Part shown: positions 1 through 64,000 of the stretch, piece by piece
Numbering within the stretch: the stretch's first letter is position 1
How the letters are laid out: every line of letters starts with the position of its first letter
Origin: Anaerolineales bacterium
Lineage (GTDB): Bacteria; Chloroflexota; Anaerolineae; Anaerolineales; UBA4823
Length of the DNA stretch: 64,000 nucleotides
Reading direction: 5' to 3'
Assembly (NCBI GenBank): GCA_020060465.1
Contig: JAGVAD010000009.1
Span: 1 to 64,000 of the forward strand
Translations under genes and position numbers: made by a program
Notes under the pieces: model-generated
Told to the model about the DNA's origin: nothing
Databases searched by the model: none
Seen by the model: the letters and a program-made list of their open reading frames with translations, nothing else

Positions 1-90
1 CATCACGCTTGACGGCGCAGGGGTGGCACGCCCGCTACATGCGATTAGAAACGTCGCGATTGCCGCAAAAACCCACCATTTCTTACTCAT
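1..90 (-). CDS. Lipoprotein N-terminus, cut by left window edge
   Basis: Only the first 30 codons lie in the window. They start at an ATG at 88-90 with a strong Shine-Dalgarno AGGAGG 4 bases upstream. The peptide begins MSKKWWVFAAIATFLIACSG, which is a classic lipoprotein signal: two Lys, a hydrophobic stretch, and a lipobox LIAC with Cys18 as the lipidated residue. A small Ala/Pro/Ser-rich linker follows. It lies 46 bases downstream of the DDAH-like gene on the same strand and may be co-transcribed with it. The mature domain is out of view. Substrate-binding proteins of ABC transporters often begin like this, but that is only a guess. Confidence 0.75.
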   Translation of the reverse strand, partial: MSKKWWVFAAIATFLIACSGRATPAPSSVM

Positions 91-136
91 TGTTCCTCCT
101 TTTCACCAAATCGGCTACAGCAGTCGCCTGATAAAT

Positions 137-937
137 TCAAAAGCGCAAAGACAGGCAACTCAGACCACCGTCCATCTTTTGATACTCTGACATCTCTAAC
201 AATATCAGCCGATGCCCCGCCTCTACCAGTATCTTTTGAAAACGCGGATAACCGGCTGCCACCAATACATATTCATTCACCAAGACGCAATTTGCCGCAT
301 ATTCCTCTCCCAGCGGCAATTCAAGTAATTCGTACTCGCGAAAAGCTGGGTGATTGGCTAACGCCTGGATAACCGCCAATTGCCTATCGCCCAGGTAGGC
401 GATGCCGCTTTTTAAGTGCAAAATACCTGGTGTACGCCGGATATCTATCAGTTCCGAAGTATAACCTTCGCCAGCCAGGATCTCAGCTAATTGCAACGCC
501 CCGGCTTCATTGGTGCGCTGCGAGACACCAATGAAAAAATGTCTACCCGCCTCACAGATGTCGCCGCCGTCCAGCGTTCCCGGCGGCTGAATAGCATAAA
601 TACGCGAGTAGTAATGAATCAACACATCTCTCACACGATCCACCTCTCCTTGCCGGCTGAGAGCGCCTGGATGGGTCAAAATTGCGCAATCGGGCGTCAG
701 GATTGCTGTATCTTCTACAAAGGTGGAATCGGGGTAAGACACATCCGCTGGCAACTCGATCAACTCCAAGCCGCACTGACGAAGTGCAGCGCAATAGGCT
801 GCATGTTGTTCCAAAGCCTTTTCGTAAGATGGAACACCCAGGCTTTGTGTAGTCAGGCCTTCAGCAAAATTAACCGCTGGTTTACAAACGATGGCGCGAG
901 TGAAGGTCGGCTTTGTTCTATTTAATTCATTGCTCAT
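137..937 (-). CDS. DDAH-like / arginine-deiminase-superfamily hydrolase
   Basis: This 266-residue protein matches dimethylarginine dimethylaminohydrolase, which hydrolyses methylated arginines to citrulline plus methylamines through a covalent thiol intermediate. Visible family motifs are FVEDTA (about residue 73), LDGGDI (about 122), GVSQRTN (about 138), an HLKSG catalytic-His region (about 173) and the C-terminal GGLSCLSLRF with the nucleophilic Cys near residue 261. Length fits the single-domain DDAH family. Relatives in the same fold act on other guanidino compounds, so the substrate is not certain. The start is MSNELNRTK. The gene is divergent from the zinc-ribbon genes and lies upstream of the partial lipoprotein. 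Confidence 0.85.
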   Translation of the reverse strand: MSNELNRTKPTFTRAIVCKPAVNFAEGLTTQSLGVPSYEKALEQHAAYCAALRQCGLELIELPADVSYPDSTFVEDTAILTPDCAILTHPGALSRQGEVDRVRDVLIHYYSRIYAIQPPGTLDGGDICEAGRHFFIGVSQRTNEAGALQLAEILAGEGYTSELIDIRRTPGILHLKSGIAYLGDRQLAVIQALANHPAFREYELLELPLGEEYAANCVLVNEYVLVAAGYPRFQKILVEAGHRLILLEMSEYQKMDGGLSCLSLRF

Positions 938-970
938 GGTTTCACATCCATTGGGATCAAAGGTTGGCCG

Positions 971-998
971 TTGTCTGGAATTGACGGTATATTATAAT
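971..998 (+). promoter_or_regulatory. Putative sigma-70 promoter for zinc-ribbon genes
   Basis: TTGTCT (971-976), a 16-base spacer and TATAAT (993-998) lie 57 bases before the first zinc-ribbon gene. The -10 is a perfect match and the -35 is partial. No clear Shine-Dalgarno follows before the start codon. The short region is divergent with the DDAH gene, for which I see no clear promoter. Confidence 0.45.
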
Positions 999-1054
999 AC
1001 AGACCCAAGAGCCTCAAATCCGCGCCTCCTCATTCGCGCGAAACGACCATAGCT

Positions 1055-2344
1055 ATGCTATCCTCTATGAGCGAAAACTTCCCCCCACCAGGTTTTATCC
1101 CCACCGAATCGGCTATTCCCGGTATCGAAGTGTTTATACCCACTCCGCCCGATAGCGGTCCTCATCAGGAAATCGTGGATTTTAAATGCCCGCAATGCGG
1201 CGCTACCACAGCCTTCAGCGCTGCTGATGGCGGGCTGACCTGCACGCATTGCAGCTATTACGAAGCCCCCAAAAAGCCAATCGTTGGCCGCGCCGCAGAA
1301 CAATTCGAATTTACAGTAGAGACAATGGCGCGCGCCGCACAAGGTTGGGGAACAGCACGCAAAGAGTTAAGCTGCCAAAACTGCGGCGCGACTACCTCAT
1401 TGCCTGAAGATAGCTTGACCGTAGTTTGCCCCTTCTGCGGCTCTAATAAGGTCATCCAGCGCCAGGCGGCGCAAGATTTATTGCGCCCGCGTTTCGTTTT
1501 ACCCTTCAAGATCACAGAGGCGGACTGCGCCCGGATTGCACGTCAGTGGCTGGGCGAGAGCTGGATGTTGCCCTCTGGTCTGAGCGACATTGCAACTCTG
1601 GGCGGATTCACGGGCCTTTACCTGCCCTATTGGACTTTCGATGCCGATCTGCAAGCCGACTGGAAAGCGGAAGTGGGTCATACCAAGACGGAACGCTATT
1701 ATAACAATGGCGAATGGAAAACACGCACCGTGGTGGAATGGCGCTGGGAATCTGGACGAGCGAATCTGCATATTGACGACCTGCTCACGCCAGGCAGCGC
1801 CCGCCTCAGCCAAAATCTGCTACACCAGATTGGCAACTTCGATCTTTCCACCCTTGCTCCTTACGAACCTGCCTATCTGGCTGGTTTTCAAGCCAAAGCC
1901 TATGATATACCCCTGGAGGCGGCCTGGGAGGTTGGTCGGCAGGCAATGCGCGAGCAAGCCCGCCTGGCATGCCTCAGCCAGACCAGCACGCCGCAGGTGC
2001 GCAATTTCAATATGAATCTGGATTACGCCAATGAAAGCTGGCGCTATGTCCTACTGCCCGTATATGTGGCTCATTATACCTATGCCGGAAAGACCTATCA
2101 GGCGTTGGTAAACGGCCAGAGCGGGGCAATCGCTGGTCAACGCCCGGTGGATTGGAACAAGGTATGGTTGGCGATCGCCGCTATCTTGTCGCCAGGGGTG
2201 TTGCTCGGCCTGTTAGGATTGATGACGGCGCCACTGGCCGGAATTGGTATGGTCATTGGCGGAGTTGGGTTCACCCTTTTGATAATCGGGGTTGTCATCG
2301 CCATTGCTGTTTATCTGAAGGCCGACCGCATGGACGACCTTTAA
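1055..2344 (+). CDS. Double zinc-ribbon membrane protein (paralogue 1)
   Basis: The protein has 429 residues. Two four-Cys zinc ribbons are visible: C45/C48 with C63/C66, and C107/C110 with C125/C128, each with the CPxC or CxxC knuckle. A central soluble domain contains YLPYWTFDADLQADW. The C-terminus has two or three hydrophobic segments (about 365-425), so it is probably anchored in the inner membrane with the ribbons in the cytoplasm. Proteins of this make-up are usually annotated as zinc-ribbon hypothetical proteins, and no reaction is known to me. The next gene is a paralogue that shares the central block and an LLPVY..Y...NGxSG block. An ATG at 1067 is an alternative start, and neither has a good ribosome site. 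Confidence 0.7.
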   Translation: MLSSMSENFPPPGFIPTESAIPGIEVFIPTPPDSGPHQEIVDFKCPQCGATTAFSAADGGLTCTHCSYYEAPKKPIVGRAAEQFEFTVETMARAAQGWGTARKELSCQNCGATTSLPEDSLTVVCPFCGSNKVIQRQAAQDLLRPRFVLPFKITEADCARIARQWLGESWMLPSGLSDIATLGGFTGLYLPYWTFDADLQADWKAEVGHTKTERYYNNGEWKTRTVVEWRWESGRANLHIDDLLTPGSARLSQNLLHQIGNFDLSTLAPYEPAYLAGFQAKAYDIPLEAAWEVGRQAMREQARLACLSQTSTPQVRNFNMNLDYANESWRYVLLPVYVAHYTYAGKTYQALVNGQSGAIAGQRPVDWNKVWLAIAAILSPGVLLGLLGLMTAPLAGIGMVIGGVGFTLLIIGVVIAIAVYLKADRMDDL

Positions 2345-2358
2345 TCACGGACGATCTC

Positions 2359-3483
2359 ATGAGTGATTTCCAACCTGACCCATCTGACGCACCGGTAGGT
2401 GCACAGCCTGACTCATGGAGTAACACTTCTTTGATGATCTGTGAAGTTTGCCAGGCGCGCTTCTTACCCTTGAACGGTGGCGCTGCAGATGCCACCGCTC
2501 CGCTGCAGCGCTGTCCGCAATGCTACCAGGCCGAACTTGTCTCCCAGGCGCTCAGCGACGAAATTCAACCGTTCATCCACCCGGCTGAACTGGCGATTCC
2601 CTTCGCTCTCTCTACCGCTGATATTGACCAGGCGGTGCAACGCTTTGCGAATGGCATCCCCTTTCCCCCCAGCGATCTGACCGGCGAGCGGTTGCGCAGC
2701 CGTTTAAACCGTATCTATTTACCCATGTGGCTGGTGGACGCCCAGGTGAAGGCTGAATGGCAAGCCGAAGCGGGTTTCAACTATCGGGTTATCAGCCGGC
2801 AAGAGCGTTACAGCGCGCAGGGCTGGTCGTCGCAGCCGGTCGAAGAGCAGCGTATACGCTGGGAGCCACGCCTGGGTCGTTTGCAACGCGCGTATCAAAA
2901 TATCGTCGTCCCTGCCCTGGAAGATCACCGCCGCCTGCAAGCTGCGCTGGGCGAATTCGACCTCCGCCAGGCGCAGCCTTATCAGATACGCCTGGCTCAG
3001 AACGTTTTGCTACGCCTGCCCGATCGTCCGCCCCAGGCCGCCTGGAGCGAGGCTAAGCCTGCCTTGCAATCTGCGGCGGCGGAAGAATGCCGACGAGCTG
3101 CTCGCGCTGACCATCTGCGCCGTTTCGCCTGGCGACCCAAATTTAATAGCCTGAATTGGACTCTGCTTTTGCTGCCAGTTTATACCACCTACTATCTGGA
3201 TGACGAGGGACATCCTCAAGCTGTGTGGATCAATGGAAAAAGCGGTCAACTCAGCGGGCGACGGCGCGCTTCGCCGAGTCGCGCCCGTCGCGCCGCGCTA
3301 ATCTGGCTTATTGCAGCCGCGATTTGCTTTCTTATCAGCCTGGCGTTAGCCGCAGCGTCAACATTTGCGCCGCTATTGTTGGCGTTGGCGGTGCTTGCGC
3401 TCACTTTTGCCTTGTTGGCTGGTATTGGAGCTGCTACGCCGCTTTTGCGAGTATGGTGGTTTAATCGCCCTGCCAGCGCCTGA
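2359..3483 (+). CDS. Zinc-ribbon membrane protein (paralogue 2)
   Basis: This 374-residue protein starts at ATG 2359, 14 bases after the preceding gene; the frame is open further upstream but that stretch overlaps the neighbour. It has one four-Cys ribbon (C28/C31, C52/C55) instead of two. A central block YLPMWLVDAQVKAEWQAEAG parallels the block in the upstream gene, and LLPVYTTYY with INGKSG recurs near the C-terminus. Two hydrophobic helices follow (about 310-360). The pair looks like a tandem duplication in which the second copy lost one ribbon. Function is unknown; a membrane-associated role is inferred. Confidence 0.65.
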   Translation: MSDFQPDPSDAPVGAQPDSWSNTSLMICEVCQARFLPLNGGAADATAPLQRCPQCYQAELVSQALSDEIQPFIHPAELAIPFALSTADIDQAVQRFANGIPFPPSDLTGERLRSRLNRIYLPMWLVDAQVKAEWQAEAGFNYRVISRQERYSAQGWSSQPVEEQRIRWEPRLGRLQRAYQNIVVPALEDHRRLQAALGEFDLRQAQPYQIRLAQNVLLRLPDRPPQAAWSEAKPALQSAAAEECRRAARADHLRRFAWRPKFNSLNWTLLLLPVYTTYYLDDEGHPQAVWINGKSGQLSGRRRASPSRARRAALIWLIAAAICFLISLALAAASTFAPLLLALAVLALTFALLAGIGAATPLLRVWWFNRPASA

Positions 3484-3489
3484 GCGCTC

Positions 3490-4515
3490 ATGAACCGAGT
3501 CTATGTACTATCTTCCCGCAAAACCGCTGCGTTAGGCGCGCTATTATTTATAATCATTCTAGGGCTGCTGGCCACCCTGGTGGATTGGTCTCTGGTGAGC
3601 AAAACCCTGGCGCGGGCAGACGTTGCTCGCCTGGCCGCGGCTACCGCATCATTAATTCTGGGCTACGCAGTCTATGCTCTGCGCTGGCGCTATCTGATCA
3701 AAGGCCGCCCTACCCTTTCGGCCGCTTTCCATAACGCCAACATCGGTAGCATGGTGAATGCATTGCTACCTGGGCGTCCTGGCGACGCGGTGCGTACGTT
3801 GTTATTGGCAGGAAAATGCAATCTACCCACACTGGAAGTCGCCTCCAGTGTGGTAGTAGAACGTTGGTACGAACAAATCATGCGCCTGGCTGCCTTAGGT
3901 GGGGCGCTGATCCTGGGTGTTGGCGCCGGGATAACGGGATTAACCGCTCTCGGATCACTGTTATACCTGACTGCATCATATTTGATCATGATTTTTTTGC
4001 TTCAGCGCCGCGCATGGGTATTGCAAAAAGCGCCGCCGTTGGCAGCCCGCTTGCCTCGGGTAAGCGAAGAAAGCGCGCGCCAATGGCTTTCAAATTTGAT
4101 TGACGGTTTATCCGGCGTCTCCCAGCCGCGCCGTTTGCTGGTAGCCTTGCTGTGGTCTACTCTATCCTGGACGTTCTTTTGGGGGTTCCACTATCTATGT
4201 CTCGAGGCGCTGCATCCCCAATTAACGATCAACAGCTCCCTCGCCATCTCGCTGGCTACGTTGGCGCTTGTACCACCATCGGCTACCACTGCTCCTGGCG
4301 TATTTCAGGTATCCATGGTCATTCCGCTGGCGCTGTTGGGTTATAACCGTCACATGCTCACCAGCTATGGCCTGGTGATGAATGTTCTGGAGATGTTGAT
4401 TGTCGTATTGCTGGGCGTATTCGGAATGCTCAGTGCTGGTCTACCGGTAAACGAACTCGTCCAGCGCGCAAAAGACGCCTTTGCCGCCGAGCAAAGTAGA
4501 CTGCCCCCAAAATAA
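3490..4515 (+). CDS. Flippase-like membrane protein (UPF0104 / AglD-MprF transmembrane type)
   Basis: A 341-residue protein with about eight hydrophobic segments. It matches the lysylphosphatidylglycerol-synthase transmembrane region family (UPF0104), members of which are proposed to move lipid-linked sugars or amino-acylated lipids across the membrane. Family-like features are the RWRYLIKGR loop near 60, GSMVNALLPGRPGDAVR near 85 (the conserved polar loop), VVVERW near 120 and PSATTAPGVFQ near 260. It starts 6 bases after the second zinc-ribbon gene, so the three genes probably form one operon. The catalytic domain of true MprF is absent. Confidence 0.75.
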   Translation: MNRVYVLSSRKTAALGALLFIIILGLLATLVDWSLVSKTLARADVARLAAATASLILGYAVYALRWRYLIKGRPTLSAAFHNANIGSMVNALLPGRPGDAVRTLLLAGKCNLPTLEVASSVVVERWYEQIMRLAALGGALILGVGAGITGLTALGSLLYLTASYLIMIFLLQRRAWVLQKAPPLAARLPRVSEESARQWLSNLIDGLSGVSQPRRLLVALLWSTLSWTFFWGFHYLCLEALHPQLTINSSLAISLATLALVPPSATTAPGVFQVSMVIPLALLGYNRHMLTSYGLVMNVLEMLIVVLLGVFGMLSAGLPVNELVQRAKDAFAAEQSRLPPK

Positions 4516-4542
4516 CGCCGGGGTTGCCTTGCCTTGATCAGT

Positions 4543-5031
4543 CTATGCTGCCAGAAGCGCAGTATCGCGGTTCAACTCTTCCAGCAACGCTAACAGCTCA
4601 TCATTTTCGGGAATATCGCTCATTGCCTTGCCATAGTGAACGTAACGCGCGATTCCGCTTCGGTCCACAATCACCTGAGCAGGCATACGTCCCAGTTTGA
4701 ACAGGTTGACCTCTTGTCCATATAACCGCAACACGCTATGATTTGGGTCAGGCAAGCCAATAAAGGGCAAATCGTTTTCCCCAAAATATGCAGCAAACGA
4801 ACTGCGATTCTCCGGCCCTACCACGATTACCTCGGTGTCCAAAGCCGCAATACGATCATAATCTCGGCGCAACTGCGCCATGTGCCGCTGGCAAAATGGT
4901 CACATAAAGCCGCGGTTGAACACCAACAGCACATTTTTCTTGCCGCGATAATCTGAAAGCCGCGTCATGCGCCCGTTGTAATCTTTCAACGCAAAATCCG
5001 GCGCAAGTTGATGAATCTCTATCTGTGGCAC
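4543..5031 (-). CDS. Selenocysteine-containing peroxiredoxin (AhpC/TSA family), TGA = Sec44
   Basis: Read through one in-frame TGA (4900-4902), this is a 162-residue thioredoxin-fold peroxidase. The N-terminal part (PQIEIHQLAPDFALKDYNG, then VLLVFNRGFM) and the C-terminal part (PFCQRHMAQL to the end) join in one frame with no gap. The TGA occupies exactly the place of the peroxidatic Cys of the CPFC motif, giving U-x-x-C with Cys47 as resolving residue. A hairpin at 4866-4879 fits a bacterial SECIS. The start is GTG 5031, with GGAAG 6 bases upstream. Members reduce peroxides at the expense of thiols. The gene has its own consensus promoter with CarH-like repeats. A nonsense mutation is the alternative, but the surrounding sequence is undamaged. 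Confidence 0.82.
4865..4902 (-). promoter_or_regulatory. Candidate bacterial SECIS element
   Basis: Counting from the TGA on the minus strand, the stem GGCGC (4879-4875), loop AGTT and stem GCGCC (4870-4866) form a clean hairpin, with a possible extra U-G pair outside. About 20 bases separate the TGA from the stem and 23 from the loop. A G followed by U sits in the small apical loop. Bacterial SECIS elements are known for a short stem-loop just 3' of the UGA with a conserved G at the start of the loop. I judged the fold by eye. Confidence 0.65.
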
Positions 5032-5159
5032 TTTCCACTTCCATTCATAATCTTTGAAGTAACATTTGCAAAAAGCGCGAACTGAAGGGTGTTATCGGCG
5101 CAAAACACTTTTCACCGTAAACCCACTTTCATATAAGTCAACGAATTCCGCACAAACAG

Positions 5160-5203
5160 ATTATACAATATTGTACATTATTTGTCAATGTATTGTCAAT
5201 TTA
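5160..5203 (-). promoter_or_regulatory. Consensus promoter of the peroxiredoxin with CarH-like 11-bp direct repeats
   Basis: On the minus strand TTGACA (5188-5183), a 17-base spacer and TATAAT (5165-5160) form a perfect sigma-70 promoter about 130 bases before the GTG start. Read on the plus strand, three adjacent 11-base units follow one another: TTGTACATTAT (5171), TTGTCAATGTA (5182) and TTGTCAATTTA (5193). The middle one covers the -35 box and the first lies in the spacer, so a bound protein would block polymerase. The same repeat type occurs at the carH divergent promoter (11950-11971). Confidence 0.75.
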
Positions 5204-5237
5204 TCTTACCCCCGATTTGGCTGAATCTGCTATTCTG

Positions 5238-6539
5238 TTATTCTACCGCCAAAGCTTCATCCACCTCATCGGGGGAGACAACCTCTGGCGCTGTGGGTTG
5301 ATACTCTCCTTTAGGCGCCAGGCGGCGAAAATAAATCCATTCCACCAATGGCGAAGTCATAAAAGTCGTTACCAACGCCATAATAACCAACATGGTAAAT
5401 AGCGTCGGCGTGATTACACCAATATCCAGACCGATGTTTAACAGGACCAGTTCCATCAAACCGCGCGTGTTCATCAAAGCGCCCAACGCTCCCGCTTCCC
5501 GCCAGCTCATCCCCGTCCAGCGCGCCGGCAATGCTGCTCCAACAAATTTGCCTGCTACAGCTACCAGCAGGATCAACCCAGCATCTGCCCATAATGCAAA
5601 CTCATTAAGCAACCCCAAGCTTGTGCGCAGTCCAGTGTATGCGAAGAACAATGGCAGCAAAAACACCACGGCGAAGTCATACATCTTTTCGATTAGCGCA
5701 TGGATAAAATTTCGTTTGCGCGGCATTGCTACTCCAGCCATGAAAGCGCCAAAAAGGGCATGGATACCCAGCATTTCGGTAATCCATGCCGAACCCAGCG
5801 CAAACACCAATATCAAAGCCAACGCGCCTTGGGTAATCTCACCTCGTTGCTCATAATACATTTCGATGCGTATTACCAACTTTCGCAACGGATATAACAT
5901 AACAATAACATAAAGCCCTACCCCGATGATGGTTGCCCAAAATGGCAGGCTGGTTTCCGCAGCCCGTGCTAGCAACAACACGATGGCTAGAATCATCCAC
6001 CCGCTAATATCGTCTAAAGCGGCGCAAGCGATTGCTACCGCGCCGAGTTCGGTACGTAACAGCTTGCGTTCAGATAGAATACGCGCCAGCACGGGAAACG
6101 CAGTGATACTCATCGCCGCGCCGATAAATAAGGCGAATACTAAAAAAGAAACACCCTCCTCAGAAAGATGAGGGTACAAATAGAGCGCCAGCAACACGCC
6201 TAAGCTGAACGGCACAATGATACTCGTTGGGCTGGTAACGAATGCAGTGGAAGTTCGCCCTTTGAGAACCTGCAAATCCAGTTCCAAACCAATCAAGAAC
6301 ATAAACACAATCAAGCCTACCTGGCTGAGGGCATTTAAGAATCCCAGGCTTTGAGAAGGAAACAGCGAATGATACGCCCCAGGTGCTATCCATCCGAGCA
6401 CCGAAGGTCCAAGCAGGATGCCTGCTGCCATTTCCCCCACCACCTGCGGTTGGCGGATTTTACGAAACGCCCAGCCCACCAGCCGAGCTGCTGTCAAAAT
6501 AACAATAATTTGCATGGTGAACAACGGTAAATTCAACAC
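5238..6539 (-). CDS. CPA2-family cation/proton antiporter (KefB/Na+/H+ type)
   Basis: This 433-residue integral membrane protein has about twelve hydrophobic segments. Typical CPA2 features are the PQVVGEMAAGILLGPS helix near 30-45, FLIGLELDLQVLKG near 80, the DDISG pair near 175 (the acidic residues used for ion exchange) and NTRGLMELVLLNIGLD near 355. It lacks the cytoplasmic NAD-binding RCK domain of KefB/KefC, so it stops at the transporter core plus a short acidic tail. It would exchange Na+ or K+ for H+. It lies downstream of the LysE gene on the same strand with 36 bases between them. Confidence 0.88.
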   Translation of the reverse strand: MLNLPLFTMQIIVILTAARLVGWAFRKIRQPQVVGEMAAGILLGPSVLGWIAPGAYHSLFPSQSLGFLNALSQVGLIVFMFLIGLELDLQVLKGRTSTAFVTSPTSIIVPFSLGVLLALYLYPHLSEEGVSFLVFALFIGAAMSITAFPVLARILSERKLLRTELGAVAIACAALDDISGWMILAIVLLLARAAETSLPFWATIIGVGLYVIVMLYPLRKLVIRIEMYYEQRGEITQGALALILVFALGSAWITEMLGIHALFGAFMAGVAMPRKRNFIHALIEKMYDFAVVFLLPLFFAYTGLRTSLGLLNEFALWADAGLILLVAVAGKFVGAALPARWTGMSWREAGALGALMNTRGLMELVLLNIGLDIGVITPTLFTMLVIMALVTTFMTSPLVEWIYFRRLAPKGEYQPTAPEVVSPDEVDEALAVE

Positions 6540-6575
6540 AGCCAGCCTCCAAAACCCTAAACCAATTATTGCACT

Positions 6576-7235
6576 TCAATCGAACCAAGAGCGCGCAGCC
6601 AGAAACAACGCCGCTGCTCCAAAGCCCAGGATCACTACGCCGGAGATCAAGTTAACCTTGCGGGCAGTTTGCGCGCCTGGCCAGTGCTTACCCAGCAAGC
6701 CAGCCACAGTGCTCAACAACAGCCACCAGCTTGCCGAACCCAGAAATACTCCCGCCGTCACCATCCATGGCCCAGATGTTTCTCGTCCCACAGCGCCTAA
6801 TCCCGCAAAGATCGCCGCAAAGGATAAGATCGTCATCGGATTGGATATCGTCAACAAAAAAGCGGAACCAAAGTCCATGCCCAACGCCTTTCTGCTGACC
6901 GTTACATCGCCCGCTTCCTTTCCCTTAGGCGAAGCAGTATCTAACCGGCGCGGCGATTCTAACATCGTGCGCACACCGAGATAACACAGAAACAACCCAC
7001 CGATCAACTTCAATTCATCTTGTGCTGCTGTCAGACGAATAGAGATGGCCGTTAAACCCAGAGCAGCTATGCTGCCATACATCGCGTCCGCCGTCGCCGC
7101 CCCCAAACCTGAGATAAACCCCGACAAACGTCCATAAACCAACGCGCGTCGAATGCACAATATGCCTATCGGCCCCACCGGTGCAGCGATAGCCAGCCCG
7201 ATTGCGAAGCCGCGCAAAAACAGGCTGATGCTCAC
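6576..7235 (-). CDS. LysE-family amino acid exporter
   Basis: A 219-residue protein with about six hydrophobic helices. The N-terminus shows the diagnostic LysE/RhtB motif GFAIGLAIAAPVGPIGILC. NPMTILSFAAIFAGLG near 130 is the second conserved element, usually found in the fourth helix. These carriers export basic or other amino acids, or small metabolites, across the inner membrane using the proton gradient. The substrate cannot be read from sequence. It is 20 bases downstream of the acetyltransferase-like gene and probably in the same operon as the antiporter. Confidence 0.88.
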   Translation of the reverse strand: MSISLFLRGFAIGLAIAAPVGPIGILCIRRALVYGRLSGFISGLGAATADAMYGSIAALGLTAISIRLTAAQDELKLIGGLFLCYLGVRTMLESPRRLDTASPKGKEAGDVTVSRKALGMDFGSAFLLTISNPMTILSFAAIFAGLGAVGRETSGPWMVTAGVFLGSASWWLLLSTVAGLLGKHWPGAQTARKVNLISGVVILGFGAAALFLAARSWFD

Positions 7236-7255
7236 AATAACTCATCCCCCTTCGC

Positions 7256-8383
7256 TCAAATCTTCTTGCGGAACACACGATGATTTTTATATGGAACGCC
7301 GCCCAAGTTAATCAAATCGCTGCGCATTTGCACCGCGGTCTCAGCTACCTGGGTCATCTCAGCATGTTCAAAACCGAAATCGCGCACCGTCTTTTCCATC
7401 TCCACATAGAGTAAAGCATTGCCGCCACGTCCTTGAAATTCTGGCAGAATACCTGCCCCATTCACCGATACCCATTTCGTACGCCGCAATTCCAGCAACA
7501 TGTCAAAGATACCAAAGGGCAGCAGCCGTCCACCATGTCGCTGCAGCGCCGCGGTAATATCTGGAAATGCAAACAAAAAACCCACCACCCGATCACCACT
7601 CAAGATGATCTTGATCAGGCGATGATCCGCCACCGTCAAAATACTATCCACAACAAACTTCACCTCCCGCTCGGTAAGCGGATAGTATTCCCAGTTGTTG
7701 ACAAAGGTTTCATTATACGTTTTCCCAATGCGCGGCGCCCACTGCACCAACTCTTTCTTATTCTTGAAATATTTAACCGATAACGTTCCTCGCTGCTGCA
7801 CCCGCTGAGCAATGCTGCGTACCCTTTCGGGCAAAGCAAAATTACGCGCGTTTGCATAGCATGAGACGAAGTCCACCTCTTTCTCAAAGCCCATCGCTTC
7901 CATCAACTTGGGTAAATAAGGGTGGTTGTAGTTCATCATCGTCATCATCTGACGATGCTCGAAACCTTCTATAAGCATCCCATAACCATCCAGAGCAGCA
8001 AATCCTTTAGGGCCGATCATCTCATCCAGCCCACGCTGCCGCGCCCAATCATATGCTCGTTCAAACAGCGCATTGGCAGTCTCCAGGTTATTTTCGCATT
8101 CGAAGAAGTAAAACTGCGCCCGTTTGAGCTGGTGATATTCGTTATAGCGTCGGTTGTTTGCTACCGCCAATCGCCCAACGTCGCGGCCGTCCCGCACAGC
8201 GATGAAGAAATCGGCCTCCGAATGCTCGTAGAATGGATGTTTATTGCGGTCCAGTGCCGCTTCCACATCTATCAGAATCGGCGGTGACCATTGGGGGGTA
8301 TTTACATAGAATTGAAAGGGCAAATGGGAAAATCGGCGGCGCTGCGCCTTCTGGGCAGTATCCAGCAACTCAATCGTCAGCAT
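7256..8383 (-). CDS. GNAT-fold acyltransferase-like protein, unknown substrate
   Basis: A 375-residue soluble protein. The C-terminal 200 residues look like an acyl-CoA N-acyltransferase fold: RVVGFLFAFPD near 265 and a coenzyme-A-binding-like GILPEFQGRGGNALLYVEME near 310. The N-terminal half (FYVNTPQWSPPILIDVEAALD, then FFIAVRDGRDVGRLAV) resembles the lead-in of large uncharacterised GNAT proteins of about 370-380 residues. I know of no defined reaction for this subgroup. It is first in a three-gene group with LysE and the antiporter. A 113-base gap separates it from the photolyase gene. Confidence 0.65.
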   Translation of the reverse strand: MLTIELLDTAQKAQRRRFSHLPFQFYVNTPQWSPPILIDVEAALDRNKHPFYEHSEADFFIAVRDGRDVGRLAVANNRRYNEYHQLKRAQFYFFECENNLETANALFERAYDWARQRGLDEMIGPKGFAALDGYGMLIEGFEHRQMMTMMNYNHPYLPKLMEAMGFEKEVDFVSCYANARNFALPERVRSIAQRVQQRGTLSVKYFKNKKELVQWAPRIGKTYNETFVNNWEYYPLTEREVKFVVDSILTVADHRLIKIILSGDRVVGFLFAFPDITAALQRHGGRLLPFGIFDMLLELRRTKWVSVNGAGILPEFQGRGGNALLYVEMEKTVRDFGFEHAEMTQVAETAVQMRSDLINLGGVPYKNHRVFRKKI

Positions 8384-8496
8384 AATGGCCTCCGTGCAGG
8401 AATAGGTTGGGTTATTGATGATAACACTAATTACCTATTTGGAGTTATGCAGAAGGCATTCCGTGAGCCGTTCTTTAACAACTTACCTTCAACCGA

Positions 8497-9894
8497 TCAT
8501 CCGCCCCGAGCAGTCTGGTACACCTGCAAGGCGCGTTCTTTCGCCCAGGCATGGTCCACCAAAGGCGGAGGATAATGGCGGCCAATATAGCAGCCCGCCC
8601 GACGTTGCACTTCCTCAGGCATTGTCCACGGCTGGTGAAGATATTTCAGAGGAACATCTTGCAGCTCCTGCAGCCAGTAGCGGATAAACACACCTTGTGG
8701 ATCGGTCTTCATACTCTGCGAAACTGGATTAAAGACACGAAAATACGGCGCCGCATCGGTACCAACACCAGCTATCCATTGCCAGCCGCCATTGTTAGCT
8801 GCTGGATCGCCATCCATTAGATGCTGCATGAACCATCTTTCACCCCAACGCCAGTCAATCAACAGATCTTTCGTCAAAAAAGAGGCTGTGATCATCCGTC
8901 CCCGATTATGCATCCACCCAGTGTGACTTAATTGCCGCATTAAAGCATCTACAATGGGGTATCCCGTGCGCCCATTTTTCCATGCTTCAAACTGCACCAT
9001 ATCGTTCACCCAGCGTACATCAGCTAGACGAAGGTTCTCGTGCCGCAAGCGAGGGAAATAATATAGGAGATGGATATAAAAATCGCGCCAGATTAGTTCA
9101 TCTAACCAGGCTTCTGCGCTGCGGCGCGCTGTCTCGTCTGGTGCTAAATGGATCGCTTGGCGGGCAGCAGCAACAGCCTGACGCGCCGAAAGCATACCAA
9201 AACGTAAAAAAGGCGAAAGTTGCGAAGTTCCTGCTACATCCTGGCGATCACGCTGTTGATGATAGAGATAAATGGCAAGCTCAGTAAACCGTGTCAAACG
9301 GCGCTGCGCCTCTTTCTCTCCAGCCGGGAAACCATCTGGAGGTAAAGAAAATTGTAATGTCGGCAAAGTTGTTAACCCTGGCGGAGTGTCAATTCGTTGG
9401 GGGGCTTCGAAATAGGGCTTTTCGCTCAGCTCAGGCAAAGCCTTCCACGCCCGGCTAAAAGGGGTGAACATCCTATAGGGCTCGCCATTAGCTTTTACTA
9501 CCGTCCCCGGTGGCCGCGCCGCGGGACTTCCCGCCCAGAAAACAGGCAATTCCCGCCCCACCCGATCATCTCTACGGCGGGCATAAGGCGAATAATCTGG
9601 CTCGGCAAAAATCACATCCGCCCCGCTCTCTGCCAGCAGCCGCCCTAACTCCACCACGGGATCGCCGCGCCTCACCACCAGATAACTACCACGCGCTCTC
9701 AAATCAGCATCCAAGGCGCACAATCCAGCAAACAGAAAAGCAACCCGTTTTTCTCCCACATACGGCGATGCCAACAATTTCTCATCCAGAACAAACACCG
9801 GAATAACTCGCTGGCGCGCCCGCAAAGCGCCAATCAGCGCCTGGTTATCACTCAACCGTAAATCGCGCCGCAGCCACCAGATCGCTGCACTCAC
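8497..9894 (-). CDS. phrB: Deoxyribodipyrimidine photolyase
   Basis: A 465-residue photolyase, which uses blue light and FAD to split cyclobutane pyrimidine dimers in DNA. The N-terminal antenna domain begins AAIWWLRRDLRLSDNQAL. The FAD domain shows the class I series: WLDELIWRDFYIHLL (about 260), SHTGWMHNRGRMITASFLTK (about 317) and GDPAANNGGWQWIAGVGTDA (about 365), including the conserved Trp residues used for electron transfer. Its ATG overlaps the stop of the aldo/keto reductase gene by 4 bases, so the two are translationally coupled. It is probably the last gene of an operon that starts at the CarH-type operator near 11950. Confidence 0.95.
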   Translation of the reverse strand: MSAAIWWLRRDLRLSDNQALIGALRARQRVIPVFVLDEKLLASPYVGEKRVAFLFAGLCALDADLRARGSYLVVRRGDPVVELGRLLAESGADVIFAEPDYSPYARRRDDRVGRELPVFWAGSPAARPPGTVVKANGEPYRMFTPFSRAWKALPELSEKPYFEAPQRIDTPPGLTTLPTLQFSLPPDGFPAGEKEAQRRLTRFTELAIYLYHQQRDRQDVAGTSQLSPFLRFGMLSARQAVAAARQAIHLAPDETARRSAEAWLDELIWRDFYIHLLYYFPRLRHENLRLADVRWVNDMVQFEAWKNGRTGYPIVDALMRQLSHTGWMHNRGRMITASFLTKDLLIDWRWGERWFMQHLMDGDPAANNGGWQWIAGVGTDAAPYFRVFNPVSQSMKTDPQGVFIRYWLQELQDVPLKYLHQPWTMPEEVQRRAGCYIGRHYPPPLVDHAWAKERALQVYQTARGG

Positions 9895-10847
9895 TGCCGC
9901 CCCGACGAAAATTCATTGCTTACTTCATCCAGCGCTGCCACCTCCTCAGCAGTCAAACGCCAACCAAGCGCCCCAGCGTTTTCCTGCGCCTGACGGGCGT
10001 TCTTTGCACCCGGAATGGCCACGGCCCCTTTGCAAATTACCCAGTTGAGCGCCACTTGGGCTGGCGTTTTGCCGCCATGCACCTCACCAATTTCACGCAA
10101 GCGTTGGATCACTGGCTGAGCGCGTGCCAGATAAGAGCGATGATACATGCTTCCTCGCACGCCCGGCGCAGGGCGATCTGGGGTATATTTGCCCGTCAAG
10201 ACGCCTTGCGCCAGAGGACTATACGCAATCAGCGTGACATTCAACTCCCGGCAGGCGTCAAGCAAGCCATTGAACTCCACCTTGCGGTTGAGAAGGCTAT
10301 ACGCCACTTGGTTAGAGGCAAGCGGGATGCCGTGTTTCGCCAGGATGCTGTAAGCGCGACGCATTTGCCTTTCGTCAAAATTCGAAACGCCCACCGCTCG
10401 CGCCATTCCCTCTTGAACAACTTCTGCCAGAGCCTCCGCCCAGTTTTCGATGGAGACCGGCGACCGCGGGAAATGGATCTGATACAAATCCACAGCTTTC
10501 ATCTGTAGACGTCTCAAACTACTCTGCAAAGCGCGATGCAACGACTGGTGGCTTAACCGCCAGGGCAGCGGCGCAAACTTTGTTGCGATGATTACCTGGG
10601 CGGAACTTTCAGCTATGAAACGACCTAATAGCCGTTCGGACTGCCCCATCCCGTACATCTCGGCAGTATCTACCCAATTAATACCCGCCGCCACGCTGGC
10701 CTCAAACGCCTGGCGCACATCGTTTTCGCCATAATTTCGCCCATACGACCAGATGATCCGGTCACCCCATTGCCACGCACCCAGTCCAAGCACAGAGATA
10801 TAAATCTCTGTTTTGCCCAAAGGTCGCAAATCGTTGTTATCTTTCAT
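9891..10847 (-). CDS. Aldo/keto reductase
   Basis: This 318-residue protein is an NADPH-dependent (beta/alpha)8 oxidoreductase of the AKR superfamily. The catalytic tetrad is visible: Asp in WVDTAEMYG with the Tyr of the same motif, Lys in IIATKFAP (near 91) and His in YQIHFPR (near 123). The C-terminal NADP-binding stretch VAIPGAKNARQAQENAGA is typical. The substrate is unknown. It lies 69 bases downstream of the NAD(P)-binding protein gene and overlaps phrB by 4 bases. The gap before it contains a small perfect palindrome CACGTC-CAAC-GACGTG. Its place beside photolyase suggests a role in a light or oxidative response, which is only inference. Confidence 0.9.
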   Translation of the reverse strand: MKDNNDLRPLGKTEIYISVLGLGAWQWGDRIIWSYGRNYGENDVRQAFEASVAAGINWVDTAEMYGMGQSERLLGRFIAESSAQVIIATKFAPLPWRLSHQSLHRALQSSLRRLQMKAVDLYQIHFPRSPVSIENWAEALAEVVQEGMARAVGVSNFDERQMRRAYSILAKHGIPLASNQVAYSLLNRKVEFNGLLDACRELNVTLIAYSPLAQGVLTGKYTPDRPAPGVRGSMYHRSYLARAQPVIQRLREIGEVHGGKTPAQVALNWVICKGAVAIPGAKNARQAQENAGALGWRLTAEEVAALDEVSNEFSSGRQ

Positions 10848-10916
10848 GAGGGTTTCCTTTGAAAACGCGATGAGTTTTTTAAACGCCCCACGTCCAACGA
10901 CGTGTTGCGCGTCGTC

Positions 10917-11855
10917 TCAGCGTCCTAAAAATTGCGCCAGTGTGTCTTTCACCCGAAACTGGCGCATGTAAGGCGCTACATTTTCTGCTGTAAATGGCCT
11001 CGGCTGGCTGACAAACCGGTCAATGGCGTTCGCTGTGGTCACATTACTCACTGCTAACAACTCCAGTAAACTGCGCGTTACCGGCGGGTTGGGCAGGAGA
11101 ATTTCCATCAAGGCGACGAAGAAGCGCAACAGCGGCATGGGAAAGCGGATCATAATTCGCTTTGCGCCTAAAGCTTGCAGCGTGCGCCGCTCGATCTCCT
11201 CCAGCGTCAAAATCTCCGGGCCGCCAAGTTGAAACGCCTGACCAATGGTATCACGGTCATCCAGCGACTGAATTGCGCAACTGGCTACATCCTCCACCCA
11301 AATGGGTTGAAAACGAGCGGTTTCGTCCCCTACGATAGGAAAAATGAGCGGCGTGAGTGGGATTAAACGGGCGAAAGAGTTGGCAAATTCATCCTCCGGT
11401 CCCCAGATCACCGACGGCTGAAAAGCCGTCCACTCCAAGCCTGACGCTTTAACATAGTCTTCCGCTTTGCCCTTAGAAGCCAGGAAACGATACGGCAAAC
11501 TCGCGTTAGCGCCCAATTGCGATATATACACAAATCGCCGCACGCCAGCCGCCTTAGCTGCTTCCACAATATTCACCGTGCCTTGATAATTAATATCCTC
11601 ATAGCGCCTTCCGCCTTTCTCGATCGCGATGGCTACCGTGTGGATCACCGCCTCGACGCCGCGCATCGCACCTGCCAAACTTTCTGGCCGGGTGACATCT
11701 GCTTCCACCCATTCGATATCTAAACCCGCCAGGCGACCCTCTTTCTGTGCAAACGCCCGGCTGCGCACCATTGCGCGCGTTGGTCGCCCGGCATCTGCCA
11801 GACGATGGACAATATAGCTGCCCAAGTAACCTGAAGCTCCAGTAACCAGAATCAT
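10917..11855 (-). CDS. NAD(P)-binding epimerase/reductase (NDUFA9-like, extended SDR)
   Basis: A 312-residue Rossmann-fold protein. The N-terminal ILVTGASGYLGSYIVHRL carries the GxxGxxG dinucleotide motif, and a TVNIVEAAKAAGVRRFVYISQLG stretch is characteristic of atypical SDRs related to the complex I NDUFA9 subunit. The usual YxxxK catalytic pair is not obvious: the equivalent place reads PYRFLASKGKAEDYV, so it may bind NAD(P) or a quinone rather than act as an epimerase. I chose ATG 11855 because AGGAG lies 6 bases upstream; TTG and GTG codons up to 11861 are less likely. It is the first gene after the repeat-bearing promoter and divergent from carH. Confidence 0.82.
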   Translation of the reverse strand: MILVTGASGYLGSYIVHRLADAGRPTRAMVRSRAFAQKEGRLAGLDIEWVEADVTRPESLAGAMRGVEAVIHTVAIAIEKGGRRYEDINYQGTVNIVEAAKAAGVRRFVYISQLGANASLPYRFLASKGKAEDYVKASGLEWTAFQPSVIWGPEDEFANSFARLIPLTPLIFPIVGDETARFQPIWVEDVASCAIQSLDDRDTIGQAFQLGGPEILTLEEIERRTLQALGAKRIMIRFPMPLLRFFVALMEILLPNPPVTRSLLELLAVSNVTTANAIDRFVSQPRPFTAENVAPYMRQFRVKDTLAQFLGR

Positions 11856-11927
11856 CACCAACTCCTACGGCGATTATCGCCCGCCGTTAGCATTCAAAAT
11901 CGTATCCTACTAATCAACACGGCATCA

Positions 11928-11982
11928 ATTATACTCTCCAAAAAATGACGTGTCAATATATTGTATAAATTCATTGGACACA
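11928..11982 (-). promoter_or_regulatory. Consensus promoter of the SDR-AKR-photolyase operon with CarH-like repeats
   Basis: On the minus strand TTGACA (11956-11951), a 17-base spacer and TATAAT (11933-11928) give a perfect promoter 73 bases before the SDR gene. On the plus strand two adjacent 11-base units, GTGTCAATATA (11950) and TTGTATAAATT (11961), cover and flank the -35. A third unit (11972) is degenerate. The -35 begins at the second base of the repeat, which is the same phase as in the peroxiredoxin promoter. The repeats also lie just upstream of the carH promoter. Confidence 0.72.
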
Positions 11983-11986
11983 ATGC

Positions 11987-12015
11987 TTGACAACACCCGT
12001 TGTTCATGTTAAACT
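11987..12015 (+). promoter_or_regulatory. carH promoter
   Basis: TTGACA (11987-11992), a 17-base spacer and TAAACT (12010-12015) lie 38 bases before the regulator's ATG. The 11-base repeats end about 15 bases upstream of this -35. A loose dyad (TGACAAC with GTTGTTCA) covers the spacer. GGAG (12042-12045) serves as ribosome site. Autoregulation by the gene product is plausible. Confidence 0.65.
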
Positions 12016-12052
12016 GTAACAGATCTATCCACAATAGTTATGGAGAATTGCG

Positions 12053-13045
12053 ATGATTCCACTGCCTGACGTCGCGCTAGGCAGCGACGAGCCATTATAC
12101 AATATCGGTGTGGTTGCCCGCATGACGGGCGTTTCGATGGCTACCCTGCGCGCCTGGGAGCGCCGCTACAACTTTCCCGAATCCGAGCGCACTGCTGGAG
12201 GACACCGCCTGTATTCCGAGCGCGACGTATTACGCCTGCGCTGGGTCAAACAGCGTATTGATGAAGGTATGCAAACCGCCCAGGCGATCAACGCCTTGCG
12301 TCACCAAGAGAAAACCGGCAACCTGGCGCTCATTGAACCATTACATACATTCGCCGAACAAGCCCGCGATGAGACAATCGCCAAAACCACCGCCCACCTG
12401 CCGAAGATCCAAGTCGAGCTGGTTGCTGCCCTCACGCACCGCAATCTACAACGCGCGGATAACCTGCTGGGCGAAGCCCTGGCTCTTTCCAGCCCGGAGG
12501 ATCTGATCCTGAATGTCATCAGTCCCACGCTCTCGCAAATTGGCGAGGCCTGGGAGGATGGCCAGATCAATATCGCCACCGAACATCTGGCTACCAATTA
12601 TCTACGTCAACGCTTGCTGATGTGGATGGTCAGCGGCCCGCCGCCGCGTGAGATCAATCCCATCTTGCTCGCCTGCGCGCCAAACGAATGGCACGAAGGC
12701 AGCTTGCTTATCTTAGGAGCATTGTTACGCCGTCGCCGTTGGCCGGTTGCCTATTTAGGTCAGGCTATGCCTCTGCCCGATCTGGCAAACATCGTGCGCG
12801 AACTGCACCCATCCATGCTCGTTATGGTAGCGATGACCGAAAACTCCGCTGCCGAATTGAGTGATTGGCCGCAATGGCTGCCTGAAGCCGCGCAAAGCGG
12901 CAAACCACCGGCTGGCTACGGCGGGCGCATCTACGCTCAACAGCCCGAATGGCGCTTGCGCATGGCAGGCATCTACCTGGGCGATACCTTCCAAGAAGGT
13001 ATTGTGAACATTGAACGTCTGCTAGAGGGCCGCACACACAGCTAA
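12053..13045 (+). CDS. carH: CarH/LitR-type MerR repressor with B12-binding photosensor domain
   Basis: A 330-residue protein. Residues 16-85 are a MerR winged helix (IGVVARMTGVSMATLRAWERRY, AGGHRLYSERDV). Residues about 115-195 are the four-helix cap that covers cobalamin, and about 203-325 the Rossmann B12 domain. The light-sensing W-x9-EH motif is intact (W167, E177, H178). The E-x-H cobalamin motif is present as EWHEG with H214, the expected lower axial ligand. CarH proteins bind DNA as adenosylcobalamin tetramers in the dark and fall apart in light. Next to it are photolyase and two oxidoreductases with repeat-bearing promoters. It converges on the methyltransferase operon with a 4-base overlap. 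Confidence 0.88.
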   Translation: MIPLPDVALGSDEPLYNIGVVARMTGVSMATLRAWERRYNFPESERTAGGHRLYSERDVLRLRWVKQRIDEGMQTAQAINALRHQEKTGNLALIEPLHTFAEQARDETIAKTTAHLPKIQVELVAALTHRNLQRADNLLGEALALSSPEDLILNVISPTLSQIGEAWEDGQINIATEHLATNYLRQRLLMWMVSGPPPREINPILLACAPNEWHEGSLLILGALLRRRRWPVAYLGQAMPLPDLANIVRELHPSMLVMVAMTENSAAELSDWPQWLPEAAQSGKPPAGYGGRIYAQQPEWRLRMAGIYLGDTFQEGIVNIERLLEGRTHS

Positions 13046-13974
13046 CCAGACGCCAATCTTTCGCCCGCCCAGAGGTAGAATTGCGCTGGTTCTCGATGGC
13101 GACGTAACCGCGCCAGCCAGGGGCGTAATGCCCAGCGTATCCCATAATAAGGAGCAATCCTGCGCCAACGTAAGCCAAAATGTTGCGCCAGATCTGCCAA
13201 CCGCTTGTCGGTCAAATAATTCTGGCTGGGCAGTGCATTGGATGGAAAGCCATAACGCAGCGTAAATTGCATTTCCCGTTCGCGCGCCATCTGCTCGCCG
13301 CTTTGCGCATCGGCGTACCAGGGCGAATCCAGAATCACGACCTTCCCATCCGCCTTCAATATCCGCAACACCTCGTCCAAACTGCGATAATAATCCACGC
13401 TGTAATGAAACGAAGCATTGAAAATTGCCAGGTCAGCCTGATCGTCAGCCAACGGCAGGCGGTCAAACTCTGCCTGGATAGGAGTGAAATGTGCCAGGTA
13501 GTGGATATGCGCCCCCAATCCATCCCATGCGTTCGTCAGCAAATCAATCGCCGCCAATTCGTGTCCGCGCTGTGCCAACCGCCCCGATAACCAGCCGTTG
13601 CCGGCACCCAAATCGAGGATTTTCAAGGCTCTCGCCCGTTCGCGCTCGAATGGTACGATCACTTGATCTACCAGTGCAATATAACTGCGAGCGCGAATCG
13701 CCCAATCCCGCTTCCATCGTCCGCTTATGTCGCGTTCGGGCAGCGCCCGATAATAAGCCGCCTCGCTCGAACCGCGCCCTTCCGCCCGTCGTATAGCTTC
13801 ATATTCCTGAATAAACTGCCGAAACGCTGCCAGGCGTTCCGGCGGCAACATGCGCCACACCCCATCTTTGCAAGGATATTCCATCCCGCAATCACTGCAG
13901 CGCAGCCTGTCCTCAGTGACCCCGCTCAACATCAGCAACCGGCGACAAACTGGACATGCCCATCGCCACATCAC
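13042..13974 (-). CDS. SAM-dependent methyltransferase with N-terminal zinc ribbon
   Basis: This 310-residue protein begins with a Trm112-like zinc ribbon (CPVC near residue 8, then CSDCGMEYPCKDGVWRML) followed by a class I methyltransferase domain. Motif I is ILDLGAGNGWLSGRLA near 135 and motif II is ELAAIDLL. The post-motif region LAIFNASFHYSVDYYRSLDEVLRILK is typical of UbiE/type 11 methyltransferases. The substrate is unknown; the glycan operon suggests a sugar or lipid precursor. It is the last gene of the operon, and its ATG overlaps the preceding methyltransferase gene by 4 bases. Confidence 0.82.
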   Translation of the reverse strand: MMWRWACPVCRRLLMLSGVTEDRLRCSDCGMEYPCKDGVWRMLPPERLAAFRQFIQEYEAIRRAEGRGSSEAAYYRALPERDISGRWKRDWAIRARSYIALVDQVIVPFERERARALKILDLGAGNGWLSGRLAQRGHELAAIDLLTNAWDGLGAHIHYLAHFTPIQAEFDRLPLADDQADLAIFNASFHYSVDYYRSLDEVLRILKADGKVVILDSPWYADAQSGEQMAREREMQFTLRYGFPSNALPSQNYLTDKRLADLAQHFGLRWRRIAPYYGIRWALRPWLARLRRHREPAQFYLWAGERLASG

Positions 13975-14777
13975 TTGCCTCGCTGCAAAGTAATGATATA
14001 AAAATCGCCCCAGCGATTGAATGGGGCGCGCCGCGCCAGACGGTCATCCAGCGCCGCCAGCGCGGCATACAAACGCGGTCGGCGATGGGCAAAGTCTTTA
14101 TGATCGGCAGGCGGCGTGAACACCGAAAGCCCCTCCAATTCCAATACCTGGAACTGCGCTCCAAAAGCCGCTCGTACTGCGTTTGGCGAATAATATCGAG
14201 TGGTAAAATACACACCCTCCACATGAGCCTGCACGCCGTTGGGCTTTAAGCGGCGCAGGGCGAAGCGAAAATTCAAGCGCAGCACCTGCGCCAGCTCCCA
14301 TAAACAGATCGGCGGCATCACCACCCAGGTGAGACGCCCACCAGGGGTCAATACCCGCTCTGTCGCCCTGGCGACGCTTGGTAAATCTATGGCGCAATTT
14401 ACCCCGCCCATATTAGAAAAAATATAGTCAAATGGCGCGCCTCGCGCCAGATCCAGCCGATGAAAGTCCAAACGTTGGCAGCTCAGGCGATCAATCAAAC
14501 CATAGTGCAGGGCTTTCTCTTCGATTTTCGAGACCATCCCTGGCGCAAGGTCGGTGGCATGTACAGTATAGCCCTGGGCGGCAAAAAACACCGCATCGCT
14601 GCCGGAACCGGCGTTCATTTCTAGTATGCGCGCCTCTGGTTGCAGATGACGCAACACATGACGGCGCACTTTTTCGCGCATGCGTTGCAAAAGTGGATGA
14701 TTTTCACCGAAGGCGTCGTAAACCCCTGCCTTGCGTGAAAAGGCTTCTGCCACCGCTGCCAGATATACTTCGTCCAT
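13971..14777 (-). CDS. Class I SAM-dependent methyltransferase
   Basis: A 268-residue protein starting at ATG 14777 (MDEVYLAAVAEAFSRKAGVYD). A longer open frame to 14933 exists but would overlap the radical SAM gene. Motif I is ILEMNAGSGSDAVFFAAQG, and motif II VHATDLAPGMVSKIEEKA places an acidic residue for the ribose. Post-I FDYIFSNMGGVNCAIDL and the late LTWVVMPP element fit the type 11/25 methyltransferase family. It lies 8 bases after the radical SAM gene and overlaps the next methyltransferase gene by 4 bases. The substrate is unknown; tight coupling suggests it acts on the same molecule as its neighbours. Confidence 0.85.
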   Translation of the reverse strand: MDEVYLAAVAEAFSRKAGVYDAFGENHPLLQRMREKVRRHVLRHLQPEARILEMNAGSGSDAVFFAAQGYTVHATDLAPGMVSKIEEKALHYGLIDRLSCQRLDFHRLDLARGAPFDYIFSNMGGVNCAIDLPSVARATERVLTPGGRLTWVVMPPICLWELAQVLRLNFRFALRRLKPNGVQAHVEGVYFTTRYYSPNAVRAAFGAQFQVLELEGLSVFTPPADHKDFAHRRPRLYAALAALDDRLARRAPFNRWGDFYIITLQRGK

Positions 14778-14785
14778 CAACGCTC

Positions 14786-16342
14786 TTACCCTCGCTCTGC
14801 CTGCGGAGAGGGCTGAGCAGCCTCCATGGGTGTCAACGCAGTCGGCAAAGGCACGATCCCTTGGTGCGGCAGACGTTGCAGCCGATTCAACTTCCATCGC
14901 GCCAGGGGCAGGCGCGCCGCATAACGCGCCCAACGCAACAATGCTCGCGCCCGACCAACTATTCCCTCCATCGGTAGAAGCGGCGTCTCACGCCCCTGCC
15001 AAAAAGCGCGCCAGGCCTTGTCACGGCGAAATTCCAGATGCACTACACGATGGAGTTGCCGGTAAAACCGCGTATCGTACGGCCCGCGATAGAGCATCGC
15101 CAGATCATCCGAGTCATACCAGTTCTGCTGGACCCCAAGTTGGGCGCGCACTGCGGCGTGGAATTTGGTGCCCGGCAATGGATATGATACAGAAATGCCA
15201 ATATCCTCTGGACGACAATCACGCACCATTTGCAGTGTGCGCTCAATGTCTGCGCGTTCTTCGCCGGGATAACCAAACTGTAAAAAGAAGCCCGCCTGAA
15301 TGCCCACAGCGTGTAATCTCTGGGTCGCGGCATAGATTTGTTCCACCTGGATGCCTTTTTCCATCGCGTCCAACACTTTCTGCGATCCAGACTCTGCTCC
15401 CATCCACACGATTCGGGCGCCTGCTTTGTTCAGCGCATCTACTTCGCCCTTGCGCAGCAGCAAGTCCGCCCGACTCAGGCATTTGAATGGCAATTGCAAT
15501 CCCTCTTTCTGCAATAAATCCGCAAAGCGTTGCGTCCAGCCTGGCTTGAGCCCAAAAATGTCATCCATAAACCAAATGAAATCCGGCTGGTAGCGCTCAG
15601 CAAGCTGTTTCAGCTCCGCAACCACATTCTCCGGGCTGCGGGAGTTGTAACGCTGCCCCCAAATGGGCTTGGCGCACCAGTTGCAATGATACGGGCAGCC
15701 ACGCGTGGTGACCATGTTCATGGCGTAATAGCCATGCCGTCCCAGCCAGATACGCCGATAGCGAGGCACATCCACCAGGTCCCAGGCCGGGAAAGGCAAG
15801 CTATCCAGAGCGCGTAAATCTGGGCGCGGCGGTGTGCGTACGACACGCCCCTGCTCCAGCCAGGCTAAACCCAATATGGTCGGTTCTCGGCGCGTCGCCC
15901 TATTTTGAGATAAATCATCCACCAACTCGCCCAGAGTGATCTCGCCCTCCCCCAATAGCACGAAGTCTGCTCCGCCTCGCAAATACAGATCAGGATGATC
16001 GTTGGTGTCTGCCCCGGCCACGATCACTGTGCAGCCGCGCTGCCGCGCCATACCAATCATGGTCAACGCCGCCTGGCGCATGCGCAACAGGCACATCTTG
16101 CTCAGATAGTTGAAGTGATCCTCGTAAATGACCGCCATGCGTGGTTGATAACGATCCAACGCTTGCGCCCACTCTTCTTCCGATTCAGCCAGCATTGCGT
16201 CGAACAGCGCCACGTCATAGCCGCGGCTGCGCAGATAACCCGCCGCGTAGAGCGTCCCCAACGGGGGGAAGGGTTGCATCGCCTCCAAAAGTTTCGGGTC
16301 GAAGCGCAGATAGTAACTTTGTCCAAAGAGGATATCGGTCAT
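14786..16342 (-). CDS. B12-binding-domain radical SAM protein (BchE-like)
   Basis: A 518-residue class B radical SAM protein. The N-terminal 150 residues have a B12-binding-like Rossmann fold (PPLGTLYAAGYLRSRGYDVALFD, then VIVAGADTNDHPDLYLRGGADFVLLGEGE). Around residue 205 the cluster motif GCPYHCNWC supplies the CxxxCxxC for the [4Fe-4S] cluster. The following IWFMDDIFG and WMGAESGSQKVLDAMEKGI stretches are typical of the BchE/HpnP-like group that methylates or oxidises lipids and pigments. The N-domain lacks a DxHxxG ligand motif, as in many members. A methylation or C-C bond step on a lipid-linked precursor is likely but unproven. Confidence 0.87.
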   Translation of the reverse strand: MTDILFGQSYYLRFDPKLLEAMQPFPPLGTLYAAGYLRSRGYDVALFDAMLAESEEEWAQALDRYQPRMAVIYEDHFNYLSKMCLLRMRQAALTMIGMARQRGCTVIVAGADTNDHPDLYLRGGADFVLLGEGEITLGELVDDLSQNRATRREPTILGLAWLEQGRVVRTPPRPDLRALDSLPFPAWDLVDVPRYRRIWLGRHGYYAMNMVTTRGCPYHCNWCAKPIWGQRYNSRSPENVVAELKQLAERYQPDFIWFMDDIFGLKPGWTQRFADLLQKEGLQLPFKCLSRADLLLRKGEVDALNKAGARIVWMGAESGSQKVLDAMEKGIQVEQIYAATQRLHAVGIQAGFFLQFGYPGEERADIERTLQMVRDCRPEDIGISVSYPLPGTKFHAAVRAQLGVQQNWYDSDDLAMLYRGPYDTRFYRQLHRVVHLEFRRDKAWRAFWQGRETPLLPMEGIVGRARALLRWARYAARLPLARWKLNRLQRLPHQGIVPLPTALTPMEAAQPSPQAERG

Positions 16343-16365
16343 CTGTTTTACGAGTTAAACTCCTC

Positions 16366-17373
16366 TTACTTCCACACTCCTTCGGATGAAAGCCTTGGAT
16401 TGAACAACGGCGCATCTTCCTCAAGTCCACAGGCACGCAAGCGTGCTGCATAAGCCTCCAGCGTGCGCCGTCCATAACCGCCGAAGTGTCCCTTGCACCA
16501 ATCCGCGCTGAAATCCGCCTCCGCCGAAGGGCCGCGTTGTGCGTTGAGTTTGCAGATTTTGCGGCGCATCTCCCAGGCCTCGATCCAATCCCCGGCCGCG
16601 CTGCGCAAACTCATCTCCAACGCCCACCGCCCATACTCGCTCAGATCAGTGAAACGACTATTCGACGGCGCAGACAACTCAACTACCGGCGCTCCAACTG
16701 CATTGGGCAAAAAGCGTTCCGTCCAGGCGTTCAAATAGCGCAGCTTTTGATAGACCTGCGCTGCGCCGCTGGGCGCGGCTAACGGTGTCATCTGCGTCAC
16801 CTCGTGGGCAGTATACAGGTCGCGACTTGGAAATTCCAGCGCGTTGAGAGAAATGAAATAGTTAGGGCAAAGCTCATCGCCAAAGCGTCGCGCCAGGCGC
16901 GTCAGCAGCATCGCCAGGCCGCGGCACAACCACAACCGCCCCGACTCTGTGACCAACAGGAAATCCAGGTCGCGACCAGGTTCGTTGCGCATGGCCAGCG
17001 CGCCGGTCAGCGCCGCCATACGCACATACGGAAGCCCCGTCAGCCAACGCCCATAGCGCAGCGCCCGCGGCCACAACTGCGCATTGTGCGCCAGCAGCGT
17101 TTCGCGCCGCTCCACCAATTCGCTGCGACCGGCCAGGGTGTAATACCCCCGGCGCGCCTCCAGCCAACCAGATGGCGCCAGACGCTCATCCAGTGCAGCG
17201 CGCACCTCGCCAGGCGAAGCAGCCGCCCCAATCAGGTAACGGTGAATTTCCGTCGCTGTCAGGGGATAATCAAAAACATCGCTGTAAATCACTGCCCGCA
17301 GCGCAGCCCGATCAATCTCAAGGACAGGCGTTGCCAGCCGGAAAGATAGTCTGATTTGCGTCTGCTCAAACAT
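16366..17373 (-). CDS. Nucleotidyltransferase-fold protein in glycan operon
   Basis: A 335-residue protein; start ATG 17373 overlaps the upstream GT2 gene by 8 bases. The N-terminus (VIYSDVFDYPLTATEIHRYLIG) looks like a small helical winged domain. Residues about 120-145 carry ALTGALAMRNEPGRDLDFLL, close to the GS..x(7)-DxD signature of pol-beta-type nucleotidyltransferases. The first Gly-Ser is altered to Gly-Ala, but the DLD metal-binding pair is present. I know no assigned function for this arrangement. It could adenylylate or otherwise modify a sugar or protein, or be inactive. Confidence 0.6.
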   Translation of the reverse strand: MFEQTQIRLSFRLATPVLEIDRAALRAVIYSDVFDYPLTATEIHRYLIGAAASPGEVRAALDERLAPSGWLEARRGYYTLAGRSELVERRETLLAHNAQLWPRALRYGRWLTGLPYVRMAALTGALAMRNEPGRDLDFLLVTESGRLWLCRGLAMLLTRLARRFGDELCPNYFISLNALEFPSRDLYTAHEVTQMTPLAAPSGAAQVYQKLRYLNAWTERFLPNAVGAPVVELSAPSNSRFTDLSEYGRWALEMSLRSAAGDWIEAWEMRRKICKLNAQRGPSAEADFSADWCKGHFGGYGRRTLEAYAARLRACGLEEDAPLFNPRLSSEGVWK

Positions 17374-18883
17374 GCGCGCCTCCCTCAGCGTCTGCCAACT
17401 GATGGCGTCGGCGCACCTCCAGGGTTTGGGCAATCGTCATTCCAGAAGTAAACAGCAAGCCGATGAAAAAAACCGCTGCGTAAACGACGATCAACCAGTT
17501 GCCCAGCGAGACCGCTAACCCAATGGTGACAGCGTTCAACCCTGCCAGGGCAAGCTCCAGAAAAACGATCCCATCCAACCGCAGTTGATAGCGGCGGGTG
17601 CGCCAGTCATCGCCCCTGCGGGTTACGCCATACTTAGGAGTGCGCTCAAACGCCCCCTTCTGACCGCTGAACGCCTGCCAGGCAGCGCGCGCCGTGTTGA
17701 CCATCATCCCTGCTCCAGCGGCAGAGACGAACAACACCACCGGCAACAGTCGCCACAGGTTGCGCCCCAACTGCTTCTGCGCTGCCAGGAAGAAAATCGT
17801 CGGGGCAAAAGCGGTTAAATTGAAGACGATGGCAATGCCGAACAAAGATATCAACGCCGGATAACGCGCCGAGAGCAAAAGCACCAGCGGATATAACAGG
17901 CTCAGGCTGAACAACAGCAGATGAACAAAGTAGCCGGTCAGATGCAGCGTGGCTCCCATTTTAACGCGCAGCGGAATAGAGGTGTTCCACACTTGCGGAA
18001 TGTGGCGCAGGGCGCACTCGAAGCTGCCGCGCGCCCAGCGGTTTTGCTGTCGGCGGTAGGCGTTGAAGCTGGCGGGCAGCTCCGCAGGAGCGACTACATC
18101 CCGCAAATACAAGGCGCGCCAGCCTTTCAAAAATGCCCGATAAGAAAGATCAAGATCCTCTGTCAAGGTGTCCGCCTTCCAGCCGCCAGCGTCCAGGATG
18201 GCTTCCCGCCGCCAAACGCCAGCGGTGCCGTTGAAGTTGAACCAATAGCCCCCGCCGCTGCGAGCGTATTGCTCCACCATGAAGTGCGAGTCAATAGACA
18301 ATGACTGCAAGAAGGTGAGAAAGGAATATTCACGGTTAACGTGCCCCCAACGTGTCTGCACAAAAGCGATGCGCTGCGCGTCAACCCCTGCCTGGGAGGA
18401 TAAATAAGGCGCTGTGCGGCGTAGAAAATCCTGCGGGGGGATAAAATCAGCGTCAAAGATGGCAATCAATTCGCCGCTCGCCTGCGGCAGGGCTTCAGCC
18501 AGCGCACCGGCTTTATATCCCGTGCGCACAGCCCGATGCAGTAAGCGGATGTTCACTCCGCGTTGTCTCTCCCTTTCCACAACCCGCGCCACGATGCGCT
18601 CCGTTTCGTCGGTGCTGTCGTCCAACACCTGGATCTCCAGGCGGTCAGGCGGATAATCCAAGCGCGCCGCCGCTCCGATCAACCGCTCGGCGACGTACAT
18701 TTCGTTATAGACGGGAAGCTGTACAGTCACCCGCGGCCACTCCTTTACTTCTGGAGGCGACTCCTTTAAACGGAGGCGAAAAGAAAGATAGGTCATATAC
18801 AGAAAATTGACGCCATAGACAAAAAGCAAGCCCACCACAATGAGATAGATGATCGCCACTGGCACCAAGAATAAATCCACCAT
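17366..18883 (-). CDS. Membrane glycosyltransferase family 2 (cellulose-synthase-like)
   Basis: This 505-residue processive-type GT2 has an N-terminal membrane helix (5-28), a cytoplasmic catalytic domain and four C-terminal helices. Signature residues are DDSTDETE (first Asp of the A domain), IFDADFIPP (the DxD that holds the UDP-sugar metal), TEDLDLSYR (catalytic TED) and QQNRWARG (the QxxRW motif). There is no PilZ domain, so no direct c-di-GMP control. Similar proteins make beta-glucans, mannans or glucosyl-diacylglycerol. It starts 3 bases after the O-antigen-ligase-like gene and overlaps the nucleotidyltransferase gene by 8 bases. Confidence 0.88.
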   Translation of the reverse strand: MVDLFLVPVAIIYLIVVGLLFVYGVNFLYMTYLSFRLRLKESPPEVKEWPRVTVQLPVYNEMYVAERLIGAAARLDYPPDRLEIQVLDDSTDETERIVARVVERERQRGVNIRLLHRAVRTGYKAGALAEALPQASGELIAIFDADFIPPQDFLRRTAPYLSSQAGVDAQRIAFVQTRWGHVNREYSFLTFLQSLSIDSHFMVEQYARSGGGYWFNFNGTAGVWRREAILDAGGWKADTLTEDLDLSYRAFLKGWRALYLRDVVAPAELPASFNAYRRQQNRWARGSFECALRHIPQVWNTSIPLRVKMGATLHLTGYFVHLLLFSLSLLYPLVLLLSARYPALISLFGIAIVFNLTAFAPTIFFLAAQKQLGRNLWRLLPVVLFVSAAGAGMMVNTARAAWQAFSGQKGAFERTPKYGVTRRGDDWRTRRYQLRLDGIVFLELALAGLNAVTIGLAVSLGNWLIVVYAAVFFIGLLFTSGMTIAQTLEVRRRHQLADAEGGAHV

Positions 18884-18886
18884 GGA

Positions 18887-20335
18887 CTACACTCCTCGAC
18901 TCTCGCGCCCGAAAAAAGCAGCCCATAACCCCCAGGCCATCCACTGCCAGAAACGTCCAGGGGCTAACAGCCAGGGATAATAATCAAACAAACCAACCAC
19001 GCTGATCGCCAGCAGCACAGAGCACGCCCCCACAAAATAAAAATTAAAATTCAATCGGCGACGCCATATCCAAATCGCCAGCCAGGGCGTGGTCAGCGCC
19101 AGAAAATAGAACATCGCCCCGAAGATGCCGGTCTCGGCTGCCGCGTTGAGCAGCGCCAGATGTGGCGGTTGATAGTAGAAGCCGAACTCTGGCCTCGCCA
19201 TGCGCAATGCTGCTGGAAACGCTCCCAGCCCGACGCCAGTTAAAGCATGGTCGGCAAAGATCTGGTTGGCTACCTGATTTAACGCAGCGCGTTCTAATAA
19301 CGAGCTTTTTTCGTATGGCGCTTCCTGAAATGCATTGTTGGTACCTATACGAACTCCCAGATACGGCAGGTTGCGCCAGATCAACGGTGTGAGGACGATC
19401 ACCCCGGCAAGCAGCAGTGCTGCGCCGCCCTGCAAAGCGAGCTTGCGTCGTCGGCGCGCCAATAAAACTGCGCTCAAAGTCAGGCCGGCGATGAAACCCA
19501 ACCAGGCAGAGCGCGAGAAAGTAAGCAACAACGCTGCCAGCCCCAACACAAACACCCCGCCGACGACCGTCCTTATCACAGATCCTTCCCGCTGCTCCGC
19601 CCCTGCCGCGTACCAACTGAGCAAGATCAGCAGCGAAAAGGTCAATAACCCACCCAACAGATTGGGGTGATCGCTCAAACCGTAGGCGCGTAGCGAGCGC
19701 ACGCCTTCCGCCCAAACGATGCTCACCCCGCCCCAGGCTGGGTCGAGTTCGTACTCACCCAATCGCTGCAAGCCCAGGTCGGCCTGCGCCAGCCATTGGG
19801 CGACGCCCACCGCTGCCTGGACAAACACGCTTCCCGCCAGTGCCCAGATCAAAGGGCGCAGGTCTTCAATTTCGTTGACGATATACAGATACAGACCGGT
19901 GTATAACGCCATACGCACCAGGTGATAGAAAGATAGCTGCGGCTGCACTGATAAGAGCGCACTGAGCGCCCCGGTCAATAACAGACCACCCAATGGCAAC
20001 GACAAGAACAAGGGCCCCAACCAGACACGCCGTGGTTTAAGCGCCAGGCTGAATAACCATAACGCCAGGGTAAGTGATAAGAACAAATCCCCCAAAAACA
20101 ACAGACCGTTGGTGTAATCGGCGTACACGGGCGGCAGAGGTTGTTCAAACAAAGTCCAGCGATAGCGAAAGGGCGTAAAAAACACCGCCATCGCTAAACT
20201 AAAGCGCGCCAGCCAGCGCACAGACACAATACGTAACAGCCGCTCGCTAACAAACTGGGCTGGCATATCCAACGCCGCCTGGCGAAACGGCGCCCATTTC
20301 CATTTCAGCATTGACCATCTTCTCCGATCAATCAT
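18887..20335 (-). CDS. O-antigen ligase / Wzy-like polymerase family membrane protein
   Basis: A 482-residue protein with about eleven hydrophobic segments and a large periplasm-facing loop (about 320-375) that holds TGVGLGAFPAALRM. The Wzy_C pattern is present: GLALLLTFSRSAWLGFIAGL near 265 and ETGIFGAMFYFLALTTPWL near 400. Such proteins polymerise or ligate lipid-linked oligosaccharides outside the inner membrane. It is the first gene of a six-gene operon. ATG 20335 gives the longest frame. ATG 20311, with CGGAGAAG upstream, is a serious alternative. Confidence 0.8.
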   Translation of the reverse strand: MIDRRRWSMLKWKWAPFRQAALDMPAQFVSERLLRIVSVRWLARFSLAMAVFFTPFRYRWTLFEQPLPPVYADYTNGLLFLGDLFLSLTLALWLFSLALKPRRVWLGPLFLSLPLGGLLLTGALSALLSVQPQLSFYHLVRMALYTGLYLYIVNEIEDLRPLIWALAGSVFVQAAVGVAQWLAQADLGLQRLGEYELDPAWGGVSIVWAEGVRSLRAYGLSDHPNLLGGLLTFSLLILLSWYAAGAEQREGSVIRTVVGGVFVLGLAALLLTFSRSAWLGFIAGLTLSAVLLARRRRKLALQGGAALLLAGVIVLTPLIWRNLPYLGVRIGTNNAFQEAPYEKSSLLERAALNQVANQIFADHALTGVGLGAFPAALRMARPEFGFYYQPPHLALLNAAAETGIFGAMFYFLALTTPWLAIWIWRRRLNFNFYFVGACSVLLAISVVGLFDYYPWLLAPGRFWQWMAWGLWAAFFGRESRGV

Positions 20336-20860
20336 CTTTTTGTAATACCTGATGCAATTTGAGCCTGGTGAATGCTATACGGCGGATGTCGCATTATATA
20401 ACCATTGGGGTAAATTTTGTCTATTTTTTCAAATTGGTCAATACGTCAGATGTCCGATGTCCTCTGACTTTAGCATTTTATAGTACGCAATTTCGATCCG
20501 ATTGGTTTTATTTATTGATAGAACAATTAATTACGTGAAAAGTATGTCTAAAGCTTTCAGTGCGGTTTACGATAACGCATGGAAATATACCAAAGTTAGA
20601 GACGCGCGAAAATGCCTTCGGCACGCTGCTATCCATGCTTTTTCAGCAACGGTATGCGTTGACCAATAGCCCTAATACGCAAATACCCACGCGCTTCACA
20701 ACCAATTTTCGGTTGGGGGTAATTTTTACCCAGTTATTAATTCACTCTTTACAACAAATACACCCCAGCCGCATATTCTGGCCAGGGGTATTTGGGTGTG
20801 CGTCTGTCAGGGCGATTCAAGACTCATCTTGATGAGTCCGCCCCGGCGTATAACAAACCG
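20336..20860. other. 525-base stretch without a convincing gene
   Basis: This is the largest non-coding stretch of the window. On the minus strand a TATAAT (20398-20393) with a weak -35 (TAGACA, 19 bases away) could drive the glycan operon. A dyad GTCAGA...TCTGAC (20445-20468) encloses a tandem GATGTCC pair and could be an operator. An 8-base perfect palindrome GACTCATC-TT-GATGAGTC (20821-20838) lies 23 bases beyond the stop of the GlsB-like gene and might be its terminator, though no T-run follows. Short open frames here lack ribosome sites and recognisable content. Confidence 0.4.
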
Positions 20861-21130
20861 TCAGCGACGCAGTCCTCCACGGCGAAAGAGATTGACAACA
20901 AATAACAGGAGAATGGCGCCTGCCAGCGTCACCAGCATCGTAGGAAGGGTGATCGCATCGTTGATTGTCCCAACGCCAAATATGGGGGAAAGGAACCAGC
21001 CTGCCACAAATGCGCCAACAATGCCTACTACAATATCAAGTATTAAGCCCTGTTGCGAATTTGTCCGCATAATTCTACTGGCGATATAACCAACGATCGC
21101 GCCAGCAACAAGATATATGATGAGGTTCAT
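20861..21130 (-). CDS. GlsB/YeaQ/YmgE-family stress membrane protein
   Basis: This 89-residue protein has three hydrophobic helices typical of the transglycosylase-associated (Transgly_assoc) family. VAGAIVGYIASRIM near 8-21 and ILDIVVGIVGAFVAGWFLSPIFG near 31-53 show the Gly-rich pattern. Members are tiny inner-membrane proteins induced by acid, osmotic or general stress; their mechanism is not known. The start MNLIIYLVAG has GGAGAG 5 bases upstream. A CsbD-like stress gene follows upstream on the same strand. Confidence 0.88.
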   Translation of the reverse strand: MNLIIYLVAGAIVGYIASRIMRTNSQQGLILDIVVGIVGAFVAGWFLSPIFGVGTINDAITLPTMLVTLAGAILLLFVVNLFRRGGLRR

Positions 21131-21280
21131 TTGTACTCTCCTTATCGAATGGTTGAAGTTAGACCGACAAAACCCACGCTTGCAAGATTATTCCTGTTTC
21201 TCGACAGAGCAGGGTCCACAAAGCAGCCAGGTTCAAAGCCCAGCTCTCAGCCCGCCGAGGAAACATAGCCCACGCAGGCT

Positions 21281-21499
21281 TTATGATGGTCTGGTTGCAT
21301 CTTTCAATTCCTTGACTCGCCGGTTAAATTCTTCTTCAGCATGCTCGCGTGTATAGCCATACTTCTGTTGTAGCAGGCCAACGATTTGATCAGCGTTACC
21401 GCCTGCCTGTTCCAGCTCGTCATCGGTGAGTTTACCCCACCATTCTTTAACCAAACCGCGCATTTCTTTCCACTTACCCTTTAAGATATCTTGATTCAT
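21281..21499 (-). CDS. CsbD-family general stress protein
   Basis: A 72-residue hydrophilic helical protein. The opening NQDILKGKWKEMRGLVKEWW followed by GKLTDDELEQAGGNADQIVG is the CsbD signature; in Bacillus the founding member is controlled by the general stress factor sigma-B. Function is unknown, and the sequence is short, charged and probably soluble. The ribosome site GGAGGATC is close to the ATG. It sits between the GlsB-like gene and a very small basic gene, forming a stress-type cluster on the minus strand. Confidence 0.92.
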   Translation of the reverse strand: MNQDILKGKWKEMRGLVKEWWGKLTDDELEQAGGNADQIVGLLQQKYGYTREHAEEEFNRRVKELKDATRPS

Positions 21500-21586
21500 A
21501 CGTGATCCTCCAAAATCTCTAGAAGTTATATACTGGCTTCCAGTCCTCGCCAGCCAATAAATATATTGGGGAAAGAATAAAGAGGG

Positions 21587-21712
21587 CTAGCCAGAAGGGC
21601 TAATGCTAGCCATCTTACGAGCTTCTTGTTTCATCCGGCGAATGTGAGTGCGCTGCCCTTTGGGCAATCGTTTCTTTTTCCCTTCGCCTATCTTGCTCAT
21701 TGTTTTTGTCAT
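21587..21712 (-). CDS. Very small basic protein (41 residues)
   Basis: I do not recognise this family. The ATG at 21712 has AGGAG 12 bases upstream; ATG 21700 (MSKIGEGKKK) is an internal alternative without a ribosome site. The protein is strongly basic: KKKRLPKGQRTHIRRMKQEA occupies its middle, with two Met-flanked ends and no hydrophobic segment. A nucleic-acid- or ribosome-binding role would fit the charge, but nothing proves it. Its codons stay open to a TAG that lies in a GCTAGCC palindrome, possibly a terminator. It stands alone between the CsbD gene and the 78-residue hypothetical gene. Confidence 0.5.
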   Translation of the reverse strand: MTKTMSKIGEGKKKRLPKGQRTHIRRMKQEARKMASISPSG

Positions 21713-21797
21713 TGCGTCAATCAACTCCTAACTCGACCGAAATTATTCGTGGGTATGATCCAGTGGTGTTGCGGTGACCTGCACGCGGATAAGTTAA

Positions 21798-22034
21798 TCA
21801 GGTTGCGAGACTTATGTAAACCGTCTGGCTGCGCCAACTATATCCCGCCCGGCATTTTGCTCCATCCACTTTATACTCAGTCATCACAATCGCCTGCCCC
21901 CCATTCTCCTCGCCAATTCGTTCCACAAAAATGCTCTTCTGATCAGCAATTTGTGTGATCTTAATTTCATTTTGCTCTACGCCACCCTCCCGGATGTACA
22001 GCTCTACGATCTCTAACATCTGTTTTTCGTTCAT
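21798..22034 (-). CDS. Small hypothetical protein (78 residues)
   Basis: I do not recognise this protein. It starts MNEKQMLEIVELYIREGGVE with GAGG about 11 bases upstream. The sequence is acidic, with two predicted helix/strand blocks (ITQIADQKSIFVERIG and GGQAIVMTEYKVDGAKCRAG) and no membrane segment or signal peptide. Codon use resembles the neighbours, so I take it as a real gene. It is upstream of the 41-residue gene and downstream of the lone receiver gene on the same strand. Confidence 0.55.
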   Translation of the reverse strand: MNEKQMLEIVELYIREGGVEQNEIKITQIADQKSIFVERIGEENGGQAIVMTEYKVDGAKCRAGYSWRSQTVYISLAT

Positions 22035-22119
22035 GAGATTTTCGCCTCGTTTGTTATCCTCTACGAAAAGGGGATTAATGGCATATCAGCCGATACTGTA
22101 AAAATCGAATTCCACAGTT

Positions 22120-22491
22120 TCATTCATCACGAATACTTGCCACTGCGTTTCGCAAGCCCTTCACCACTTGTTCAGTTGTCTCGCCTTTACTGATAAACGC
22201 ATCCGCTCCGGCCGATATCGCTGCCTGTTCGCGGGCATCCAAATGGCTGATGAGGACAATGACTACCGCCTCCGGACAAGTTTCTCGAAGTTGCATCAGG
22301 CTGACACCTGATTGCTGGGCGACCAGCCCCCAATCTACCAAAATCATGTCCGGGCGAGTAGCATGGGCATAGGCTAACGCAGTCAGCCAGTCGCTGGCTT
22401 CGCCAACAATCTTCAGGTTCAAATCTATCAGCGCCAGACGCAGGGCTGAGCGTTCATCGGGATGAGCGTCAGCTAAATAGACACGTTTCAT
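22120..22491 (-). CDS. Stand-alone response-regulator receiver domain
   Basis: A 123-residue CheY-like protein with no output domain. The phospho-acceptor Asp is in MILVDWGLVAQQSG (near 53), an acidic pair Asp9 and Asp12 is in YLADAHPDE, the switch Ser in VIVLISHLD and the Lys in FISKGE (near 107). It follows the NarL-kinase pair with 92 bases and a terminator-like hairpin between them, so it is probably expressed separately. Its kinase could be the neighbouring one. The partner or output is unknown. Confidence 0.85.
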   Translation of the reverse strand: MKRVYLADAHPDERSALRLALIDLNLKIVGEASDWLTALAYAHATRPDMILVDWGLVAQQSGVSLMQLRETCPEAVVIVLISHLDAREQAAISAGADAFISKGETTEQVVKGLRNAVASIRDE

Positions 22492-22507
22492 ACCTTCATT
22501 CTATATC

Positions 22508-22548
22508 AAACACTCCCCGGCCGCATCCGACAGATGGGGAGTGTTTTT
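22508..22548. terminator. Terminator-like hairpin
   Basis: AAACACTCCCC (22508-22518) pairs with GGGGAGTGTTT (22536-22546) over 11 bases around a 17-base loop. The plus strand then has TTTTT, and the minus strand reads GTTTGATATAG. It lies between the NarL gene's stop and the lone receiver's start, and so probably ends the kinase-NarL transcript. Confidence 0.6.
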
Positions 22549-22583
22549 CTCCGCCAGTTGGGGGATTAATCAGGAAAAGTCTT

Positions 22584-23225
22584 TCAGGTAATCAGCCCAC
22601 TGCGTAAAGCCAGCGCCACAGCTTCTGATCGGCTGGAAGCGCCAAGTTTAGAGAGGATGTGGCTGACGTGGGACTTGATCGTGGATGGGCTGACCACCAG
22701 CCTTTTGGCGATCTGGGTGTTGTTCAAACCTTCAACCATTAGAGCCAGCACAACTCGCTCCCGTTCTGTTAGATACCGTTCCGGCGCGGGCGGTTGATTA
22801 GCGGCATTTACAAGCGCCTGGACAGCCTCAGGCGCGAGAGTGGCACGCCCCGAGTGCGCCGCGCGGATTGCTCGAGCTAATTCATCTGCTGAAACATCTT
22901 TGAGCAAGTAACCGATTGCCCCGGCCTGGAGCGCGCTCTGAACCACATCTTGCTCTTTAAAACTGGTCAGGGCAACGACCTGCACCTGAGGAAACTGCTG
23001 GCGGATGAGGCGCGTGGCAGTTGCCCCATCCATATCCGGCATCATCAGATCCATGAGGATGACGTCGGGCAGGAACTGGCCGCAGAGCTGGATGGCAGCC
23101 TCGCCGCTTTCAGCCTCGCCCACCAATTCCAGGTCGTCAAAGACCTTCAAGAAGGTTGCCAACCCCCGACGCACCATCGCATGGTCGTCAACCAACATCA
23201 CTCGAATTGGTTCGGAAGGGCTCAT
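22584..23225 (-). CDS. NarL/LuxR-family response regulator
   Basis: A 213-residue two-component regulator. Residues 8-120 are a receiver with the phospho-Asp in VILMDLMMPDMDG (near 58), Thr in VVALTSF and Lys in YLLKDV (near 108). Residues 150-210 are a LuxR-type helix-turn-helix (LTERERVVLALMVEGLNNTQ, then IAKRLVVSPSTIKSHVSHIL). It would bind DNA as a phosphorylated dimer. It lies 15 bases downstream of the histidine kinase gene, its evident partner. The targets are unknown. Confidence 0.93.
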   Translation of the reverse strand: MSPSEPIRVMLVDDHAMVRRGLATFLKVFDDLELVGEAESGEAAIQLCGQFLPDVILMDLMMPDMDGATATRLIRQQFPQVQVVALTSFKEQDVVQSALQAGAIGYLLKDVSADELARAIRAAHSGRATLAPEAVQALVNAANQPPAPERYLTERERVVLALMVEGLNNTQIAKRLVVSPSTIKSHVSHILSKLGASSRSEAVALALRSGLIT

Positions 23226-23240
23226 GGTTAACCGTCCTTC

Positions 23241-24956
23241 TTATGGAGACTTTTCCCAGCGAACAACAATTTCGGTGCCGTGTCCTGGTTGGCTAACAAT
23301 GGATAGATTTGCGCCTACGGCAGCCGCGCGCTCATGCATCATGCTCAATCCATAATGGCCGGGGGGCGTCAGCTCGAGGTCAAAGCCGTGGCCGTCATCT
23401 CGAATACGTAGTTCAACCGCTTTTGCCTCATATTGTAGATGGATGTCCACTCGGCTGGCTCCAGCATGTTTGGCAATATTGTTCAACCCTTCCTGGCACA
23501 AACGGTAGAACGACACCTGCACCTCGGCGGGCAAATCCCTTTCCCCCTCTACAGTCACATAGACCGGAATGTTGACCCGACCGGTCAGCGCATTTCCCAA
23601 CAGGCGCAGTAGATCGCCCAGTTTTGCATCCGTCAGGGTCGAGGGTCGGAGTTCAGCCAAAAGCAAACGCATATCTGCCTGCGCGCCGCGGGTTAATCGG
23701 CGCAAATCTTCCAGAGATCGCCGCCCCTCCTCCGGGTCTCGTTCCCACAGACGCGGCAGAACTTCAGCGATCAGACCAGCGGAGAAGAGGGACTGGTTGA
23801 CAGCGTCATGCAGATTTCGCGCCAGGCGCTGCCGTTCTTGCAGAGCGGCAAGCGTTTGAGCATTTTCGTAAAGTTCGGCATTGACCATTGTAATCGCCGC
23901 CTGGTTAGCCACGGTTAGGGCCAGGTCAGCATGGTGGGCAGTAAAATAATTGTGGTCGGCGTGCGCCACCCCGATTGCCCCAATCATACGCCCCTTGATG
24001 GACAAAGGCACCCACATCCAGGACCGCGCCCCCTCCAGAAGCAAAGCCGCTTGTTCATCCAGGAGCGAGCGGAGAAATCGCGCCGGCGCGTCAGCGCTAT
24101 GCACATCAGCGATCCGTATAGATTGTCGCTCGTCGAACAGCATTGTTAGAACCTCTGGGCTTTGCAACCGGATTTGGAATGGCATAGCCTGCTCCAAAGC
24201 TTGTGGTCCGCGCACAGCCAGAGCAACCAGAGTAGAGTCAACCAATTTAAAAAGTCCGCCTTGCGTATATTCGATAATCACCCGCAGTTGGTCGAGAATC
24301 AGGCCTGGTTGCAGTTCGAGAGCGGAGGCCAGCGTTTGGGAGATCTCCAATAAGATGGACTGTTCACGGTTGTGCGTTTCTACCCGCTGTTGAAGCAACT
24401 GCTCCGTATGGACTCGCTGACTGACATCACGAACAACATTCAAGAGATATGAGCGGCCTCGATCCATATATACACTCCCACTCAGCTCTACATAGAAACT
24501 TGAGCCGTTCCGGCGTATATGGACTTGTTGCGCTATACACGCGCCCTGAGACTGAACCGCCTGGACATATTCAGTGAACTGGCGAAAACTGTCAGTTTGG
24601 ATGAAGTCGGACAGGTGTAGACCAATGAACTCTTCACGGACATAGCCGTACATTGCGCAGGCCGCAGGATTGGCATCCATCACCCGGCCAGTTTCCAAAT
24701 CCTGAACCATCAAGCCATCGCTGGCGTTTTTGAAAATGTTCCCATAACGCTGTTCACTTTCTACAGATAGAGATGAGCGGCTTTCGTGGCTGGTTTGCAG
24801 CGCGGTCAGCGCAGATTGTAGATGTTCCAGCAAAGCCCGTTCTGGTGAGCCACTCGGCCAACGATTAAAAGGTATAGCTGGAGGCGCACCCTTGCTCTGA
24901 GCTGTCTGCTCGAGCAAGGTGAACAACAACGCATAGAAATCGTCCGAAGGAGACAT
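23241..24956 (-). CDS. PAS-GAF sensor histidine kinase (NarX/DesK type)
   Basis: This 571-residue cytosolic kinase has no membrane segment. After a 65-residue lead it has a PAS domain (about 68-190, GNIFKNASDGLMVQDLETGR), a linker helix, a GAF domain (about 215-360), then HisKA_3 with the phospho-His in ERQRLARNLHDAVNQSLFSA (near 385), and a HATPase domain with RDDGHGFDLELTPPGHYGLS near 535. The NarL-type regulator follows directly. The signal bound by PAS or GAF cannot be told; a small ligand or redox cue is typical for soluble members. Confidence 0.92.
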   Translation of the reverse strand: MSPSDDFYALLFTLLEQTAQSKGAPPAIPFNRWPSGSPERALLEHLQSALTALQTSHESRSSLSVESEQRYGNIFKNASDGLMVQDLETGRVMDANPAACAMYGYVREEFIGLHLSDFIQTDSFRQFTEYVQAVQSQGACIAQQVHIRRNGSSFYVELSGSVYMDRGRSYLLNVVRDVSQRVHTEQLLQQRVETHNREQSILLEISQTLASALELQPGLILDQLRVIIEYTQGGLFKLVDSTLVALAVRGPQALEQAMPFQIRLQSPEVLTMLFDERQSIRIADVHSADAPARFLRSLLDEQAALLLEGARSWMWVPLSIKGRMIGAIGVAHADHNYFTAHHADLALTVANQAAITMVNAELYENAQTLAALQERQRLARNLHDAVNQSLFSAGLIAEVLPRLWERDPEEGRRSLEDLRRLTRGAQADMRLLLAELRPSTLTDAKLGDLLRLLGNALTGRVNIPVYVTVEGERDLPAEVQVSFYRLCQEGLNNIAKHAGASRVDIHLQYEAKAVELRIRDDGHGFDLELTPPGHYGLSMMHERAAAVGANLSIVSQPGHGTEIVVRWEKSP

Positions 24957-25031
24957 GAATATAGTGTACCCTATACTTCAAGGATTGGGCGTTGATGTGT
25001 GAAGAGGCAACCAAACGTGTACAGTGAGGCT

Positions 25032-27029
25032 TTACTTCTGTATCACTCCCGGCTTGCCCACTGCCAAAGCCTCCAGGCGCGCCATACCATCCCAGATTGG
25101 CCGTTCGATGATCTCCACTGTTACAGCTTCAGCGCCGGCGGCGCGCGCCTCGCTTTCCACAAATTCAGCCAGCGTTTGGCGCGCATGCGCTAAGGCATCC
25201 TCGTAACGGGTAAAACACCGCTGGGTGTTCGCCGCCCGGCTAAAATAACCAACCAGCCCAACCCCTTCCACGCGCGGCAAAACCTCCGCTTGTGCCCGAA
25301 AAGCCACCCCGCTCACCGCTGCGCCCACCGCATTCGCCACCTCATAATGATCGGGTAATATCAATTCTGTCCCCAGCGCCTGGGCTACCCGTTGGAGGAA
25401 AGCCTGCGCCGGTGCGCCGATGCCCACCAGCGGCATTTTCAAGAACACCTTACATCCCAGGAAGGGGTCGGAGGGCAAGATGCTCTCGGTTATCAGCCAG
25501 CGATCCAGATGACCATCGCGGTGTATGACGCCGGCGGTTTCTTCCTGCGAGAGCGACTTATGGCTAAGAAACTGAACAATCTCTGCGATGATACGCTGAG
25601 TCAACAGGGCGCGCACGCGGCGGACGAATTCTTCTGGCGATTCATTCCAAATGCGGGCTGCGGCATTCACCCAGGCTAGCGCGCTTTCAACATCCCAAGC
25701 GGTGAATTCCCCGCTGACGTGAAGCAGATCAGTAGGCGTCAACGCAGCGCGCTCGATGATCTCTCGCTCCAACAATTCTCGGCGCACGAACGGCGGGATG
25801 GATCCGACCTGTTTGCGCAGATCAGCATAGCGTTGCGGCCCTTGTCGCAATAATTCAATCAACTGTTCGCCCAGAGAATTTTCCAATGAGCGGTTTGGCT
25901 CGCGCCGCAATAACCAATATTCCAGATTCTCAGAATACAATACGTTCGGCTGCGACCGCAGTGTTCGCAGCAGATCTTCCCTGACTCCTGTATCTTGGGC
26001 GCACAGATACGAGATGGGTAGCGCTCGCTCCGGCCCTATCTGTAAACGACGCCAATGATCAAAGGTGATACAGCTATCCCCGCCCAGCCCAAACGAACGC
26101 GCCCGAATGGTGCGGATGCAAGTCTGGAAGGAACCCACTGTCGCCGCTCGTTCCAGGCTTTGCACTTGTCCATTTTCGATGATCGCCAAATCAGTGGTCG
26201 TGCCGCCAACGTCCACCACCAGAGCGCGCTGAACATCCGCTAAATAGCGCGCCCCAACCGCGCTGGTAGCCGGCCCTGAATGAACAATCTCCAACGGGCG
26301 TTGGCGTGCAAATTCAGCGCGCGCTAGTGAACCATCGCCGCGCACGATCATCACCGGACAATGCAAGCCATGTTCGCTCATCATCTTCTCAACTGCGGAC
26401 AGGAACTCCTGCGTATTGCCCAGCAGCGAAGCGTTCAACGCCGCGGTGGTAGCCCGCCAAATCGAGTTCAATTCGCTGGACAGATGGTGCGCCTGCACCA
26501 CCGGCAATTGGCTATGGCTGGCCAGCAACTCAGCGGCGCGTTGTTCGTGACTGGCGTCCACCGGTCCGCTGTAAGCGCTCACTGCAAAAGCCTCCGCCCG
26601 GCTCTGAGCTTGTTCAGCAGCCAGCAGTAGAGCTGCTTCATCCAGCGGCTGGCGTTCAACGCCGTCCAGCCCATGCAGCCCGCCGATGAAATAATGCTCC
26701 AACGCACCAAATTGCTTGTCAAAGCCAAAGCGCCGCACCAGATCGGGGTCATATCCCAATAACATCAACGCCACTGGACGCCGCTTGCCCTCTACGATGG
26801 CGTTGGTTGCCAGAGTGGTAGAAAGCGATACCATAGCCACGCGCTCAGGATCGGGAGGAACGATTTGCGCCAGCGCCTCGCCGATGCAAAGCTTCAAATC
26901 ATGGTGTGTGGTGCGTACCTTCACCTTTTTAACCACCCGATGAGTAGAGCGCTCAAGAAGAACCGCGTCGGTGAATGTACCACCCGTGTCAATGCCAATC
27001 GAAAACTGTGTTAAAGTTGGTTGATCCAT
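25032..27029 (-). CDS. Hydantoinase/oxoprolinase family protein (HyuA-like)
   Basis: A 665-residue ATP-dependent cyclic-amide hydrolase of the ASKHA-like fold. The N-terminal phosphate loop FSIGIDTGGTFTDAVLLE is followed by the second ATP motif VVDVGGTTTDLAIIENGQV near 272. The family acts on hydantoins, 5-oxoproline or N-methylhydantoin, usually together with a HyuB subunit; no hyuB is in the window. The C-terminal 170 residues replace the usual C-domain. It is divergent from the GntR regulator of the sugar operon, with a 215-base hairpin-rich gap between them. Confidence 0.85.
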   Translation of the reverse strand: MDQPTLTQFSIGIDTGGTFTDAVLLERSTHRVVKKVKVRTTHHDLKLCIGEALAQIVPPDPERVAMVSLSTTLATNAIVEGKRRPVALMLLGYDPDLVRRFGFDKQFGALEHYFIGGLHGLDGVERQPLDEAALLLAAEQAQSRAEAFAVSAYSGPVDASHEQRAAELLASHSQLPVVQAHHLSSELNSIWRATTAALNASLLGNTQEFLSAVEKMMSEHGLHCPVMIVRGDGSLARAEFARQRPLEIVHSGPATSAVGARYLADVQRALVVDVGGTTTDLAIIENGQVQSLERAATVGSFQTCIRTIRARSFGLGGDSCITFDHWRRLQIGPERALPISYLCAQDTGVREDLLRTLRSQPNVLYSENLEYWLLRREPNRSLENSLGEQLIELLRQGPQRYADLRKQVGSIPPFVRRELLEREIIERAALTPTDLLHVSGEFTAWDVESALAWVNAAARIWNESPEEFVRRVRALLTQRIIAEIVQFLSHKSLSQEETAGVIHRDGHLDRWLITESILPSDPFLGCKVFLKMPLVGIGAPAQAFLQRVAQALGTELILPDHYEVANAVGAAVSGVAFRAQAEVLPRVEGVGLVGYFSRAANTQRCFTRYEDALAHARQTLAEFVESEARAAGAEAVTVEIIERPIWDGMARLEALAVGKPGVIQK

Positions 27030-27104
27030 GGCGATAATTTTACCCCGCCCATCAAAGATTCCCGCCTCACAGATTGTTAATTGACGGGAGAATCACAACG
27101 CCAA

Positions 27105-27182
27105 CGGACAAAATCCGACGGCTACTTTTATCAAGCCCGCAAAGCGGGCTTCCTTCTGTGCGCGGCGTCGGTTTCCAACCGA
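27105..27182. other. Run of three compact stem-loops in divergent intergenic region
   Basis: Three perfect hairpins follow one another between the hydantoinase and GntR genes: CGGA-CAAAA-TCCG (27105-27117), AAGCCCGC-AAA-GCGGGCTT (27133-27151) and TCGGTT-TCC-AACCGA (27168-27182). They lie upstream of the GntR promoter. If transcribed they would be in the 5' leader of the hydantoinase gene on the minus strand. The middle one could be a terminator or attenuator; only a CT-rich stretch follows it. Confidence 0.4.
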
Positions 27183-27190
27183 TCCTAGAC

Positions 27191-27237
27191 TTGACTCTCG
27201 AATCAGCCATGTTATAATTTAGATGTATTGACATCTA
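27191..27237 (+). promoter_or_regulatory. Promoter and palindromic operator of the GntR-controlled sugar operon
   Basis: TTGACT (27191-27196), a 16-base spacer and TATAAT (27213-27218) are followed at once by a perfect palindrome TAGATGT-ATTG-ACATCTA (27220-27237). This dyad covers the expected transcription start, where a repressor would block initiation. Its position next to the GntR gene suggests autoregulation. Only 7 bases separate the dyad from the ATG, and there is no Shine-Dalgarno. Confidence 0.65.
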
Positions 27238-27244
27238 TATATCT

Positions 27245-28024
27245 ATGAATTCCATAGACAAAGTCAAATCGCTCTTCAAGATTGATCATTCCAGCAAGTT
27301 GCCTCTTTACAGCCAGATCGAGCGCAATTTGAAGGATTTGATCACCCGCGGCGACCTGACCGACGGCCAGATGATCCCCTCTGAATGGGAACTGGCTGCC
27401 TTATACGGCGTCAGTCGCTTGACCGCGCGGCGCGCGATTGATGAATTGGTGCGCCAGAATTGGCTCTACAGGCGGCATGGAGTGGGCACATTCGTTAAAC
27501 AACCCTTCCGCGCCACAATTGCCGCCAGCAAGTTAAGTTTTACCGAACAAATGAAAGCCATTGGACGCCGTCCAAGCAGCCGGGTGTTGAGTTGTCGCCT
27601 CATTCCTGCTCCGCCGATTATCGCTCAGCGCCTTCAGATCGCCGAAGGGGAGCCGTTGGTTGAAATCGCCCGCCTGCGTTTGGCCGATGAAACCCCTATT
27701 TTGTACGAAATCGCTCGTCTCCCCAGTCGTAAATTCCCATCTTTAGAAATGCACACCTGGGGCGCAGAGGATTCGCTTTATCGGCTGCTCCATGAACGTT
27801 ACGGGGTAATTGTAACCGGCCTGGATCACACCATCAAGCCCGTTCTGTTGTCGCCCAAAGAGGCAGCTTACTTCAAGACTGAGCCAGGGCTGCCTGCTCT
27901 GGTAAGCGAGATCACAGCTTTTGCTCAAGATGGGGCACCCGTGGAGTATTCCTGGTCGGTATCCAACGGCGATAAAGGCGAGTTCTATTTTCGCTTTCGC
28001 CAGGTAGAAACAGGCGCTTCGTGA
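27245..28024 (+). CDS. GntR-family (HutC subfamily) transcriptional regulator
   Basis: A 259-residue regulator. Residues 18-85 form the GntR winged helix (YSQIERNLKDLITRGDL, then LAALYGVSRLTARRAIDELV). Residues 95-255 form the UTRA effector domain with the HutC/NagR pattern (GRRPSSRVLSCRLIPAPP, EGEPLVEIARLRLADETPI). UTRA domains bind small sugars or sugar phosphates, which fits the downstream sugar uptake genes and the nearby SIS and ROK genes. Its likely operator is the palindrome at 27220-27237. It probably represses the operon until an amino-sugar phosphate or similar ligand binds. Confidence 0.9.
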   Translation: MNSIDKVKSLFKIDHSSKLPLYSQIERNLKDLITRGDLTDGQMIPSEWELAALYGVSRLTARRAIDELVRQNWLYRRHGVGTFVKQPFRATIAASKLSFTEQMKAIGRRPSSRVLSCRLIPAPPIIAQRLQIAEGEPLVEIARLRLADETPILYEIARLPSRKFPSLEMHTWGAEDSLYRLLHERYGVIVTGLDHTIKPVLLSPKEAAYFKTEPGLPALVSEITAFAQDGAPVEYSWSVSNGDKGEFYFRFRQVETGAS

Positions 28025-28050
28025 TTTTCGCTTGCAGAAAGGAGAAACTA

Positions 28051-28119
28051 TTGCCGATTAATGATGCTTTGTGGTCATATACATATCCTATTTTCGATCC
28101 TGAGGAGAGAGAAAAATGA
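28051..28119 (+). CDS. Possible 22-residue leader peptide upstream of the sugar-binding protein
   Basis: A TTG codon at 28051 has AAAGGAG 6 bases upstream. It opens a 22-codon frame that ends in TGA overlapping the ATG of the next gene (AAATGA). The peptide would begin MPINDALWSYTYPIF. The overlap would couple translation of the lipoprotein gene, which also has its own GGAG. I know no matching family, and chance is a fair alternative. Confidence 0.3.
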   Translation: MPINDALWSYTYPIFDPEEREK

Positions 28120-29408
28120 AGAACTTGAAAACTCCATTTGCCTTGACAATCGTATTGGCTCTACTGGCTGGAGCATTGGGTTGTCAGCCTGCCCAGCAAG
28201 CTGGCCCAGCGACCATCCGCGTGTTGACTATGGAACAGGCTGGTCCTACGGTTGAAGAAATGAACGCCATCGTGGAAGAGTTCAACAAAGCCAACCCCAA
28301 TATCAAGGTGGAGATCGAATACGTCTCCTACGATGCCCTGCACGATAAAATCACCACGGCGATGGCCTCCACACCGCCAGCCTATGATGTTTTCCTCGTT
28401 GATGACATCTGGTACGCAGAATTCGCGAAAGCCGGCTACATCCTGGATGTAACCGACCGCATCACAAAGGACATGCGCGACAAAATCTTTACCGCCTCCT
28501 GGGACATTACCACAGTAGGCGGCAAAGTGTATGGTATGCCCTGGTTGCTCGACGAGAAATATTTCTACTATAATGAAGAGCTGCTGAGTCAGGCTGGTTT
28601 CTCCGCCCCGCCCAAGACCTGGGAAGAGTTGGTTGACCAGGCGAAAGTCATCAAGGAAAAGGGCATCGTCGAATATCCAATCGTTTGGTCTTGGGGTCAA
28701 TACGAGGCCGCCATTTGCGATTGGGTGACTCTACTGTATGGCAACGGCGGTCGCCTGGTGGATGACAGCGGCAAGCCGGTTTTTAACGACGAAACCGGCG
28801 TGAAAACTCTTACCTGGATGTTGCAGACCATAGATGAAGGCATCACCAACCCGGCTTCAGTCTCCTACGTTGAGGAAGACGTACGCAACGTTTTCTCTCA
28901 GGGCAAAGCTGTTTTTGCCACCAACTGGGTTTACATGTACGACCTGGTGAACTTTAACGCTGAGCAATCCCAGGTGACCGGTAAGATCAAGATGTCCCTT
29001 ATGCCCGCTTTTGCGAACAGCGGCGTGCAAAGCGCCACCATCAACGGTTCGATGGGCTTTTCGGTGGCTGCCACTTCTCCCAATAAAGACGCCGCCTGGA
29101 AATACATCGAATTCCTCACCTCAGAGGACGTCCAGAACCGCTATTCGGCGCACTTGTTGCCCATCTGGCAAACCTCCTACCAGGGCGAGAGCCTGAACAA
29201 ACTGATGGGCTATACACCCGCCAACGCTACCACGGTGCCCATGTTCAATGAGCAGTTCCCCTTTGCCCATGTCCGCCCCAAGGTTGCATATTATCCAGAA
29301 GCCTCCAAGGCTTTACAATTAGCCCTGCAATTGGCGCTCACCAAACAGAAAACCCCGCAGCAGGCGCTGGATGAAGCCGCTGCCAAATGGGTTGAGCTGG
29401 CGAAATAA
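28116..29408 (+). CDS. Sugar ABC transporter substrate-binding lipoprotein
   Basis: A 430-residue extracellular sugar-binding protein of ABC cluster B (family 1 SBP). The signal ends in a lipobox GALGC with the lipidated Cys at about residue 23. The mature part shows EFNKANPNIKVEIEYVSYDA near 52 and FLVDDIWYAEFAKAGYILDV near 93, the usual hinge region. It would capture a mono- or oligosaccharide and deliver it to the two permeases that follow. A 12-base hairpin (29427-29463) lies behind it, a common device for expressing the binding protein more strongly than the permeases. Confidence 0.9.
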   Translation: MKNLKTPFALTIVLALLAGALGCQPAQQAGPATIRVLTMEQAGPTVEEMNAIVEEFNKANPNIKVEIEYVSYDALHDKITTAMASTPPAYDVFLVDDIWYAEFAKAGYILDVTDRITKDMRDKIFTASWDITTVGGKVYGMPWLLDEKYFYYNEELLSQAGFSAPPKTWEELVDQAKVIKEKGIVEYPIVWSWGQYEAAICDWVTLLYGNGGRLVDDSGKPVFNDETGVKTLTWMLQTIDEGITNPASVSYVEEDVRNVFSQGKAVFATNWVYMYDLVNFNAEQSQVTGKIKMSLMPAFANSGVQSATINGSMGFSVAATSPNKDAAWKYIEFLTSEDVQNRYSAHLLPIWQTSYQGESLNKLMGYTPANATTVPMFNEQFPFAHVRPKVAYYPEASKALQLALQLALTKQKTPQQALDEAAAKWVELAK

Positions 29409-29426
29409 GGTTTTATTTGGCTCGCA

Positions 29427-29463
29427 GATGGGGGTCCCTGAAGAGCTTCTTGGGACCCTCATC
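29427..29463 (+). terminator. Intercistronic hairpin after the sugar-binding protein
   Basis: GATGGGGGTCCC (29427-29438) and GGGACCCTCATC (29452-29463) pair over 12 bases with one G-U pair and a 13-base loop. No T-run follows. It probably stabilises the upstream message or works as a partial terminator. The two Liv systems have similar hairpins in the same position. Confidence 0.6.
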
Positions 29464-29479
29464 TCATAACGGAGCGTGA

Positions 29480-30379
29480 ATGGTTCGGAAACTGACCCTC
29501 CGTCAACATGACGCATTAATCGGCTTATTTTTGATCCTCCCCAGCCTGATCATTATCCTGGGGATCTCATTGCAGCCTATTTTATCCACCCTGTATTTCA
29601 GCCTGTTCGAAGCCAGCCGCGGCATCAATACTCCACAAACCTTCATCGGGTTAGGCAATTATGTTACTCTTCTCACCGATGCGGTCTTCTGGGCTGCCAT
29701 TGGGCGCACTTTATATTTCACGCTCGTTTCCGTCGGCCTCGAACTTGTCTTAGGTCTGGCAATTGCTCAGCTCATCCACACCCAGCCTCCTGGCTGGCGC
29801 TTTCTGCGCACCAGCCTGATCATACCCTGGGCTGTACCCACGATTGTCAATGGCACCATGTGGCGCTGGATCTATAACGCGGATTATGGCGCTCTGAACG
29901 GTTTACTACTGCAACTAGGTCTTATCAATAAATATATTCCCTGGCTCACCAAGCCCGAATTGGCTATGAACCTGGTCATCCTGGCCGACATCTGGCATAG
30001 CGTACCCTTCATCGCCTTGATTTTACAAGCAGCCCTCGCCACGCTACCTGCCGACCTGGAAGAAGCGGCCGCCGTGGATGGCGCCAATGCATTGCAGCGT
30101 TTCCTGCTGATCCGCCTGCCATTGTTGCGGCCGGCCATTCTGGTTGCCCTGGTCATCCGCACGGTGGAAGCTTTCCGCGTCTTCGACATCATTTATGTCA
30201 TCACCAATGGCGGCCCAGCTTTCAGCACAGTAACCATATCCTATTTGACCTACCTGGAAACTTTCAGTTTTGGTCACATCGGGCGCGGCTCGGCGCTCTC
30301 TTTTCTGATTTCACTTTTTACCCTTGTCATGGCTTTTGTTTACATTCGTATCTTATACCGACCAGAGGAGAAGCTATGA
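29480..30379 (+). CDS. Sugar ABC transporter permease (MalF/UgpA type)
   Basis: A 299-residue inner-membrane permease with six hydrophobic segments. The cytoplasmic EAA loop reads EEAAAVDGANALQRFLLIRL near 195, the coupling helix for an ATPase. The start MVRKLTLRQHDAL has GGAG 7 bases before it. It overlaps the second permease by 4 bases. No ATPase gene is in the operon, so a shared MsiK/MalK-type ATPase is probably used. Confidence 0.93.
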   Translation: MVRKLTLRQHDALIGLFLILPSLIIILGISLQPILSTLYFSLFEASRGINTPQTFIGLGNYVTLLTDAVFWAAIGRTLYFTLVSVGLELVLGLAIAQLIHTQPPGWRFLRTSLIIPWAVPTIVNGTMWRWIYNADYGALNGLLLQLGLINKYIPWLTKPELAMNLVILADIWHSVPFIALILQAALATLPADLEEAAAVDGANALQRFLLIRLPLLRPAILVALVIRTVEAFRVFDIIYVITNGGPAFSTVTISYLTYLETFSFGHIGRGSALSFLISLFTLVMAFVYIRILYRPEEKL

Positions 30380-31227
30380 ACAAGGTGTTGCGCACACTGA
30401 TCCTTGTAATGCTGGTCGCGCTGGTTTTATTGTTTATCTATCTTCCGGTCGCCTGGTTGGTGATTTCCAGCATCTCCACCCGCGCCGAATTGCTTTCGAC
30501 TCCCATCCATTGGATTCCACAACAACCCACCCTCCAGAATTACCTCAATATCTTCTTCCCATCCCAGGGCGTCTCTGAGGTCGCCCGCACCTTTCGTATC
30601 ACATTGTGGAATTCATTTGTCGTGGCGTCTTCTGTCACTGCGATCACCCTGGTCGTCGGGTCATTGGCTGCCTATGCCCTGATACGTCTGCGGTTGCCGT
30701 TTAGCCAGACGATGTTGATTGGCATTATGGGTACACGCATGATCCCAGAAATTTCGCTGGTCATACCGCTGTACATCTTCGCCTCACGCCTCCGCCTCCT
30801 CAACACCCCTACGATCCTGATTATTACCTATCTAAGTTTCGCCCTGCCCTTTGCCATCTGGTTGATGGCCGCCTTCTTTGACACCATTCCCATCGAACTG
30901 GAAGACGCCGCTCGCGTGGATGGCTGCAGCCGTCTGCAGACCCTGGCGCGCATTATCCTGCCCATCTCCGCTCCGGGGCTGGTATCCACAGGTCTGTTTG
31001 TCTTTCTCACCGCCTGGGACGAGTTCTTCTTCGCCCTTATCTTCACCAGCACCGTTGCCGCCAAGACCGTACCGGTGGCGATCGCCGAGTTCACCGGTCG
31101 CTACGTGGTAGATGTCGGCAGCATGATGACCGGCGGCGTGCTGGCAGCCATTCCCCCAGTGCTCTTTTCATTGATCTTCCAACGTTACATCGTTAGCGGC
31201 CTGACCGCAGGAGCAGTGAAAGGTTGA
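30376..31227 (+). CDS. Sugar ABC transporter permease (MalG/UgpE type)
   Basis: This 283-residue partner permease has six hydrophobic segments. The EAA loop ELEDAARVDGCSRLQTLARI lies near 176, and the family-typical LVISSISTRAELLSTPI segment near 30. It forms a heterodimer with the preceding permease. Its ATG overlaps the upstream gene by 4 bases, and its own stop overlaps the TTG start of the ROK gene by 4 bases, so all three are tightly coupled. Confidence 0.93.
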   Translation: MNKVLRTLILVMLVALVLLFIYLPVAWLVISSISTRAELLSTPIHWIPQQPTLQNYLNIFFPSQGVSEVARTFRITLWNSFVVASSVTAITLVVGSLAAYALIRLRLPFSQTMLIGIMGTRMIPEISLVIPLYIFASRLRLLNTPTILIITYLSFALPFAIWLMAAFFDTIPIELEDAARVDGCSRLQTLARIILPISAPGLVSTGLFVFLTAWDEFFFALIFTSTVAAKTVPVAIAEFTGRYVVDVGSMMTGGVLAAIPPVLFSLIFQRYIVSGLTAGAVKG

Positions 31228-32180
31228 GCAGCGAGATCGTCATCGGCATTGATCTGGGTGGCACTCATGTCCGCGCTGGCGCATTCACTTCGAATGGCGA
31301 GATGTTGGCAGTGCAAGAAACGCCCATCGAAGCTGCCCGCGGGCCAGAGCCTGGACTGCGGCGCATCCAAAACTTGATCGAAGCGATCTGGAACGCGTCA
31401 GGGGCGAAGATGCTTCTCGGCATCGGCGTTGGCTCCACCGGGCCAATTGATCCAATACACGGCATGATCAACAACCCCTTTACCCTGCCCGGTTGGGAAA
31501 ACGTCCCAATTTCTGCCTGGCTGCGCAACGCCTTTGACGTCCCCGTCGCCCTGGAAAATGACGCCGATGTGGCTGCGCTGGGCGAATACTGGCGCGGAGC
31601 CGGTCAATCTATCCAACGCTTATACGCTGTGACAGTTGGCACCGGCGTTGGGACCGCCCTGATCCTCGATGGGCAAATATATCGCGGCATGGATGGCTTG
31701 CATCCCGAAGGCGGTCATGTGATATTAGATCCATCTGGCCCGCCCTGTTATTGCGGCGCACATGGTTGTTGGGAGAGCCTGTGCGCCGGGCCAGCCATTG
31801 CCCGTCAGGCGCGGCAGGCGGATCTACATCATTCAATCTTGTTGGAAATGGCCGGCGGCGATGTCGAGAAGATTGACGCTCGACTGGTCGCTGAGGCCGC
31901 TCGCCTCGGCGATCCACCCGCTTGCGCCATCATAGACAAAACTGCCCATTATTTCAGCCTGGGGATCATCAATGTCATCCACTCCATAACGCCAGAGATG
32001 ATTGTGCTTGGCGGCGGTGTAATGAAAAGCGCAGATTTGTTTCTGCCCCATTTAAGCAAGGCGATCGCCGCCCATTCTATAATGATCCCTGCCCATCGCG
32101 TGCGCATCGCGCCGGCGCAGCTTGGCAATTATGCCGGTCTATACGGCGCTGCCTACACCATCTGGTCAACGATAAAATGA
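31224..32180 (+). CDS. ROK-family sugar kinase
   Basis: A 318-residue ROK protein. Start is TTG 31224 overlapping the preceding stop. The ATP phosphate loop is IGIDLGGTHVRAG (near 7). The sugar-binding ENDADVAALGEYWRGAG near 111 contains the catalytic Asp. The zinc motif CYCGAHGCWE near 174 has the CxCGxxGCxE Cys residues. ROK kinases phosphorylate glucose, N-acetylglucosamine, N-acetylmannosamine or fructose. With the SIS protein next to it, an amino sugar is a reasonable guess. No DNA-binding domain is present, so it is a kinase rather than a NagC-type repressor. Confidence 0.92.
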   Translation: MSSEIVIGIDLGGTHVRAGAFTSNGEMLAVQETPIEAARGPEPGLRRIQNLIEAIWNASGAKMLLGIGVGSTGPIDPIHGMINNPFTLPGWENVPISAWLRNAFDVPVALENDADVAALGEYWRGAGQSIQRLYAVTVGTGVGTALILDGQIYRGMDGLHPEGGHVILDPSGPPCYCGAHGCWESLCAGPAIARQARQADLHHSILLEMAGGDVEKIDARLVAEAARLGDPPACAIIDKTAHYFSLGIINVIHSITPEMIVLGGGVMKSADLFLPHLSKAIAAHSIMIPAHRVRIAPAQLGNYAGLYGAAYTIWSTIK

Positions 32181-33226
32181 ATTTGGAAACCAACCCCTAT
32201 GTACAAGATATTTTGAGCCAGGCGGACGCACTGCAAAACGCCCTGGCGCGCTTCGACATGACTCCGCTCAAACCCATCACCTCTATCGTACGACGAGGCG
32301 GCTTCGACCGCATCGTGCTGACCGGTATGGGGGCTTCTTTCTATGCCGCCTATCCAATCTGGCTGCGCTTGGTTCAAGCCGGGCTGCCTGCCTATTGGCT
32401 CGATGCTTCGGAACTCATACATCACGCTCGCCCTCTGCTCACTGGCAAGACGCTGCTCTGGGTCTTCTCTCAATCCGGTCGCAGCGCCGAGATCATCGCC
32501 TTGTTGGAGCAATATGAACAAGACAGCATGACATTGCTGGCGACTGTGAACGATCTGAGTAGCCCCCTGGCCCGAACCGCTGGCGACTTTGTGATCCCGC
32601 TCTGGGCGCAGCCCGAGCAAAGCGTTTCTACCCGTACCTATCTGAACACCCTGGCGCTCAGTCAACTGGCAGCCCTGGTTTTAACTGACGATGATGCGCG
32701 AATCGGCATTCAGCAATTACAGGCAACCGCTGCCGCCATCTTTGAATATCTTGCCGATTGGAAAAAACATTTACAGGAAATACGCTCTCAGATAAAGCTC
32801 ACCCGCAACCTGGTTTTGCTCGGCCGCGGTTATTCGCTTGCCGCAGTATACACGGGTGCGCTGATCCTGGGCGAAGCCGCCAAGGTCGGCGCAATCGGCT
32901 TACAAGCTGGCGAGTTTCGACATGGCCCGCTGGAACTGGCCGGCCCAGAATTGACTGCTCTGCTCTTCGCCGGACCACTGGAAACACAACCCTTGATGGC
33001 GCGTCTCCATTATGATCTGCTTCAAATCGGCGCACGCTCGATCTGGGTTGCTCCACTTAACAGCCCGTCCCTAAAGCCACAGATCCCAATGCCAGATGTA
33101 ACCGGCATTGGCGCACCTCTGGCTGAAATTCTGCCCATTCAACTGCTCACTCTTCATCTGGCTGCTGAGCTCGGCGTTGAAGCGGGCAAATTCTTGCACA
33201 TTGGCAAAGTCACTCTAAGCGAATGA
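32177..33226 (+). CDS. SIS-domain sugar-phosphate isomerase/deaminase
   Basis: A 349-residue protein with two SIS domains, like the isomerase half of GlmS or the AgaS/FrlB enzymes. Start ATG 32177 overlaps the ROK stop by 4 bases; a longer frame upstream overlaps ROK and is not real. The first SIS domain has VLTGMGASFYAAYPIWL near 47 and VFSQSGRSAEIIALLEQY near 98 (phosphate-binding Ser-rich turn). The second has LGRGYSLAAVYTGALILGEA near 215. No glutaminase domain is present. It probably deaminates or isomerises the sugar phosphate made by the ROK kinase. Confidence 0.85.
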   Translation: MNLETNPYVQDILSQADALQNALARFDMTPLKPITSIVRRGGFDRIVLTGMGASFYAAYPIWLRLVQAGLPAYWLDASELIHHARPLLTGKTLLWVFSQSGRSAEIIALLEQYEQDSMTLLATVNDLSSPLARTAGDFVIPLWAQPEQSVSTRTYLNTLALSQLAALVLTDDDARIGIQQLQATAAAIFEYLADWKKHLQEIRSQIKLTRNLVLLGRGYSLAAVYTGALILGEAAKVGAIGLQAGEFRHGPLELAGPELTALLFAGPLETQPLMARLHYDLLQIGARSIWVAPLNSPSLKPQIPMPDVTGIGAPLAEILPIQLLTLHLAAELGVEAGKFLHIGKVTLSE

Positions 33227-33263
33227 AGCTGGGTATTGGAAATAACCTCTAGGAGTCAACCGC

Positions 33264-34103
33264 ATGAAATTTGGCTTTGTACAACCCTATGGAGACGCGC
33301 GCCTATCCGCTGAACTGGCCGCGCTGGCCGAACGGTCTGGTTGGGATGGTTTTTTCGTTTGGGAGCCGGTGTGGGGTTTCGACGCCTGGATATGTCTGAG
33401 CGCTGCAGCTATGGTCACCGAACGCATCCGCCTGGGTACAATGATCACGCCGCTCTCACGCATGAGGCCATGGAAATTGGCATCCGAAACGATCACGCTG
33501 GATCATCTATCTGGTGGTCGGGTTATTCTATCCGTCGGTTTAGGCGCGGTAGATACCGGCTTTAGCGCATTTGGCGAGGTGGTTGATCGTAAACAACGTG
33601 CTGAACTGCTGGATGAGGGGCTGGAGATCCTCACTGGACTGTGGCGTGGACAGCCTTTTCGCTTTGACGGCAAGCATTATCATGTCACTGAAACCGACTT
33701 CATGCCCCCGCCCCCACCCCTGCAACAGCCGCGCATCCCGATATGGGTGGTTGGCGCCTGGCCAAGACAGAAATCAATGGCACGTGCCTTACGCTATGAT
33801 GGCATCTTGCCCTCGGCAATCCAGGAATCAGATGGAAAGCGCCAGGCGCGACAGGCCAACCCGCAAGAAGTGGCCCAAATTGCGGCTTACATTCAAGCCA
33901 ACCGCTCATCTGATGCGCCTTTTGATATTGTCGTAGAAGGTGTTACACCCGGCGATAAGCCGCAAAAAGCTCGCGCTATCGTGGCTGAATGGGCGCAGGT
34001 TGGCGCTACCTGGTGGATCGAAGCTCTATGGAACTTGCCAAACGATACAGACGGATTAATGGCTATACGAAAAAGAATTGAACAGGGACCGCCAGCCGTG
34101 TAA
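33264..34103 (+). CDS. LLM-class flavin-dependent oxidoreductase
   Basis: A 279-residue luciferase-like monooxygenase fold. It begins MKFGFVQPYGD; the F420/FMN-type pattern continues with ERIRLGTMITPLSRMRPWKL near 54 and LDHLSGGRVILSVGLG near 80. Which flavin it uses (FMN or F420) is not clear from sequence. It starts 37 bases after the SIS gene and is the last gene of the sugar operon by spacing. A role in catabolism of the imported compound is possible but not shown. Confidence 0.85.
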   Translation: MKFGFVQPYGDARLSAELAALAERSGWDGFFVWEPVWGFDAWICLSAAAMVTERIRLGTMITPLSRMRPWKLASETITLDHLSGGRVILSVGLGAVDTGFSAFGEVVDRKQRAELLDEGLEILTGLWRGQPFRFDGKHYHVTETDFMPPPPPLQQPRIPIWVVGAWPRQKSMARALRYDGILPSAIQESDGKRQARQANPQEVAQIAAYIQANRSSDAPFDIVVEGVTPGDKPQKARAIVAEWAQVGATWWIEALWNLPNDTDGLMAIRKRIEQGPPAV

Positions 34104-34128
34104 AGGAAATTATCCGGGACCGATCCGT

Positions 34129-34156
34129 TTGCCAAGCAGCCAGGTTTGCATATAAT
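34129..34156 (+). promoter_or_regulatory. Putative FKBP promoter
   Basis: TTGCCA (34129-34134), a 16-base spacer and TATAAT (34151-34156) lie 61 bases before the FKBP start codon. The -10 is perfect. It suggests that the gene is transcribed independently of the preceding sugar operon. Confidence 0.6.
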
Positions 34157-34217
34157 TAGAGCGACGCAGCAAGTCTAGCGCCAGAAAAAGCCAATATATT
34201 TTTTCCTCGAGGTGAAC

Positions 34218-34718
34218 ATGTCCACTCGCTCTGAACGCGCCCAACGGCGCGCCAACCGCCTGCGCAATCAGCGCATTGCCATCCTTGTCATCATCATCCT
34301 GCTCCTGGCAGGCGGCGCTTATCTGGTCTGGTCAGCCGCCTCGGACAATTCGGCTGGCAACCTACCCAATCTGAGCGGTATGACCACCACCGCCAGCGGT
34401 CTGCAATATAAAGACACACAGATAGGCAGCGGTGCTGAGGCAACTCCCGGCAAGATAGTCAGCGTTCATTACACTGGCTGGTTGCAAAATGGCGTTAAAT
34501 TCGACTCATCCCTGGATCGAGGTCAGCCATTTACCCTTAATGTGGGCGTCGGTCAGGTCATTCCCGGTTGGGATGAAGGTCTAGTGGGTATGAAAGTGGG
34601 CGGTAAACGCCTGCTCGTCATCCCGCCTGAACTGGGCTACGGCGCGGCTGGTTCGCCGCCGGTCATTCCGCCCAACGCGACCTTGATCTTTGAAGTGGAA
34701 TTGCTGGAAGTAAAGTAA
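34218..34718 (+). CDS. Membrane-anchored FKBP-type peptidyl-prolyl isomerase
   Basis: A 166-residue protein. ATG 34218 is chosen because CGAGG lies 5 bases upstream; an in-frame GTG at 34212 is a weaker option. A basic N-terminus and one hydrophobic helix (about 20-40) anchor it, and a Ser/Thr-rich linker leads to the FKBP domain (about 65-166). The domain keeps [40 protein letters not shown] and the [19 protein letters not shown] loop. It would speed prolyl isomerisation in secreted proteins on the outer face of the membrane. Confidence 0.94.
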
Positions 34719-34732
34719 AGCCCCTATTCTTA

Positions 34733-34765
34733 CTGTCCGCCGCCCATTTTACAGGCGGCGGACAG
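34733..34765. terminator. Bidirectional terminator hairpin
   Basis: CTGTCCGCCGCC (34733-34744) and GGCGGCGGACAG (34754-34765) form a perfect 12-base stem with a 9-base loop between the convergent FKBP and aminotransferase genes. The stem is very GC-rich. No clear T-run is on either side, so its strength as an intrinsic terminator is uncertain. Confidence 0.7.
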
Positions 34766-34782
34766 CCTCCGACCTTACCAGG

Positions 34783-36024
34783 TTACAAACCCAACGGCTC
34801 GCCCATCTTCTCGCGCAATACCTGCCCAAGCCGCGCTATTCCCTCGCGAATTTGCTCTGGCGTGGCGTTGGAAAAATTGATGCGCATGGTGTTATGCCCA
34901 CCTCCGCCAGGGTAGAAAGGAGCCCCTGGGACAAAAGCTACCTTGCGCTCAATGGCCACGCGCAGAACGTCCGAAGAGTTCATATTCTCCGGTAACATGC
35001 CCCATAAGAAGAGCCCGCCTTGCGGGTGCGTCCATTCCACCCCCGGTGGAAAATAACGATCCATTGCCGCCAACATAATATTCCGCCGCTCGCCATAAAC
35101 CTTGCGGATCAGTTTGATATGCTGATCCAAAAAACCACCACGCGAGATCTCATGCGCCACAATTTGATTAAACGTCGAAGTATGCAAGTCGGCCCCTTGC
35201 TTGGCCTGCACCAGCTTGTGAATTACCACAGGCGGCGCGATCACCCATGCCAGGCGGATACCCGGCGAGAGGATTTTCGAGAAAGTGCTCAAATAAATCA
35301 CGTTGCCGTAATAACAGCCCTCGCCATTGCCGCGATACTGGCCGTCTAACACCACAACCGGCGGGATATGCTCACCCTCGTATCTCAATTGCCCGTAAGG
35401 GTCATCCTCCACAATCGGCACGCCGTAGCGATCAGCCAGTTCGATCAGCCGCTGCCGTCGTTCCAGCGAAAGCGTCACGCCAGTGGGGTTTTGGAAATTG
35501 GGCAATACGTAAATAAACTTCGGCCCGCTGCGCAGAGCTTCCTCTAACGCCTCGGTCACCATGCCGTACTCGTCCATCGGCACAGTCACATATTCAGCTC
35601 CGTAAGCGCTCCAGGCTTGCAACGCGCCAAGATAGGTGGGCGATTCGACCAGAATGCGATCACCCGGGTTGATCAGGATCTTCCCTAACAGGTCCAGCGC
35701 TTGTTGTGAACCAGAGGTGATCAAAACGTTTTCGGGAGTGACATTGATCCCATAACGCGCCGAATGTCGCACGATCAGCTCTCGCAATGGCTTGTAACCT
35801 TCGGTTGTGCCATATTGCAACGCCTGCGCGCCATTTTCAACCAGTACACGGTCGCAAGCCTCGCGAAAGGCGTCAATCGGGAAGACATCTGGAGCCGGCA
35901 GTCCACCGGCAAAGGAAATCAAATCGGGTTGCTCGGTGAGTTTGAGCAGTTCCCGCACAGCCGAGCTGCCCATCCGCTGGGTCCGCTGAGCAAAGCGATG
36001 ATCCCAAGGGGTTTGCATTTTCAT
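34783..36024 (-). CDS. PLP-dependent aminotransferase (2-aminoadipate/MocR-like fold I)
   Basis: A 413-residue class I/II aminotransferase without a DNA-binding domain. It shows ITSGSQQALDLLGKILINPG near 107, the NPTG element in VLPNFQNPTGVTLSLERRQR near 180, the PLP Lys in YLSTFSKILSPGIRLAWV near 251, and the C-terminal Arg in GHNTMRINFSNATPEQI near 380. The closest named relatives are LysN/ARO8-type 2-aminoadipate or aromatic aminotransferases. The amino acid used is not determined. It is 98 bases downstream of the SHMT-GcvT gene, with a terminator-like hairpin between them. Confidence 0.9.
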   Translation of the reverse strand: MKMQTPWDHRFAQRTQRMGSSAVRELLKLTEQPDLISFAGGLPAPDVFPIDAFREACDRVLVENGAQALQYGTTEGYKPLRELIVRHSARYGINVTPENVLITSGSQQALDLLGKILINPGDRILVESPTYLGALQAWSAYGAEYVTVPMDEYGMVTEALEEALRSGPKFIYVLPNFQNPTGVTLSLERRQRLIELADRYGVPIVEDDPYGQLRYEGEHIPPVVVLDGQYRGNGEGCYYGNVIYLSTFSKILSPGIRLAWVIAPPVVIHKLVQAKQGADLHTSTFNQIVAHEISRGGFLDQHIKLIRKVYGERRNIMLAAMDRYFPPGVEWTHPQGGLFLWGMLPENMNSSDVLRVAIERKVAFVPGAPFYPGGGGHNTMRINFSNATPEQIREGIARLGQVLREKMGEPLGL

Positions 36025-36084
36025 CTCCTTTTGAACGCTCCTGTTCTTGAGTCCGATTTCAGAGCCAAATCTGCTTGAATAACC

Positions 36085-36114
36085 AGGGGCTGCCTCGACT
36101 TACAGGCAGCCCCT
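36085..36114 (-). terminator. Terminator-like hairpin after the SHMT-GcvT fusion
   Basis: AGGGGCTGCCT (36085-36095) and AGGCAGCCCCT (36104-36114) form a perfect 11-base stem with an 8-base loop 9 bases after the stop codon. On the minus strand it is followed by GGTTATTC, which is only weakly T-rich. Confidence 0.65.
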
Positions 36115-36122
36115 CAGCATCC

Positions 36123-39100
36123 TTACTGTTTCGGGAAGCGGCTAAGCACCAGTGCTAGGCTGGGCAGGGATGATTTCTCTCCCAGCAGCAACTCCGCCGG
36201 AGCTTTGCCCGCCTCGGTTGGCGCGCTTTGATAGATGAATAACTGCGAGCCTTCGCTGGCATTGCGTAAATCTACATACGCCTGTCCGGTCAAATATCCA
36301 TCCGAATCCACCGCGCAGCTTGTCACCCAGCCAATCACTTTGCCGCGTTTATCCAACACCGGATCGCCGTTATGCGCCATACGTACACCCTTATCGCTGA
36401 AACGGAAGCGAACGACTTCCGCCGAGCGGCTCTTTTCTCTTTCCAGAAAAGCCTCGCGCCCAATAAACCAGGGCTTATAGGTCTTAACGTATGCGCCAAA
36501 ACCTGCCTCCCCCACTCCCAAATCCTTTCCGCCCAGCTTGCCAGAGCCCTCTCCCATTTCGTGGCCGTAAAGTGGCAGACCGGCTTCCGTACGCAACGAA
36601 TCGCGCGCTCCAAGCCCCACCGGTTTGACCCCGAACCGCTCGCCAGCAGCCAGCAAAGAGCGGAACAGCGCTACCGCTTGATCGGGGTGAACAAATAGTT
36701 CAAAGGCCATTTTCTCGCCAGTATAACCGGTGCGTGAAACCACCAGATCAAAGCCGCCCAGCGCGGCTTCGCAAAGCTGCGTACGTTTCAACGCCAGCAC
36801 CCTTTGACGATCCGCCTCTTCACCACCCAGTGCTAACAATACATCCCGCGCTCGCGGACCTTGCAGAGCAATGTCCACTCGCTGGTCAGCGCCTTCTTTT
36901 GGATCGCGTAGATTGCGCAAGACAACATTGCGCCCAAAAGCGCGCGTCCAGGGGCGGACATCACACACACGAACCTCGCCATTCCGCACAGCGTTCAACC
37001 AAGCCCAATCCTTCTCGTCGTTTGCAGCATTGACCACCATCAAGAATTTGTCCGCCTCGCGGCGATATACAAGCAAATCGTCAATCACATCCGCTTTCGG
37101 CGTGAGTAGATGCGAGTAACACGACTCACCTACAGACAACCCACCAATGTCGTTACCTGCTACAGCATCCAGGAACACCGCCGCATCGGGGCCTTCCACC
37201 TGATAGACGCCCATGTGCGTAACATCAAACAAACCCGCCGCCTGGCGCACCGCCAGATGCTCTTCCATCACAGATGTGTACCATACTGGCATTTCCCAAC
37301 CGGCAAAGGGAATGATCTTTGCCCCTAACTCGCGATGTAGATCGTAGAGTGGCGTACGTCTTAGTACAGCTTCCCCCGGCTGATAATTATACTCCGGCAA
37401 CGGGTCGCTCGCCTCGCCAGCGTAACCGATGCAATATGGCTTGGCGGCGTAAACCGCGCCGCCTTCTACAAGTGGTTGCTCATCCAACGTCGATTCGCTC
37501 ACCCACACTGGGCCGGGCATTTTGCGCAACGGATCTTCATCAAAACTTACATAACCGTCTGAAAGATCACGCAGCCAGGCAGCCGCCAGGCCGGCCTGCG
37601 AACGGGGCAGCGCCAGTCGGAAGGAGGTAGGCGTCAGGCAGGTCAACGCGCCGTCCACCTCGCCGCGCGGTGTCACCAGTCGGGTTGCCTGGCTTTCGCC
37701 AGGTTGCAAAGCTTCCACATCGCTGGTCAAGGCGAAATTCAAAAAAGCTCGTACCCGCTCGCCGCCAATCTCATAAGCCACATAAGCAGCCACGTTCCCC
37801 GCACCCATAACCGCCGGTTTGTCGTCCAGATAATAAAAATGCGGATAACCGTGCTGTGCAGGCTCAAAATCAATCCCAGCATTCGCTGCCAGGTCACGCA
37901 CCTGCAAGCGTGCAGTTTCCAATGCAGTGAAATCCACGCGGGCGCGACGTTCGGAGCCGTTGCGTTTATTCTGATAAAAAGGCGTGGTCGCTTTGAGCAA
38001 GTCCGAGATGATGTCCGCCAGGGCGATCATCTCTTTTTCTTTCAAGCCGCGTTGCGTCACCCAGGGTGTTCCCATGCGAATGCCGGATGGATCCAGAGCA
38101 GATTTATCGCCGGGGATCGTGTTGCGATTGACCACGATGCCAGCCAAATCCAGGATGCGCGCCGCCTGGTCGCCAGAAAGCCCGGCCCCATCCGTTCCCT
38201 TCACCGAAGAACAATCCAGATTCATCAGATGCGTATTAGTGCCTCCGTAGGGAATGCGAAAGCCATGTTCCTGCAGCCGCTCAGTCAGCGTAATGCAATT
38301 CTTCACCACTTGTTGCTGTAGCTGACGAAACTGCTCTGTCTTCGCCAGTTTCATCGTCAGGGCAATGGCGGCAAACACATTGACATGTGGTCCACCTTGC
38401 TCACCGGGGAAAACCGCACGGTCAATTTTGCGCGCCAGAGCCGGATCGGTGGTTAGAATACAGGCGCCGCGCGGCCCGCACAATGATTTATGGGTGGTGA
38501 AGGTGATTACATCCGCATAACCCAGTGGCGAGGGGTAAACGCCCGCCGCCACCAGCCCGGCGATATGGGCAATATCGGCGAACAGATAGGCGCCCACCGA
38601 ATGGGCGATTTTGCTGAAACGCGCCCAGTCCACCACCCAGGGATACGAAGAATAGCCGGCAATAATGAACTTTGGTCGGTGTTCTTTAGCCAGCGCCTCC
38701 ACCTGGTCATAATCAATCTGCTCGGTTTGCGGATCAACATTGTAGTGCACTGCCCGGTAATATTTGCCCGATCGGTTAACCGAAGAGCCATGCGAAAGAT
38801 GCCCGCCGTGCAACAGGTTCATGCCCATCATGGTATCGCCTGGGTTGATCAAGGCGTGATAGACGGCGTTATTGGCCGGCGCCCCGGAAAGCGCCTGCAC
38901 GTTGATGTAAATTTCATCCGCTGTCACACCATTCGCGGCAAAGGCCTCAGCCGTGCGCCGCCGCGCCAGCGCCTCGACAATATCTGCGTACTCCACGCCC
39001 TTATAATAGCGCGGGTCGGAATAACGACGGAAATGGCCCAGCCGAGCGGGATAATCCAGCAATTCGGTCTCGCTCATCCAACGCGTCTCTTCGTCAGGAT

Positions 39101-39281
39101 AGCCCTCGGCGTAGATATTTTGGAAAGCAGAAGCCAGCGCCTCGCGCACTGCCAACGGCGCCTGGCTTTCGCTAGGGATCAAAATTAGCTTGCGCGCCTG
39201 GCGTTCAGCTTCCAGTTGGGTCAATTCATAAACTGCGGGATCCAGTTGGGCGAGGTCGCCGCGAAACAGGAAATCGGTCAT
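36123..39281 (-). CDS. Serine hydroxymethyltransferase-aminomethyltransferase (GlyA-GcvT) fusion
   Basis: A 1052-residue bifunctional protein in one frame. Residues 1 to about 440 are SHMT: PLP Lys265 in [13 protein letters not shown], and the [13 protein letters not shown] block near 400. Residues about 640-1052 are the glycine-cleavage T protein: [39 protein letters not shown] and [11 protein letters not shown]. The ~200 residues between them ([20 protein letters not shown] included) have a GcvT-like flavour and may be a degenerate folate-binding domain. Both enzymes hand one-carbon units to tetrahydrofolate, so fusion would channel 5,10-methylene-THF. Start 39281 has AGGAG 6 bases upstream; ATG 39284 is adjacent. 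No gcvH or gcvP is in the window. Confidence 0.93.
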
Positions 39282-39343
39282 CATCTGCTCCTGTACAAAA
39301 TTCGGTTGAACAAGCAAACCGGCGTCAAATAAGGGTGGAATTT

Positions 39344-39415
39344 AGGATGGAGCGCGCCGACAACGCCGCCAGGCGGCCGCGCTTGGTTCAATATGGCTAA
39401 GAACCCAACCATCCT
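39344..39415 (-). ncRNA. Structured 5' leader (candidate regulatory RNA) of the SHMT-GcvT gene
   Basis: On the minus strand the transcript probably starts near 39415 and at once forms a closed domain. P1 is AGGATGG (39415-39409) with CCATCCT (39350-39344), a perfect 7-base stem. Inside are a hairpin TTGGGTTC...GAACCAA (39408-39383) and a second helix GCGCG...CGCGC (39382-39352) capped by GCCGC-CTG-GCGGC. This makes a three-way junction 51 bases before the ribosome site. It does not match the conserved cores of the glycine or tetrahydrofolate riboswitches that I know. The fold was drawn by eye. Confidence 0.45.
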
Positions 39416-39421
39416 GATTTG

Positions 39422-39450
39422 ATTTTAGCCCGCAGTGGTAGAGGGGTCAA
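39422..39450 (-). promoter_or_regulatory. Promoter of the SHMT-GcvT fusion
   Basis: On the minus strand TTGACC (39450-39445), a 17-base spacer and TAAAAT (39427-39422) give a good sigma-70 promoter. The start point would be near 39415, leaving a leader of about 134 bases that contains the structured element. Confidence 0.65.
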
Positions 39451-39541
39451 GTGATTAAAAGCATAGAATGGGCTGTGTCAGTATTCAGATCATTTACCCA
39501 TGACCGGAAGTTATCCTGCCATTCCTCATGATGAAAATCAC

Positions 39542-39570
39542 TTGACAAGTCCAACCCGTTCTGACACAAT
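39542..39570 (+). promoter_or_regulatory. Promoter of Liv system 1
   Basis: TTGACA (39542-39547), a 17-base spacer and CACAAT (39565-39570) precede the binding-protein gene by about 133 bases. In the leader, GAAAGGAGGTG (39598) is a near-perfect Shine-Dalgarno with no start codon behind it. The real ribosome site is AAGGAGAGG before the ATG at 39704. Confidence 0.55.
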
Positions 39571-39703
39571 CAAATCAACCGTTGCGGCCTTTTTCTGAAA
39601 GGAGGTGTAACCGTCTCTTCGAGCGCGTAAATCGCAAGTAAAGATTTCAGATCCCGACAAACCAAATATTTCTTGTTTTTTTCAACTGAATAAGGAGAGG
39701 ACC

Positions 39704-40879
39704 ATGAAGAAGAAAGGTTTTCTGCTGCTCAACTTGATTGCTGCTCTGGTTCTACTGCTTTCAGCCTGCGCTCCGGCAGGCGGCGCAGGAGACGTGATTA
39801 AGGTGGGCGGCATTGCCGAGCTGACTGGCGACATCCCCGCCGTTGGCGCTTCATTCAAAAACGCCGCTGAAATGGCTGTCCAGGAGGTCAACGACGCCGG
39901 CGGCCTGGAGGTCGGGGGAAAAAAGTATAAGATCCAACTCATCATCGAAGATAACGCCGGCAAAGCCGATCAATCCGCTTCCGCCGCTCAGAAGCTAATC
40001 ACCCAGGATAATGTCGTGGCGATCATCGGGCCCAACGCCAGCCGCTACGCCATCCCTGCCTCGGAAATTGCCGAAAGCTCCAGCGTGGTGTTGATCTCCC
40101 CCTGGTCCACCAATCCCAAAACCACCATCAACGAAAAAACTCAATCCGCGAAGAAATACGTCTTCCGCGCCTGCTTTATTGACCCATTCCAGGGCCGCGT
40201 CGTAGCGAAGTTCGCTATGGAGAACCTGGGAGCCAAGAAAGCCGCCGTTCTCTATGATGTTGCCTCGGATTACAACAAAGGCATCGCCGAATTCTTCAAG
40301 AAGACTTTCGAGGAGAGCGGTGGACAGGTGGTGGCTTTTGAAACTTACACCACCGGCGATAAAGACTTCACTGCCCAATTGACAAAGATCAAGGATGCCA
40401 ACCCGGATGTGATTTTCCTGCCCAATTATTACAGCGAAGTGCCGCTGCAAATCCAGCAGGCTCACCGCCTGGGGATCACCGTCCCCTTCCTGGGCAGCGA
40501 CTCATGGGGCAGCTCCGAGTTGATCTCGCTGTGTGGCACCGACTGCGAAGGCTACTACTTCAGCACGCACTACGCCGCTGACAATGCCTCGCCGGTTGCC
40601 GTGAAATTCATTGAGGCTTATAAAGCTAAACATGGCGCCACCCCCGACGATGTCGCCGCTCTAACCTACGATGCCTTTGGCTTGCTCTGGCAGGCACTGC
40701 AAACCGCCGGCAAGGTGGACCGCCAGGCTGTGCGCGACGCCCTAGCAAAAATCCCCAAATATGAAGGCGTCACCGGCGTCATGCAGTTCCAGGAGGGTTC
40801 CGGCGACCCAATCAAGAGCGCAGTCATACTTCAGATCAAGAACGGCGCTTTTGTCTTCTTCGCCAACGCCAACCCGTAA
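39704..40879 (+). CDS. Branched-chain amino acid ABC transporter substrate-binding lipoprotein (Liv system 1)
   Basis: A 391-residue family 4 periplasmic-type binding protein. The signal KKKGFLLLNLIAALVLLLSA is followed by Cys24 in the lipobox LSAC. The mature domain starts IKVGGIAELTGDIPAVGASF and has the VAIIGPNASRYAIPASEIAE hinge typical of LivJ/LivK. It also has DCEGYYFSTHYA near 285. Such proteins bind Leu/Ile/Val or related amino acids, amides or urea; the ligand cannot be told. It heads a five-gene operon, with a strong hairpin right after it. Confidence 0.92.
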   Translation: MKKKGFLLLNLIAALVLLLSACAPAGGAGDVIKVGGIAELTGDIPAVGASFKNAAEMAVQEVNDAGGLEVGGKKYKIQLIIEDNAGKADQSASAAQKLITQDNVVAIIGPNASRYAIPASEIAESSSVVLISPWSTNPKTTINEKTQSAKKYVFRACFIDPFQGRVVAKFAMENLGAKKAAVLYDVASDYNKGIAEFFKKTFEESGGQVVAFETYTTGDKDFTAQLTKIKDANPDVIFLPNYYSEVPLQIQQAHRLGITVPFLGSDSWGSSELISLCGTDCEGYYFSTHYAADNASPVAVKFIEAYKAKHGATPDDVAALTYDAFGLLWQALQTAGKVDRQAVRDALAKIPKYEGVTGVMQFQEGSGDPIKSAVILQIKNGAFVFFANANP

Positions 40880-40895
40880 ACTGATCATTGTCCTG

Positions 40896-40929
40896 CTCTC
40901 CCGCAAGTCCTAAAAAACTTGCGGGAGAG
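40896..40929 (+). terminator. Intercistronic hairpin after Liv binding protein 1
   Basis: CTCTCCCGCAAGT (40896-40908) and ACTTGCGGGAGAG (40917-40929) form a perfect 13-base stem with an 8-base loop. Only TTG follows. It probably protects the binding-protein message or reduces read-through into the permeases. Confidence 0.7.
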
Positions 40930-40951
40930 TTGCATTGAAAGGGTATTTTCA

Positions 40952-41827
40952 ATGATCTATATCCTGCAACAATCCCTGAATGCATTACAGTTGGGCAGTA
41001 TTTATGCATTGATCGCCCTGGGATACACCATGGTTTACGGCATCTTGACCATGATCAACTTCGCCCACGGCGACTTGTTCATGGTGGGGGCTTTCTTCTG
41101 CTTCATCGTCGCCACATTTTTCAAGCTGCCGTTCATTCCCACCCTGCTAATTTCGATGATTGGCGTGGGCCTGCTGGGGGTAACAATTGAACGGGTCGCC
41201 TATCGTCCTCTGCGCCAGGCGCCGCGCGTCTCGGCGGTCATTACCGCCCTGGGGGTGGGTATCCTGTTGGAGAGCGTGATGCTGGTGATCTATCCCTACC
41301 CTCAATCCGTGCCGACCTTGCTGCCCAATATCACCTGGACGATAGGCGGGGTGACTATCTCGCTGCTTCAGATCATCATCATCCTGCTCTCGCTCGGCCT
41401 GATGTTGCTGCTGGATTTCATCGTCCGCCGCACGATGGTGGGTATGGCCATGCGCGCCATCTCTTGGGATAAATCCGTTGTACCACTTTTGGGCGTGCCG
41501 TTGAACCTGGTTATCTCCGCCACCTTCGCCCTTGGCACCAGCCTGGGTGCTGCGGCGGGTGTGATGTACAGCCAAGCTTTTCCGGTGATTGACCCCTATA
41601 TGGGCGTCCTGATCGGTTGGAAAGCGTTTATTTCCGCCGTAGTGGGCGGGATTGGCAACATTCGTGGCGCAATGATCGGCGGATTCATCTTGGGCGGGGT
41701 AGAGATTATGGTAGCAGCTTTCATGCCCTCCACTTACCGCGACTTTGTCGCTTTCACTCTGCTGCTGATCTTACTCATCTTCCGACCTTACGGCATCCTG
41801 GGCCAGCCGCGCCCGCAGAAGGTGTGA
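40952..41827 (+). CDS. livH: Branched-chain amino acid ABC permease LivH (system 1)
   Basis: A 291-residue permease starting MIYILQQSLNALQLGS (ATG 40952); the frame extends to 40919 but that part lies over the hairpin. It has about eight hydrophobic helices and the LivH signature YALIALGYTMVYGILTMINF followed by AHGD. The loop VVGGIGNIRGAMIGGFILGG near 240 contacts the ATPase. It pairs with LivM, which starts 3 bases after its stop. Confidence 0.93.
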   Translation: MIYILQQSLNALQLGSIYALIALGYTMVYGILTMINFAHGDLFMVGAFFCFIVATFFKLPFIPTLLISMIGVGLLGVTIERVAYRPLRQAPRVSAVITALGVGILLESVMLVIYPYPQSVPTLLPNITWTIGGVTISLLQIIIILLSLGLMLLLDFIVRRTMVGMAMRAISWDKSVVPLLGVPLNLVISATFALGTSLGAAAGVMYSQAFPVIDPYMGVLIGWKAFISAVVGGIGNIRGAMIGGFILGGVEIMVAAFMPSTYRDFVAFTLLLILLIFRPYGILGQPRPQKV

Positions 41828-41830
41828 GAC

Positions 41831-42886
41831 ATGGACGCGCAAACTGTGGAAAAACGCAACTGGCGCAGTAGAATCGGCCAACGCTGGGATGCAATCGCTG
41901 AAAACCGCAGGATTCTTCCCGTTCTATTGGTCGTAGGTTTCCTGCTGTCCTTCGCCATTCCCCAATTCACACTGATCAATCCCTATTATCAGCTCATCAT
42001 CATGTATGTGGGGATAAATATTATCTTGGCTACCAGCCTGAACCTGATCAACGGCTATATGGGTGAGTTTTCGGTTGGACACGCCGGCTTTATGGCTGTG
42101 GGCGCATACACCGCCGCCTTATTGACCATGAAAGTCTTCCCATCCAACTTGGTTGGCTATCTGTTCCCTCTGACCATACTGATCGCAGGTTCTGCCGCCG
42201 CCCTGGTCGGGCTGGTTGTTGCTATTCCATCATTCAAGACGCGCGGCGACTACCTGGCGATCGTAACCCTGGCCTTTAATATGATCGTTAAATCAGTGAT
42301 CGAAAATATCGAAGCCATCGGCGGGCCACGCGGCATCCCTGGCATTGACCGTCTCACTACGATGCCCTGGGTTTTCTTTTGGACAGTGCTGGCGGTCTGG
42401 TGCATGCGCAACTTCATCTACTCTAATTTCGGGCGCGGCGTACTCTCCATCCGCGAAGATGAAATTGCCAGCGACTTGATGAGCGTCAACACCCGCCAAG
42501 TGAAACTGCTGGCATTTGTCATCTCCTCTTTCTTCGCCGGCGTCGCCGGCGGTTTGTTCGCCCACCTGTTGCAATTTATTAGCCCCCGCGTGTTTGACAT
42601 CCTCAAATCCACCGACATCTTGATTATGGTGTACCTGGGCGGCATCGGCTCAATTGCCGGCTCCATTCTGGGGGCGACGATTTTCACTGTATTGCTTGAG
42701 GCGCTGCGTCCGCTGGGTTATTACCGTATGATTCTCATGCCGCTGTTGCTGATCTTCCTGATGCTCTACCGGCCACGCGGCATTATGGGTCTGCGCGAAT
42801 TTCGCTGGTTCATCCCCAGCTACGAGCAGATCGCAATCCGGCTCTGGCGGCAGAAGAAGGAGGTCCCCGATGCTTCTGCAGGCTAA
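41831..42886 (+). CDS. livM: Branched-chain amino acid ABC permease LivM (system 1)
   Basis: This 351-residue permease has about ten hydrophobic segments. The LivM pattern is clear: NLINGYMGEFSVGHAGFMAV near 73, the EAA-like stretch IREDEIASDLMSVNTRQVK near 205, and IMVYLGGIGSIAGSILGATI near 265. A 30-residue hydrophilic N-terminal extension precedes the first helix. It overlaps livG by 17 bases. Confidence 0.93.
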   Translation: MDAQTVEKRNWRSRIGQRWDAIAENRRILPVLLVVGFLLSFAIPQFTLINPYYQLIIMYVGINIILATSLNLINGYMGEFSVGHAGFMAVGAYTAALLTMKVFPSNLVGYLFPLTILIAGSAAALVGLVVAIPSFKTRGDYLAIVTLAFNMIVKSVIENIEAIGGPRGIPGIDRLTTMPWVFFWTVLAVWCMRNFIYSNFGRGVLSIREDEIASDLMSVNTRQVKLLAFVISSFFAGVAGGLFAHLLQFISPRVFDILKSTDILIMVYLGGIGSIAGSILGATIFTVLLEALRPLGYYRMILMPLLLIFLMLYRPRGIMGLREFRWFIPSYEQIAIRLWRQKKEVPDASAG

Positions 42887-43640
42887 GAGCGTCACCCATT
42901 ATTTCGGCGGGCTGTGCGCCGTATCCGACTTCAACCTGGATTTGGAAGAGGGCGAGCTGGTGGGCATTATTGGGCCAAACGGCGCTGGCAAGACTACTGT
43001 CTTTAACTTGATCACCGGCGTTTACCGCGCCACCCAAGGAAGTATCCGCTTTCGGGATGTCGAACTGGTAGGGAAACGACCTAACGAGATCACTGCTCTG
43101 GGCATTGCCCGTACATTTCAGAATATACGCTTATTCAAAGAGTTGACTGTGTTGGACAATGTGCGCATCGCGGCCTATAACCAAATGCAATATAGCCCAG
43201 TCGAAGCGCTGTTCCAGATTGGCCGTTACAGTTCAGAGGAAAAGCGCATTTTGAACAACGCCATGGAATTGTTAGAAGTCTTTAAAATGGACTCCTACGC
43301 CGATGAGCTTTCCAAAAACTTGCCCTATGGACTGCAACGGCGATTGGAAATCGCTCGTGCTATGGCGACACGCCCCAAACTGCTCCTCCTGGATGAGCCG
43401 GCTGCTGGCATCAATCCCAACGAAATCAAACAACTGATGGAATTCATTCAGTGGATTCGGCAACAGTTTGACCTGACGATTATCTTGATCGAGCATCAAA
43501 TGCGCCTGGTGATGGGCATCTGTGAGCGCCTCAAAGTGCTTGATTTTGGCGCCACCATCGCCGAGGGGCTGCCACTAGAAATCCAAAACAACCCCAAAGT
43601 GCTGGAAGCTTATCTGGGGGAAGAAGGAGGCGAGTTATGA
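42870..43640 (+). CDS. livG: Branched-chain amino acid ABC ATPase LivG (system 1)
   Basis: A 256-residue ATPase. Walker A is GPNGAGKTT (near 33), and the Q-loop region is ARTFQNIRLFKELTVLDNV. The ABC signature is unusual, NLPYGLQRRLEIARAMA, as is common in LivG (YGxQRRLEIARAL). Walker B is LLLLDEPAAGINP, and the switch His is in LIEHQMRLVMGI. The start ATG 42870 lies inside the end of livM. It overlaps livF by 4 bases. Confidence 0.95.
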   Translation: MLLQAKSVTHYFGGLCAVSDFNLDLEEGELVGIIGPNGAGKTTVFNLITGVYRATQGSIRFRDVELVGKRPNEITALGIARTFQNIRLFKELTVLDNVRIAAYNQMQYSPVEALFQIGRYSSEEKRILNNAMELLEVFKMDSYADELSKNLPYGLQRRLEIARAMATRPKLLLLDEPAAGINPNEIKQLMEFIQWIRQQFDLTIILIEHQMRLVMGICERLKVLDFGATIAEGLPLEIQNNPKVLEAYLGEEGGEL

Positions 43641-44359
43641 GCGCGTCAAACGGCGTCCTCCTTACAGTGAATGAATTAACGATTTCCTATGGGAATATCC
43701 GCGCCGTCAAAGGCATTTCTTTCGAAGTGCATGAGGGCGAAATTGTCACCTTGATCGGGGCGAATGGCGCTGGTAAGTCCTCTACGCTGCGCGCGATCTC
43801 TGGGCTGGTACCATACAAGGGCGAAGTGATCTATCGCGGTCAGAACCTGCACGACATACCGGCGGATCAGATCGTCGCTTTAGGTATTGCCCAGGTGCCA
43901 GAAGGGCGCGGCATTTTCGGTAACCTGACTGTAGGTGAAAACCTCAAGCTGGCTACCTGGCAGCGGAAAGACAAAGCCGAGATAGCCCGCGATTACGAGC
44001 GGGTGTTTGGCATTTTCCCACGCCTGAAGGAGCGCATCAATCAACTAGGCGGCACACTCTCCGGCGGTGAACAGCAGATGCTGGCCGTGGCGCGGGCGCT
44101 GATGAGCCGCGGGCGTATGTTGCTGCTGGATGAGCCATCCATGGGGCTGGCCCCCGTATTGGTGCGTGAGATCTTCAAGGTGTTACAGGAGATCAACCAG
44201 AGCGGCGTGACCATTCTGTTGGTGGAGCAAAACGCCAACATGGCGCTGCGCGTCGCCCACCGCGGCTATGTGCTGGAGACGGGTTTGATAACGCTTTCTG
44301 GACCCGGAAAAGAATTGCTTGTTGACCAACGCGTCAAAGAGGCTTATCTGGGAGGTTGA
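43637..44359 (+). CDS. livF: Branched-chain amino acid ABC ATPase LivF (system 1)
   Basis: A 240-residue ATPase. Walker A is GANGAGKSS (near 41), signature TLSGGEQQMLAVARALM, Walker B MLLLDEPSMGLAP, and the switch region LLVEQNANMALRVAHRGYVL with Gln in place of His, which is typical of LivF. It forms a heterodimer with LivG and ends the operon. A terminator hairpin is about 50 bases downstream. Confidence 0.95.
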   Translation: MSASNGVLLTVNELTISYGNIRAVKGISFEVHEGEIVTLIGANGAGKSSTLRAISGLVPYKGEVIYRGQNLHDIPADQIVALGIAQVPEGRGIFGNLTVGENLKLATWQRKDKAEIARDYERVFGIFPRLKERINQLGGTLSGGEQQMLAVARALMSRGRMLLLDEPSMGLAPVLVREIFKVLQEINQSGVTILLVEQNANMALRVAHRGYVLETGLITLSGPGKELLVDQRVKEAYLGG

Positions 44360-44408
44360 CTAGGAGCAGCACTTCAGCGCTAATTTTCAAATAAAGAGTC
44401 ACAAAAAA

Positions 44409-44440
44409 CCAGGCGACAACATTCAAAGGAATGCGCCTGG
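44409..44440. terminator. Terminator of Liv operon 1
   Basis: CCAGGCG (44409-44415) pairs with CGCCTGG (44434-44440), extended by A-rich bases upstream and TTCTTTGTT downstream to a stem of about a dozen pairs. The flanking AAAAAA and TTCTTT runs let it act in either direction. It ends the operon before the DegV gene. Confidence 0.65.
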
Positions 44441-44519
44441 TTCTTTGTTAAATAAGATGCAATTTTTACCAATCTAGGGTAAAATTTGTATATACCCCAA
44501 GATATGGAGCTTTTTTTTC

Positions 44520-45377
44520 ATGAAAATTGTTACTGACTGCGCCGCCGACTTGCCCACAGATGAAGCTGCAAGCCTGAATGTGACGGTTGCCCCGTTGTTT
44601 ATCCAGTTTCCTCAAGGCGAGGTCAATTCCAGCGATCTCAGCGCGGACGATTTCTATCGGCGGCTGGAAGCCATGCAGCCTGAAATTCCCACCACCGCCC
44701 AGCCATCCGAAGGCGTATTTAAGGAAATATTCACCAAAATCTCGCAGGCTGGCGAAGAAATTCTCTCAATCCACATTTCCTCCGGTCTGAGCGGCACAAT
44801 CCAATCTGCCCGCCTGGCCGCCAAGCAACTTCACGACCGTGTGGTGCATGTGGTGGATAGCTTCACGCTTTCCGGCGGCGAGCGCTTCCAGGTGTTGGCG
44901 GCAGCCCGCCTGACTGCTGCTGGCTGGAGCGCAGAGCGCATCCTTGCTCGCCTCGATGAGATCCGCAAACATACCGAAGTCGTCTATACGCTTGATACCT
45001 TGAAATATCTGGCGCGCGGAGGACGCATCGGGCGCGTTCAGGCGCTGGCCAGTTCTCTACTCAACATCAAACCGGTGATCCGCGTCGACCGCGAGGATGG
45101 GAAGTATAGCACGGTTGGCAAAGCGCGCACCATTCGCCGCGCCCTGGAGGACATTGCTGAGCATCTAGCAGCGATGTATCACTCTGAAAAAGCTTTGTGG
45201 GTTTCGGTGATGCACGGCGATTTCGCTGAACAGGCTGAGGAATTGTCGCGCCTCCTACAGGCAAAGCTGAACGTTAGCAAGCTGGAGATTCTGCGCATCT
45301 CACCTGTGTTAGGTGTGCATACGGGCCCCGGGATTGTTGGCGCAGCAGTCGTCCCGCTACGTTTACTAGAAAGCTGA
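44520..45377 (+). CDS. DegV-family fatty-acid-binding protein
   Basis: A 285-residue DegV protein. It starts MKIVTDCAADLPTDEAASLN, the family opening, and has PTTAQPSEGVFKEIF near 59, ISIHISSGLSGTIQSARLAA near 80 (Ser of the fatty-acid carboxylate site), and VYTLDTLKYLARGGRIGRVQ near 155. DegV/FakB proteins bind fatty acids and in Gram-positive bacteria present them to the kinase FakA; no fakA is in the window. The upstream 60 bases hold an AT-rich dyad TTTTACC...GGTAAAA (44464-44484), possibly an operator. No clear Shine-Dalgarno is seen besides GGAG 8 bases before the ATG. Confidence 0.92.
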   Translation: MKIVTDCAADLPTDEAASLNVTVAPLFIQFPQGEVNSSDLSADDFYRRLEAMQPEIPTTAQPSEGVFKEIFTKISQAGEEILSIHISSGLSGTIQSARLAAKQLHDRVVHVVDSFTLSGGERFQVLAAARLTAAGWSAERILARLDEIRKHTEVVYTLDTLKYLARGGRIGRVQALASSLLNIKPVIRVDREDGKYSTVGKARTIRRALEDIAEHLAAMYHSEKALWVSVMHGDFAEQAEELSRLLQAKLNVSKLEILRISPVLGVHTGPGIVGAAVVPLRLLES

Positions 45378-45429
45378 TTGCAATTCAATCCATAGTTCCC
45401 ACTGTTGAGAAGATAAGGAGGAATCGCTT

Positions 45430-46074
45430 ATGCTCGTTGGTGAACGCATGTCCCACCCGGTAATTTCCATCTCGCCAGAGATGCCTATTGTAGATGCCCT
45501 CAACCTGATGAAGCGCGAACATATCCGCCGCGCGCCGGTCGTAAAAGACGGGAAAATGGTGGGCATCGTCTCGGATAAGGATTTGCTCAACGCCTCCCCC
45601 TCTCCAGCCACTTCGTTGAGCGTGTGGGAGCTAAACTATTTATTGAGCAAGATCACGGTCAAAGAAATCATGACCAAAAACGTGCTCACCGTGGATGAAA
45701 AAACGCCCATTGAAGAAGCCGCCCGGATCATGGCCGATAACAAGATCGGCGGTTTGCCGGTTTGCCGCGGCGACGAGGTGGTGGGTATCATCACCGAGAC
45801 GGATCTGTTCAAAATATTCTTAGAGCTGATGGGCGCCCGTGAACCCGGCGTGCGCGTTACAGTGTTGATCCCTGAACAGCGCGGTCAGTTGGCGAAACTC
45901 ACCGAAGCCATCGCCGCGCGCGGCGGCAATTTCGTCGCCTTTGGTCAATTTACCGGCGATTCCCCGGCCAGCCGCCTGGTTACCTTCAAGGTGGACGGTC
46001 TGGATGAAGCGCAGATCAAGGAAATTATCGAACCCTTGGTTCTTCGGGTGGTGGACATCCAAACGCGCCGGTAG
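45430..46074 (+). CDS. CBS-pair and ACT domain protein (AcuB-like)
   Basis: A 214-residue regulatory protein. Two CBS repeats (about 7-60, PVISISPEMPIVDALNLMKR; and about 75-135, MTKNVLTVDEKTPIEEAARI) form a Bateman module that binds adenine nucleotides. An ACT domain follows (about 140-210, RVTVLIPEQRGQLAKLTEAI), which usually binds an amino acid. This order matches AcuB-type proteins. The enzyme it controls, if any, is not evident here. AAGGAGG is 7 bases before the ATG. Confidence 0.9.
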   Translation: MLVGERMSHPVISISPEMPIVDALNLMKREHIRRAPVVKDGKMVGIVSDKDLLNASPSPATSLSVWELNYLLSKITVKEIMTKNVLTVDEKTPIEEAARIMADNKIGGLPVCRGDEVVGIITETDLFKIFLELMGAREPGVRVTVLIPEQRGQLAKLTEAIAARGGNFVAFGQFTGDSPASRLVTFKVDGLDEAQIKEIIEPLVLRVVDIQTRR

Positions 46075-46092
46075 AATTTGGCTTGAATAAAG

Positions 46093-46175
46093 GCCATTAC
46101 GAGCAAGGCGAAGCAATCTTCTGCTCACGAAAGCAGCCCTGGATTGCTCCACCGCAAAGAACGCCTCGCAATGGC
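46093..46175. repeat. Imperfect palindromic intergenic repeat
   Basis: The outer arms GCCATTACGAG (46093-46103) and CTCGCAATGGC (46165-46175) match in 10 of 11 bases. Inside, AGCAATC pairs with GATTGCT and CTGCT with AGCAG, giving one long nested hairpin. The sequence (ACGAGCnAnGCGAAGCAATC...GGATTGCT...CTCGCAATG) resembles a widespread bacterial intergenic repeat. It lies between two convergent genes and probably ends transcription from both. Confidence 0.6.
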
Positions 46176-46198
46176 ATCATGCAATCTAGACATTCGCT

Positions 46199-49100
46199 CT
46201 AATCTTTGTCCTCGCCGAACAGATCGAAGAACGCCTCAACACACGCCGGATCGAAATGAGATCCGGCGTTTTCGCGTATGTATGCCAGGGCTTTTTGCTT
46301 ACTCCACGCCGGGCGATAAGGGCGGTCGCTGGTTAAGGCATCGAATACATCCACCACGGCAAACAGGCGCGCCGATAGTGGAATCTGCCCACCTTTCAAT
46401 CCACGCGGATAGCCGCTGCCATCCCATTTTTCATGATGACAGTAAGGAATATCGAGCGCCGGAGCCAGATAGGCAATCGGTGAGATCAAATCATAGGCAA
46501 ACTGTGGATGCTTTCGCATCACCGCCCATTCTTCATCCGTCAGCGAACCGGGTTTATTAAGGATATGATCCGGCACGCCAATCTTTCCAATATCATGCAA
46601 CAGCGCCCCACGGCGTACATGCGCCAGTTCCGCCTCCGAAAGGCCCATGTGTCGCGCCAGTTTCAGCGTCATCTCGGTCACGCGCTGGGTATGACCCTCG
46701 GTCTCACGGTCACGCAGATCCATGGCGCGCGACCAACCTTCAATCGTATCGTTATACGCGACCACCAACTCCAGGTTAGAACGTTGCAAATTCTCCAACA
46801 GGCGCAGGCTTTCCACCGCCACCGCCGTTTGGCCGGCCAAAACGGTTAGGAAATCTATCTGATCCGCATTGAAAGCTCTGTCTTGTCGCCGATAGACATC
46901 CAACATGCCTACCAATTGGCCTTTGCTTGTCAGCGGCGCGCTAACGCCGCGACGGAAACCTTCCCGCGCCAACAAACTGGCGCGCGTGGATGAATGCGTG
47001 CGAAACTCATCTGGCCCATATTCGATCCGCCGCATCTCCAGGGCGGCGCGGCCGGCAATATCCTCGCCGAGGTATATCAGGATCTGTTCGCCGTTCCAAG
47101 TCCTGAAACCACGCCCCGCCGCCAACACCAGCGTGGTCGCATCTCCCTCGCTGAGTAAAATATCCGCTGCATCTGCTCCCATCTGATCCAGCACCAAATC
47201 CAGGATAATCCCCAGGGTCAGGCGTACATCCAGATTAGAACGAATAATATTGTCTATCTCATGCAACGCGGCGATACGCTTCAGGCTGCGTTGGGTCTGT
47301 TCAAACGACTGCGCCCGATGGATGGCGTTGCCGGCGATTGCGCTCAGGGTTTCCAGCAAGCGCAGTTCATCGGGATTAAGTGTACGTGGTTGTTGCACTG
47401 AAATTAACGCCACGCCCAAGATCCGGTCAGCCGCCTGGAGGGGCAAAATCGCGCCGCCCCAGCCGTCTGGCAACCGAGAACGATATTGCATCGGCATGCC
47501 AGGGTCCAGCGCCCAGTTCAGCAGGTGCACTGGCGCGCGGCGCGCCACAACTGGCGACAAAAATACATCCGCCTCGCGAAACATATCGCGCACCTCGTCC
47601 AGCCAACCGCGTGTTTCCAGATATTGCACGACCGAATCCATTGGATGATACAACGCTATTGCTCCAGCCGGCGCGTTCAAAATACCCAGCATCTCGTCCA
47701 ATAACACAGGCAGCATCATGGAAAGTTGATCGGCGGCGCGCAGCGCGCTGGATACGCGCTCTACAGCCTCCATTTCCGCCACACGCTGCCGCAGAGCGAG
47801 CTCAGCCTGTTTGCGCTCGGTAATATCCATCACAACACTGTCAAAATAAAGCGGCTGACCACGCTCATCTCGCGTCACCGTAGTCAGGTCGTTCATCCAA
47901 CGCACACGCCCATCACGCGTGATCAGCCGGTATTCCTGAAAATAACGATCCACACCCAGCGAGACATATTCTTCATTCTCCGTCTCCACGCGATAAAGAT
48001 CCGCTGGATGGATCAGATCCGGGTAATGTATCTTACCCGTACGCAGTTCTTCCGCTGAATAGCCGAGCTGTGAAATATTTTCCGAAACCAGCTCCACCGG
48101 CCAGCCGCTGCCTGCGCCCCAGCGAAAGATCATCACCGGGCTATTTTCCACCACGCGGTTTGCCTGGCGCAGCGCCTCCTCAGACTCGCGTCGGCTGGTA
48201 ATATCGCGCGCGATGCCTTCGATAGCCTCCAGTTCGCCCCGCGAAGAGAAGACCTGTGAAAAGCGGAGTTCGATCCAACCCGCCCTGCCGTCTTTACGGA
48301 TAATGCGCATGATGACCGGTGAACCGCTGGGCAGCAGCCCCTGTTCGATCACAGGTATCAGATTATGGTCATCTGGATGAATCAAACGCTCGATGATGTC
48401 AATATCCTGATAAAACTCGGTAGGATCATAGCCGGTGATTTGCCGTATCGCCGGGCTGACATAATCTACCATCCGTCGCGGCAAGATGCGGATGCTGAAA
48501 ATGGCATCCGCCGCGTTCTCCGCCAGGCGGCGGAAGCGTTCCTCGCTGGCGCGCAGGCGCTCTTCAGCATTCAGACGCGTCAACGTTTGTGCAAATAAAT
48601 CGCTGACCAATTTCAGGCGCTGGATCAGCTCTGGTGGCCACTTGCGTTCAGCGCTAAACATCGAAAATGACAGCTCGCCAATCCAATGACCGCCAGCCAT
48701 CAAAGGCAGGCTCAACCGCGCACGGAGACCCAACGATTGATATGTCCGTCGGTCGCTTGCAGCATTCCTCGGCAAATCTGCCAGGCTACTGAATTGAAAT
48801 ACTTCGCCGCGACGCAAGGTCTCCAATGTATAGGGCACCCGCTCCAGGTTGACCATGCGGAGCCTGGGAGACACGCCATCTCGCGTCCAACTTCCTAAAA
48901 CTCGCAATTGAAGTTCAGGCGCGACCTGAGCGATCAGCGCCCGTTCGGCGCCGGCATATTCGCCTAACTGTTGCATCGCCGCCGAAAGCTGCTCTTCGTA
49001 ATCTTCCGCCGAAATTAAATTGGCGCCCGCTGCCAACGTTGACCACAACTGCTGCCAGCGCAGTTCTTCTTCGCGCCGCTGCTCCTCCCGCCGCCGTTGG

Positions 49101-50131
49101 ATGATCTTCCAAATGTCGTCAGCAACCAGTTGCAGTTGCAAGGCATCGTTCAGACCATACTCGCCGCCCTTATTCGCCGCCCCAACAATGACCACCACTC
49201 GTCCACCCTCAACCACCGGCGCGCACAGATGGCGGGTCAGCGACGGGTGATCAGGGGGAAAACCAGGTGGCATTTCCACAGCTTGCATGTCATTCTGAAT
49301 GATCGGCGTCTTCAGGCGAATGCACTCATTCCACACCCCTTTCGGCGGAATTTGTTCCGGGTGCCGGCGATCAGCGTACATCTGGCGCAGAGACTGCGAC
49401 CAAACCATATCCGCCATCGTCGCCTGATCGGCGCCAATCAGGTGAAAATAACCCATCTCGCTGCCGGTCAGGCGCGCCGCCAGGTCAATGCCGCGTTCCA
49501 TGATCTCCCGCTCGCTTAATTTCGCCGCTTGCTGGCTGATTTCCAGCATTTGCCGCAGACGTTCGCTGTTGGTCAGAATGATCGCCTCAGCCTCCAACTG
49601 CTGGCTCACGTCCTCAAACATGACCATCAAGTGGGTCTGATCTTGCGTTTCCACCCGCGCAATTTGCGCTTCCACCGGAATTTCCCCGCCTTCGCGCTTC
49701 TTAAAGCGCTGGATGACGCCAGCGCTCAGCTTCTCCGACGATCTATCCACCAAATGTTGAAAAGTCTTAACGTCCCAGCCTGGCCAAACGCGCTGTAAGG
49801 GCAATCCAATTAACTCATCACACTCGTATTCCAGCAAGCGGCAGGCCATTTCGTTGACCAACGAGATCTTACCGCTGCGCGGATGAACCACCAGAATGCC
49901 ATCGGAGATGTGTTCAAACAGTGTACGGAACTTTTCTTCGCTCTTTTGCAGTTCGTCACGGGCTTCCTGAAGATCCTCCAGAATGTTAAGCAGCGCGGCA
50001 GTCTTCTCTTCCAGGCGCGCTTGACTTTGCTCTAACTCTTGAATGCGCGCTTGCAATTGAGGGTAGTAGCTCTTTACGAGAGAAGGTTCCGCCAGACCAA
50101 TGATTCTGGCGCGGATTTCATTGGCGTCCAT
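46199..50131 (-). CDS. Multi-PAS/GAF sensor with HD-GYP phosphodiesterase output
   Basis: This 1310-residue cytosolic protein starts at MDANEIRARIIG (ATG 50131, 14 bases inside the dehydrogenase gene). After a coiled coil it has PAS (about 68-185), two GAF-type domains (about 205-345 and 370-540), PAS (about 550-670), PAS (about 680-790), two further GAF domains (about 810-960 and 975-1110), then HD-GYP (about 1135-1300). The output keeps HDIGKIGVPD and HHEKWDGSGYP, so it should hydrolyse cyclic di-GMP. It would combine several signals and lower c-di-GMP. It is the last gene of the signalling operon. Confidence 0.93.
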   Translation of the reverse strand: MDANEIRARIIGLAEPSLVKSYYPQLQARIQELEQSQARLEEKTAALLNILEDLQEARDELQKSEEKFRTLFEHISDGILVVHPRSGKISLVNEMACRLLEYECDELIGLPLQRVWPGWDVKTFQHLVDRSSEKLSAGVIQRFKKREGGEIPVEAQIARVETQDQTHLMVMFEDVSQQLEAEAIILTNSERLRQMLEISQQAAKLSEREIMERGIDLAARLTGSEMGYFHLIGADQATMADMVWSQSLRQMYADRRHPEQIPPKGVWNECIRLKTPIIQNDMQAVEMPPGFPPDHPSLTRHLCAPVVEGGRVVVIVGAANKGGEYGLNDALQLQLVADDIWKIIQRRREEQRREEELRWQQLWSTLAAGANLISAEDYEEQLSAAMQQLGEYAGAERALIAQVAPELQLRVLGSWTRDGVSPRLRMVNLERVPYTLETLRRGEVFQFSSLADLPRNAASDRRTYQSLGLRARLSLPLMAGGHWIGELSFSMFSAERKWPPELIQRLKLVSDLFAQTLTRLNAEERLRASEERFRRLAENAADAIFSIRILPRRMVDYVSPAIRQITGYDPTEFYQDIDIIERLIHPDDHNLIPVIEQGLLPSGSPVIMRIIRKDGRAGWIELRFSQVFSSRGELEAIEGIARDITSRRESEEALRQANRVVENSPVMIFRWGAGSGWPVELVSENISQLGYSAEELRTGKIHYPDLIHPADLYRVETENEEYVSLGVDRYFQEYRLITRDGRVRWMNDLTTVTRDERGQPLYFDSVVMDITERKQAELALRQRVAEMEAVERVSSALRAADQLSMMLPVLLDEMLGILNAPAGAIALYHPMDSVVQYLETRGWLDEVRDMFREADVFLSPVVARRAPVHLLNWALDPGMPMQYRSRLPDGWGGAILPLQAADRILGVALISVQQPRTLNPDELRLLETLSAIAGNAIHRAQSFEQTQRSLKRIAALHEIDNIIRSNLDVRLTLGIILDLVLDQMGADAADILLSEGDATTLVLAAGRGFRTWNGEQILIYLGEDIAGRAALEMRRIEYGPDEFRTHSSTRASLLAREGFRRGVSAPLTSKGQLVGMLDVYRRQDRAFNADQIDFLTVLAGQTAVAVESLRLLENLQRSNLELVVAYNDTIEGWSRAMDLRDRETEGHTQRVTEMTLKLARHMGLSEAELAHVRRGALLHDIGKIGVPDHILNKPGSLTDEEWAVMRKHPQFAYDLISPIAYLAPALDIPYCHHEKWDGSGYPRGLKGGQIPLSARLFAVVDVFDALTSDRPYRPAWSKQKALAYIRENAGSHFDPACVEAFFDLFGEDKD

Positions 50132-51317
50132 ACGCTTCTTTGAATAACTCCTCGAGATCTTCCAGGGTTGGAGCGACCGGAGCGGTAGCCAGACACACAT
50201 CCTGCAAAGCGTTACGCGCCAAAGCCGACAGATCGGAATGGCGCACGCCCAGTTCAGCCAGCGTCCGAGGTAAACCCAATTCGTTCCTCAGTTCTTGGAA
50301 ATCATCCAACAACGCTTGTAGCGCCTCATCTTCGCAGTCTATTTTAAAATCCGGGTGCATGGCGCGCAGGAACGCCCGGCAACGCGGGGCAGCGTTCGCG
50401 AATTGGTAACGCGCCGCAGATGGAAAAACAGCAGCCAGCACAGCTCCATGCGTTGCGTCCAGCAATCCACCTGCTGCATGTCCCATGGCATGAATCAAAC
50501 CCAGTCCAGCGTTGGAAAAAGCCATTCCCGCCAGCAGGCTGCCCAGCATCATGGCTTGATGACTCTGCATGTTCGTCGAGTCGTTTACTGCCTGTATCAA
50601 ATGAGGCCGGATCAGGCGCGCCGCCTCCAGCGCATACAGGTCGGTGATCGGCGAGCTGGCGTTGGATAGGTAAGCCTCCAGGGCGTGGATCAGCGCATCC
50701 ATGCCGCAAGCCGCGGTATATTCCGGCGGCAAAGTGGCGATTGTCTCTGGGTCAACTAAGGTTACCTCGGGGACGAAAGAGCGCCCGATCAAAGCAACCT
50801 TCACTCGCCGTCGCGTATCTAAGACTACAGCAAACTGCGAAACGTCCGCTCCGCTGCCAGCGGTGGTAGGGACGCAAATCAACGGCGGAGCAGGGAGCAG
50901 CCCCTCTGTGCTGTCCAAAAAACGCAGAATATGGCGTTGGTTCGCTGCCGCCGCGCCGATGCACTTGGCGCAATCTATGACGCTGCCGCCTCCCACTGCC
51001 AGCAAAACATCGCAGCCCTGACGCAAATAAAAATCCACCCCGGCCATGATCTCATGATCCTTGGGGTTAGGCGTGAGGCGGTCGAAGATGGCATAGGCGC
51101 AGCCGGCCTGGCGCAGCGATTCTTCCACTCGCCCGCACCAGCCAGCGCGACGTACGTTTTCGTCCGTCACCAGCAATATTTTTCGCCCCTGATAGGCAGC
51201 AACATGCCTGCCGGCACGATCCAAAGCGCCGCGCCCGAGGACGATCTCCGGAGCGATAAAACGGCGCAGTTCCATGCCACCGCCCAAGTCGTCAGATGCA
51301 GGCGGCGTAGTGTTCAT
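50118..51317 (-). CDS. Iron-containing alcohol dehydrogenase
   Basis: A 399-residue group III alcohol dehydrogenase. The NAD-binding element is VGGGSVIDCAKCIG (near 107). The metal ligands are seen as Asp and His in CGMDALIHALEAYLS (near 208) and two His in GLGLIHAMGHAAGGLLDATHG (near 275). It would oxidise or reduce a small alcohol or aldehyde with NAD(P). Its ATG overlaps the preceding sensor-regulator gene by 4 bases, and its end overlaps the HD-GYP gene by 14 bases. An enzyme of metabolism thus sits inside a signalling operon. ATG 51275 is an alternative start. Confidence 0.9.
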   Translation of the reverse strand: MNTTPPASDDLGGGMELRRFIAPEIVLGRGALDRAGRHVAAYQGRKILLVTDENVRRAGWCGRVEESLRQAGCAYAIFDRLTPNPKDHEIMAGVDFYLRQGCDVLLAVGGGSVIDCAKCIGAAAANQRHILRFLDSTEGLLPAPPLICVPTTAGSGADVSQFAVVLDTRRRVKVALIGRSFVPEVTLVDPETIATLPPEYTAACGMDALIHALEAYLSNASSPITDLYALEAARLIRPHLIQAVNDSTNMQSHQAMMLGSLLAGMAFSNAGLGLIHAMGHAAGGLLDATHGAVLAAVFPSAARYQFANAAPRCRAFLRAMHPDFKIDCEDEALQALLDDFQELRNELGLPRTLAELGVRHSDLSALARNALQDVCLATAPVAPTLEDLEELFKEAYGRQ

Positions 51318-52786
51318 TCCCCGGCGCCCCCTACCGCTCGCTGCAAGACCTCAATCTCGCGCTCCAGAGACTGAATACGCGCCTTCATCTCCGCCATACG
51401 CAGCTCGCGCCCGACCATCAAGCGCTCGAACCGCTCCAGCTCTTCCTGACGTTTGTGCAGAACCTGCTCGGCCTGTCGCCGCTCCAACGCCGCTCCCAAG
51501 ATGCCCGCCGCTGCCTGCAGGGCGTCAATTTCCATCGGCGACCAGACGCGATCCTCGTTTTCATCCTTGAATCCCAGAAAACCAATCCACTGGCTGCCGG
51601 TAAAGACCGGGATCGTCAAATACGAGGAGATAGAATTCGGGTGTCTTAAACCCACCAGTTGCGGCGGCATATCGTCGCCCTTCCCCACAATCACCTGCCC
51701 CTGGCTCAATCGTTCCACCCAATCGCCAAAGCCCATCTCGGCGTACGATCTGCCCAGCATTTGGTTGATCGAGGTAAGCGGCAAACTGCCCTGTGCCGTC
51801 CAACCGATTACCGGCCTGGCGGTCAGTTCGCCGTCCTCGCGCCGCTGGTTTTCGAAGAACAGGGCGCGGCTGCAATTCGTCGCCTCACCCAACCGCGCTA
51901 ACATGGTTTGCAAGACGGCTTCCCAATCCAGCGGCTTCAGGAAGCTCGCAGCGATCTCATTCACTGCCTGCAAAATGCGGTCGCGCCGCTGTAACTCTTC
52001 TTCGAACCGCTTGCGCTCAGTGACATCGCGGGCAATGCCTTCAATCGCGATTAGAGCGCCTTGCTCGTCATAAACGGGTGTGTTGCGCTGCTCGGTCCAG
52101 ATGATGGTGCCATCTTTGCGTATCCAGCGCAAGAGCAGCGGCGCGTTGAATAGCTCGATGTCACCCTGACTGAACGCCTGCAGCAAATGACGATCCTCGG
52201 GATGAACCACCTTGAGACCCAGGTCGGGATCGGCGTAATACTCTTCGGGCGTAAAGCCTGTAATGGATGTCGCCGAAGGGCTGACATATTCAAAACCGCG
52301 CTGTGGGGAAAACGTATAACGGTAAATCAAGTCCTGCGCGTTCTCCGCCAGGCGGCGGAAGCGCGCTTCGCTCTCGCGCAAGGCAACGTCCATGCGCCGG
52401 CGCTCTTCTCGCAGTTGCTTTTGCTCCAATGCATTGCGCACCGCCGGCCCCAGGCGAGCAGAGCGATCTTTGAGCAGATAATCATACGCCCCTTGATGCA
52501 AGGCTTCTACCGCGCTTTCTTCGCCAATGCTGCCGGAGATGATGATAAAGGGGATATCCAACTGCTGCTCGCGCATGATCTGCAAGGCGCACCGGCCGCT
52601 AAAGCGCGGCAGCGACCAATCCGCCAGGATCAGGTCAGCCCCTTCTAGCAATGCCGCCAGGTAATGCGCCTCATCTTCCACTTGCCTGGCTTGCACGTCA
52701 AAGCCTTCCTGGCGCAGTTGCAGAACAATCAACTCGGCATCATCCGGCGAATCCTCCACAATCAACACCCGTAAGCCCTCTGTCAC
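51314..52786 (-). CDS. Response regulator with PAS and GAF domains
   Basis: This 490-residue protein has a receiver (about 5-122, phospho-Asp in LILADWSLPRFSGR), a PAS domain with PAC (about 145-265, LIYRYTFSPQRGFEYVSPSA), a GAF domain (about 285-430), and a C-terminal coiled coil ending ELRMAEMKARIQSLEREI. It has no kinase, cyclase or DNA-binding output, so it probably acts through protein contacts, for instance with the HD-GYP protein. It follows the Rcp1-like receiver by 11 bases. Confidence 0.88.
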   Translation of the reverse strand: MTEGLRVLIVEDSPDDAELIVLQLRQEGFDVQARQVEDEAHYLAALLEGADLILADWSLPRFSGRCALQIMREQQLDIPFIIISGSIGEESAVEALHQGAYDYLLKDRSARLGPAVRNALEQKQLREERRRMDVALRESEARFRRLAENAQDLIYRYTFSPQRGFEYVSPSATSITGFTPEEYYADPDLGLKVVHPEDRHLLQAFSQGDIELFNAPLLLRWIRKDGTIIWTEQRNTPVYDEQGALIAIEGIARDVTERKRFEEELQRRDRILQAVNEIAASFLKPLDWEAVLQTMLARLGEATNCSRALFFENQRREDGELTARPVIGWTAQGSLPLTSINQMLGRSYAEMGFGDWVERLSQGQVIVGKGDDMPPQLVGLRHPNSISSYLTIPVFTGSQWIGFLGFKDENEDRVWSPMEIDALQAAAGILGAALERRQAEQVLHKRQEELERFERLMVGRELRMAEMKARIQSLEREIEVLQRAVGGAGE

Positions 52787-52797
52787 GTCACCCTCTC

Positions 52798-53292
52798 TTA
52801 TCCGCGCGTTGCGTCATCCATTGGCAACTCATTCAACAGAAGCCAATACAACCCTAATTGTCGCACCGCGTCGGCAAAACGATCAAAGATCACCGGTTTA
52901 CGCACAAAACTGTTCGCCCCGCGGCGATAACTGTTCAGGATATCCTCTTCTTCGCTGGAGGAAGTCAGCACCACCACAGGAATCAGCGCCGTGCGCGGAT
53001 CGGCGCGCAGCCGCTCCAGTACCTCCAGCCCGCTCAAGCGTGGCAATTTCAAATCCAGCAAAATCACCGCCGGCAGAGGCGCCGCGCCCTGCGTCGCGTA
53101 CACTCCCTGACCAAAGAGATAATCCAAAGCATCCACCCCATCATGCGCCACCACAATTGGATTAAGCAAGCGGCTGTCTTTTAACGCCATCAGGGTTAAT
53201 TCTTCATCATCGGGGTTATCTTCGACCAACAAGATGGCGCGCGGTCTCTTGACCAAAGCTGCGTGGTTCTGCTGAAGCGGCTCTTTACTCAT
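52798..53292 (-). CDS. Rcp1-type single-domain response regulator
   Basis: A 164-residue receiver of the CheY/Rcp1 group, which often serves phytochrome-like kinases. The acidic pair is in LLVEDNPDDEEL, the phospho-Asp in VILLDLKLPRLSG (near 75), the Ser/Thr switch in VVLTSSSEEED and the Lys in FVRKPV (near 138). The 20-residue N-terminal tail is extra. It overlaps the histidine kinase gene by 8 bases, so it is the likely phospho-acceptor of that kinase. Confidence 0.9.
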   Translation of the reverse strand: MSKEPLQQNHAALVKRPRAILLVEDNPDDEELTLMALKDSRLLNPIVVAHDGVDALDYLFGQGVYATQGAAPLPAVILLDLKLPRLSGLEVLERLRADPRTALIPVVVLTSSSEEEDILNSYRRGANSFVRKPVIFDRFADAVRQLGLYWLLLNELPMDDATRG

Positions 53293-55282
53293 TTTCCCCT
53301 CCGATTACAAAGTGGAATGCTGCGCCTTGATCCGGCTTAGCCTCAGCCCAGATGCGGCCGCCGTGACGCTGCAGAATGCGCTTCACCGTCGCCAGACCAA
53401 TGCCCGTACCAGGAAATTCGTGCATTCCGTGCAAGCGTTGGAAGGGAGAAAACAGCTTATTGACATAGGTCATATCAAAGCCGACTCCATTGTCCTGCAC
53501 GAAGAACACCGTCTCCTTGCCTTGCTGATATTTTCCAATTTTAATCGAGGCGGAGCGACGCGAGCGGCTGAATTTCCAGGCATTTTCCAATAAGTTGGTC
53601 AGCGCCAGGCCGAGCAGATGGGCGTCTCCTTCGACGATCAAATCATCTTGTATCTCGAACACCGCTTCATGCTGAGGCTCGCTGGCTTGCAATTCGGTAG
53701 CGATCTGCCGCGCCAGCGCGCTGAGGTCTACCGGCTGGCGGCGCATCTCTGAACGCCCCACCCGCGACAGATCCAACAGGTCATTGATCAACTCTCCCAT
53801 GCGCTGCGCCCCGACGCGAATGCGCTCCAGATAATGACGCCCCTGCTCATCCAACTGGTCGGCGTAACGCGTCAACAGCGCCTGGCTGAAGCCGTCCAGG
53901 CTGCGCAGCGGGGCGCGTAAATCATGCGAGACAGAATACGAAAAGGCTTCCAACTCCTGATTGGCTTGTTCCAGGCGCACAGCCTGCGCTTGAAGACGCT
54001 GATTGAGGGCTTCGATTTCCGCCTGTTTCTGCATCTGCCCAGTGATGTCTTCAATGATCAACAACAAGTGAAACTGTCCATTAGAATCGAAGGGCGAGAA
54101 ACGGCAGCGCAGCCATACATCCCTTCCAAAGGTGGTGATAACATGCAGATCTCGCTCTTGTATGGTAAAAGTTCGGACGGCTTCCAGGGCAGCCGCATAC
54201 ATGCTGGAACGTTTCCAGGAATCGAGTTGATGATAGTTCTGCGCCAACAACTGTTCTAAACTGGCTCCCACGATATTTGCCGCCGTCTGGTTAGCCATCA
54301 GACATTGACCGTCCTGATCGTACACCAGGATCCCTATCGCCGCAGCCTCCAGGATCGCCTGCCGAAAGGCAAGCGCATCTTGCAACTGCCGTGTGCGTTC
54401 GGCAACGCTGTGTTCCAATCCGCTCGCGTAATGCTGTGCTTGTTCCAGCAAGCGGGCGTTGTATAGAGCTGCTGCCAAATGATCTGCCGCCTCGACGGCG
54501 AATTCCATTGCATCGGCAGGAAAGGGATCGGCTTCGCTTTTCGTCAGGTGGAGAACGCCCATCAACTCGCCGTGCGCAATCAACGGCAGTTCCAAAGCGG
54601 TTTGGGTTCCCTCCGCCCACACCATCCAGTGCGCCGCCAGCGTTTCATCTTGCAGATGGATATTCTCGTGTAAGATCATCCCATCCTGACTGAGCACCTG
54701 CAAATGTTCGAAATCCTCCGTTTGCAAGGCGAACTCAGCTAACGAACTGAACCCTTGTTGTGCATGATAGCGGTGCGCCTGGGCGGTAAGCGAACCGCTT
54801 TGCACTAACAGAACAGCAGCCTGTTGGCATTGCGCCAGATTGACCAGATGCTCTAACCCGATGCGCACGATCTCCGCTGGTGAGCGCGCTTCCAACATTG
54901 CCCGGCTGATCATACGCAATCCCCGCAGCCGCTCCAGCGACTGTTGCAGTTGCAGTTCAGCTTTCTTGCGCTGGGTAATCTCTGCACAATAAATACGCGC
55001 TGTCTGGTAATATGGGTTGAGGGAAATGCTTTCCAGAAAGACGCGCTCGCCCAGCGCCACCTCGCGCAAGACCACTCCCCGCTCCCCTTGCGCAACACGG
55101 CGCAATATCTCAACAATATCGCCCGGCAGATAGGCTGTTGGATCGCTCAGTCCGGCCCCTTCCAGAAAGGCGGTCGCAGCCGGGTTGGCGTAAATAATCT
55201 TCCCGTTTATGTCCACTTCTAAAACCGGGTTGGGGTTCATCTCCGGGAAGGATGCCAGACGTGGAGCCTGGTCAGAATCCAT
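53285..55282 (-). CDS. PAS-GAF-PAS sensor histidine kinase
   Basis: A 665-residue soluble hybrid-free kinase. It has PAS (about 10-110), GAF (about 125-275), a coiled coil, a second PAS (about 300-420), HisKA with SVSHDLRAPLRSLDGFSQAL near 452 (phospho-His), and HATPase (about 545-662; LTNLLENAWKFS, DNGVGFDMTY). The dimerisation sequence is of the phytochrome/bacteriophytochrome kinase kind, but no Cys or bilin-binding GAF motif is seen. It starts the operon and overlaps the Rcp1-like regulator by 8 bases. Confidence 0.92.
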   Translation of the reverse strand: MDSDQAPRLASFPEMNPNPVLEVDINGKIIYANPAATAFLEGAGLSDPTAYLPGDIVEILRRVAQGERGVVLREVALGERVFLESISLNPYYQTARIYCAEITQRKKAELQLQQSLERLRGLRMISRAMLEARSPAEIVRIGLEHLVNLAQCQQAAVLLVQSGSLTAQAHRYHAQQGFSSLAEFALQTEDFEHLQVLSQDGMILHENIHLQDETLAAHWMVWAEGTQTALELPLIAHGELMGVLHLTKSEADPFPADAMEFAVEAADHLAAALYNARLLEQAQHYASGLEHSVAERTRQLQDALAFRQAILEAAAIGILVYDQDGQCLMANQTAANIVGASLEQLLAQNYHQLDSWKRSSMYAAALEAVRTFTIQERDLHVITTFGRDVWLRCRFSPFDSNGQFHLLLIIEDITGQMQKQAEIEALNQRLQAQAVRLEQANQELEAFSYSVSHDLRAPLRSLDGFSQALLTRYADQLDEQGRHYLERIRVGAQRMGELINDLLDLSRVGRSEMRRQPVDLSALARQIATELQASEPQHEAVFEIQDDLIVEGDAHLLGLALTNLLENAWKFSRSRRSASIKIGKYQQGKETVFFVQDNGVGFDMTYVNKLFSPFQRLHGMHEFPGTGIGLATVKRILQRHGGRIWAEAKPDQGAAFHFVIGGENE

Positions 55283-55284
55283 AG

Positions 55285-55350
55285 CTACCCCTTCTTTCTC
55301 GACACCAGCTCATCCTCCAGGGCGCGGATACGTTCTTTTAACTCTGTCAT
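55285..55350 (-). pseudogene. Short open frame resembling the coiled-coil tail of a sensor protein
   Basis: A 21-codon frame from ATG 55350 ends 2 bases before the histidine kinase start. It reads MTELKERIRALEDEL and is preceded in frame by ...WFELR back to a stop at 55383. The stretch ELRMTELKERIRALEDEL aligns with the tail of the REC-PAS-GAF regulator (ELRMAEMKARIQSLEREI) at 10 of 18 positions by eye. It looks like the end of a lost paralogue, or a tiny coupled leader. Upstream another 19-codon frame (55423-55482) ends in a stop; I cannot assign it. Confidence 0.35.
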
Positions 55351-55622
55351 ACGCAGCTCGAACCACCTATAAACCCACCCCTAAAATCAGGGCGTTTAAC
55401 TGGGAGCGGATCGAATAATGTCTCAAAGGCCACTCCAATAATTGTTAATCCGGTAGGCTTCCAGGCGACCGTCATTGCTCATAATCAGTCTATATAGAAG
55501 AGCAATAGCGAAGAAAATCTATGCAACCTATGGATTAACTCGCGAAATTTTGATCAGTCTCCATTATAACGAGCAACATCACTTTCAAATGTACAATTTT
55601 GTAAGACCTGTGTAAATTTCCG

Positions 55623-55650
55623 CCTATTTGCAATTTATTTCACAAATAGG
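55623..55650 (+). promoter_or_regulatory. Dyad upstream of Liv system 2 promoter
   Basis: CCTATTTG (55623-55630) and CAAATAGG (55643-55650) form a perfect 8-base inverted repeat with a 12-base centre, 19 bases before the -35 box. It could be an operator for an activator or a weak hairpin. Confidence 0.4.
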
Positions 55651-55669
55651 ACTAATAACACATTATTGA

Positions 55670-55698
55670 TTGACTTCTCTGCAATTCGCGTATAAAAT
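55670..55698 (+). promoter_or_regulatory. Promoter of Liv system 2
   Basis: TTGACT (55670-55675), a 17-base spacer and TAAAAT (55693-55698) precede the binding-protein gene by 67 bases. The ribosome site GGAGG is 7 bases before the ATG at 55766. Confidence 0.6.
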
Positions 55699-55765
55699 AA
55701 AACTTATCCGTCATTAAGCCGGTTCTCACAATGCCATAAAAACTAGCCAATGGAAGGAGATCAGG

Positions 55766-57103
55766 ATGAACAGGAATATCATTCTTATGGTAACTCTGCT
55801 GTTCGTTTTGAGCATATCGTTGACATCGTGCGCCCCTCAAACAGTAGAGACGCAGGCGCCTCAACCACAAGCTACTCAGCCAGTCATAACCGAAGCGCCT
55901 GCTACAACTGAAGAAACTGTTATGGGAGAAGAAAAAACCGCTATCATCGGTTTCACCGCCTCTCAAACCGGAAAACTGAACGTTGAATCCATACGCCAAA
56001 TTAACGGTTTGAATCTATGGATGAAACAAGTGAACGATTCAGGGGGCATTAAACTTGCTGATGGCTCAATAGTCAAATTTGAAGCCAAATATTATGACGA
56101 TGAATCGAATAAAGATCGGGTCCAGGAATTGTACACACGTCTTGCAACTGAGGACAAGGCTGACTTCATGATTAGCCCCTATTCCAGCGGACTGGCAGAT
56201 GCCGCTGCGGTGATTGCTGAACAATATGAAAAAATCATGATTACAACTGGCGCTGCATCAGACAGTACATACATGAAGGGCTATACCTTAGTCTATCAAG
56301 CTTACACCCCTGCCAGCAAATATTTAACCGGCGCCCTGGATCTGTTAATGTCAACCGATCCGAACGCGAAGAAGATCGCCATTGTCCACGAAAACGATAA
56401 ATTCTCCACCGATGTATCCACAGCGCTTGATGAATATGCCAAATCTAAGGGCTACGAAGTCGTTCTCTTTGAAGGGTATGATAGCGGAGCTACTGATTTT
56501 GCTCCCTTCATCAACAAAATTCAAGATGCTGCGCCAGATGCGATCATGGGTGGTGGTCATTTCCAGGATGGCAGCACTTTCGCAAAACAGCTCTTTGAAA
56601 AGAAGACACCAGTAAAGTTTGTCGCTTTGTTGGTCGCGCCCCCCGAGCCAAGCTTCGCCGAATTAGGCGACGCAGCTATTGGTATTATTGGTCCCAGTCA
56701 GTGGGAACCGCAGGCAAAATTCACTGCAGAAGCTGCGCAAGCGGCTGGTTTGGAGTGGTATGGCCCGACAGGCGAGGAATTTATCTCTGCCTACATGAAC
56801 GCCTTCAATGAAGAACCGTCTTACCATGCCGCGGGTGGATATATCGCCGGGCTGTTGCTACAAAAGGCGATCGAAAAGGCCGGTGCGCTCGATACACAAT
56901 CTGTAGCCGCTGCGCTAGACTCGCTTGATTTATTAACATTTTTTGGCCATCTCAAGTTCGACACCACTCCTGAAGCTCATGGCTTGCAGATTGGTCATTC
57001 GATGATCTATATCCAATGGGTCAGCAAAGATGGCAATCTGGTCAAAGAAGTTGTTTGGCCGACAGAAGGCGCAACCATGCCAGTAATTTATCCACTACGC
57101 TGA
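55766..57103 (+). CDS. Branched-chain amino acid-type ABC substrate-binding lipoprotein (Liv system 2)
   Basis: A 445-residue family 4 binding protein. The signal MNRNIILMVTLLFVLSISLT is followed by a lipobox LTSC with Cys near 22, and then an unusually long Gln/Pro/Thr-rich linker (about 24-55). The mature domain has IGFTASQTGKLNVESIRQIN near 69 and ADFMISPYSSGLADAAAVIA near 132. It is 54 residues longer than the system 1 protein. The ligand may be an amino acid, amide or aromatic acid; this type is broad. A 13-base hairpin follows it. Confidence 0.9.
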   Translation: MNRNIILMVTLLFVLSISLTSCAPQTVETQAPQPQATQPVITEAPATTEETVMGEEKTAIIGFTASQTGKLNVESIRQINGLNLWMKQVNDSGGIKLADGSIVKFEAKYYDDESNKDRVQELYTRLATEDKADFMISPYSSGLADAAAVIAEQYEKIMITTGAASDSTYMKGYTLVYQAYTPASKYLTGALDLLMSTDPNAKKIAIVHENDKFSTDVSTALDEYAKSKGYEVVLFEGYDSGATDFAPFINKIQDAAPDAIMGGGHFQDGSTFAKQLFEKKTPVKFVALLVAPPEPSFAELGDAAIGIIGPSQWEPQAKFTAEAAQAAGLEWYGPTGEEFISAYMNAFNEEPSYHAAGGYIAGLLLQKAIEKAGALDTQSVAAALDSLDLLTFFGHLKFDTTPEAHGLQIGHSMIYIQWVSKDGNLVKEVVWPTEGATMPVIYPLR

Positions 57104-57119
57104 ACCGATCCCCCATAAA

Positions 57120-57152
57120 ACACTGTCCAGGCAAGTTTAGCCTGGACAGTGT
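57120..57152 (+). terminator. Intercistronic hairpin after Liv binding protein 2
   Basis: ACACTGTCCAGGC (57120-57132) and GCCTGGACAGTGT (57140-57152) form a perfect 13-base stem with a 7-base loop, followed by TCTTCAT. As for the other two binding-protein genes of the window, it probably raises the level of the binding protein over the permeases. Confidence 0.7.
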
Positions 57153-57180
57153 TCTTCATAACAGAATATACAAGGCCAGC

Positions 57181-58035
57181 ATGGAAAACTTATCATTTCT
57201 CATTGACGGCTTATTATTAGGTTTCGTCTACGGGGTCGCCGCCATGGGGCTGACATTGATTTGGGGCGTAATGAATGTCATTAATCTCGCCCACGGTCCC
57301 ATAATCGCTTTAGGTAGCTTTGGGGTATATCTACTGTTCTCCCGCTTGGGAATGAACCCCTACCTGGCTTTAATCTTCACAGGGGCGGCAGGCTTGTTGC
57401 TCGGAATCGTCATCTATTGGATCGCCATCAATCGCGTTATCGAAGCGCCGCATCTCTCCTCATTGCTCGCGACATTTTCTGTGAACATGGTTATTATCGG
57501 ATTAGGCACTGCCGCCTTTAGCACAACGCCGCGCAATATAGATTACAGCCTGGGTAGTTTGACCTTCAACACAATAACCATCCCCATATCCCGAATCATT
57601 GCAGCAGTTGCTTCTATCATCTTCACTGCGGTTCTATATCTTTTTCTGTATCGCACAACGCTGGGTAAATACGTAAGGGCGGTGGCAAATAACCGCGCAG
57701 CAGCAGAGTTGATGGGCATCCCATCCAGACGCATCTTAGCCCTTAGCTTTGGCCTCGGAAGCACGCTTGCCGCGTTGGCAGGTGGTTTGATTGCTACAAT
57801 TTTCCCTTTCACTATCCTATCTGGGGGAGTCTATGAGCTGAAAAGCTTTGTCATTGGTGTGTTGGGCGGCTTGGGAAACCCGCTGGGAGCATTAATAGGA
57901 GGATTAGCGCTTGGTCTGTTAGAAGGCATCATACCAGCCTTCTTACCAGTCACTTGGGTTCCGGTCTTAGAGTTTGCCTTGTTCGTGCTCATCTTACTAT
58001 TCCGACCAACCGGGCTGTTTGGAGTCAAGAAATGA
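57181..58035 (+). CDS. livH: Branched-chain amino acid ABC permease LivH (system 2)
   Basis: A 284-residue permease starting MENLSFLIDGLLLGFVYGVA (ATG 57181); the frame reads further upstream only across the hairpin. About eight hydrophobic segments. The LivH signature AAMGLTLIWGVMNVINLAHG is near 22, and VIGVLGGLGNPLGALIGGLA near 225 contacts the ATPase. Its TGA overlaps the livM ATG. Confidence 0.93.
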   Translation: MENLSFLIDGLLLGFVYGVAAMGLTLIWGVMNVINLAHGPIIALGSFGVYLLFSRLGMNPYLALIFTGAAGLLLGIVIYWIAINRVIEAPHLSSLLATFSVNMVIIGLGTAAFSTTPRNIDYSLGSLTFNTITIPISRIIAAVASIIFTAVLYLFLYRTTLGKYVRAVANNRAAAELMGIPSRRILALSFGLGSTLAALAGGLIATIFPFTILSGGVYELKSFVIGVLGGLGNPLGALIGGLALGLLEGIIPAFLPVTWVPVLEFALFVLILLFRPTGLFGVKK

Positions 58036-59000
58036 ACGCTTGGCGAACTCCTGGAATTTGGGTCGCTTTGTTAGTTATTTTAGCAATTGGCCTTATGCCA
58101 ATCGTTTTAAAAAGCGACGCCACTCGTGAAGTAGTATTCACAGTGTTGTTATCGGTCGCATTGGCTTCAAGTTTGAATATTATCCTGGGTTATACCGGAT
58201 ATGTCAGCTTTGGCCATATCGTGTTTTTTGGTCTGGGCGGTTATGTAGGACTGTATGCGCTAAATGTCGTTGGGTTACCGCTTTGGATGGCAATTTCTGC
58301 TGGTGGATTGGCTGCTGGCCTGTTAGCCTTTCTGCTAGGTAAAGCGATCTTACGCTTGCGCGGCGCCTATTTTGCCCTGGCAACCATTGGGATTAATGAA
58401 GCCATGCGCGCCTTTGTTATAAACTTTCCCGCCTTTGGCGGTGCAATAGGGATCTCGCTGAATTTTCGCATTTACCGGGAATATGGTGGGGCAACCAGCG
58501 CGCTATGGTTGACATATTATCTGATGGTAGCCTTTACCTTGTTGGCAGTAGCATTGAGTTACGCAATCAAAACCAGCAAATTTGGCTTGGGTCTCATCGC
58601 TATTCGTGAAAATGAAGATGCTGCCGAAGTCATGGGTGTTGTAACACCCAATGCCAAGACCTGGGCGTATGTTCTATCAGCAATTATCCCTGGCATGGTT
58701 GGCGTGTTGTTTTATTTCAAAAATGGCAATATTGAACCGGGAGACGCTTTTCGACTGCATTTTTCGATTGAATTACTTGTAATGGTGATGCTTGGAGGCT
58801 TTGGCACAGTCGTTGGTCCGATTCTAGGCGCGGCTGGCTATCAGCGCCTGCGGGGCATTCTGCTGACAACGCCGGTGTTAAAAGACATTCAGCTTGTAGT
58901 CGCTGGGGTGCTATTACTATTAATCATTCTCTTCATTCCATCAGGAGCAGTGGGATGGTTACGCCATCGTTTCCCTAAGCTACGGCAGGTGTTGCCATGA
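58032..59000 (+). CDS. livM: Branched-chain amino acid ABC permease LivM (system 2)
   Basis: This 322-residue permease starts at ATG 58032, which overlaps the livH stop by 4 bases. It has about nine hydrophobic segments. LivM features are NIILGYTGYVSFGHIVFFGL near 46, LIAIRENEDAAEVMGVVTPN near 193 and ELLVMVMLGGFGTVVGPILG near 250. It overlaps livG by 4 bases. Confidence 0.93.
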   Translation: MNAWRTPGIWVALLVILAIGLMPIVLKSDATREVVFTVLLSVALASSLNIILGYTGYVSFGHIVFFGLGGYVGLYALNVVGLPLWMAISAGGLAAGLLAFLLGKAILRLRGAYFALATIGINEAMRAFVINFPAFGGAIGISLNFRIYREYGGATSALWLTYYLMVAFTLLAVALSYAIKTSKFGLGLIAIRENEDAAEVMGVVTPNAKTWAYVLSAIIPGMVGVLFYFKNGNIEPGDAFRLHFSIELLVMVMLGGFGTVVGPILGAAGYQRLRGILLTTPVLKDIQLVVAGVLLLLIILFIPSGAVGWLRHRFPKLRQVLP

Positions 59001-59767
59001 TTCTGGAAGTGCAAAACGTCTCTAAGAACTTCGGCGGTTTACAGGCGTTACTTAATATTAGCTTCAGCCTGCCAGAGCACCAGATATTGGGTCTAATTGG
59101 ACCAAACGGTGCAGGCAAAACTACATTATTCAATGTGATAAACGGTGTCTTTCCACCATCGCGAGGCACAATTTTATTCCGCGACGAGGATATTACAGGG
59201 CTAAAGCCTTATGATATAGCGCGCAAAGGTATGGCGCGTACACATCAAATTGTCAAGCCGCTGAATGAGTTGACCGTGAGAGAAAATGTGATGGTCGGCG
59301 CGTGCTTTGGGCATAAGGCGTTAGGGCTGCATCAAGCGCGCCTCGTCGCGGATGAAGTGTTGGAGTTTTTGGGTTTGAACAACCGGGCGGATCAAATCGC
59401 AGCCAGTCTTAACATCGCTCAAAAAAAACGCTTAGAGATGGCTCGCGCTCTTGCTTCTCAACCCTATCTACTTTTACTGGACGAGGTGTTAGCTGGCCTG
59501 AACCCCTCCGAGATCGCCGCAATGGTAGAAACCATTCTCCAAATTCGTCAACAAGGGGTCACCATCATCATGATCGAACATGTCATGCATGCTGTGATGA
59601 ATGTATCTGATAGGATCATTGTTTTAGATTATGGACAACAAATTGCAGAAGGTACGCCTGAAGAAATTGCCCACAACCCAAAGGTTATCGAAGCCTATTT
59701 GGGGGATCCAAAATTAGCGCAACGTTTGCAGGAAGGAAACGGATATGGCGATACTCGAGGTGAATGA
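58997..59767 (+). CDS. livG: Branched-chain amino acid ABC ATPase LivG (system 2)
   Basis: A 256-residue ATPase. Walker A is GPNGAGKTT (near 34), the Q-loop area RTHQIVKPLNELTVRENV, and Walker B LLLLDEVLAGLNP, in which Val replaces the Pro that usually follows DE. The signature is of the LivG type, NIAQKKRLEMARAL. The switch His is in IMIEHVMHAVMNV. It overlaps livF by 23 bases. Confidence 0.94.
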   Translation: MILEVQNVSKNFGGLQALLNISFSLPEHQILGLIGPNGAGKTTLFNVINGVFPPSRGTILFRDEDITGLKPYDIARKGMARTHQIVKPLNELTVRENVMVGACFGHKALGLHQARLVADEVLEFLGLNNRADQIAASLNIAQKKRLEMARALASQPYLLLLDEVLAGLNPSEIAAMVETILQIRQQGVTIIMIEHVMHAVMNVSDRIIVLDYGQQIAEGTPEEIAHNPKVIEAYLGDPKLAQRLQEGNGYGDTRGE

Positions 59768-60458
59768 GCTTGACTCGGGCTACGGTGAGGTTCAAGTATT
59801 ATGGCAGACCACTCTAAAGTTAGAAGAAGGGCAGCTCACCTCATTGGTGGGCGGAAATGGAGTGGGCAAGACAACGCTCTTACACACTGTGATGGGCTTG
59901 ACGCGTGCCTGGAGAGGATCAATCCGTTTTGAGGGACGTGAAATTATACATCTTGCACCTCACATCAAAGCCGATATGGGTTTAGTGCTGGTTCCCGAAG
60001 GGCGACAACTATTTACTGATATGAGCGTAGCTGAGAATCTCGAAATGGGGGCTTCACCACGTAGGGCAAAGCCTTATTACGAGCGCAATTTGAAACGCGT
60101 TTATGAAATGTTTCCTCGACTGTATGAGCGCCGAGAGCAACGGGCGGGTACATTGAGTGGCGGCGAACAGCAAATGTTAGCAGTGGGGCGCGGCATTATG
60201 GCCGAACCCAAAATCCTGATGATTGATGAACTGTCTCTTGGTTTGGCGCCAGTGTTGATGTTACAACTTTTTGAGACCTTACGTCAATTAAAAACCTTGG
60301 GCATTACACTGCTGTTGGTCGAACAAAATGTACAAATGGCGTTAGCGATCAGCGATTACACGTATGTTATCTCTGAAGGGCGTATTAAATTGCAGGGACC
60401 AAGCTGGGAAGTAGCAAAGAATCCTCATGTCCAAACAGCTTATCTAGGACTTAGCTAA
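59745..60458 (+). CDS. livF: Branched-chain amino acid ABC ATPase LivF (system 2)
   Basis: A 237-residue ATPase. Walker A is GGNGVGKTT (near 36), signature TLSGGEQQMLAVGRGIM, Walker B LMIDELSLGLAP (Leu instead of Pro after the catalytic Glu, common in LivF), and LLLVEQNVQMALAISDYTYV as switch. ATG 59745 lies within the end of livG. It ends the operon; its 3' end overlaps the convergent DUF4129 gene by 15 bases, and no terminator is seen between them. Confidence 0.94.
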   Translation: MAILEVNELDSGYGEVQVLWQTTLKLEEGQLTSLVGGNGVGKTTLLHTVMGLTRAWRGSIRFEGREIIHLAPHIKADMGLVLVPEGRQLFTDMSVAENLEMGASPRRAKPYYERNLKRVYEMFPRLYERREQRAGTLSGGEQQMLAVGRGIMAEPKILMIDELSLGLAPVLMLQLFETLRQLKTLGITLLLVEQNVQMALAISDYTYVISEGRIKLQGPSWEVAKNPHVQTAYLGLS

Positions 60459-61913
60459 TTGAATCACAGCATTTTTCTTACGTCTCTCTCCCTCTTCGGC
60501 GATCCGTTGCCAGGCGGCTTCCACTCTTTGCACATCGGCTAACGTCTCTGGATATTCGCCGTAACGCACTCGGAGGTAGAGTTGCGTAATTGTCTGCAAA
60601 TCCTGCTCTCGGTCAGGAAAGACCTCTGCCATGCGCGGCAAGAACTCCAACGGTGTGGCAGAATCTGGGCGCGGGGTTTTCAATTCGCGGCACAATTGCA
60701 ATAACTGAACATAGATCTGGCGGATACGGACAGCAATCAGCGGGCGTGCTCTGGGGCGCAACCGTTGCGCCAGCCCCTCGAACCAATCTTGCAGCGCCTG
60801 ACGCGCCAGGCGGGCAGCGTCGCCTTCTTCAAGCAGCGATTCAGGCCCTTCCGGCAGGATTACTGCCGTCTGGCTCAGGGTCTTACGCGTGCGCAAATAG
60901 ACGAATAAAACGACCAACGCCAGTACGCTAAACAGACACAATACTTGCAATGGCAGCGGCAACGGGCCACCCTGACTCGCTTCCATCGGATAAGGCGGAT
61001 AAGCTCCGCCAGGCCCCAATAAGTCGCTCTCTGGCGTGGGAGTTGAGCGCGGTAAGCGCTGGATCAACAAGGCTAATGGATAGATCAAAAAACTGAACAG
61101 CAAAGCCGGCAAACTGAGCAAAAATAACCCAACCACCAACGCTCCTCTCAATATCACGGATGCGGCTTGTAGCAGGAGTTGATATTGCCCGGTGAGCAGG
61201 CTGCCTACCAACGCGGCGATCGAGATGACCAGTCCCAAAACCCCGCACACGCTGAGCAACCAGCGCCGGTCGAAGGGATTCTTGCGCTGACGCACACTCC
61301 CGCTGACAAAAGCGATGCGTGTCAGCGTTACCGCCAGCAACCCAATGAACAGATATGCGCTAAACAACAGAAAATCGCCTTGTGATTGTACTCCCACCGG
61401 CTGAACTTGCCAGGAAACGAATGAATAAGCCAGCAAAGCCAGCAAGCCCTGCCCAAAACGTTGCCAGGCCAACCCTGGGCGTAACAATGCGCTGCCCAGC
61501 GTCGCCCCCCTGCGCCACAGCCATAATACCGTTGTAATCGCCAGCAAATAACCCAAATCCAGACGCAGGATTCCCTCGGCTGTTGTGATCGGTGATTGCC
61601 CGCCCATCAAAGCCAATGGAACAAAGATCAGTTGCAGCGCCAGCAGCGCGCCCAATGCCCCCAGGCGGATGCTGCGCAATAAACGCAGCGCCTCCATGCC
61701 ATAACTGATCAAATATGCGCTGGACAGCACCACAGCCAGAATCAGCGTCGTCTTCCAGAGCGGAGGGGGAATCGAAAGCTGGCTGACCAGGCGATACCAG
61801 GGCGTTACCCACATCAGTTCAACCGCCATCAGCAACAATGCGGCAGTCATCGGCTGCCAGCGCCAAAACTTTTGCGCCATGTTCGGCGTTTCGACAACTG
61901 TTTCAGCGCTCAT
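60444..61913 (-). CDS. DUF4129 membrane protein
   Basis: A 489-residue protein with about ten hydrophobic segments in the first 320 residues and, after a Pro/Gly-rich loop, a further helix near 330. The C-terminal cytoplasmic DUF4129 domain spans about 375-480 (DWFEGLAQRLRPRARPLIAV, PLEFLPRMAEVFPDREQDLQ, YGEYPETLADVQRVEAAWQ). DUF4129 is usually next to transglutaminase, DUF58 and MoxR genes; here the last two are upstream, while the transglutaminase is missing. It overlaps the DUF58 gene by 4 bases. Function is unknown. Confidence 0.8.
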   Translation of the reverse strand: MSAETVVETPNMAQKFWRWQPMTAALLLMAVELMWVTPWYRLVSQLSIPPPLWKTTLILAVVLSSAYLISYGMEALRLLRSIRLGALGALLALQLIFVPLALMGGQSPITTAEGILRLDLGYLLAITTVLWLWRRGATLGSALLRPGLAWQRFGQGLLALLAYSFVSWQVQPVGVQSQGDFLLFSAYLFIGLLAVTLTRIAFVSGSVRQRKNPFDRRWLLSVCGVLGLVISIAALVGSLLTGQYQLLLQAASVILRGALVVGLFLLSLPALLFSFLIYPLALLIQRLPRSTPTPESDLLGPGGAYPPYPMEASQGGPLPLPLQVLCLFSVLALVVLFVYLRTRKTLSQTAVILPEGPESLLEEGDAARLARQALQDWFEGLAQRLRPRARPLIAVRIRQIYVQLLQLCRELKTPRPDSATPLEFLPRMAEVFPDREQDLQTITQLYLRVRYGEYPETLADVQRVEAAWQRIAEEGERRKKNAVIQLAKS

Positions 61914-63097
61914 GGGTGAAAGGGTCGGTGAATAAGCGTCACGCCTGGAACAGGCAGCGGTTTGCGCTCATCGAAAGAGAGCAATACCACCCGTCGCCCA
62001 CGCTGACGCAGGCGCATAGCTGCTTCGCGCAATTCCTGCGAAGTCTGGCCAGTAATCAACACCAGGGTAGCGCCATAAGGCAGGCGCGGCGCTTCATGCA
62101 GCAGAAACCGGTCGAACGTGCTGGTTACAAATAGCGTTGTACCAGCCAGGGCGGTAAGCAACCGGGCAAGCTGATCTGGCGAACGCCCTGGCGGCACGCG
62201 GAAGGGTTGATCGGCGTGCGCCAGGCAGGTGTTGGAGATTAATCCCACGCGGTAGCCATCCGCCAGAGCGCGCTGCGCTACCGCCGCGGCCACTCGAGTC
62301 AGGTATTCTAAAAGCGCTGGGTTGGCGCCATCCCAGTAATGCGGCATGGTCATCACGTTCAGGCAGATCACCATCACCCGCGCTGAAACAGGCTGATACA
62401 CTTTCACCTGTAATTCGCCGGTGCGTGCGGTGGCCGGCCAGTGTACGCGGCGGAAATCATCTTCTGGTTGATAAGCGCGCACGCCCATCATCAAATTGGG
62501 GTCTTCATACAGTCGGCGGCGGGCGCGCTGCTCACCAAAAGGATCGCTGGCCGGCAACCCTAAATCTTCGAAATCCAACGGCTCAGGAAAGACTGTCAGA
62601 TAATCGTAGTTTTCGTCATCGCGCCGATTCTCGAATAGACCGAAGATGTCTCCTGCTTCCAGCGCCGTCGGTCCCAGGCGATAGATGCCACGCTGACGTA
62701 GTAGCAGGGTAAAGATGCGTCGGTCGCGTTCAAACCAACGCAGGCTATACAGGTTAACCAACGCCCCCATCTCCGGCAGGTGAGTGATTTGAAGCAGACG
62801 TTCATCTTGCGGGCCAACCGCTTCAGGGATCATATCAATCACCCGCAGCCAGGGGACAGGCAGGAACTTGCGGTTTTCTGCGATCACCGACAAAGTCAAC
62901 GTCTCGCCGGGGAAGCCGCGTTCGTAGATCAGCTTGCGTTGATATATCACCAGTTGCAGGGCGCGCCGTGACCAGGCTCGCGCTGCAGCGCTGATCAGGA
63001 TCAACATAACAGCAAAAGCCGCCAGTGGATAGACGCGCGTGATCAGGCTGAAGACCAGCAAGATCAGCAAATACGGCCACCAATTCACCGAAGCCAT
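61910..63097 (-). CDS. DUF58 domain protein
   Basis: A 395-residue protein. Two hydrophobic segments at the N-terminus (8-45) are followed by a beta-rich region and the DUF58 domain (about 195-280, ASDPFGEQRARRRLYEDPNL and VRAYQPEDDFRRVHWPATAR). The RxYxxxDxxRxIHW-like motif appears as VRAYQPEDDFRRVHW, close to the family hallmark. The rest resembles a von Willebrand A fold. DUF58 proteins act with MoxR AAA+ ATPases, which are thought to help assemble or activate complexes. It lies 57 bases after moxR. Confidence 0.87.
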   Translation of the reverse strand: MASVNWWPYLLILLVFSLITRVYPLAAFAVMLILISAAARAWSRRALQLVIYQRKLIYERGFPGETLTLSVIAENRKFLPVPWLRVIDMIPEAVGPQDERLLQITHLPEMGALVNLYSLRWFERDRRIFTLLLRQRGIYRLGPTALEAGDIFGLFENRRDDENYDYLTVFPEPLDFEDLGLPASDPFGEQRARRRLYEDPNLMMGVRAYQPEDDFRRVHWPATARTGELQVKVYQPVSARVMVICLNVMTMPHYWDGANPALLEYLTRVAAAVAQRALADGYRVGLISNTCLAHADQPFRVPPGRSPDQLARLLTALAGTTLFVTSTFDRFLLHEAPRLPYGATLVLITGQTSQELREAAMRLRQRGRRVVLLSFDERKPLPVPGVTLIHRPFHP

Positions 63098-63154
63098 CTG
63101 TCGTCTCTATGAGTATCTCTAATCCGCAACTCAATAATAAATGGCTATGCGCAA

Positions 63155-64000
63155 TCAATCCTCCACCGGCGTCGGCACTTTATCTACTACGCCAGCCACT
63201 AACTCTTGTGGACGCCGACCGCGCAACTGCGCCTGCGACGACAACATCATGCGGTGCGTAAGCACATGCGGCGCAAGATATTTCACATCATCGGGCAACA
63301 CATAATCTCGCCCCTGGATAGCCGCCCAGGCCTGCGCCGACTGATATAACGCCAGCGTCGCCCGCGGGCTGGCGCCTAGCTGGATTTCGGCGTGGCTACG
63401 CGTCGCCCGCGCCACCCGTACGATATAATCGCGTAAGCTTTCTTCGACGCGCACCCGTCGGCGCTCTTGTTGCAAAGCAATCACCTCTTCTGGGGTGGTA
63501 ACCGCCTGCAAATCCGCCAGCGGATCCTCCAGCCGAAAGCGCTCCAAGATAGCAGCCTCCTCTTTTTCATCTGGATAGCCAATGGCGATGCGCAGTAGAA
63601 ATCGGTCAATCTGCGCTTCTGGCAACGGGAAGGTGCCCTCCAGCTCGATGGGGTTTTGCGTGGCCAGCACCAGGAAAGGACGCGGCAGCGGGTGGGTGAC
63701 CCCATCAATCGTCACCTGGCGCTCTTGCATCGCCTCCAGCAACGCCGATTGGGTGCGCGGCGTGGCGCGGTTGATCTCATCCGCCAACACCACCTGGCTC
63801 ATCACTGGGCCAGGGCGAAACTCGAATTCCTGTTTCTTCTGGTTAAACCAATTTATACCGGTGACATCTGAAGGCAACAGGTCGGGGGTGAACTGAATGC
63901 GGCGGAAGGTGCAGCCCAGCGAGACAGCCAGCGCCCGCGCCAGGGTGGTTTTGCCGATGCCAGGCACGTCTTCCAGCAGCACATGTCCCTCGCACAACAC
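63155..64000 (-). CDS. MoxR-family AAA+ ATPase, N-terminus cut by right window edge
   Basis: 281 residues are visible and the start lies beyond the edge; MoxR proteins have about 40-50 more residues at the N-terminus. Walker A is [11 protein letters not shown], Walker [21 protein letters not shown], sensor 1 [20 protein letters not shown] and the arginine finger region [10 protein letters not shown]. The C-terminal lid domain has [20 protein letters not shown], characteristic of MoxR. It probably acts as a chaperone with the DUF58 protein. It reads in the same direction as DUF58 and DUF4129. Confidence 0.93.

Follow-up and report, generated by a model that had tools for sequence, protein, structure and literature searches.

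Predicted selenocysteine-containing UxxC redoxin with a candidate CarH-type promoter in an Anaerolineales genome

The window (the whole stretch of DNA analysed here, 64,000 nucleotides) comes from an Anaerolineales genome whose assembly totals 3.18 Mb over 64 contigs and is 83% complete. On its minus strand, next to a CPA2-type antiporter gene, lies a frame that is open down to its TAG stop (4545-4543) except for a single internal TGA (Table 1). An earlier note on this DNA had described the frame as continuous across one TGA, and translation with TGA as selenocysteine (U) bears this out, giving VPQIEIHQLAPDF...LLVFNRGFM-U-PFCQRHMAQLRRDY...KLGRMPAQVIVDRSG...LLAA-stop, in which Sec44 stands within ...VFNRGFM-U-PFCQRHMAQLR... 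The read-through product is matched by the Pfam families AhpC-TSA (PF00578, E 2e-21) and Redoxin (E 3e-16). Standard ORF calling returns only the 112-aa tail behind the TGA (4881-4543), exactly the truncation that the note had foreseen. The same window encodes a DNA photolyase and a CarH-type repressor; searches of it for Rfam families and for tRNAs gave no match.

Table 1. Positions of the redoxin gene, its sites and related features within the window
Feature	Positions	Strand	Basis
Selenoprotein gene, peroxiredoxin-fold UxxC redoxin, 162 aa, Sec44; GTG start, TAG stop	4543..5031	-	TGA=U translation, PF00578, AlphaFold model
UGA codon for selenocysteine 44 (predicted)	4900..4902	-	TGA at equivalent position in 89/90 relatives
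Cys47, second residue of UxxC; at Prx peroxidatic position	4891..4893	-	invariant column, profile alignments
Bacterial SECIS hairpin (predicted), (U)GGCGC-AGUU-GCGCC(G), G at second loop position	4865..4880	-	homologue conservation, compensatory changes, codon choice
Pro117, thioredoxin-type cis-Pro position, in place of Prx catalytic Arg	4681..4683	-	invariant in 40 homologues; aligns with RLP of 3hdc
Consensus sigma-70 promoter TTGACA-17-TATAAT, 12/12 match	5160..5188	-	
Candidate CarH operator, three 11-bp direct repeats TTGACAATACA TTGACAAATAA TGTACA; middle repeat = -35	5172..5199	-	match to published nnnnTnnACAn
CPA2-type cation/proton antiporter, upstream neighbour of redoxin gene	5238..6539	-	
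DNA photolyase, predicted member of redoxin light regulon	8497..9894	-	PF03441/PF00875
Second candidate CarH operator/promoter, before NmrA-AKR-photolyase genes, divergent from carH	11928..11967	-	conserved in G426
CarH-type B12 photoreceptor-repressor, MerR HTH + B12-binding domains, RxWERRY, Wx9EH	12053..13045	+	Pfam, motifs, PDB relatives

Relatives of the redoxin were sought in 396 genomes of the class, of which 155 held one at E 1e-15, and 90 loci were compared. Among relatives at this threshold the closer ones carry the TGA. In the 90 loci the codon-44 column has TGA in all but one (L112), which has TGC for Cys, and both flanks of the TGA are conserved across the 89 at 40-80% identity. 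A family search found the TGA also in the redoxin of the congener G427 (79% identical) and in many other genera. Among the named carriers of the Sec redoxin are Leptolinea sp. HRD-7, whose genome is complete, a MAG of Anaerolinea thermophila and numerous Anaerolineae MAGs; a few contigs bearing the labels GN15, Desulfobacterales and Clostridiaceae carry it too. Conservation on this scale argues against a chance TGA. The source genome encodes selA (7.6e-159), selB (7.0e-103), a tRNA-Sec gene (selC; 73 bits, where the gathering score is 47) and selD (2.3e-107). Selenocysteine had been proposed here in the earlier note, with the proviso that missing sel genes or decayed frames in close homologues would speak against it; all four genes are present, and the homologues keep both frame and TGA.

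Two further selenoproteins are predicted in the same genome. The selD gene (contig 30, 17123-18055; L051) has one in-frame TGA of its own, within SSCAG-U-ASKLN, while contig 56:66977-67767 (L018, 1501-2289) encodes an AhpE-like peroxiredoxin with a TxxU motif, its U given by TGA, and a C-terminal glutaredoxin-like domain fused in one frame (CTDWCPACRRARAYF).

The 5-base GC stem with an AGTT loop noted earlier about 20 bases downstream of the redoxin TGA is found as GGCGC-AGTT-GCGCC at 4879-4866, its core starting 20 nt past the TGA. AGTT recurs at equal offset, with at least four of the five stem pairs, in 81 of 89 Sec homologues. Five Sec redoxins from same-order genomes (the f2 group: L091, L093, L095, L101 and L102) have it 9 nt nearer the UGA; these encode RAQLARL where others have RRHMAQLR, residues that fit the moved loop. 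Pair (23,36) has changed in a compensatory way from GC to CG in four sequences, and L041 has exchanged both CG for TA and GC for AT at the cost of an Arg to Cys change in the protein. Codon choice over the hairpin is nearly frozen: Leu is TTG in 84/86 (20% elsewhere in the same redoxin genes), Ala is GCG in 84/86 (28% elsewhere) and Gln is CAG in 81/81 (68% elsewhere). These counts are of non-independent events, yet they are spread over many families. In the Cys homologue L112 the letters of the hairpin are gone. Synonymous recoding gave only mild z-scores for the folding energy of the region, which is therefore not counted as proof of a SECIS element; the case is based on codon freezing and covariation, which at the level of sequence demonstrate selection on the predicted hairpin.

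The redoxin accordingly has what marks a bacterial selenoprotein, namely an in-frame UGA at a redox site with a Cys homologue, a SECIS hairpin close behind the UGA with a G among its first two loop bases, and the genes selA, selB, selC and selD, and the evidence in the DNA for a selenocysteine codon is very strong. That the TGA is a real stop with the 112-residue ORF behind it as the gene, or that the locus is a decaying pseudogene, is extremely improbable. Ordinary ORF calling does yield exactly that ORF, but the conserved TGA and flanks, the synonymous codons frozen over the hairpin, Cys in the lone exception and the complete sel set all stand against it; a chance TGA or pseudogene was rejected on the conservation of TGA and hairpin codons.

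An AlphaFold2 model of the redoxin, built with 40 homologues, has a pLDDT of 92.6, and its best solved matches in Foldseek are the Bcp and AhpE peroxiredoxins (TM 0.83-0.86), which with PF00578 place it in the Prx/AhpC-TSA fold. Columns invariant in the 40 homologues include R40, U44, C47, G114, P117 and D123. When the family profile is aligned with the peroxiredoxin 2ywn, U falls onto the Thr of TxxC; against the thioredoxin-family protein 3hdc, U and C fall onto both Cys of CPYC. U44 thus corresponds to the Thr of Prx PxxxTxxC and to the first Cys of thioredoxin CxxC, and the Sec of the contig 56 TxxU paralogue aligns with C47. Where a catalytic peroxiredoxin has PxxxTxxC with a reactive last Cys and a catalytic Arg, the redoxin has R40xxxU44xxC47 and Pro117. 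The earlier note had called this a peroxiredoxin with Sec at the peroxidatic position; the Sec, the UxxC and the AhpC/TSA fold stand, but the position does not, being ruled out by the profile alignment, which gives that place to C47. Because U44 occupies the Prx Thr place, C47 the peroxidatic place and Pro117 that of the Arg, the protein is, as judged from these residues, a UxxC redoxin that combines a peroxiredoxin fold with a thioredoxin-like active site. It is possible, if somewhat doubtful, that it is instead a true peroxidase and no disulfide reductase of the thioredoxin kind, with peroxide attacked by Sec44 or by Cys47 at the usual Prx position, as in GPx or Prx: the fold with its Bcp and AhpE matches, the position of Cys47 and the use of UxxT with Sec first by GPx selenoproteins (PMC13188914) are in its favour, but the other three residues of Prx catalysis are missing, with Arg40 standing in for Pro, Sec44 for Thr and Pro117 for Arg, and the thioredoxin cis-Pro is invariant.

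Prx-like UxxC thiol:disulfide oxidoreductase selenoproteins of PF00578 have been reported from the Sargasso Sea and later surveys (PMC1088965, PMC13188914), in agreement with the remark in the note that such proteins are known in other bacteria. The redoxin shares with them the PF00578 fold, UxxC instead of TxxU and a SECIS directly downstream of the UGA. It has both defining features of the class, PF00578 and UxxC (PMC13188914; published representative WP_010940744.1), and by these predicted features it belongs to an already known, predicted kind of selenoprotein. It differs in its predicted light/CarH control and its neighbourhood of light genes, which go unmentioned in the literature searched. 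TxxU selenoprotein peroxiredoxins (PrxU type), of which the contig 56 protein is one, likewise combine the Prx fold with Sec, but their Sec is peroxidatic, whereas the redoxin has its Sec three positions closer to the N-terminus and lacks the Thr and Arg of Prx. The best NCBIfam model, the SelL-related redox protein NF040769 (E 4.5e-23), scores 81.8 bits against a cut-off of 120, and membership of the SelL family was rejected.

Published CarH operators consist of tandem 11-bp repeats nnnnTnnACAn, one of which holds the -35 element (PMC9304148). The pairing of a consensus promoter with CarH-like repeats, already remarked on in the note, is confirmed upstream of the redoxin, where three perfect repeats run over the -35 of a promoter without a mismatch to consensus. 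Exact triple TnnACA sites occur twice in the genome, and the backwards-pattern control has none. The second (contig 9:19961-20011; L114, L185) precedes an HMG-CoA synthase-like gene, a name that is a reading of the sequence, those of the other neighbours coming from Pfam; it is kept in G427 (L186), and suggests a light control of isoprenoid supply. Under a relaxed pattern, in which one repeat is followed by a second that serves as the -35, then by 17 nt and TANNNT, this genome has five sites: before the redoxin, HMG-CoA synthase, the carH/NmrA-AKR-photolyase genes, a DUF4345-DUF3159 operon on contig 29, and on contig 5, where it looks incidental. Of these, the one at HMG-CoA synthase is also present in the congener G427, and the one at carH/NmrA in the congener G426.

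The CarH-type protein of the window has as its best PDB relatives 3whp, a probable transcriptional regulator (E 2e-36), and the CarH structure 5c8d (E 4e-36). The motifs diagnostic of CarH are RxWERRY, Wx9EH and D/ExHx2G/P-x41-SxT/V-x22-27-GG (PMC9304148). The first two are present, as RAWERRY and WEDGQINIATEH. Of the third, ExH and GG are present, Ser follows Hx2 (EWHEGS versus ExHxxG/P), a departure that weighs against the CarH reading, and SxT/V is hard to place.

Light genes accompany the redoxin elsewhere too. There are 54 photolyase matches in 80 genomes with the Sec redoxin and about 60 CarH-like matches in 80 largely overlapping genomes. Photolyase and redoxin share a contig in 15 cases, from other genera in several families, and in 14 of these they are no more than 10 kb apart; a CarH-like gene lies within 20 kb in 11 of 14. 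G327, G372 and G382 have a mostly gapless one-strand run of crtI-like, carH-like, small membrane protein, redoxin, (SDR), MFS, unknown and photolyase genes, divergent from phytoene synthase and with an operator-promoter at its head. In G402 the redoxin comes last, behind carH, MFS, photolyase, membrane protein and hydrolase genes in that order. G408 has an independent, perfect triple operator with its promoter 133 bp upstream of the redoxin itself, and in G406 another of this kind stands at the start of the gene run that ends with the redoxin.

Across 137 non-redundant loci, strict operator-promoters within 3 kb number nine upstream on the same strand, none downstream, one on the other strand and none in the reversed sequence. 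A direct upstream operator as a class-wide rule was rejected, with two of 136 other loci having one within 500 bp at a loose threshold and the reversed control one; the 3-kb same-strand test used a stricter threshold and is asymmetric (9 versus 0). CarH control of the redoxin is not universal, as most of the 137 loci have no operator within 3 kb upstream. In G427 the redoxin lies directly behind the antiporter, and the promoter insert of about 200 bp, the CarH promoter and the operator are absent; its assembly (89% complete) gave no CarH-like or photolyase match. The possibility that the DNA at 5030-5240 is a mobile copy was dismissed, since no second copy exists in the source, G427 or G426 genomes.

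These distributions bear on a further alternative, namely that the selenoprotein is genuine but the 11-bp repeats are coincidental or the target of a different MerR regulator, with expression that is constitutive or linked to general oxidative stress. The few loci with an operator within 3 kb (9/137) and the operator-less redoxin of G427 would suit it. However, the triple site is one of only two in the genome against none in the control, the motif is also found before carH/NmrA and before HMG-CoA synthase across different congeneric species, G408 has an independent site, and photolyase linkage recurs in several families, and this alternative is considered unlikely. Light/B12 control of the selenoenzyme is favoured on the grounds that CarH-type repeats wrap the promoter, carH lies in the window and the redoxin is linked to photolyase, crtI and carH elsewhere, which would also be consistent with a role in photo-oxidative defence.

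The reading that joins these points, a selenoprotein made through SelA/B/C/D with a thioredoxin-like active site on a Prx fold and under CarH/light control in this genome, appears probable. SelA/B/C/D would read UGA codon 44 as selenocysteine, directed by the hairpin 20 nt downstream. Sec44 would probably be the attacking selenolate in a selenol-first redox cycle, Cys47 would resolve the selenenyl-sulfide and Pro117 would take the thioredoxin cis-Pro role. The enzyme probably reduces disulfides, or peroxides by a GPx-like selenol step, and would then be re-reduced by a thioredoxin system. Given the operator, the neighbourhood and the known mechanism of CarH, AdoCbl-CarH should cover the -35 of the redoxin promoter in the dark, and its release in the light would turn the redoxin on together with photolyase and isoprenoid/carotenoid genes. 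We lean, with rather less assurance, towards a wider proposal in which the selenoenzyme has a fixed place in a B12/light (CarH) photoprotection regulon throughout Anaerolineae, alongside photolyase and carotenoid genes, and is switched on as light destroys AdoCbl-CarH, so that selenium, vitamin B12 and light would be tied together.

The CarH/LitR regulons of Thermus, Bacillus and Myxococcus (PMC9304148) likewise have a MerR-B12 repressor, a tandem 11-bp TnnACA operator over the -35, and carotenoid genes and photolyase in clusters, but no selenoprotein target of theirs was found in the literature searched, whereas one is predicted here. The same literature, its coverage incomplete, yielded no link between CarH or any light switch and a bacterial selenoprotein, and nothing relevant on CarH with Chloroflexi and photolyase; the light-linked genetic setting of the UxxC redoxin looks new. 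Predictions of UxxC Prx-like selenoproteins go back two decades, and in the literature searched their function, too, has not gone beyond prediction; the neighbourhood and the operator here suggest a role in photo-oxidative defence that light sets off by way of vitamin B12. If this holds, the redoxin would be a selenoprotein under light control, and a widespread, unstudied Anaerolineae enzyme, whose gene an ordinary caller cuts to a fragment, would gain a testable function.

Other conserved genes were seen in the light clusters. A protein of about 200 aa that matches no Pfam family lies directly before the photolyase (L192 3895-4515, L194 8105-8713), and a membrane protein of about 265 aa, also without a Pfam match, adjoins the redoxin in several clusters (L195 5290-6093, L133, L157, L204). 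On contig 29:173229-173268 of the source genome (L187), a CarH-type operator with a perfect promoter precedes DUF4345, small membrane protein and DUF3159-like genes, and genes of these three kinds also lie on either side of the Sec redoxin of G327, G372 and G382.

Follow-up and report, generated by a model that had tools for sequence, protein, structure and literature searches.

CarH recognises tandem copies of the repeat 5'-nnnnTnnACAn-3'; the operator of the Thermus protein has three of them, one of which includes the -35 element (PMC9304148). The Thermus thermophilus protein (TtCarH; operator structure PDB 5C8E) joins a MerR DNA-binding domain to a B12 domain with a Wx9EH motif and a cobalt-ligand His, and its targets are carotenoid genes. 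The CarH operators of Bacillus megaterium and myxobacteria also consist of tandem TnnACA repeats over promoter elements, located beside carH, although with four or five repeats and at carotenogenesis operons (PMC9304148). Comparable in their targets are the Pseudomonas class II LitR regulators PplR and PmlR2, for which the available part of PMC9758184 describes phrB, folE, folM and a short-chain dehydrogenase in the regulons (folE, folM and phrB being light-induced), a TGTACA-N12-TGTACA site, and regulators that are thought not to bind B12 and work with LOV proteins; that part names no selenoprotein among the targets. With respect to the target described below, the closest known proteins are the SelL-related or Prx-like UxxC selenoproteins (NF040769), for which no description of light or B12 regulation was found.

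The sequence analysed here (the window, 64,000 nucleotides) belongs to a genome of 3.18 Mb in 64 contigs (G000), 83% complete, the nearest named relatives of which are metagenome-assembled genomes of Chloroflexota/Anaerolineales. The promoter of a selenocysteine (Sec) peroxiredoxin (Prx) gene on its minus strand reads AAATTGACAATACATTGACAAATAATGTACAATATTGTATAAT, with the arrangement TTGACA-N5-TTGACA-N5-TGTACA, and shows the following elements:

4543-5031, minus strand: Sec (UxxC) peroxiredoxin of the AhpC/TSA family, SelL-related, with an in-frame TGA at 4900-4902
5160-5165, minus strand: -10 element TATAAT, 17 bp from the -35 element
5172-5177, minus strand: direct repeat 3, TGTACA, inside the spacer between -35 and -10
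5183-5188, minus strand: direct repeat 2, TTGACA, the -35 element of the main Prx promoter
5194-5199, minus strand: direct repeat 1, TTGACA, which doubles as the -35 element of an overlapping TTGACA-18-TACAAT promoter

A sequence-only reading had proposed that three adjacent 11-base units cover the -35 element of a perfect TTGACA-17-TATAAT promoter. The units are present exactly as written there (plus-strand positions 5171-5181, 5182-5192 and 5193-5203), the middle one holds the -35 element, and the promoter agrees with the consensus at 12 of 12 positions. The repeats themselves are real, but the motif to be used is TnnACA on the minus strand and not TTGT on the plus strand. The three tandem units match the published CarH repeat exactly and, as in T. 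thermophilus, one of them contains the -35 element; the class II LitR site is built differently. We estimate at about 0.85 the probability that this site is a CarH-type operator at which CarH would repress Prx in the dark and light would relieve the repression; the CarH-type operator proposed by the sequence-only reading is supported by the fit to the definition of PMC9304148 and by the recurrence of the repeat beside carH, at the Prx genes of other genera and, across the genome, at genes of a photoprotection type.

The rarity of the repeat was studied by pattern search. The 3.18-Mb genome contained two perfect TnnACA triples, one at Prx and one ahead of a gene that weakly matches HMG-CoA synthase, versus none for the reversed control pattern, and TnnACA-N5-TTGACA was found at nine sites versus one. 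The 38 genomes of the family gave 44 perfect triples versus 7 reversed controls, the counts of G012 being partly due to minisatellites of 11 bp (TCGACAATCCT) that look like the motif, and this excluded that the motif lies at random sites with equal frequency. Sites were ranked with a pooled-repeat model trained only on the operators that relatives carry beside their own carH, this genome and all Prx sites being left out. The Prx site was first in the 64-kb window with 32.2 bits, whereas 2000 shuffles of its AT-rich intergenic region reached 23.9 bits at best. Apart from it, the only location to score strongly was the site between carH and a divergent short-chain dehydrogenase (SDR) gene, with 21.2 bits. 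A 3-repeat position-specific model, not used for the ranking, scored the carH/SDR site above the Prx site because the -35 element of Prx is repeat 2 and not repeat 3.

The carH/SDR site stands at the head of a minus-strand run of seven genes that ends in Prx, with the order SDR, aldo/keto reductase, photolyase, 375-aa protein, LysE, antiporter and Prx:

12053-13045, plus strand: CarH-like regulator with MerR HTH, two B12-binding domains, Wx9EH and ExH
11951-11967, minus strand: second CarH-type operator, TATACA-N5-TTGACA with a degenerate third repeat ahead, covering the -35 element of SDR
11928-11933, minus strand: -10 element TATAAT of the SDR promoter, 17 bp from the TTGACA at 11951-11956
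10917-11861, minus strand: NAD(P)-binding SDR, first gene of the run, divergent from carH
9891-10847, minus strand: aldo/keto reductase
8497-9894, minus strand: DNA photolyase
7256-8383, minus strand: 375-aa protein without Pfam match, GNAT-like by eye only
6576-7235, minus strand: LysE-type translocator
5238-6539, minus strand: Na+/H+ (CPA2) antiporter, upstream of Prx and in the same direction

The second operator is conserved across the carH orthologues. Reverse-strand repeats over the -35 element of the divergent gene were found in the carH intergenic region of most of the 14 orthologues compared (at least 50% identity), with five perfect triples and two or three near-perfect units in most of the others. 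These repeats end in a TTGACA -35 element, in most cases at a distance of 100-110 bp from the start of carH. Such a footprint connects the repeat with the CarH-like protein independently of Prx.

Prx upstream regions of scorable length numbered 29. Four of them, those of G000, G003, G008 and G013, which represent four genera, carried perfect triples; dinucleotide shuffles of these regions gave none in 11,600. The four operators are identical at 72 of 72 defined positions and agree at only 38% of the others, so that the register of the operator is kept while the rest drifts. The -35 element in the middle repeat and the 17-bp spacer were found at most Prx-associated promoters of relatives. In G017 a perfect site precedes a Staygreen-family gene that is followed by Prx, and in G024, G010, G015, G005 and G011 Prx lies downstream in a same-strand run behind an 11/12 or 12/12 site; from their gene order, these six runs are presumably operons. 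A Staygreen-family gene at L110:9242-10315 (Pfam PF12638) heads a Sec-Prx run behind a perfect triple. Carotenoid-type genes occur in the gene runs of relatives. Several relatives that have carH showed no perfect triple upstream of Prx, and the association per genome between any perfect site and a close carH was only moderate (10/13 vs 9/25, P = 0.04); missing carH genes may reflect incomplete assemblies. G001, the nearest relative with Prx, keeps the order of the run for the part on its contig, with about 28 bp and no perfect triple between the antiporter and Prx. The promoter segment of about 180 bp located there in the window (5031-5240) is missing in G001 (L128), which indicates that the genome of the window has an extra, distal CarH-type promoter for Prx.

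The CarH-like protein announced at 7 kb was located 6.9 kb from the Prx operator, and its gene was the only one of this kind found in the 83%-complete genome. The recognition helix RxWERRY of the MerR domain appears as RAWERRY. The Wx9EH motif, which contacts the Ado group (W167, E177 and H178), is invariant in 23 aligned homologues, and the lower axial cobalt-ligand His is kept. From the B12 motif D/ExHx2G/P...SxT/V...GG, E212, H214 and GG290-291 are retained, while G/P is Ser and SxT is AMT. The best match by far was the NCBIfam CarH model (NF052513), with 164 bits, below its equivalog cut-off of 400 bits. The predicted structure (pLDDT 89) had only Thermus CarH entries (5c8f, 5c8e and 5c8d) as top Foldseek matches in the PDB, with a target-normalised TM of 0.85-0.87 for the B12 domain. 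Identity with TtCarH is about 30%, and the position of its light-state ligand His132, directly behind the W of Wx9EH, is occupied by Glu168 with the motif intact.

This substitution is the main doubt about the signal. His132 is important for the disassembly of the TtCarH tetramer, as H132A mostly remains tetrameric after illumination (PMC10442372), and the residue is replaced in all 14 close orthologues (Glu in 13, Leu in one). Both observations would fit a CarH-like protein that binds the operator but is not a fast light switch, acting instead as a sensor of AdoCbl, redox or oxygen, with Prx answering to B12 status or oxidants. Such a sensor is unlikely in our opinion. An earlier report, mentioned in PMC10442372, found that H132A still disassembles, and the equivalent of His132 is attributed to "many" CarH homologues and is therefore not common to all members of the family (PMC9304148). 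Since the reports differ on the need of His132 for release, the protein may sense light more slowly, or it may respond to B12 or redox status. The photolyase of the run and the carotenoid-type genes in the runs of relatives argue for light.

Peroxiredoxins are often under peroxide regulation, and a perfect palindrome, TACAATATTGTA, lies at 5164-5175 between the -35 and -10 elements of the Prx promoter. A different regulator, such as a peroxide or redox repressor, could bind there; we regard this as improbable, as the palindrome is absent from the Prx promoters of G013 and G008, where the direct repeats are present, and is not conserved at other sites. It is more improbable still that the repeat is a mere by-product of two overlapping strong sigma-70 promoters without regulator, since two TTGACA boxes with -10 elements at 17 and 18 bp (TATAAT and TACAAT) would account neither for the third repeat, TGTACA, in register, nor for the T..ACA register kept in relatives while the units vary (TGTACA, TATACA, TAAACA and TTAACA), nor for the same repeats at carH.

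The identification of Prx as a selenoprotein agrees with the in-frame TGA kept by its close orthologues and the UxxC motif in an AhpC/TSA fold (Pfam AhpC-TSA), both fold and motif being shared with the NF040769 proteins, although it scores 82 versus a cut-off of 120. The genome encodes SelB (selB) and a cobalamin adenosyltransferase. As a possible SECIS only a small hairpin 22-38 nt from the UGA was predicted, which was not significant (z = -0.9), and an Rfam search gave no match. The same genome contains another peroxiredoxin-like gene that carries a TGA in frame (G000:C56:66974-67405).

Besides Prx and SDR/carH, the genes behind TnnACA-N5-TTGACA sites are the HMG-CoA-synthase-like gene, a folE-SDR pair and a divergent DUF4345 locus. 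With phrB, folE, folM and a short-chain dehydrogenase, the class II LitR regulons (PMC9758184) have a target set like that behind the present sites. Several of the nine sites share TATACAA-NNNN-TTGACA and a good -10 element (SDR/carH, folE, the HMG-CoA-synthase-like gene and the DUF4345 locus); others are within genes and look like background. The folE and SDR genes (L017, G000:C52:4778) stand behind TATACAATACCTTGACA with a perfect -10 element and are likely members of the regulon. The perfect triple of L002 (G000:C9:19961) lies between an apparent HMG-CoA reductase gene and the HMG-CoA-synthase-like gene, and the same arrangement also precedes the synthase in G001 (L109). At the DUF4345 locus (L008/L009, G000:C29:173195-173256), two adjacent repeat sites point in opposite directions; behind them come what seems to be a short remnant of the DegV C-terminus, DUF4345 and a gene that may encode DUF2834.

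According to the mechanism that we propose, in the dark an AdoCbl-bound oligomer of the CarH-like protein would sit on the three 11-bp TnnACA repeats, over the -35 element and spacer of Prx, and block RNA polymerase. Light would break the Co-C bond, the protein would let go of the DNA, and the strong sigma-70 promoter thus freed would allow the Sec peroxiredoxin to be made, with a putative role of the peroxidase in photo-oxidative defence. The divergent carH/SDR promoter would obey the same switch, and Prx would be served by its own distal CarH promoter plus any read-through from the run. Light therefore probably induces Prx along with genes for DNA repair and pigments. More tentatively, and with somewhat less than even odds, this Chloroflexota lineage may have a conserved regulon under a B12 photoreceptor, with Sec-Prx as a standing effector and a CarH subtype in which Glu has replaced His132 and the photochemistry of DNA release differs as a result.

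No paper linking CarH to a selenoprotein or a peroxidase was found in the open-licence literature, and we know of no CarH-selenoprotein link in the field. The operator is of the known CarH type; the new parts are the target gene, a selenoprotein peroxiredoxin instead of the carotenoid genes of T. thermophilus, and the change at His132 of the regulator. A natural CarH without His132 provides a case for studying how essential this residue is, and the candidate regulon offered comprises Prx, the SDR-photolyase run, folE, the HMG-CoA-synthase-like gene and the DUF4345 locus. If the proposal is true, CarH light control would reach beyond carotenoids, both to peroxide defence based on selenium and into uncultured Chloroflexota, and B12 supply, light and selenium use would be tied together.
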